A stretch of 22,594 nucleotides of DNA from a virus. The DNA is taken from positions 1-22,594 of IMG/VR virus record IMGVR_UViG_3300042696_000035. The stretch is one strand, 5' to 3'. The position numbers and the translations under genes are program-made. The notes beneath the pieces were generated by a model. The model had not been told where the DNA came from, did not search any database, and saw nothing but the letters and a program-made list of their open reading frames with translations. This document shows positions 1 to 22,594 of this stretch, one piece after another. Position 1 is the first letter of the stretch; the number at the start of each line of letters is the position of its first letter.

Positions 1-2
1 CC

Positions 3-209
3 AGAGCTACACAGACGCTTGTAGAAGCGATTAGACCCCTTAAGGCTATCTTACTATACGATGGGGACTTAGCAGGCCGTACAGCCTGTCTACGGCTGCG
101 TAGGATGGCTCCTAGTATTTCAGCCTACACCACAGAAATATCACCAGACGACATGACGGAGGAAGAAATATATGAGTTACTTGGGAAAATCCAAAGAAGG
201 ATTGCTTAA
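3..209 (+). CDS. Toprim primase-like protein, 3' end (partial)
   Basis: The reading frame is open from the left edge of the window to TAA at 207-209, so only the last 68 codons are present. It contains 'AILLYDGDLAGRTA', which matches the acidic D-x-D plus A-G motif of the Toprim domain found in DnaG-type primases and topoisomerases, where the acidic residues bind catalytic metal. After that come a short stretch ending 'SPDDMTEEEI' and a basic C-terminus. The family role would be primer synthesis at the phage replication fork. A recombination or OLD-type Toprim protein is an alternative, because the zinc-binding and fold-defining N-terminal parts lie outside the window. The 3' end overlaps the next gene by 38 nt, which is compatible with coupled translation. 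The Toprim match is fairly secure; the exact enzyme is inferred. Confidence 0.6.
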   Translation, partial: RATQTLVEAIRPLKAILLYDGDLAGRTACLRLRRMAPSISAYTTEISPDDMTEEEIYELLGKIQRRIA

Positions 210-378
210 TGCAAAGCAGCGGGAGGCTATCGCTGGCGCAATAAAGGGGGAGATTGCGAATTTAGAGTTTCAGATGAACGGCTGGCGGATAGGTAGCTCT
301 CCCTTTCGTAGGCTTGAGAATGAGGTCAGGGAATTGGAGGAGATTCTGAGATTGCTAAAGGAAGCCGAACATGCTTAA
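172..378 (+). CDS. Small helical protein of unknown function
   Basis: This encodes 68 aa, mostly predicted helix, with a heptad-like pattern of Leu and Glu in the second half ('LENEVRELEEILRLLKEAE'), so a short coiled coil or a helical dimer is likely. The start at 172 is supported by GGAGGA at 158-163, eight bases upstream. It overlaps the 3' end of the Toprim gene by 38 nt and the following gene by 8 nt. No family is recognised. Small acidic/basic helical proteins of this type are common in early regions of phages, but position alone does not give a role. Confidence 0.6.
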   Translation: MSYLGKSKEGLLNAKQREAIAGAIKGEIANLEFQMNGWRIGSSPFRRLENEVRELEEILRLLKEAEHA

Positions 379-577
379 GGTAGAAAAGATATTGAAGATA
401 CACCCTGGTGTTGACTTGATAAGAGCTTGTGCTGTTTTGGAGATGTACCTAACCAAAGAATACGCCAGTAAGACCGGCTTCGATAGTCTTGGAATCTATA
501 GCAATGGCACGGACCCTGATTTAATCATCTACTCTACGCCTACGATGATTGTGGTTAGGATAGGAGATTTCATGTGA
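371..577 (+). CDS. Small protein of unknown function
   Basis: This encodes 68 aa. The start ATG at 371 lies inside the end of the upstream gene, and AAGGAAG a few bases upstream acts as ribosome site. The N-terminal half reads as a helix around 'VDLIRACAVLEMYLTKEY'. The second half looks like a short beta segment ending 'PTMIVVRIGDFM'. No membrane segment, cysteine motif or catalytic signature is visible. The stop overlaps the GTG start of the following gene (ATGTGA arrangement at 572-577), which indicates translational coupling. The function is not recognised. Confidence 0.55.
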   Translation: MLKVEKILKIHPGVDLIRACAVLEMYLTKEYASKTGFDSLGIYSNGTDPDLIIYSTPTMIVVRIGDFM

Positions 578-1152
578 ACGAAGAGAAGCAGGAAACTTTG
601 TGGACGGATGGAATGATTGTCGCTCGTTACTATAATGCGGTTCACTACCCTATAACGCCTGAGCAAATGGCATTTGTGAAAAGGATACGCAATGACTACG
701 AAGCCGACCGCGCCCGCATCCAGGAGTTGGAGGAAACACTGGCATTTGCTGCTCAGTACAAAGGCATTGAGGCGCGAGCCTGTCCGCTGTGCAAGTACGA
801 AAACGGCAAGTTTATCGAGGCGTGCCAGATGCACAAAGATATGAAGGAGCTACGGGCGCAACTGGACGAAGCATCAAGGCTTATCAGCCTCATGCACCCT
901 ATACATGGTTTGGGAGAGGGCGAATGTGAGGCGCAACTGGCAAGCGCACAGGCGGGGGAGTGGGAGCGGCTTACAGTCCCCGAAGTTGCTGAGATTATGT
1001 TTAGTTACTATGTTCCTGAAATGGGTGATGATGCTGCCAGGTATTACACAGGTAGCGTTGATAGTCAGGGCATATACATTGACGATTGTGGATATACGTT
1101 GTTGGGTGACTTTGAGATTGTACGCCGCGTGTCGCAAGCGCAGGAGGAGTAG
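574..1152 (+). CDS. Protein with CCCH zinc-binding motif
   Basis: This encodes 192 aa from a GTG start at 574. AGGAGA at 562-567 supports this start, and the start overlaps the previous stop. Residues 45-60 form a charged helix ('RARIQELEETLAFAAQ'). It is followed by C70-x2-C73-x10-C84-x2-H87 ('CPLCKYENGKFIEACQMH'), a spacing compatible with one zinc ion. A second helix follows at about 88-105. Residues 130-192 are a separate, less charged region containing 'GIYIDDCGYTLLGDFEIV'. The zinc motif suggests a nucleic-acid or protein-binding role, but this is inference. No enzyme signature is seen. It is in the compact early cluster and is followed one base later by a 13-codon micro-ORF. Confidence 0.65.
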   Translation: MNEEKQETLWTDGMIVARYYNAVHYPITPEQMAFVKRIRNDYEADRARIQELEETLAFAAQYKGIEARACPLCKYENGKFIEACQMHKDMKELRAQLDEASRLISLMHPIHGLGEGECEAQLASAQAGEWERLTVPEVAEIMFSYYVPEMGDDAARYYTGSVDSQGIYIDDCGYTLLGDFEIVRRVSQAQEE

Positions 1153-1153
1153 C

Positions 1154-1195
1154 ATGAAACGATGGGAGCCTGCCTGGCGTGGTTGGATAGCGTGA
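1154..1195 (+). CDS. 13-aa Trp-rich micro-ORF
   Basis: The peptide is MKRWEPAWRGWIA. The ATG at 1154 is one base after the upstream stop and is preceded by GGAGGAG at 1143-1149, one of the strongest Shine-Dalgarno sequences in the window at good spacing. Three of the 13 residues are Trp and three are basic. It ends in TGA at 1193-1195, fifteen bases before the next gene, which has its own AAGGAAA. It could be a real microprotein, a translational coupler that carries ribosomes to the next start, or a remnant. Nothing in the sequence decides between these. Confidence 0.35.
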   Translation: MKRWEPAWRGWIA

Positions 1196-1210
1196 AAGGA
1201 AACGACAAAG

Positions 1211-1519
1211 ATGATTGAACTTACGGCGGAACAGATTGGCGTTACCATCAAAGCACTGGAACGCTACAAAACTCGCATGGAAGAAATAAGTTTAATGGGC
1301 TGGTATAAGAGCAGTTCGGTGACGGATGCCGAAATAGCCCGTATCAACTCAGCCCTCGCTGCCCTCCGCACGCCTCAGCAGCCCGCCATGCCGGAGGAGG
1401 TGGTGGAGACAATCGCAGCGGCACTAGGCTATTACAAATTTCACGTTGGCGAAGCAAAACGGTGCGAGACCGCGAAAGCTTGGCTGGCGGCACAAAGGGG
1501 AGATGACAATGCTGGTTGA
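1211..1519 (+). CDS. Small helical protein, paralogue A of a tandem trio
   Basis: This encodes 102 aa. Residues 1-52 form the domain shared with the next two genes: an opening of hydrophobic-polar alternation ('MIELTAEQIGVTIKALERY'), a variable middle, then a helix ending 'INSALAALRTPQQPAM'. The second half (PEEVVETIAAALGYYKF onward) is a different helical segment ending in 'AKAWLAAQRGDD'. The AAGGAAACGACAAAG upstream gives a ribosome site. The 3' end overlaps the next gene by 11 nt. Function is unknown. The repeated architecture suggests a family diversified by duplication and exchange of the C-terminal part. Confidence 0.6.
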   Translation: MIELTAEQIGVTIKALERYKTRMEEISLMGWYKSSSVTDAEIARINSALAALRTPQQPAMPEEVVETIAAALGYYKFHVGEAKRCETAKAWLAAQRGDDNAG

Positions 1520-2018
1520 ACTGAGTGACGAGGTACGACAGACAATTGAGGTATCGCTGAAGATCGCATATACACACCTTGAGGTCGCCAAGCGGTGGGG
1601 AACGTTAACTGACGCTCAGGCAGAGGCAATGCGCCAAATCGACGCCTGTCTCGCCGCCCTCCGCACGCCGGTGCAGCCGCAACAGGGGCTAGACTTTCCT
1701 GATTCGCCAGGATTGTCGAGTGACCCCGACGCCAAACTACCTGACGCCGCAGGAGATTGGCTTTTTACGGGCAATATAACGGTGCGGTCGCCCTCGTCAA
1801 GCGACACTGAGGGCTTTACGGTTTATGTCGTCGCCCGCCACTTTGCAATTGCCATGCAGAGCGACACTGTAACCATTACCGACCCCGTATCGGGGCTTCA
1901 GTACCCGCCCTCACTTTCAACATTTACGGGCTGGTGGCAACGAGTACCAGCCGCGCTATCTGACCAACCTGGCCCGCAAGTTTGCAAAGGAGATGAGCAA
2001 TGCCAACCATTAACCTGA
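1509..2018 (+). CDS. Paralogue B of the tandem trio, with distinct C-terminal domain
   Basis: This encodes 169 aa. The frame is open farther upstream (ATG at 1446 and 1503), but AAAGGGGAG at 1492-1500 is at correct distance only for the ATG at 1509. This start also aligns the N-terminus with the two neighbouring paralogues ('MLVELSDEVRQTIEVSL'). The shared domain ends in 'QIDACLAALRTPVQPQQ'. It is followed by a Pro/Ser/Asp-rich linker and a probably beta-rich segment ('LFTGNITVRSPSSSDTEGFT', then 'SDTVTITDPVSGL'). The last residues (CKGDEQCQPLT) are encoded over the ribosome site of the next gene and may be dispensable. No function is recognised. Confidence 0.55.
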   Translation: MLVELSDEVRQTIEVSLKIAYTHLEVAKRWGTLTDAQAEAMRQIDACLAALRTPVQPQQGLDFPDSPGLSSDPDAKLPDAAGDWLFTGNITVRSPSSSDTEGFTVYVVARHFAIAMQSDTVTITDPVSGLQYPPSLSTFTGWWQRVPAALSDQPGPQVCKGDEQCQPLT

Positions 2019-2494
2019 CCGATGACCAACTGGAGACGATTGATGCGGCGTTGGAGTTTGTGGATACGCAGCGGCTTGCAGATAGATATTTAGATATGGG
2101 AGAGTTTGAGCATGAGCAGGTCACTGCTGCACGTATCGCCCTCCGCACTTCACAGCCCGCCCACGTCGTCATGTCCGAAAACGCCTACAATCGCAAAATT
2201 GCGGAGACATTCGAGGCTGGCCTAAAGGCAGGACGGGAACAGCCCGCCATGCTGGAGCCTGACTGGAGCCGAGTCAATCCCAAATATCAATGGGCATGGT
2301 TAACGCCAATGATAGACGCCAAGTACGGGCCGAAATTTTGTTGGCGATTCCGAGAAACAGAACCTATTGAACGGCATGTTGACAGCAATTCGTTTCTTGG
2401 CTTAGAGCATGATTACATTTCATGGTTTCCGATTGAGTTGCCGCTTGGCGTAGACTACCGCACAACCCTGCGTCGTCGCCCGCCCGCCGAGTAG
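2000..2494 (+). CDS. Paralogue C of the tandem trio, Trp-rich C-terminal domain
   Basis: This encodes 164 aa. AAAGGAG at 1984-1990 supports the ATG at 2000, and the gene overlaps the preceding one by 19 nt. The N-terminus ('INLTDDQLETIDAALEF') is paralogous to those at 1211 and 1509 and again ends in 'ARIALRTSQP'. After a middle helix with 'AETFEAGLKAGREQPAM' comes a segment rich in Trp, Phe and Pro (about residues 90-164: 'EPDWSRVNPKYQWAW', 'PKFCWRFRETEP', 'YISWFPIELPLG'). This segment has the general look of small phage proteins built around spaced Trp residues, but I cannot assign a family. It is the last gene of the + strand arm, 17 nt before a terminator. Confidence 0.6.
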   Translation: MPTINLTDDQLETIDAALEFVDTQRLADRYLDMGEFEHEQVTAARIALRTSQPAHVVMSENAYNRKIAETFEAGLKAGREQPAMLEPDWSRVNPKYQWAWLTPMIDAKYGPKFCWRFRETEPIERHVDSNSFLGLEHDYISWFPIELPLGVDYRTTLRRRPPAE

Positions 2495-2510
2495 CCCCGC
2501 CCCACAGAGC

Positions 2511-2543
2511 CACAACCGCCTAGTTAGGGCGGCTGTTTTGTGT
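2511..2543 (+). terminator. Rho-independent terminator between convergent arms
   Basis: The stem pairs 2512-2520 (ACAACCGCC) with 2528-2536 (GGCGGCTGT) around a 7-nt loop TAGTTAG. A T-rich run (TGTTTTGTGT) follows, which is the intrinsic terminator layout for the + strand transcript. The + strand RNA has one A-C mismatch in the stem. The - strand RNA can close the same position with a G-U pair, so the hairpin also forms there, but no U-run follows it. It lies directly after the last + gene and before the end of the - strand operon. Confidence 0.7.
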
Positions 2544-2836
2544 CACAGGGCTGTATCTGCTGCCGCTGTTGCATCAATCGTTGATGCTGCCTGCAGTTCA
2601 CGCTTCCTATTTTTGTACGCCTCCTGCTTGCTATAACGGACTATCTCATCTATCCAGGCATCCAGGTAAAATTTTGCCAACTGAGTCTGTGTCAGTCCAG
2701 CAGGAGGCGGCTCAATCTTATCCGCAGTCATCAGCCGCAAGGCATTGCCGATTTGCACATCGGTGAGTCCCGCCGCCGCCCCTGGGGTGCGTGTAACTGT
2801 TTGTCCCGCAAACACAGCGGTTATCGTAAACGACAT
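2543..2836 (-). CDS. Small protein after the tail fibre, unknown function
   Basis: This encodes 97 aa and is the last gene of the late operon. The frame is open upstream to 2878, but AGGGGGG directly before 2836 and the tail-fibre stop ten bases away make 'MSFTITAVFAGQTV' the best start. There is a short beta-like N-terminus, an Ala/Gly/Pro segment, then a helical region 'TQTQLAKFYLDAWIDEIVRY' and a basic helix 'KQEAYKNRKRELQ'. There is no signal peptide or transmembrane segment, so it does not look like a holin. A tail-fibre accessory or minor tail role is possible from position only. Confidence 0.55.
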   Translation of the reverse strand: MSFTITAVFAGQTVTRTPGAAAGLTDVQIGNALRLMTADKIEPPPAGLTQTQLAKFYLDAWIDEIVRYSKQEAYKNRKRELQAASTIDATAAADTAL

Positions 2837-2846
2837 ATCATCCCCC

Positions 2847-5177
2847 CTATGTGTTGGTATCGTCATATTTGACAACAAAGGCTACCATCGTTATTTCGTC
2901 CGTAACAGTTGCTTCCCCTGTTAGCTTTAGCGTAACGTTTCCCGACAACGTTTCAGCAGGTGTCGTGTAAGAGCTAAAGACCGCTACTCCTGCATTGTAG
3001 ATGCAGTAGGCCCTTTGTGTTGCTGCTCCAGTTCGCCAAATCCGTCCAGTAAAAACAATGTCAGCGGATATTCCACCACTACCATTGTAGGTAATGAGCG
3101 TGGTTGCACCGTATTTAACACGAACGGTTTTGGCGTTGCCACTTCCTGTCAAATGGACAATCGCCTCAAAAGAAACGCTCATGGCGTTGTTATTCAGCGT
3201 ATTGCCTGGGATGGAATAGGTCATGAGGTCATCTTCACCAGTTCCTACGTTCCCCACCGTCGTGACGCTTGCATACAACACACCACCCACCGCTGCATCG
3301 TTGGAACTGTTACCCGCTTTGACACCAAGCAGACTCGCACCCACACTGGTCAGGTCGCCCACCTGAATCTTGCCGTCATTGAAGATAGTCAGGCGAACCT
3401 TGCGTGTGCTGCCATTAGTACCAGTAATAAAAGAAATTAGAGCAGGAACTGCCCCGCTACTTGGCGAGCCATCGACAAATGCCTCAATCACAGCGGGTAA
3501 CTGGGATGCCGAACCATCGTAACCCTTAAAACCAACCCCTCCAAGACTGTCGCCATCAGCAACAGCACTTGGACTCGAAAAGTTGTTTCTCGCTCTACCT
3601 ACGATGAACAGACTGCGAACAGCAGAGTTTGAGGCAGTAAAGGCTGAGATTACGCCACCAGATGTATTGTTGATAACGATATTATCTGTTGAAGCGTGCA
3701 GGTCAGTCGCTGCATCTCCCACTTGCAACGGATGTGCTGGTGAGGTGGTAGTTAGTCCAAGTCGATTGTTAGCCTCATCATAGGCAGATGTACCAAATAA
3801 TATCTTGCCTTTTGTGGCGTGCGCCGTACTCATCAAGGTGAGGTTGCCGCCAGATGCCGTGTCGCCTTTGGCGGTTTGTCCTCCACTGCGCCCTGCCAAG
3901 AGCAAATAGAGGGTTGCCGTCTCAATAATCGTTGTCAATTGCGCTGCGCTGAGTGCGGTTGGCACACCCGTTCCCGCCGCTGATGCTCGCCCAATCACGG
4001 TAGCCTGCGCCAGGTCTGCCATTTTAGCCAGCGTAACAGCAGCATCGGCAATGCCCCCTGTTGCCACTGTACCCCATCCCAGATTCCCACCTTGCTCACG
4101 CAACACCTGGTCAGAGCCGGAGGCTGTCGCCATATCTACAGGGTCGCCAGAGACACCAAGGTTATTCACCTTAACCGTCAGAGCAGCCATATTAGCCAAT
4201 TTGGCATTGGTTACCGCATCGTTGGCGATGCCAGCAGTTGCGATAGTGCCAAAGCCAAGCGCACTGCCACTCTCACGCAGAACCGCCCCACTAGCAGCAG
4301 TAGCAGATATATCGGCAGGGTCGCCACTCGAATTTGCAGACCTGCCGATTACCGATAATGCGCCACTGTCACGTAACTTGGCGTTTGTAATGCTGTTGTC
4401 AGTAACAATATTCGCAAACGTATAAATGGTATCAAAATACGTTTTCAAAAATGCCTTGATATTAGTATAGGTAACACGCTTAAATACATTACTTGCTGCA
4501 CTGTCCACAATCACAGCACTATCAGCATCAATAGGCGGGTTCTTAGCAGTAAGAGTGGAGATATTGGTGGAGTCAAGAGTTTTGTTTGTGAGCGTAGCTG
4601 CCAAGCTATTGTAGTAGGTGGCAAAGGTTGATTTTATAATCGACCAAGCGGTCTTTTTGAGCGTGCTGCCTGTTGTGTACCCGAAGGTATCGGTATCGTC
4701 AATCGTATCGTCTGTAGTGGCAGCATTGAGAGTCGCCCCTACTGCCTCTGGAATGCTTTGGCTATTTACCCAGGCCACACCGTTCCATACGGGAATATCT
4801 CCTGCTGTCTTTGTGCCAAAGGTCGTATCTGAATGGCTCCCAAGAGCATGAGCAGGAGTTCCACTTGGGTCTGAGGGAGGGTTTGCTCCCAGGTCTTGCC
4901 GACCAGCATAACCGTAGATAACGTAGACGCCATACTCCAGCTTCATTCGCACATTTAATCGGGGGGCATGGGGAAGACCAGCGTCGTTTCTGGCTGCAAC
5001 AGTGGTTTGCGCCCCATCGACAGAGCGAATAGTGACATAGACAAAGGTGCTGCGACCAGGAACCACGAATAGGTAGCTGCCATCAGGGGAGAGTTTCCCC
5101 ATTTTGCCAAACACCCACTGCTGTTCTTCTCTCCTTTTCCACCAACCGTTAAAAGAGTTCTTAAGCCTTTCGCTCAC
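2847..5177 (-). CDS. Tail fibre / receptor-binding protein
   Basis: This encodes 776 aa from GTG at 5177, preceded by GGAGGA. The frame extends to a TTG at 5195, but the GTG overlaps the upstream stop in TAGTG and has better spacing. The first 110 residues are the probable attachment domain. Residues about 255-410 hold roughly 58-residue repeats with 'NAKL', 'VIGRS', 'VLRE.G..LG.GT(I/V)AT.GI' typical of trimeric fibre shafts. Residues 460-615 ('RLGLTTTSPAHPLQVGD', 'GVGFKGYDGS', 'FNDGKIQVG') resemble the knob region that in many fibres precedes an S74 self-cleaving chaperone. Here that chaperone is not evident, and the protein ends in about 140 residues of beta-sandwich-like sequence ('LMTYSIPGNTLN', 'VTDEITMVAFVVKY'). 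It probably binds the host surface. Confidence 0.8.
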   Translation of the reverse strand: MSERLKNSFNGWWKRREEQQWVFGKMGKLSPDGSYLFVVPGRSTFVYVTIRSVDGAQTTVAARNDAGLPHAPRLNVRMKLEYGVYVIYGYAGRQDLGANPPSDPSGTPAHALGSHSDTTFGTKTAGDIPVWNGVAWVNSQSIPEAVGATLNAATTDDTIDDTDTFGYTTGSTLKKTAWSIIKSTFATYYNSLAATLTNKTLDSTNISTLTAKNPPIDADSAVIVDSAASNVFKRVTYTNIKAFLKTYFDTIYTFANIVTDNSITNAKLRDSGALSVIGRSANSSGDPADISATAASGAVLRESGSALGFGTIATAGIANDAVTNAKLANMAALTVKVNNLGVSGDPVDMATASGSDQVLREQGGNLGWGTVATGGIADAAVTLAKMADLAQATVIGRASAAGTGVPTALSAAQLTTIIETATLYLLLAGRSGGQTAKGDTASGGNLTLMSTAHATKGKILFGTSAYDEANNRLGLTTTSPAHPLQVGDAATDLHASTDNIVINNTSGGVISAFTASNSAVRSLFIVGRARNNFSSPSAVADGDSLGGVGFKGYDGSASQLPAVIEAFVDGSPSSGAVPALISFITGTNGSTRKVRLTIFNDGKIQVGDLTSVGASLLGVKAGNSSNDAAVGGVLYASVTTVGNVGTGEDDLMTYSIPGNTLNNNAMSVSFEAIVHLTGSGNAKTVRVKYGATTLITYNGSGGISADIVFTGRIWRTGAATQRAYCIYNAGVAVFSSYTTPAETLSGNVTLKLTGEATVTDEITMVAFVVKYDDTNT

Positions 5178-8100
5178 TAGCTTGGTCCTCCACAAATTCC
5201 AATCGTCTTGGTTGCGCTTAGGCTGCTGAGATTGCCTGCTCTGGAATCAAGGGTTGCGCCATTATCATCACTAAAAGAAACGTATTGCGCTGGTCCCCAG
5301 ATGAGAACAGTGCCGTCTAAGCTGCCGCCAAAAGCAGCTTGGTAGGGAACCGTTCCCGTAGTTGGGGCAACCACCGCTGACCAGGTATCTCCTGCGTCAC
5401 TTGAGAAATAAACCCCTTGCTTATCTCCGCTGCTACTGGCACTAGCGTCATTACCAGTTACAGCAGCAAGCACCAGGTTCCTGTCTGAGTCATGGCAGCG
5501 AACGGAGAAATGGCCTGCATTCACACCGTAGTCTTTGGAACCATCGTTCGGGGAAACGTCGTCTACAGTACCGGCAACCGCACGGATAAGAGCAAACTGA
5601 CGGTTGCCTGTGCGGTCTAATTGTCCACTGTAGAAGACGTCTTCGGCGTCATTGTTTTCCCAAGGAAGGTGTATCTCACCTGCCATGCCGTTGAGAGGGA
5701 CGATAGTCCCTGGGGCAGTTGGCACATAGGTTGTGCCGTCATCTAAGACAATCTCAGTGACGGTTAATGAAAGAGAAGCACTGGCAACATAGCTAATCGT
5801 AGCATTAGACTGGATGGATATACGAAAATAGATAGCAAAATCAGAATCAGCAGGAGAAGGGTCAGCTTCGATAATATCTCGATTATCAGGCCAATCATGC
5901 GCTACATAGTCTGAGAAATCGTACTGGAAAACAAAGCTGCGAGAATAGTCCTGGCTATCTCCAGTCAACCCATTATTCGTATCTGAGATTGTTGTGCGAG
6001 TGACAAATGTGCCATTCTTGAAGAAGGAAAAGCTATAACCAGTAGCGCCAAAGCCATGATTCTCATGATAGCCCTGGAAAGTTCCAGCAATCGTTATTCT
6101 CTTTGCGTTAGCAGGAGGAGAAATGCCCAAAGAATCGGCATACTGGACAGTCGCACCAGGAGTTCCGCTACTTGAACGTGAGATGCTGGCACTTGGTCTT
6201 CTGGCAAGCTCAGTATAAGCGTGAGTGGTGGTGGTTGTATCGTTTGTATCTATAAACTGTCCAAAGGTAGGCAAGGGATAACTTGGGTTTTCGCTATTGC
6301 TAATCTGTGTCCATGTAGCACCCCAGTCAGTGGTGATGTAGGGCAAAGCGGTAGCGGGATTCGCAGTTGCGGAATGGGCAATCGTATAACCCAAACCAGG
6401 CGTCTTGGGGCTGCAATACAAACCAATCGGATTGATAGCCCCACCGCTATCGTAACTGGCACTGATTAAAACCTCATCCGCCCAAGTGACTCCACCATCT
6501 AAACTGTAAGTCGCATAGGTTCCTGTATGTCCCACAGCAGAACCATAATAGGAAACGCAAATCAACCAAGGGTTTAGGCCGGAGGAGAAGTAAGTTCCAA
6601 AGCTGGCCTGAATCGTTCTCCATTGCGCTGTGGTGGCAAACTCGACAATCGCATTGACCACAACGGTTCCGAAAATATCACTGACACGGTAGACGTTATC
6701 CGCTGTAGCAACGAAACCGTTAACCGCCCCACTGCCGCTTACATAAGCAGGGCTAAACGGGTCAACCGCCCAAGTGAGAATCTCCTCTGAGCCGGTTATG
6801 TTTACGGTTGCCCAGGTTGGCCCACCTGAGCCGCTAGGAGTCGTGAAATCAGTTGTGCGGTAAATGTCATACTGGCCGATGAGCGCAACCAGGTCTTGAG
6901 AGGGAGTAAGCCCCGAATCTGGAGGCGGAATAACAACCACTGGTTCATAGCCAACCGGCTCAGTGTCATCTGGGATATGGGTAGTCGCAGGGTAGCCGGA
7001 TTCCTCTTTGGTAAAATTAACCTGTACCTTAATCGCAGAACCCCGCTTATCCGTAGTGTAGGTTGCCTGAACAGACTCAATCATCCCATAGGCGGTTGTA
7101 AATGGAATCTCCCGAAACGGCGCATAGGTTGATGCCCAAGACAGGGATACCCGATTGAAAAGCGCAGGTTCGTAATCCCAAAAGAGGCTGCGAGTCGGGT
7201 CGGTGAAGCTGAAGCTCCCCCAGTAAGAGTTCAGCATCGCCCATCTGTGGCCTTCACACAGATTCAAGGCGGTTTGGCTAATAGCCAGTCCTTCATTTTC
7301 TGCCTGTTCAGTTGGCCCCTGTCCAAAAGCAGCGGTATCCCCAGGCGCAACCGAAAAGATAAGCGGAAGAGTGTCCTCTCCGTTTACGGTTATCCAGTCT
7401 GTAGAAACCTGAACAGCCCCAGAGCGCAAAACATGGTATTTGGGATGGCGATTATATTCGACGCTTAACTCATTCCAGTAGCTTTCGGTAATCGCTACAG
7501 CAACCGCTGGCCTATCGGCTACATCGTCAAGCCTCCAGTCTCTCTGGATATTGATTTGCCCCTTGCTATTGACCGCAACGTAATGGTCGGGAACCACCTT
7601 CTGAGCCATGTCAGCGACTTGCTGGAACAGGGTATTCGCTCCACCATCCAGCCTCATCGTATCGTAATCGGCCAAATCGGATGGAAAGAAGTAATCCGCA
7701 ATTCCCAAAGCGGTGCTGTGCCAAAACAACAGATACCAAAGAGCCTTTGCCATATCCAGGCTAGGCATATATGACCAAGGGGAAATCGGATTGCCATGTG
7801 CATCCAGTTCTTCGGAACGATAGAGGGCCTGGGCAAAACCAGGGAGCATGTTTAACCAACCGCCTATATCGCTGGCATGAAGAGTGGTTGTGCGCTTAAT
7901 GCCTAGTTTACTTCTGCCGATTGAATAGCTTTCAGTATCCAACCAGCCAAAGAACTTGATATGGCTTCTATCGGTGGCAGAGGAAGGCTCATCCCACCAA
8001 AAGAGAACCAGGGTTCCGTCTGGATAGGCGGTTCTGCTGAGGTTCTCATAAATTACCAGTTCCAGGGTTTGCCCCTGTCTTTGGAGGCTTTGCTGAACCT

Positions 8101-8839
8101 GGTAATTCGTTATTCTTGGGTCGTTTAGGGCATCAGTGTCAATCGCCAGTACAAAGCATCTTGCGGTATGCGATTTGCCGTTGCTATCGGTGACCGTAAG
8201 CGATACCCAGTAGCTTCCAGGCTCAAAGGTTGCGGTGATAACCGCACTGGCAGAAGTACCAACCGTAATCGTGCCACCGTCCACGTCCCAAGCATAGGTG
8301 CTAATCGTCGCCCCATCCGCCATCGCATAGCTTAGGTCTGCGCCACCTGCAGGAAATTGAACGGTAAGAAGCCCAGTGCCAGAGTCGACCATCCCCGCTG
8401 TGGATGGCCCAGTATTCGCCACAGGGGGTAACTTCGTATTAAAGTCGCCAACCTCAACCGTGCCATCCTTATAGTCTGTGCCAGTGCCATTGTCGGAGAA
8501 GAATGGTATCTTAGCCCAAGGACGGTAATCCTTAAGCACCGTAATATAAGCGTTATCCTGCACGTCCAAAAGCCCATCCTGAGTACCCCTGCTCGTCCTA
8601 GGCAAGGGAAGAGTGGCTGAGCCTGGGGTTCCCTTTACCCTGGTTCTACCTAAGTCGTCCCCACCCTCTGTGCTTCCTAAGAGAACCGTCATATCCTCAA
8701 GAATATCGGTGTATGCGCCAAGAGTCACGTTATCAAAGCTGATAGACGTGAGAGGGTAGCTGATTAAGGCCATATCCACCCTGGCTTTGAAAACAGCAAC
8801 CGGCGTATGAAGATAGAGGCTAGGATTTGGATTAAACAC
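5177..8839 (-). CDS. Tail-tip hub protein with PKD domain and Asp-box repeats
   Basis: This encodes 1220 aa. The GTG at 8839 directly follows the previous stop (TAAGTG), with GAGGAA as ribosome site. The N-terminal 130 residues and residues about 240-620 look like a tail-tip or baseplate hub. Between them, about 158-232, is a PKD-type Ig-like module ('ISTYAWDVDGGT', 'FEPGSYWVSLTVTDSNG'). After a Pro-rich linker, residues 660-1220 contain Asp-box motifs SLDGGVTW (779-786), TTDWGATW (836-843), SSDAGDTW (1146-1153) and a weaker SDDNGATL (1190-1197). Together these indicate a beta-propeller of the sialidase/BNR type. A beta-rich insertion (about 868-1045) splits the propeller. Likely function is host-surface recognition at the tail tip. 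Glycosidase activity is not shown, because Asp boxes are structural. Its length and gene order after the tape measure fit a Tal-like protein. Confidence 0.75.
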   Translation of the reverse strand: MFNPNPSLYLHTPVAVFKARVDMALISYPLTSISFDNVTLGAYTDILEDMTVLLGSTEGGDDLGRTRVKGTPGSATLPLPRTSRGTQDGLLDVQDNAYITVLKDYRPWAKIPFFSDNGTGTDYKDGTVEVGDFNTKLPPVANTGPSTAGMVDSGTGLLTVQFPAGGADLSYAMADGATISTYAWDVDGGTITVGTSASAVITATFEPGSYWVSLTVTDSNGKSHTARCFVLAIDTDALNDPRITNYQVQQSLQRQGQTLELVIYENLSRTAYPDGTLVLFWWDEPSSATDRSHIKFFGWLDTESYSIGRSKLGIKRTTTLHASDIGGWLNMLPGFAQALYRSEELDAHGNPISPWSYMPSLDMAKALWYLLFWHSTALGIADYFFPSDLADYDTMRLDGGANTLFQQVADMAQKVVPDHYVAVNSKGQINIQRDWRLDDVADRPAVAVAITESYWNELSVEYNRHPKYHVLRSGAVQVSTDWITVNGEDTLPLIFSVAPGDTAAFGQGPTEQAENEGLAISQTALNLCEGHRWAMLNSYWGSFSFTDPTRSLFWDYEPALFNRVSLSWASTYAPFREIPFTTAYGMIESVQATYTTDKRGSAIKVQVNFTKEESGYPATTHIPDDTEPVGYEPVVVIPPPDSGLTPSQDLVALIGQYDIYRTTDFTTPSGSGGPTWATVNITGSEEILTWAVDPFSPAYVSGSGAVNGFVATADNVYRVSDIFGTVVVNAIVEFATTAQWRTIQASFGTYFSSGLNPWLICVSYYGSAVGHTGTYATYSLDGGVTWADEVLISASYDSGGAINPIGLYCSPKTPGLGYTIAHSATANPATALPYITTDWGATWTQISNSENPSYPLPTFGQFIDTNDTTTTTHAYTELARRPSASISRSSSGTPGATVQYADSLGISPPANAKRITIAGTFQGYHENHGFGATGYSFSFFKNGTFVTRTTISDTNNGLTGDSQDYSRSFVFQYDFSDYVAHDWPDNRDIIEADPSPADSDFAIYFRISIQSNATISYVASASLSLTVTEIVLDDGTTYVPTAPGTIVPLNGMAGEIHLPWENNDAEDVFYSGQLDRTGNRQFALIRAVAGTVDDVSPNDGSKDYGVNAGHFSVRCHDSDRNLVLAAVTGNDASASSSGDKQGVYFSSDAGDTWSAVVAPTTGTVPYQAAFGGSLDGTVLIWGPAQYVSFSDDNGATLDSRAGNLSSLSATKTIGICGGPS

Positions 8840-9241
8840 TTAGGGTTCCTCTAATGGCTCAAGGTCCACAACGTAAACCGCAATACCTCTGGGAAAAAAG
8901 TTCTCCCATTTCGCATCTTGCCCCATTTCAGGTAGTTGGGCAACCCCGTTAAACCTTTGCCACTGCATACGAGTATTGCGAACATAAACGGTTACATCGT
9001 AATGGTCATGTTTGCCATTGTCAGTGTCCAGGAAAAACGAATACAGGATTGTGCCATCGTACTCATCTTCGTCTTCGGCAAAGTCGAAATGAAAACACGT
9101 ATAAAGCCCAAGGTCGTTAACATTGCCATTAACGCTGTACTCCCTGTCAACAGGCGCAACAGGGTCATGTCTGCATTTTATAGCAGAGAGGTTAACCAAG
9201 GGAACGTTATGTCCAGTACCTACTTTTGGATAAGTTGGCAT
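8840..9241 (-). CDS. Small tail-tip protein, candidate distal tail component
   Basis: This encodes 133 aa lying between the tape measure and the large tail-tip gene, where siphoviruses normally encode the distal tail protein. The sequence is beta-strand-like and acidic in the centre ('FDFAEDEDEYDGTILYSFF', 'HYDVTVYVRNTRMQWQRF'), ending 'AVYVVDLEPLEEP'. It is much shorter than typical distal tail proteins (over 200 aa), so it may be a reduced form or an unrelated tip component. GGAGG overlaps the end of the upstream gene and is about 13 bases from the ATG, longer than usual. The stop touches the next GTG with no gap. Structural role is inferred from position. Confidence 0.6.
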   Translation of the reverse strand: MPTYPKVGTGHNVPLVNLSAIKCRHDPVAPVDREYSVNGNVNDLGLYTCFHFDFAEDEDEYDGTILYSFFLDTDNGKHDHYDVTVYVRNTRMQWQRFNGVAQLPEMGQDAKWENFFPRGIAVYVVDLEPLEEP

Positions 9242-9246
9242 TTTAG

Positions 9247-12200
9247 TTACGCAGCCTCCAGCGCATCTATAATCATATCCTCAATCATCTTCCCGACCAT
9301 CATCTCCATCCCAGGAGTAGCGGTTACCTGAAATGCGCCAGCGTGAATCTCAACCACCTTACTACTACTGCTATGACTGGAATTAGAGGCAACCAAGGCT
9401 CTTGGCATTACAAACTCACCAGCGTGGAGCATTGCGATTCCAGTCTTGGGAACATAACCGCCAGAAGCGTATTGCGGGATACTAGGCCCTAGTTTGGTGG
9501 AGTTCTCACCTTTGGGAATCTGGTTCTCAATACCGATTGTCTTCTCCATCTTGTCCAGGTATTTGTCGAACCACTCCTCCATCTTCTTGTCCCTGGCTTC
9601 CAGTTTCTCCTGATAACCCTTCACATAGATACCAACAGCGGTCAAGTCCTTCTGGAGCGCATCGTTTAGCTCTGTGATACGGTCTTGTTCTTCGGTGTCA
9701 ATCTGCGTCATCTTCTCATCATGGACACGTTTCGCTTCGGCAATCTCATCGTCATGGTCCTCCTTGGCTCTCGCCAGAGCAATCGCCCTATCCGCATCAG
9801 CGTCATCCTGCTGCTGCTTATAGTTGAAGGCCATGTCCTCCAGACGCTTTTTGTCTTCCTTGTGTGCCTGGTCAAGCCTGTCTTTGGCAGCGTCTTTCGC
9901 ATCCTGAATTTGGAGAGCCAGGGCATCCTTCGCATCCTGAACCTGCTGCTCATGGTCTTTCTTGCGCTGCTTCCTGTCTTCGTTGGCACTGAGCCTTTCA
10001 TCCAAAAGCGCAACAGCGTCCAGTTGTCCAGCGGATTTCAGCATCGCCAAACGGTGCTGCTTATTCGCCCTTTCTTCCTGTTCACGGAAGTCTCTTTCGT
10101 TTTTCGCCAAAGACAGGTTACTGTCTCTTTGCATCTTGCCAATAGACTTATTTAGTTCATCTTGCGCTTGTGTGTCCCTGTCACTGGCATCTGCAATCGC
10201 ATCTGAAACCGATTTATTGTAGTCCCTTAAGCCTCTAGCCCTGCTTCTCTCATAGTCCTCAGCTTCACGGAGTCTTGACTTATTGTAGTTCTTCTCCATG
10301 CTCGCCATTGACTGGTTGAAGTTGCGGTTTTCATCCTCCCTTTGGCGATTAAACTGTTTCTCAGTAGCCGCAATTGCATCATAGGCTTGGCCGATGACAT
10401 CGTATTGTGCTTGACTGAAGCGAGGCTGAACTGGGCCTGGGCCTGTTGGCGAGCCACCATGATAACGAGTTTGTGAGCCAGCACCAGCACCCAAAGCACC
10501 AGATAAGAGGAGACTGGCATTATATGCGCCATAATCGTTACCGAAGCCAGCCAAACGTGCAGTAAATGGGTCAAAGAACTTGCCAAACGCATTGTTTTTT
10601 CCTAGCATTCTAGGCGTGAACTCAGAACCCAGTAAGCCAGATTTTAGCCAGTTTGGAGAGCGTGAAATGAGGTTGCCCAAACCGAAGGGTAAAGTTTCAA
10701 AGCCGCCCTTCTTAGTGGCTTCTGGAGGAGCAGACATCTTCTCCAAAATATCGGCAATCCCACCCAAGAACTGGTTAATAGGAGACTTTGAGTTTTTGCC
10801 CATTGCCAGGAATAAGTCATCCCAGGCAGCAGCCAGTTTCTCTAGGCCGGTTGCTTGACCCTCAAGGGTCTTGGACAGCTTCCCGTATTTCTCATCCAGC
10901 AATTGAAGAACAGCTTCGCCAAAGGCTTGTTCCCTGACCCAACCCTTGTTATTCTTTCGCAACTGCTCAATACGGTCATCGACTTCCTTGATGCCTAAGC
11001 CGATTTGGTCGAGCCTTTTCTTACTGGTATTGCTAATGGCAAGCTGGACATCTTGGGTAACCTCTTCTTGAGGTCTGCCCAAAGCAATGCTTGCGCCTCT
11101 GACGCCTCTGGTCACCCTTCCCAGTTCTGTAGTGGTCTTAGCAAAACCAGTAGCCAAGAGGCGTGTTACAGCAGCCAACTGGTCGGTTTTGGAAACCGCA
11201 CCACCCGAATCCTTATTGTATTCCTTGAGAAGATTATTTAGCTTCTCTTGACCACCCGCCAAGGCAGAAGCAGCTTTCATCTGACGCTCATAGGCAGTAG
11301 CTTGCTTATCCGCCTCAATCAACGCTTGCCCCGCATTGACAAGCGCATAGCCTCCCACTCCAACCCCCAAAGCTGAAGCGACTCCACCAATCAGAGAGCC
11401 GGTTACACCACCACCTCCCGCACCAAGAAGCCTACGAAAGATTCCACCAATACCGCCAGTGGGAGGTTTTGCTCCACCACCAACAGCATAGCTGGCAACG
11501 TTCTTATTAATTCCAGCCGCATTAAGCTGTGATAGGAACTGCTCCTCAAGGCTCTTACCTTCTGCAAATAGTTGTTGGCGACCAGCAGCAGCAGTATTGC
11601 CGGTAATCGCAGCCAAGATTCCCTTTTGTTGACCGACAGGAAGACCCTGAACACGCTTTGTAATCGCCGCTAGAAGCTTTTGGTCTTGACCTTCCAGTCC
11701 CACTCTAGCCTTATCCGCAGCAGCGACTTGTCTGGCGGTATCTAACGCCTGTTTTCTCTCCTCATTGTTCCTGGCTTTATCCGCCTCAAACAATTGTTTT
11801 TCTACGGATAAGCGTTCCTTTAGGAATTCCTTATCGGCTTTTTGCTTGGCTTTGTTGGCTAGATTTGCCCCAAGAATCTCTTCTCTTGCTCTAGCTTTAT
11901 CAGCCTGAAACAATTGACTTTCAATAGAGAGTTTCTCTTTGGCTTCTTGTTTGGCCTGAGCAATGGCAACCGTATCCTTACCGCCAAAAGAAACTGGAAG
12001 CTGACCACCACCAACCAGATATTTGGTTTCAGCAGCATTAAATTGTTGAGAAAGCTGGCGAGCTATGGCCTCTTTACTAGTAAGACCCATATCCCGATAA
12101 GCAGAACGCACATCTGCGAGCCTCTGACCTCCAGTTGCAGCAACAACCCTCTGTCTCACATCTGGAGAAAGACCCATCGTGCGATTCAAAACAGACGCTA

Positions 12201-12636
12201 ACCTCTGCGCATCTCGTTGTTCTTCGGTAGCTGCTTGTCTGCGAATGTCTCTGGCTCTGCTGTTATAATCCTTTAACATCGCCAAATCTTTAGCATAACC
12301 AGCACGCTTCTGGTCTGTTAATCTCTGCTGAACGCCTCTAGTCTCGGTGTTTTTGCCCAGTTGCTCTGTTGTCTGAATTTTTGCGGATGCAGACTCCTGC
12401 GCTTTAGCCAAATTAGTTTTGGCTATCTCCAGTCGCTTCTCCAGGTTTGAAGCAGCCTGAGCAGCCTTCGCCATATTCTTTTCAGAGGTAGAGGAAAGCC
12501 GACCCATAGCGGTTTCAAAGGTAGCAGCAAGCTTCTCAACCTTCTTTTCAAGGTTGGCGATTGCACTAGTCGCTTGTTGCGCCCCTTGATTAACCCCGCT
12601 GACATTTAGACTCAGGTCAATTTCATTGTCCGCCAT
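9247..12636 (-). CDS. Tail tape measure protein
   Basis: This encodes 1129 aa, the only gene of such length with long coiled coils between the chaperones and tail tip. Residues 20-130 and 220-310 are charged helices. Two copies of a segment like 'EKLSIESQLFQADKARA' lie at about 234-256 and 274-296. A Gly/Ala-rich hydrophobic stretch (about 393-440) could cross or perturb the host membrane. Residues 765-1030 are a second, very charged coiled coil. The C-terminus has the typical tape-measure signature 'YASGGYVPKTGIAMLHAGEF' (1056-1075). By the usual rule of about 1.5 angstrom per residue, the tail would be near 170 nm. It overlaps the upstream chaperone by 14 nt, with AGGAG repeats as ribosome site. 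No peptidase or lysozyme motif was noticed. Confidence 0.93.
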   Translation of the reverse strand: MADNEIDLSLNVSGVNQGAQQATSAIANLEKKVEKLAATFETAMGRLSSTSEKNMAKAAQAASNLEKRLEIAKTNLAKAQESASAKIQTTEQLGKNTETRGVQQRLTDQKRAGYAKDLAMLKDYNSRARDIRRQAATEEQRDAQRLASVLNRTMGLSPDVRQRVVAATGGQRLADVRSAYRDMGLTSKEAIARQLSQQFNAAETKYLVGGGQLPVSFGGKDTVAIAQAKQEAKEKLSIESQLFQADKARAREEILGANLANKAKQKADKEFLKERLSVEKQLFEADKARNNEERKQALDTARQVAAADKARVGLEGQDQKLLAAITKRVQGLPVGQQKGILAAITGNTAAAGRQQLFAEGKSLEEQFLSQLNAAGINKNVASYAVGGGAKPPTGGIGGIFRRLLGAGGGGVTGSLIGGVASALGVGVGGYALVNAGQALIEADKQATAYERQMKAASALAGGQEKLNNLLKEYNKDSGGAVSKTDQLAAVTRLLATGFAKTTTELGRVTRGVRGASIALGRPQEEVTQDVQLAISNTSKKRLDQIGLGIKEVDDRIEQLRKNNKGWVREQAFGEAVLQLLDEKYGKLSKTLEGQATGLEKLAAAWDDLFLAMGKNSKSPINQFLGGIADILEKMSAPPEATKKGGFETLPFGLGNLISRSPNWLKSGLLGSEFTPRMLGKNNAFGKFFDPFTARLAGFGNDYGAYNASLLLSGALGAGAGSQTRYHGGSPTGPGPVQPRFSQAQYDVIGQAYDAIAATEKQFNRQREDENRNFNQSMASMEKNYNKSRLREAEDYERSRARGLRDYNKSVSDAIADASDRDTQAQDELNKSIGKMQRDSNLSLAKNERDFREQEERANKQHRLAMLKSAGQLDAVALLDERLSANEDRKQRKKDHEQQVQDAKDALALQIQDAKDAAKDRLDQAHKEDKKRLEDMAFNYKQQQDDADADRAIALARAKEDHDDEIAEAKRVHDEKMTQIDTEEQDRITELNDALQKDLTAVGIYVKGYQEKLEARDKKMEEWFDKYLDKMEKTIGIENQIPKGENSTKLGPSIPQYASGGYVPKTGIAMLHAGEFVMPRALVASNSSHSSSSKVVEIHAGAFQVTATPGMEMMVGKMIEDMIIDALEAA

Positions 12637-12955
12637 CCGGCTCCTCCTTCTCCTCTTTCACAGGTGGCCTATACTCCCATCTGCGAATTAGTCCCCTGCT
12701 GCGCCCTATCCAGGAAGCCAAAACCGCAAAGGGGTTGCCCGTGTACTGCGCTTCCGGCTGTGGCGCATTCAACAAAAAGTCCTCAGACAACAAACGTGCC
12801 AAGGTGTATTTGGGTACATGCTTTTCCCATTTCCCCGTTCCTACCTTGACACGCTCATTGAGTGCGTTTTCTATTGTGATTCCAAACCAGGTAATTGCGG
12901 TATCAAACATCCATGCCGTCAACTCATCCTCTATGTGAAGAAGCTCTGACGGCAT
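12623..12955 (-). CDS. Tail assembly chaperone, second frame (gpT-like)
   Basis: This reads as 110 aa from ATG 12955 (MPSELLHIEDELTAW...), but no good Shine-Dalgarno precedes that ATG. The frame is open upstream to at least 13075 and overlaps the end of the first chaperone. It is therefore likely made, at least partly, as a C-terminal extension of that protein by frameshifting, as for lambda G-GT. Going from the first frame to this one needs a +1 (or -2) shift. An ATG at 12994 is another possible independent start. The sequence has helices and Trp-rich parts ('TAWMFDTAITWFGITIENAL', 'PFAVLASWIGRSRGLIRRWE') and an acidic end. The expected role is keeping the tape measure soluble during tail assembly. 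Confidence 0.65.
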   Translation of the reverse strand: MPSELLHIEDELTAWMFDTAITWFGITIENALNERVKVGTGKWEKHVPKYTLARLLSEDFLLNAPQPEAQYTGNPFAVLASWIGRSRGLIRRWEYRPPVKEEKEEPDGGQ

Positions 12956-12965
12956 CTTCCCGTAC

Positions 12966-13016
12966 TTAGTCGCTCTCACCCACGTTGTCCACATCAACGT
13001 CTTCGTCTGAACGAAA
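12966..13016 (-). other. Candidate programmed +1 frameshift region
   Basis: The first chaperone frame ends at TAA 12966-12968, and the second frame is open across this whole segment. Two sites allow a +1 slip. One is TTT-C at 13016-13013, where the Phe tRNA could re-pair on TTC. The other is GAC-TAA-G at the stop itself, where skipping one base gives GAC-AAG and continues 'KYGKMPSELL'. No lambda-type GGGAAAG heptamer is visible. The site is inferred from frame geometry and the known habit of this gene pair, not from a recognised consensus. Confidence 0.4.
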
Positions 13017-13400
13017 GGTTGCGAGGATTTCCGCTGGCAGTAGTGCCAAACGGAAAATCCATCGCTTCTCTCCAATCGTTAGCTCTGTCATTAGATACTG
13101 GCACTGGTCAGCCAAGGCATTCTGGACAACCAGTTCGATAGCAGCGAGATGGGCGAGAGCAGCCTTCTGGCTCTCAACATTCGCATCAATAAAACCTCTC
13201 GCATCCTCATCTGAGATGTTGGAGTAGATAGATTTAATCGCCAAAGGGGTCAGAATATCGGGAACCTTCCCCTCTGATAAGAGCTTCCCTAAGCTGATTT
13301 GCTTTAGGGTTACAGGTCGCCCAGTGCTAGGAATGATAATTTCCTTGCCATTGCGGCGGAACTCCGCTAGAGCTTCTACTGTGGTTGGTTGGTCAGACAT
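12966..13400 (-). CDS. Tail assembly chaperone, first frame (gpG-like)
   Basis: This encodes 144 aa between the tail tube and tape measure genes. The N-terminal part ('EIIIPSTGRPVTLKQISLGK' then 'LLSEGKVPDILTPL') follows the pattern of siphoviral tail assembly chaperones, where a short beta element precedes 'IPNPL'-type sequence. The middle is helical ('AALAHLAAIELVVQNAL'), and 'FRLALLPAEILATFRSDED' leads into an acidic end. AGGAGA precedes the ATG at 13400. These proteins bind the tape measure and recruit tail tube subunits but are not in the virion. Neighbour order and the overlapping second frame support the assignment more strongly than sequence alone. Confidence 0.75.
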   Translation of the reverse strand: MSDQPTTVEALAEFRRNGKEIIIPSTGRPVTLKQISLGKLLSEGKVPDILTPLAIKSIYSNISDEDARGFIDANVESQKAALAHLAAIELVVQNALADQCQYLMTELTIGEKRWIFRLALLPAEILATFRSDEDVDVDNVGESD

Positions 13401-13415
13401 GATACTCTCCTGAAA

Positions 13416-13973
13416 TTAGCTAACTTGTGCGATGTCGGCAGGTGGGATTACGGTAATGTCAACATCTGTTGGATGGGTAATGAAGTTGGCAAGCCCCCAG
13501 GTTTCATCGGGAACGGCCTGAACCGTAACCTCTGGAGTTGTGAAAGCCCCAAACTCACCTTGGAAGAGGACAAAATCAGACATAATCTTGCACTTGGGGA
13601 TAAACACCCAAGTATCGCCCGCTTCTTCGGATAGGGATTTGATAATCGCCCCAAAATAGGGCATCTTCTCCCCACCTTCAAACTGAAGCTGTTTAACGCT
13701 GCTGATGGTGGTCACAGAAAGGCCGGTGAGAATCGCCCACATACTGGGGTTCATACCCACAAAGCGCATCTGCAATTGCACACCAGTCAAACGACTACCA
13801 GCGGCGACAATCGTATCATCGCCATTCGCAATCGCACTGATAACCTGCATCGTTGCCTGGGCCATTTGAATGCCCATGATGTCGGTTAGAGTGCCGTAGG
13901 TATTGGTTGCTGTCCAAGAAGCAACCTTTGCATCGTGAATACCAAACTGTGGCGCACCCTGGTCAAAACCCAT
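13416..13973 (-). CDS. Major tail (tube) protein
   Basis: This encodes 185 aa. AAGGAG eight bases before the ATG gives a strong start. The sequence is beta-rich with the features of siphoviral tube subunits: an early 'FGIHDAKVASWT' strand region, 'GIQMAQATMQVISA', and then 'GSRLTGVQLQMRFVGMNPSM' followed by 'WAILTG', the stretch that in this fold lies around the central helix and tube lumen. The later part ('VFIPKCKIMSDFVLFQGEF') fits the second half of the sandwich. It would polymerise as hexameric rings around the tape measure protein. No Ig-like decoration domain is appended. Position directly upstream of the chaperone pair agrees. Confidence 0.82.
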   Translation of the reverse strand: MGFDQGAPQFGIHDAKVASWTATNTYGTLTDIMGIQMAQATMQVISAIANGDDTIVAAGSRLTGVQLQMRFVGMNPSMWAILTGLSVTTISSVKQLQFEGGEKMPYFGAIIKSLSEEAGDTWVFIPKCKIMSDFVLFQGEFGAFTTPEVTVQAVPDETWGLANFITHPTDVDITVIPPADIAQVS

Positions 13974-13989
13974 TCTTCCATCTCCTTAA

Positions 13990-14901
13990 CTAATAATCAC
14001 TGTACGTTACTCTACCATGTTTGCGGTAAGTTCTCTTGTTTGCTGACCTCTTGGTTAAGCGTTCTGGAGTACCATAGGGACGATATTCTGGTACGCTTCT
14101 TCCCCTAGCATTTCTAGCTGAAGCCTGAGCAAAATACGATTCGGGGAAAGCTAGTCTCTGCAGTATATCAGTTTCCTGTTCTGTAATCGAGAGGTTTCTA
14201 TACTGAACCAAGTTCAGCATTTGCTTGACCTTGCCCACTGTTTTTGGATACCAGTAGGCGATTGCCGGAGCGATGATGCTGTACCTGCCTCCCATTCCCA
14301 CCTCTAACCAAATCGCATAAGTCAGGTCTTTAGGGTTTCTGTATCTTAGAACCAGGCTCCCAATAGGGATTATATTTGGCTGATTGTTTTGTTGATAGGC
14401 TAATGCAGCAGACTGTTCAGGAGGCAAGATTTTGAGCTTTTGATAACTAGCCTGTTCCTTGGTTCTAGAATGGCTAATCGTATCCAAAGACTCACCATGC
14501 TTAGTGAAATACTCCTCTTCTTGCGCTCTTAGGTTTTCAATGTGCTGTCTACGCAATCTTTCGTTTTCTGCCTTTAAGCGTGCGGTATCTATCTTTTTTG
14601 CAGCACCTAATCTAGCCTGGAACTCGCTTAACGCTTTTACGTTTTCGGGATTGTCAACAGCAACGGCCTCTAGCTCTTGTCTAGCATGGTGGGTCTTTTC
14701 ATACTGACTTGGAGCCTGCTTCGCTTTAATGTCATCCGGCCTATCTCGCCAAGGCGCATTCGCTCTCATCCATGCGGTTGCTTCGGCTGCTACCTCATCC
14801 ATTGCCTTGCGAGAAACAACCAAAGAAAACTGAGTATAATTCTTTCGCAATTCATCTATCGTCCTATAGGCTTGAACTGCCCACTGATAGCTTTGCGGCA
14901 T
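13990..14901 (-). CDS. HK97 gp10-like tail completion protein with coiled-coil insertion
   Basis: This encodes 303 aa, about twice the length usual for HK97 gp10-type proteins. The family hallmarks are 'ANAPWRDR' (47-54) and 'AIWLEVGMGGRYSIIAP' (196-212). In typical members they lie about 40-60 residues apart, but here they are separated by about 140. The insertion (about 65-170) is mostly charged helix ('KIDTARLKAENERLRRQHIE') and probably a coiled coil. Residues 262-303 add a very basic tail ('RLTKRSANKRTYRKHGR'). AAGGAG at good distance supports the ATG at 14901, which overlaps the upstream glycosyltransferase by 38 nt. The family connects the tail end to the head neck. The insertion may be exposed at the neck. 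Confidence 0.7.
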   Translation of the reverse strand: MPQSYQWAVQAYRTIDELRKNYTQFSLVVSRKAMDEVAAEATAWMRANAPWRDRPDDIKAKQAPSQYEKTHHARQELEAVAVDNPENVKALSEFQARLGAAKKIDTARLKAENERLRRQHIENLRAQEEEYFTKHGESLDTISHSRTKEQASYQKLKILPPEQSAALAYQQNNQPNIIPIGSLVLRYRNPKDLTYAIWLEVGMGGRYSIIAPAIAYWYPKTVGKVKQMLNLVQYRNLSITEQETDILQRLAFPESYFAQASARNARGRSVPEYRPYGTPERLTKRSANKRTYRKHGRVTYSDY

Positions 14902-15961
14902 CTAGCAATCTCCTTGCGGCTATCTCCCAGGTCTGGTTCTTGGCTATCCACTCAGACGCTTTCTTGCCAAACAGACTAGCGGTTATCGGGTTGTCGTAGC
15001 AGTAGCGCATGTTTTCGACAAGGCTTCTGCGATTTGGCCTCATCCAGTTGCCCAAAGCCACCTCATGCACATCAGTCGGAGTGGGCCTTAGCTGACCCGA
15101 ATCAAGAACCAAGGCCCACTCCTCCAACCAACCATCGTCTAGCCCACTGTACCGCTGAGTGATGACAGGTACTCCCAGGCTTGCTGCCTCTCGATGTGGC
15201 ATCCCCCATCCCTCTGAGTAGGAGGGTATCACGACGCAGTGCGCCTGAGAGTAAATCGCCGCCATATCCTGGCTTTCCTCAACCTGCCAAATCACCCGCC
15301 TATCGGCCCCAACTGCGGTTTTCATGGCCTTGACGTATGCGAGTTTATTGTAGTCTTCAGGTCTGAATTTGATAATCAGACGGACATCCATAACCCCTGT
15401 GGTCTTGCCACCAAAGGCCGAATAAAACGCTTCCCAGACATCCTCCCAACCCTTGCGAAACCCCCTGTCACCCAAAGCCAAAAAGGTGTAAGGCTTCAGT
15501 CCCTTCTCATAGCTCCTGAACCTGTAGGGAAATTCAGTCGGGTCTGTTCCACCAGGAACCACTCCAACGTCCACAGTAACCCCACTCTCAAGAAAAGCAA
15601 GGCGATTGTGTTCACAAGGAACCAAGACACGCTGCACCCCTGAATCTGCAATAGAACGCACCCAAGATTGCGGAATACGGCTTCCCTCTGTCATGGAATA
15701 AAGCCAGTGTTGTCCTGGCGCATAGGTCGCCAAATAGGGAGGCATAAATGAAATCGTTAGGCCATTCTCAAAATCCAACCCTTCCTGCTCCTGCATCCAT
15801 TTTGGCATATGCAAGTGGTCCAGGGTTGCGATTTTTACCTTGGCCCCGATATTCTGTAAACCCTTCACAAAGCGAGAACTGTATCTGCCATAACCGTCTG
15901 ACTGGTAGTAGTAAGAAACCCAGTTTATCTGAGTCAAAGACTCACGGTTTATTTGAGTCAT
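14864..15961 (-). CDS. GT-B glycosyltransferase (GT4-like)
   Basis: This encodes 365 aa, the usual size of a single-catalytic-domain GT-B enzyme. The N-terminal half has the glycine-rich acceptor region ('YYYQSDGYGRYSSRFVKGL'), a mid-protein 'VVPGGTDPTEFP' (134-145), and phosphate-contacting candidates R166, R169 and K198 in 'LGDRGFRKG' and 'IIKFRPEDY'. The nucleotide-sugar binding E-x7-E motif is present as E250 and E258 in 'SEGWGMPHREAASLG', followed by 'GVPVI'. The sugar donor and acceptor cannot be deduced. It is coupled by ATGA to the tail terminator upstream and overlaps the tail completion gene downstream by 38 nt, so it is expressed with neck proteins. The N-terminus shows a duplication: 'TQIN' occurs at residues 2-5 and 10-13. 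Confidence 0.85.
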   Translation of the reverse strand: MTQINRESLTQINWVSYYYQSDGYGRYSSRFVKGLQNIGAKVKIATLDHLHMPKWMQEQEGLDFENGLTISFMPPYLATYAPGQHWLYSMTEGSRIPQSWVRSIADSGVQRVLVPCEHNRLAFLESGVTVDVGVVPGGTDPTEFPYRFRSYEKGLKPYTFLALGDRGFRKGWEDVWEAFYSAFGGKTTGVMDVRLIIKFRPEDYNKLAYVKAMKTAVGADRRVIWQVEESQDMAAIYSQAHCVVIPSYSEGWGMPHREAASLGVPVITQRYSGLDDGWLEEWALVLDSGQLRPTPTDVHEVALGNWMRPNRRSLVENMRYCYDNPITASLFGKKASEWIAKNQTWEIAARRLLDAAKLSVGSSSL

Positions 15962-16428
15962 CGGGTAAACACTACCCTCCAGTCCTGCCTCACGGTTTTC
16001 GCATTCGCAACAGGACCCACATCGTAAACTCTAGCGGTATTGCTGTCACACCAAATCGGATAGGAGCGTCCAAGCCTCTGTCCATTCAGCACATCCCAAG
16101 CTCTTAATCTCGCTGCCTCAATCTGGTCAGAGTCCCTGTCCTGATAAAAATAAATCTGCACCATCTGGCTCAATCCAGTCGAATCAGAGGTTTGGGTTCT
16201 CGCTACTGGTATCTCTCCAAGCTCTCTTACCAAAGCGCAAGGCTTCAAATACCCTTCTTCATCAAAGGCGGTAGCGGTTGGCGAATAACGGTCATCGGCG
16301 GAATCGTCTTCACCTCTGCGAATCCCCTCAATTCCGACCTCCTCATCGGTGAAAATCCCGCCAGTGAGAATCGCCATTAGTGTCGCATCAGCCCGTAACA
16401 GGTCAGCCAGTTCAGATTCCTTGGTCAT
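15958..16428 (-). CDS. Tail terminator-like protein
   Basis: This encodes 156 aa. The N-terminal helix 'LADLLRADATLMAILTGGIF', a central strand with 'KPCALVRELGEIP', then 'QMVQIYFYQDRDSDQIEAAR' and 'AWDVLNG' follow the general layout of proteins that cap the tail tube and join it to the head. In this fold a helix precedes and packs on a small beta sheet with a long insertion loop. The ATG overlaps the preceding stop as TAATG, and the stop overlaps the next start as ATGA, so it is translationally coupled on both sides to glycosyltransferase genes. Family assignment rests on sequence layout and gene order. A generic minor capsid or neck protein is the alternative. Confidence 0.65.
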   Translation of the reverse strand: MTKESELADLLRADATLMAILTGGIFTDEEVGIEGIRRGEDDSADDRYSPTATAFDEEGYLKPCALVRELGEIPVARTQTSDSTGLSQMVQIYFYQDRDSDQIEAARLRAWDVLNGQRLGRSYPIWCDSNTARVYDVGPVANAKTVRQDWRVVFTR

Positions 16429-17135
16429 TAGGGATGCCTCACCTGCAATTCAGTATCCACAAATATCCTTGCGCCCAACTCCCTAGCCTTCCTGCAGAAG
16501 CCAACCACCACGTCTTCTGGGGGCCATGTTAGCTGGTAAGCGAGTCCAGCATCCAGGAAAAAGCAGGAGCCGACCGAATCAACCTCATGGTAGCGAACCC
16601 CATTGTCAAGCACCGCAAAAGGCGGAATCTGGTCGAACTGCACACCGTCTTTGCGAAAGGCCCACACATCGTAAAAATAACCCTCAAAATCAAGAATCAG
16701 AGGCGCATAGATAGATTGTACCTGTGAGACGCTAAAACGGCTGTGAGTGGCCTTAATTCCGTTTAAGAGCGATTGTAGGGTCTCAGCCGACCACACCAAA
16801 TCCGACTCCACGATGCCAACGTAATCCGCATCCTTCGGAAGATAAGACCAGAGCTTATTGGCGACAAACGCCAACTGCCGGAACCTGACTGGATGGACGA
16901 TAGAACCAAACTCAGAGCCACCATGAGAAACATCCACGATATGGGCATCGAAACAATTAGCGCACTCATCAAAAATAGCCGCTGCCGTGTTATCGCTGGA
17001 GTCACCATGACCAAGTATTAGGGATAATGAGTCCCCCTGGCCCGACAGCAATCTTTGGAAGTCCCTCATTTGGTCGAAATATCTCTCCAGGTATCGGGTC
17101 GCATTGCGGAAAGATGACATCACCGCTACTTTCAT
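16428..17135 (-). CDS. GT-A glycosyltransferase-like protein
   Basis: This encodes 235 aa. AAAGGAAG directly upstream of ATG 17135 supports a start inside the upstream gene. The opening 'MKVAVMSSFRNATRYLERYF' is the first strand and helix of a GT-A fold. 'HGDSSDNT' (43-50) corresponds to the nucleotide-binding D-x-S-D-N-T element of GT2-type enzymes. 'VESDLVW' (109-115) replaces the usual D-x-D metal motif with E-S-D. 'YDVWAFR', 'VDSVGSCFFLD' and 'PPEDVVVGFCRKARELG' resemble Anp1/GT62-like proteins and phage glycosyltransferases. H234 near the end may be a metal ligand. Donor and acceptor are unknown. The placement between an acyltransferase and the tail terminator suggests modification of a virion component. 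Confidence 0.75.
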   Translation of the reverse strand: MKVAVMSSFRNATRYLERYFDQMRDFQRLLSGQGDSLSLILGHGDSSDNTAAAIFDECANCFDAHIVDVSHGGSEFGSIVHPVRFRQLAFVANKLWSYLPKDADYVGIVESDLVWSAETLQSLLNGIKATHSRFSVSQVQSIYAPLILDFEGYFYDVWAFRKDGVQFDQIPPFAVLDNGVRYHEVDSVGSCFFLDAGLAYQLTWPPEDVVVGFCRKARELGARIFVDTELQVRHP

Positions 17136-17592
17136 ATAACTTCCTTTTACCCGCCACTCTAGCAGGATTTCCCTTGACGATTAGCCAGTCGGGTACATCT
17201 TCGGTAACCACAGAACCAGGAAGTACTACTGCGCCTTCACCGATGACAACATCTGGAAGCACGATAACTCCCATGAATAAGAGAGCGTATCGACGGATGA
17301 CAGTTCGGTAATATCGCTTGCGATGCAAGCCTGGTGGCTCTGCTGCTGATGCGTACAGGTATCCCCAGTCAGAGCTACCGCCACCAATGCAGCAATGAGA
17401 ACTGCATCCCGAATGTTCTTCAAAGATGACCTCCCCACCACCCACGTTGATATGACTGAAGCTGGAGATATGGACGAACTCCCCGATTTCAACTCCCTTG
17501 CCGCCTTCAATTTTACAAAACGAATCGATACGTGCGCTCTCCGCTATCTTTACCAGTTCAGGATTCAGGATAATCGTAGGTTCGTATATCAT
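17002..17592 (-). CDS. Left-handed beta-helix acyltransferase (hexapeptide repeat)
   Basis: This encodes 196 aa. Hexapeptide-type repeats begin around 'ARIDSFCKIEGGKGVEIGEF' and 'HISSFSHINVGGGEVIFEEH' and return in 'MGVIVLPDVVIGEGAVVLPG', 'SVVTEDVPDWLIVKGNPARV'. This is the signature of xenobiotic/sugar O- or N-acetyltransferases that use acetyl-CoA. The segment between repeats (about 70-103, 'SDWGYLYASAAEPPGLHRKR') is the acceptor loop. A cysteine-rich 'CSSHCC' sits in the repeat area. The start overlaps the previous stop (ATGA), with GGAGG upstream. The last 44 codons run inside the next gene. The likely substrate is a sugar attached by, or destined for, the adjacent glycosyltransferases. 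Confidence 0.85.
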   Translation of the reverse strand: MIYEPTIILNPELVKIAESARIDSFCKIEGGKGVEIGEFVHISSFSHINVGGGEVIFEEHSGCSSHCCIGGGSSDWGYLYASAAEPPGLHRKRYYRTVIRRYALLFMGVIVLPDVVIGEGAVVLPGSVVTEDVPDWLIVKGNPARVAGKRKLYESSGDVIFPQCDPIPGEIFRPNEGLPKIAVGPGGLIIPNTWSW

Positions 17593-17972
17593 CCAATCGC
17601 CTCCACTACAGCCTGAATAGAACCTATAATCGCACGATTGACGCTAATCACCGTGTACTCCTGTTCCTCCATCACCCAAGTATCCCAGGCATCAATATCC
17701 AGGTCGTCAATCGTAGGATGCCCACGCACACCAAAGAGGATAAAGCGACGGACCGCACTGGAGCCTGAAGCGTCTGTGGCGGATTGCGGGTAATTGTTGT
17801 CTTGCTCTAAGCGCACAGTCTGTGGGTCAAGGGTTCGGTTTCCCCTGCGAATCGTAATATCCGTTGGCTTGTCCAAAATCCTTGCCCACTGAATCTGCGC
17901 TCTTATCGCCCACTGGGTAGGTACGAGATAACCTCCCCCTTGCGCTATAGCGGTTCCAAAGTCAATCGGCAT
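17589..17972 (-). CDS. Head closure / stopper protein
   Basis: This encodes 127 aa, the second neck gene after the major capsid gene. It is beta-rich with 'PTDITIRRGNRTLDPQTVRL' near the middle and 'VRRFILFGV', 'DDLDIDAWDTWVMEEQEYTV' and a last strand 'IGSIQAVVEAIG'. This matches the composition and length of siphoviral stopper proteins that close the portal channel after packaging. Start overlaps the adaptor stop (TAATG), and its stop overlaps the acyltransferase start (ATGA). The assignment leans on synteny. Confidence 0.6.
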   Translation of the reverse strand: MPIDFGTAIAQGGGYLVPTQWAIRAQIQWARILDKPTDITIRRGNRTLDPQTVRLEQDNNYPQSATDASGSSAVRRFILFGVRGHPTIDDLDIDAWDTWVMEEQEYTVISVNRAIIGSIQAVVEAIG

Positions 17973-18355
17973 TATTGACCTCTCCTTCCGGCTGCAACGT
18001 CAAAGAAGAAAGCATTTGTGGTTCCCGCTTCGGGAATATCCTGCACCCTGCCCACCTCATCTACCCAAAAATTCAGCCTATCCTTGAGATTGTCGTAAAT
18101 TCGAGTCAGGTCTTCTTGCGACTGATTTTGAGTATATTTGGCCAACCAAACCGCATTAGCGGTAAGACCACGCAACACAAGAACTCTGGCATAAGCGACC
18201 ATTTTGGCGGTATCCCCAGAGTAAGTCTCCTGGGATTCCACAAAATACTCCTCTGCCGAAGAGTCGTCCAACACATCCGCAGATACGCCGGTATCTCGCC
18301 TTAGACGGTTGTATTGTTTGGTAGCTTCTTCATCAGTATCGAAGACCGCTGACAT
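17972..18355 (-). CDS. Head-tail adaptor (neck) protein
   Basis: This encodes 127 aa, mainly helical: 'EEATKQYNRLRRDTG', 'TAKMVAYARVLVLRGLTANA', 'SQEDLTRIYDNLKDRLNFWV'. It has no transmembrane segment. A small helical protein encoded just after the capsid genes and before the beta-rich stopper is the usual position of the adaptor that extends the portal ring. The start ATG is within the upstream stop (TAATG), and the same arrangement occurs at its own stop, so stoichiometry may be kept by coupling. Sequence similarity to a named family is not certain. Confidence 0.55.
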   Translation of the reverse strand: MSAVFDTDEEATKQYNRLRRDTGVSADVLDDSSAEEYFVESQETYSGDTAKMVAYARVLVLRGLTANAVWLAKYTQNQSQEDLTRIYDNLKDRLNFWVDEVGRVQDIPEAGTTNAFFFDVAAGRRGQ

Positions 18356-18684
18356 TACTTATCCTCTGGTCGAGGTGGTCGACCACGCCGAATCGTAGAC
18401 GGAATCTTGACATCAGTATCAGGGCTGTTGTCATCGTCGTCATTCTCTTGCGTCTTTACCACCGGCTCAGGCTTAGGCTTAGCGGTTGTCCGTTCCAAGT
18501 CGCCATTGCCCAACAACTCTCGCACTTTAGGGGTCAAGGCAATCTCAACTGGGTTGTTGTCACGAACAACAAAAGCCTCACCATTCGGGTGGTCAGGATT
18601 CTTTTCCCAAAGGACGACACGGTTGTGGGCGTTTTTATCCTTGCCCACTTTGGCAACCACTGTTACCAGTTCGTTATTAGCCAT
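18355..18684 (-). CDS. Small protein with acidic linker and RGRPP tail
   Basis: This encodes 109 aa. AAGGAG gives a good start at 18684. The N-terminal half (about residues 1-65) is a small mixed domain with 'GEAFVVRDNNPVEIALTPKV' and 'RELLGNGDLERT'. After a Lys/Pro segment comes an acidic run of Glu/Asp, then 'RRGRPPRPEDK', whose R-G-R-P core is the AT-hook type minor-groove binding tripeptide. DNA contact in the head is possible but speculative. It lies between major capsid and adaptor, where packaged-DNA-related or head-completion proteins are found. No known family is recognised. Confidence 0.5.
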   Translation of the reverse strand: MANNELVTVVAKVGKDKNAHNRVVLWEKNPDHPNGEAFVVRDNNPVEIALTPKVRELLGNGDLERTTAKPKPEPVVKTQENDDDDNSPDTDVKIPSTIRRGRPPRPEDK

Positions 18685-18707
18685 TTCACTCTCCTTGGAA
18701 TGGGAGG

Positions 18708-18724
18708 GAGGGGACGAACCCCTC
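18708..18724 (-). terminator. Strong hairpin after the major capsid gene (attenuator or mRNA-end structure)
   Basis: On the - strand, GAGGGG pairs with CCCCTC around the loop TTCGT, a six-base stem with four G-C pairs in a row plus the outer G-C. It begins just downstream of the capsid stop codon, in the largest gap of the operon (46 nt). No U-run follows, so it is not a complete intrinsic terminator. It could partly stop transcription or protect the 3' end of capsid-containing transcripts. Confidence 0.35.
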
Positions 18725-18730
18725 TCTCAA

Positions 18731-19945
18731 TTACGCAGCCAGGTTAAGAATCTTCGCAGCAGAAGGGTCAAGAATCGCAAAGCCAGAAACCTCAGTCATG
18801 GTCATAATCTGGGTTTGGTTGCTGATGAAGCGGTCTGTTTCTTGAATGTTGCTGCCGATTTCGGTGATTTGTTCAAGACTGAACCGTTTGTCGAAGCCCA
18901 CAATCTTGTCAGCGGGAGCCTCATCAGTCCAACCGTAGCGAACACCGTCAGCGGTGCTGTTGATGGGAACTAGAGTGTTACCGATTCCCGCTAAGTTCAG
19001 GTTCATCAGAGGCACATTGCCGGAACCAGTGTTCAGCAGGATTAGCTGCAAGGCAACGTCTTCGTTCATCAGAGCAGTGGTGAGAGTATAAGGGTTCGTA
19101 AACTTCATACGGAAAGCGAGCCAAGCAGCAAGGCTAAGCTCACCAACCGTAGCATTTGGGTCAAGCGTTGTCAGGTTATAGCTCGTTGCTCCTGTGTTGG
19201 CATTGCCGTCACCGCTAATGATAACCGCAAGAGCAGCAGCAACCTTGTCGACCTCCGACTGGAGAGCCTGCCAGCGAATCCACCAGGAGAGCTTATCCAC
19301 ACGCACACGGCGCATAGCCTCATAGGTCGTGCGAAGACCACGACCATACTTGTGCAGATGGACAGCCCGTGTGCTGGTCGAGAGAGTCGCCATAGGAATC
19401 TCAGCGGATTCACCCACACGGAAAAGGCGAAGTGCCTCTTCGTCATAGGTCATGTACAGGGTTCGATAGTCGACTCCAGAAATCGGGGTTGTGGTGGCAA
19501 CCAGTTCACTAAGCGCAATCGCAGGAGCAAACTGGCTGTTCCAAAAGGGGCCAGCCTCAACCCAGGGACGCTCAAAACCCCCAATCGCCCCACCGTCACC
19601 AGAGAGCAGAATGGCACGCTCCTTGGCGTTGGCGTACATCACACTGCGCCACTGACGTTCAAGAAACGCAGGATACAAGGCACGTCCAGACGGCGTATCC
19701 CAAAAGACCGTAGCCTCTGAAGACCACCATCCTGCGGCGGGGTTATTGTTGGTCACGATTCCAGCCTCTCGCAACTGGCGACCAAAAGCATCCAACCGTT
19801 CCCCGCTTGGGGTCGGGTCAATAACCTCCAAATAGCTTTCCAGGCTCATAGCCTGTTCTCCAGCCTCACGATAAAGCTCAATCGCTCTGGCTTTGTCGCT
19901 CAATCGTGCAGAGATTTCCTCTGTGGTTTGGCTTTCTACTGGCAT
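18731..19945 (-). CDS. Major capsid protein
   Basis: This encodes 404 aa with strong GGGAGGGAG upstream of the ATG. Residues about 1-95 form a helical, charged N-terminal arm ('ARLSDKARAIELYREAGEQA'). 'GRALYPAFLERQWRSVMYAN' leads into the main domain. Later parts ('EIPMATLSTSTRAVHLHKYG', 'LQSEVDKVAAALAVIISGDG') have the look of the HK97-fold P domain and spine helix. The C-terminus 'VSGFAILDPSAAKILNLA' is the final A-domain strand. Whether the N-terminal arm is removed by the upstream protease cannot be seen. Its place after protease, scaffold and cement genes, and before neck genes, supports the identification. Confidence 0.82.
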   Translation of the reverse strand: MPVESQTTEEISARLSDKARAIELYREAGEQAMSLESYLEVIDPTPSGERLDAFGRQLREAGIVTNNNPAAGWWSSEATVFWDTPSGRALYPAFLERQWRSVMYANAKERAILLSGDGGAIGGFERPWVEAGPFWNSQFAPAIALSELVATTTPISGVDYRTLYMTYDEEALRLFRVGESAEIPMATLSTSTRAVHLHKYGRGLRTTYEAMRRVRVDKLSWWIRWQALQSEVDKVAAALAVIISGDGNANTGATSYNLTTLDPNATVGELSLAAWLAFRMKFTNPYTLTTALMNEDVALQLILLNTGSGNVPLMNLNLAGIGNTLVPINSTADGVRYGWTDEAPADKIVGFDKRFSLEQITEIGSNIQETDRFISNQTQIMTMTEVSGFAILDPSAAKILNLAA

Positions 19946-19969
19946 TTCATCTCCCTCCCTGTTTTCCTA

Positions 19970-20395
19970 TTACATCTTGACCACAACGGCGGTTGCGTCT
20001 GACGAGTCTAAGATAATCCCTCTGGCGACAACCAGTTCGGTAGCCGTGCCGGAAGCCGCAATGCGAATATAGCCTTCTGCGGAAGCAGCACCCAAGTCAC
20101 CAACAATCTTGGAACCCTCAGTCAGAGTAGCACCCGAACCACCAGGCAAAGTCATATTGCCCTTCGTTTGCACCACACAGAAGCCATCAGAATCAACGTT
20201 GATGAGCTTCCCAAGCACATTCTCACCGTCACCCACCAGAGAAACAGTTTCGCTGCCCTCCATTGTGACCGCAAGACCTACCTGAGCAGAACCGTTTGCC
20301 TCATCCGCATCGTAGACAATCGTGTTGTCGTGCGGAAAGGTTTCTGCCTCATACCCAATTCCCTCATGCGATACCGCTGCTCTTGGGTCTGCCAT
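19970..20395 (-). CDS. Capsid cement / head stabilisation-like protein
   Basis: This encodes 141 aa. A TTG six bases upstream keeps the frame open, but AGGAGG is spaced correctly for ATG 20395. The protein is beta-rich and Gly/Ala-rich: 'GSAQVGLAVTMEGSETVSLV', 'GENVLGKLINVDSDGFCVVQ', 'GYIRIAASGTA', ending 'ATAVVVKM'. Short beta-barrel proteins with this composition, encoded immediately before the major capsid gene, are commonly head decoration or cement proteins that sit on the capsid surface. A 24-nt gap separates it from the major capsid gene, and both are probably highly translated. Confidence 0.65.
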   Translation of the reverse strand: MADPRAAVSHEGIGYEAETFPHDNTIVYDADEANGSAQVGLAVTMEGSETVSLVGDGENVLGKLINVDSDGFCVVQTKGNMTLPGGSGATLTEGSKIVGDLGAASAEGYIRIAASGTATELVVARGIILDSSDATAVVVKM

Positions 20396-20407
20396 CTTCA
20401 ATCCTCC

Positions 20408-20857
20408 TTAGTTGTTGCTAGCCGAAACTTGATACCAGTTTGTACCATCACTGTAGAAAGTGGCGGCATCATATTGCCCCAAAGCTACATTGCCAGCACT
20501 TTTCAAGTGAGTAGTCTCGGTAATCGTAATCGTGTTACTACCCACGTTAATCAGTGTTAGAACCGTCCCCGCTGGCTTAATCACAACACGCTCACCCGAT
20601 ACACCTACTGGAGTTGTGGCCGTAAGCCTTTGGTAAGTACCTGTAGATGTGATAAACAGCGGATTCGTAATCGTACCAACTGAGGTAAACGCAATTGCGG
20701 TTCTGGGTTGCGCCCGATAGAAGTTCGTAACCCGCAAGTTTGCGAACCCAGTCACACCCCCTTGAGCTTGACTAGGAGCCGCAATCGCAAAAAATAAAAA
20801 TGCCAACATACAAACAGCCGCACCTACAAAGCCGCCAAAGGTCATTAACTTTCGCAT
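20408..20857 (-). CDS. Exported beta-rich protein with Sec signal peptide
   Basis: This encodes 149 aa. Residues 1-31 form a classical signal peptide: MRK, a hydrophobic core at about 10-27, and a cleavage motif S29-Q30-A31 before Q32. The mature part is beta-rich and polar ('TITNPLFITSTGTYQRLTA', 'VLTLINVGSNTITITETT', 'ALGQYDAATFYSDGTNWYQV'). The last stretch has the look of phage structural or fibre domains. It lies eight nt after the 59-aa gene with GGAGGGGAGATG as start context. A secreted protein inside the head operon is unusual. A decoration protein, cell-surface protein or exclusion factor are possible roles, none proven. Confidence 0.65.
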   Translation of the reverse strand: MRKLMTFGGFVGAAVCMLAFLFFAIAAPSQAQGGVTGFANLRVTNFYRAQPRTAIAFTSVGTITNPLFITSTGTYQRLTATTPVGVSGERVVIKPAGTVLTLINVGSNTITITETTHLKSAGNVALGQYDAATFYSDGTNWYQVSASNN

Positions 20858-20865
20858 CTCCCCTC

Positions 20866-21045
20866 CTAACTGTTCCAGTTGACGTAAGCGATAACCCCAC
20901 CACTGGTATTGTGGAGATACTTGTTCAAGCGGTCAAGCATTTTGCGAACCCGCTTATCGCTGACTTCCTCTTCCAGCTTCACAAAAAGCTCGTTGATTTC
21001 AGCTACGGTTTCTGCGGTAATCGCTCCCCCATAGGCATGTGGCAT
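20866..21045 (-). CDS. Small helical protein of unknown function
   Basis: This encodes 59 aa from ATG 21045, which has ACGGAGG upstream. The open frame runs to 21108 but lacks a ribosome site there. The sequence is 'MPHAYGGAITAETVAEINEL' followed by two amphipathic helices ('KLEEEVSDKRVRKMLDRLNK') and a short tail 'GGVIAYVNWNS'. It has no hydrophobic segment, unlike its neighbours on either side. The start is one base after the stop of the 30-aa gene. Perhaps a cytoplasmic partner of the flanking membrane proteins or a small head protein. No family recognised. Confidence 0.5.
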   Translation of the reverse strand: MPHAYGGAITAETVAEINELFVKLEEEVSDKRVRKMLDRLNKYLHNTSGGVIAYVNWNS

Positions 21046-21046
21046 G

Positions 21047-21139
21047 TTAGCCTCCGTAGCCCTGCGGGGCAGAAGCAGCAAGGACAAAGACCGCAATGGC
21101 CGCAACAAACAAGATATACTTCCAGTTCACAGATTTCAT
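21047..21139 (-). CDS. 30-aa single-pass membrane micropeptide
   Basis: The reading frame runs from ATG 21139 to TAA 21047-21049. GGAGG lies five bases before the start, a very clear ribosome site. The peptide has a short charged N-terminus (MKSVNWK), a hydrophobic stretch 'YILFVAAIAVFVLAASA' and the tail 'PQGYGG'. It is one base before the next start. It could be a membrane-anchored micropeptide or a signal-like leader. Its position between two other exported products argues that it is real. Confidence 0.55.
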   Translation of the reverse strand: MKSVNWKYILFVAAIAVFVLAASAPQGYGG

Positions 21140-21148
21140 CTTTGCCTC

Positions 21149-21403
21149 CTAATTTGGCAATGGAGCAATAAAACCAGCATCATTAGCAATAAACTCATGA
21201 CCATACCCATCGAAACAATGAGACACGTTCCAGTTGCCAACCTTGCCCACAACCTCACAGCCAGGTTGTTGCTGTTTGGAAACAGAAGCAGCATAGGCGA
21301 CTTGCGGTGACGCAATCTGGGCATATATACCAGCACCCATTAACCCGCCATAAAGAATGCCACCCAGAATTGCAACAATGCCCCACAATTCCTTTTTTAT
21401 CAT
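21149..21403 (-). CDS. Small membrane-anchored or secreted protein
   Basis: This encodes 84 aa from ATG 21403, close after the protease stop. The frame is open upstream to 21601, but that part is a shadow of the protease. Residues MIKK precede a hydrophobic segment (about 7-30, 'WGIVAILGGILYGGLMGAGI'). 'SPQVAYAAS' may hold a cleavage site. The remainder carries two cysteines (C49, C63) that could form a disulfide outside the cytoplasm ('CEVVGKVGNWNVSHC'). The ribosome site is weak (TAAGG very near the ATG), so it probably relies on coupling. Unknown function; a holin is possible but nothing specific supports it. Confidence 0.55.
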   Translation of the reverse strand: MIKKELWGIVAILGGILYGGLMGAGIYAQIASPQVAYAASVSKQQQPGCEVVGKVGNWNVSHCFDGYGHEFIANDAGFIAPLPN

Positions 21404-21407
21404 GGCC

Positions 21408-21779
21408 TTACTTAAACGCTCCAGCGGGACGCAACTGAACCTTCTTCTTCTCCTGCTTCTCATCACTGGTGGTATCGACCGAATGACGCCCACCCTTGAG
21501 CTTCGCATCCGCAGCCTTCTTCCAGTCATCTCGCATCTGCTTGATAACCGTGAGAGAAGCCGTGCGAAGGGTTTCCTCATACAGGGTTTTGTTAAAGTCA
21601 TTGCCTTGCGCTCTCACGCCTTCCGCCAAGGCTTGAGTCACAAGGTCGTTACGGTAGGTAACCCCATCCGCTGCCTGTGCTTCCAAAGCTTTATTACGCT
21701 GAACCAGATTGACAACCGCTGGCTCAACCTCTTCATCGGTTTGCACTGACAATGCAGTGCGTAACGCTTCCAGTCCCAT
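21408..21779 (-). CDS. Nested in-frame scaffold-like product
   Basis: An internal ATG at 21779 has AAGGAG (21788-21793) eight bases before it, as good as the sites of the independent genes. It would yield 123 aa ('MGLEALRTALSVQTDEEVEP' onward), mostly helical, highly charged, and identical to the C-terminal third of the protease protein. Independent translation of a scaffold from within a protease gene is known from lambda C/Nu3, which makes this plausible. No promoter is visible. Confidence 0.5.
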   Translation of the reverse strand: MGLEALRTALSVQTDEEVEPAVVNLVQRNKALEAQAADGVTYRNDLVTQALAEGVRAQGNDFNKTLYEETLRTASLTVIKQMRDDWKKAADAKLKGGRHSVDTTSDEKQEKKKVQLRPAGAFK

Positions 21780-22517
21780 GTCTTCTTCTCCTTGAGATTT
21801 TGTCTTATCCGCTGTGCTTCCCAACGCAAAAGAACTGCGAACCGGCAAACGTACCCGATAGGTGTTTTGGATAACCTCAACCATTTCAGGAGTCAGTTCA
21901 CCAGCCCTGGCAGCACGTTCAGCCTTTAGAATCATCGCATCAGGCGTACTGCCATCGAACACTCCAGACACCTCATTCAGACCTGCATCGTCAATCGTAA
22001 AGGTCGCAACCTTCATTGTTGAGATGCCGTTTACCTTTTCTTCGTATTTAATCCCAGGGTAATGACGGCATTCGAAAAGCCCACTTCCGCAAACGTTGCA
22101 TATTATATCCCCGCCACTAAAGCCAACGCTGACATCCCTCAGCAATCCAGTTTCAATCCGGCGAATGAGGTTGTCGGTGTCTTCCAGTCCCCGAACCGTG
22201 TAGAAGTCGGCAACAACTCTTTGCTTGTCCCCAACCACCTCCAGCGCAGCACTGAGAGAATAGCCAACGGGAAGCTCTCGCCAGTTGTGCGAACGAAGGA
22301 AAGAAACTCCACGATTCGCATCCCGAACATAGTTGTTCAGGGTTTTTGCGCTCATAACCGTGTAATGGGAATCCAAAAGACTGTTGGAGATTTCGGCCCG
22401 AAACTGGAAGAGGTTGTCTCCAGGCTCAATTCCGATTTCCCGAAGACGGATAAGCGAGGCTTCAGTAGCAGCGGAAAGAGGAGCCACCCTAGCCAAGTGA
22501 GAATATGTCTCAGTCAT
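21408..22517 (-). CDS. Prohead protease fused to scaffold-like domain
   Basis: This encodes 369 aa from ATG 22517, chosen because GAGGG precedes it at seven bases and it overlaps the stop of an upstream frame as ATGA. The frame is open to 22589, but that part lacks a ribosome site. Residues about 40-200 resemble prohead proteases: 'VSFLRSHNW' with candidate catalytic H77, 'VVADFYTVRGLEDTDNLIRR', and 'LLRDVSVGF' with candidate catalytic S130. Right after that, C140-x2-C143-x6-C150-x-H152 could hold zinc. Residues 247-369 are charged and helical like a scaffold, ending with the basic-rich 'EKQEKKKVQLRPAGAFK'. The family cleaves scaffold and capsid arms inside the prohead. A second start for the scaffold part lies within the gene. 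Confidence 0.75.
   Translation of the reverse strand: MTETYSHLARVAPLSAATEASLIRLREIGIEPGDNLFQFRAEISNSLLDSHYTVMSAKTLNNYVRDANRGVSFLRSHNWRELPVGYSLSAALEVVGDKQRVVADFYTVRGLEDTDNLIRRIETGLLRDVSVGFSGGDIICNVCGSGLFECRHYPGIKYEEKVNGISTMKVATFTIDDAGLNEVSGVFDGSTPDAMILKAERAARAGELTPEMVEVIQNTYRVRLPVRSSFALGSTADKTKSQGEEDMGLEALRTALSVQTDEEVEPAVVNLVQRNKALEAQAADGVTYRNDLVTQALAEGVRAQGNDFNKTLYEETLRTASLTVIKQMRDDWKKAADAKLKGGRHSVDTTSDEKQEKKKVQLRPAGAFK
21788..21793 (-). promoter_or_regulatory. Internal ribosome binding site for nested scaffold
   Basis: AAGGAG on the - strand, eight bases before the ATG at 21779 and inside the protease coding sequence. Codons for Gln-Gly-Glu-Glu-Asp at this site happen to be purine-rich, so chance is possible. 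The match and spacing equal those of the true genes in this operon. Confidence 0.45.
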
Positions 22518-22594
22518 TTTATTGCCCTCATTAGCGTGAATCGCAGCAACTTGGTCATGGGCATCCTGTTCTGAGGAATGACAGCCCATTGTCT
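22514..22594 (-). CDS. 3' end of upstream gene (portal by position), partial
   Basis: A reading frame is open from the right edge to TGA 22514-22516 and ends in an ATGA overlap with the protease start. Only 26 residues are seen ('RQWAVIPQNRMPMTKLLRFT' and then LMRAIK), which show no family feature. In head operons the gene before the protease is usually portal, so that is the expectation. The short length leaves real uncertainty that this is the coding frame. Confidence 0.4.
   Translation of the reverse strand, partial: RQWAVIPQNRMPMTKLLRFTLMRAIK

Follow-up and report, generated by a model that had tools for sequence, protein, structure and literature searches.

Superinfection exclusion lipoproteins such as Llp of phage T5 and the T1-type Cor are small, phage-encoded and exported or lipidated proteins that stop adsorption to infected cells and to debris. 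Llp is the precedent for a small exported phage protein acting in exclusion; according to its authors, the purpose of exclusion proteins is to stop adsorption to doomed cells and debris, and Llp-like proteins are produced early (PMC9586334). Here we describe a 149-aa product encoded in the window, by which we mean the whole stretch of DNA analysed, an IMG/VR virus record of 22,594 bases. This protein is likewise small, phage-encoded and of the export type, but it differs from Llp and Cor in that it has no family match, a fibre-type fold, a position in the head operon and no lipobox cysteine in the window copy (some relatives have one), and an exclusion activity is putative.

Two kinds of virion protein are similar in their C-terminal part. 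The capsid spike of Pseudomonas phage Pa223 (PDB 9ny6), a virion protein of the head surface, has a similar C-terminal beta-sandwich, but shares 12-15% identity with the 149-aa protein and is not found by sequence search. The C-terminal domain of tailspike depolymerases (Phage_depo_C, PF25692), as in the tail-spike type proteins of loci L034-L052, has the same DGTNW..SxN ending, but the 149-aa protein possesses no enzymatic domain and no tail position, and has an export signal added. The novelty is the combination of an export signal with a known kind of fibre domain and a known gene neighbourhood.

The head operon and its four small genes

The head operon lies on the minus strand in the order protease-like gene, genes for products of 84, 30, 59 and 149 aa, cement-like gene and major capsid protein (MCP) gene (Table 1). 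The four open reading frames that the original prediction had placed between protease and cement are all present, in the order and with the properties described, on the minus strand from 21403 to 20408. All four look coding: their in-frame codon usage exceeds each of 500 shuffles as well as that of their other frames. The gaps from stop to next start measure a few bases, and a strong Shine-Dalgarno (SD) site precedes each of the 30-, 59- and 149-aa genes, whereas that of the 84-aa gene is weak. For the 59-aa gene the list of open reading frames gives an 80-aa frame with a TTG start; the ATG at 21045 is preceded by GGAGG.

Table 1. Head operon genes of the window and parts of the 149-aa protein.
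Feature	Position	Strand	Remark
Head maturation protease-like protein, 393 aa	21408..22589	-	named by synteny; HK97 proheadase match only sub-threshold
Small protein, 84 aa, signal-peptide-like N-terminus, two Cys	21149..21403	-	no relative found
Membrane micropeptide, 30 aa	21047..21139	-	no relative found
Soluble protein, 59 aa	20866..21045	-	no relative found
Exported fibre-type protein (predicted), 149 aa	20408..20857	-	main finding; SD TTAGGAGGGGAG ahead of ATG
Sec-type signal peptide (predicted), residues 1-31, MRKLMTFGGFVGAAVCMLAFLFFAIAAPSQA	20765..20857	-	predicted cleavage A31/Q32, before Q32
C-terminal tip domain (predicted), residues about 70-149, beta-sandwich, end DGTNWYQVSASNN	20411..20650	-	AlphaFold2 pLDDT 88-94 from residue 91; fold matches
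Cement or decoration-like protein, 141-143 aa	19970..20401	-	phrog_4588 virion structural protein, E 1.2e-5
Major capsid protein, 404 aa	18731..19945	-	phrog_3922, E 2e-58; Pfam Phage_capsid_4 above cut-off

The 84-, 30- and 59-aa genes have no counterpart in any relative's locus, the nearest (L084-L087) included, and scans of viral contigs with the 84-aa and 59-aa proteins, which reach close relatives only, returned no relative. By capsid protein identity the nearest relatives are L084 (65%), L087 (63%) and L085 (62%), all without these three genes: between protease and cement, L085 and L087 have only a homologue of the 149-aa gene, and L084 has nothing. The fibre gene is also kept alone, without the other three, in L003-L006, L008, L010 and L019. 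Conservation of the four genes as a unit, which the original prediction had raised, is therefore rejected, since only the 149-aa gene has detectable relatives. The remaining trio appears to be an addition local to the window phage.

Two large proteins are encoded in the tail region of the window. One of 782 aa (2847-5195) is related to a neighbour of the tip-domain protein in L055, and one of 1220 aa (5177-8839) contains a PKD-like domain near residues 170-225; they are likely a tail tip and fibre.

Predicted export signal and tip fold

The 149-aa protein is predicted to consist of three parts: a Sec-type signal peptide at the N-terminus, a beta-sandwich at the C-terminus and a short fibre-like segment in between. 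The Sec signal peptide proposed in the original prediction was flagged by a home-made hydropathy and charge scan, and judged by motif and hydropathy the N-terminus has a positive N-region, a hydrophobic core and an AxA-type site (MRKLM...APSQA/QGG). All 10 homologues compared have A31, and Q32 is nearly invariant among them. The signal sequences of the window protein and of its homologues in L085 and L087 diverge, but past the cleavage site they have QGGVTGFANLRVTNFYRA in common. The family is under strong purifying selection, relaxed in the signal: five close copies give an overall dN/dS of 0.10, with 0.08 for the tip and 0.07 for the shaft against 0.25 for the signal.

The AlphaFold2 prediction, based on 39 sequences, is confident over the tip domain (Table 1) and low before residue 70. 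The best structural match of the tip is the tailspike gp83 of Acinetobacter phage Solidus (24qj; E 1.6e-5, Z 10.9, 88 residues, rmsd 2.5), and 6o38 reaches Z 9.7. It also matches CBA120 TSP4, the Pa223 capsid spike (9ny6_C; Foldseek E 7e-5, VIA Z 7.8 over 102 residues, rmsd 5.5, with tailspikes scoring equal or higher) and T4 gp9/gp10 (Z about 6). Because middling Z values are common, only Solidus gp83 and 6o38 stand clear. The predicted fold says fibre or spike, and does not decide which. No PHROGs, Pfam, NCBIfam or PADLOC family names the protein; Phage_depo_C (PF25692) scores 19.6 bits, below the 25-bit Pfam gathering cut-off. A known anti-phage defence protein was rejected as a candidate, as no PADLOC family matched up to E 0.1. 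Among the papers of the library searched, none dealing with signal peptides in head fibres came up.

Homologues beside several capsid families

A profile search of viral contigs yielded 47 loci with compact and long homologues. The compact proteins, about 134-330 residues long, have an export-type N-terminus throughout, and in most an SD site lies ahead of the chosen start. Signal peptide I forms are found, for example, in the window, L003-L006, L008-L010, L019, L020, L025, L032 and L053, lipobox forms in L013, L024 and L026-L031 (LAGC/LSGC in L026-L031), and single-membrane-anchor forms in L011, L012, L014, L018, L022 and L054. In the long homologues (L034-L052) the tip domain is usually terminal; they are mostly without a signal, and many are pectate-lyase-like tail spikes by appearance.

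A home-made hydropathy classifier, which gave four likely false positives at internal starts in two other families, assigned an export-type N-terminus to 32/32 compact loci (about 25 distinct phages, since several loci represent one and the same contig or almost identical copies) versus 1/13 of the long tail-spike type, and to none of 113 homologues of seven head and connector families from the same loci (MCP, cement, protease, portal, g109, 343 and 139). A second home-made scan, covering SD-preceded genes of at least 60 aa in the related loci and the window, flagged 25 of 386 genes, mostly members of the 149-aa family. Among the isolate phages in the collection searched none has the compact protein; the sole isolate with the tip is Rhodococcus phage Peregrin, whose gene 69 (525 aa) lies between the lysin A and major tail protein genes.

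Further proteins were noted in some of these phages. L002 (3772-4239) and L088 (3843-4262) have in common a second exported-type protein (139-155 aa) in the gap between portal and protease, with the end ...SAVSASTSTITxTLRRE, and in L054, an Anaerolineales contig, a second small membrane-anchored protein (5194-5538) is encoded directly upstream of the anchored fibre.

Within the window's capsid family the fibre gene either separates protease from cement or comes after the MCP gene. It also adjoins the MCP or protease gene in phages with other capsid PHROG families, namely phrog_10 (L011, L020, L024, L078), phrog_371 (L012, L014), phrog_3990 (L022, L053, L079) and phrog_1623 (L013), and lies beside a protease-capsid fusion in L073; these families are distinct by sequence family only and may share the HK97 fold. 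The order protease-fibre-cement-MCP or MCP-fibre is found in many loci. L078, part of an integrated prophage on a 277-kb Anaerolineae contig, where it is flanked by an integrase and by cellular genes, has the order portal, protease, membrane-anchored fibre, MCP. Matches occur in 7/396 Anaerolineae genomes versus 2/241 in the phylum of L053's genome, and in 3/391 genomes in the phylum of L055's genome, where they are weak and in long frames.

In L072 (1902-4703) a 934-aa frame matches RNA-ligase and protease families in its N-terminal part and a capsid protein in its second half; the gene directly after it encodes an exported fibre-like protein. In an Anaerolineae genome, a 969-aa frame next to the fibre gene (L074, 3489-6395) has protease, Ig-like tail and major-head matches and looks like a head polyprotein.

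Since the first homologue set had been picked by the fibre itself, a second search was made with the capsid protein. Among phages with at least about 42% capsid protein identity, an exported fibre occupies the slot in L002, L005, L008, L085, L087, L088, L091, L092, L095-L097, L100, L102, L104, L105, L118 and L121, and the slot gene is absent from L084, L093, L107-L109 and L112; L094, L101 and L103 were too short to score. Other tips on the same plan are found in L002 and L096, and likewise in L072 from another capsid family. On the capsid-protein tree, a quick tree with many open forks, the type of export switches at least three times and export is mostly kept. That the signal type changes while export is mostly kept argues for membrane targeting rather than a capsid-binding peptide.

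In L089 and L106, which fall in different places on the same quick tree, a protein in the same slot after the MCP gene has no signal and starts at NFDxI, a motif that in a loose form comes after the signal in almost every exported copy, although the motif was picked post hoc and is present in 5% of background frames. The proteins of these two loci therefore share with the exported copies the slot and the start that the latter have after cleavage, but differ in having no signal and no significant profile match past the motif. The structure prediction for the L089 protein (pLDDT 47) is not usable. As to signal-less homologues, which the original prediction had brought up, a same-slot protein with the same starting motif was found, and its homology past that motif is not significant. 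Because such proteins occupy the slot in L089 and L106, a virion role is conceivable.

Possible exclusion, virion decoration and other functions

The coding gene, its export-type N-terminus, the conserved cleavage site, the predicted tip fold and the position beside head genes form the observed base for any functional reading. The most plausible function of the 149-aa product is envelope exclusion, one of the readings offered by the original prediction, and we tentatively regard it as an exported fibre that interferes with re-adsorption. A fibre-tip protein encoded with the head proteins, and probably synthesised with them late in infection, would leave the cytoplasm through Sec. The signal would be cleaved at A31/Q32, and the mature 118-residue fibre would be freed at or held near the host surface, an end that relatives may reach by a lipid anchor or a membrane helix. 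During infection the fibre would occupy the cell surface, presumably by way of the receptor, and other or newly released virions would be kept off the doomed cell or debris, which amounts to superinfection or re-adsorption exclusion. We infer actual export, late expression, receptor occupancy and exclusion from the observations named above.

Several points count against the exclusion reading. A gene in a head operon is expected to be expressed late, at odds with the early timing of Llp-type proteins. The signal-less protein in the slot of L089 and L106 likewise speaks against it, and the neighbourhood of capsid genes and the fold match with a capsid spike would fit a virion component at least equally well. 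Receptor mimicry via a domain common to the phage's own tail tip is not supported: the 10 records examined, which may be fragments, contain one tip copy each, so the phages do not copy their own tail-tip domain as a simple receptor mimic would.

A close rival to exclusion, though on balance somewhat unlikely, is that the protein is a head fibre or capsid spike that is exported and then, outside the cytoplasm, joins finished virions when the cell lyses; decoration proteins are able to bind to capsids already completed. Such a fibre fits the gene's place next to those for MCP, protease and cement across phages of several MCP families, the match to the Pa223 spike and the resemblance of the post-cleavage N-terminus to the start of the L089 and L106 proteins. 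However, lipobox and membrane-anchor forms would keep it on the host membrane, and the fold does not decide, as tail spikes and T4 gp9/gp10 match also. Retention of the fibre in the cytoplasm for assembly is not what the sequences predict: the window protein and all compact loci carry the export-type N-terminus, and only L089 and L106 are signal-less. Alternatively, the hydrophobic N-terminus might be a helix that fixes the fibre to the virion rather than an export signal. In the subgroup L005/L008/L010/L019 the N-terminal 33 residues are 58-79% identical, which is high for a signal peptide, and we counted this unusual conservation against a plain one. Nevertheless, such a helix is improbable given that another group, whose capsid proteins are homologous, has lipobox cysteines, that the N-terminal sequence is not conserved between groups, that the AxA/Q site is nearly invariant and that dN/dS is relaxed in the signal.

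A host-surface adhesin or surface modifier, which would serve the phage through its host (e.g. in the attachment of infected cells or lysogens) and would not block other phages, agrees with the layout of shaft plus tip with a lipid or membrane anchor and with the copy in an integrated prophage, but the gene lies inside the head operon rather than in a lysogeny or moron position, and we consider this function unlikely, if slightly less so than the virion helix. The lysis cassette offered by the original prediction, in which the four-gene block would encode holin, spanin or SAR-type products, accords with the hydrophobic N-termini of three of the four products. We reject it as extremely improbable: no holin, spanin or endolysin match was obtained in PHROGs, Pfam or NCBIfam, the block is not conserved, and relatives retain the fibre gene without the other three. 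The exported virion-like protein that the original prediction had also suggested is supported by the conserved predicted export signal, the tip fold common to tailspikes and a capsid spike, and the conserved head-operon position of the 149-aa product.

Returning to the exported fibre, homologues in many uncultured phages retain both the tag and the location, and these phages thus seem to have a virion-type fibre delivered to the infected cell's surface. We suggest, with some reserve, that these proteins form a widespread undescribed class of virion-type fibre tips that bear an export or lipid signal; their genes would stand next to the capsid gene, within the head module of diverse phages that infect Anaerolineae and perhaps also other hosts, and the proteins would place a fibre on the infected-cell surface instead of, or before, the virion. 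Genes of head operons are assumed to act in the cytoplasm, and a capsid-linked fibre whose export signal is conserved therefore departs from this rule. The recurrence of the pattern beside several capsid families points to a convergent or transferred trait kept by selection. For annotators, the fibre gene is a recognisable marker in phages about which little is known, Anaerolineae phages among them. If the pattern is real, these phages would decorate their capsids from outside the cell, or would display virion fibres on the host surface that control re-adsorption.
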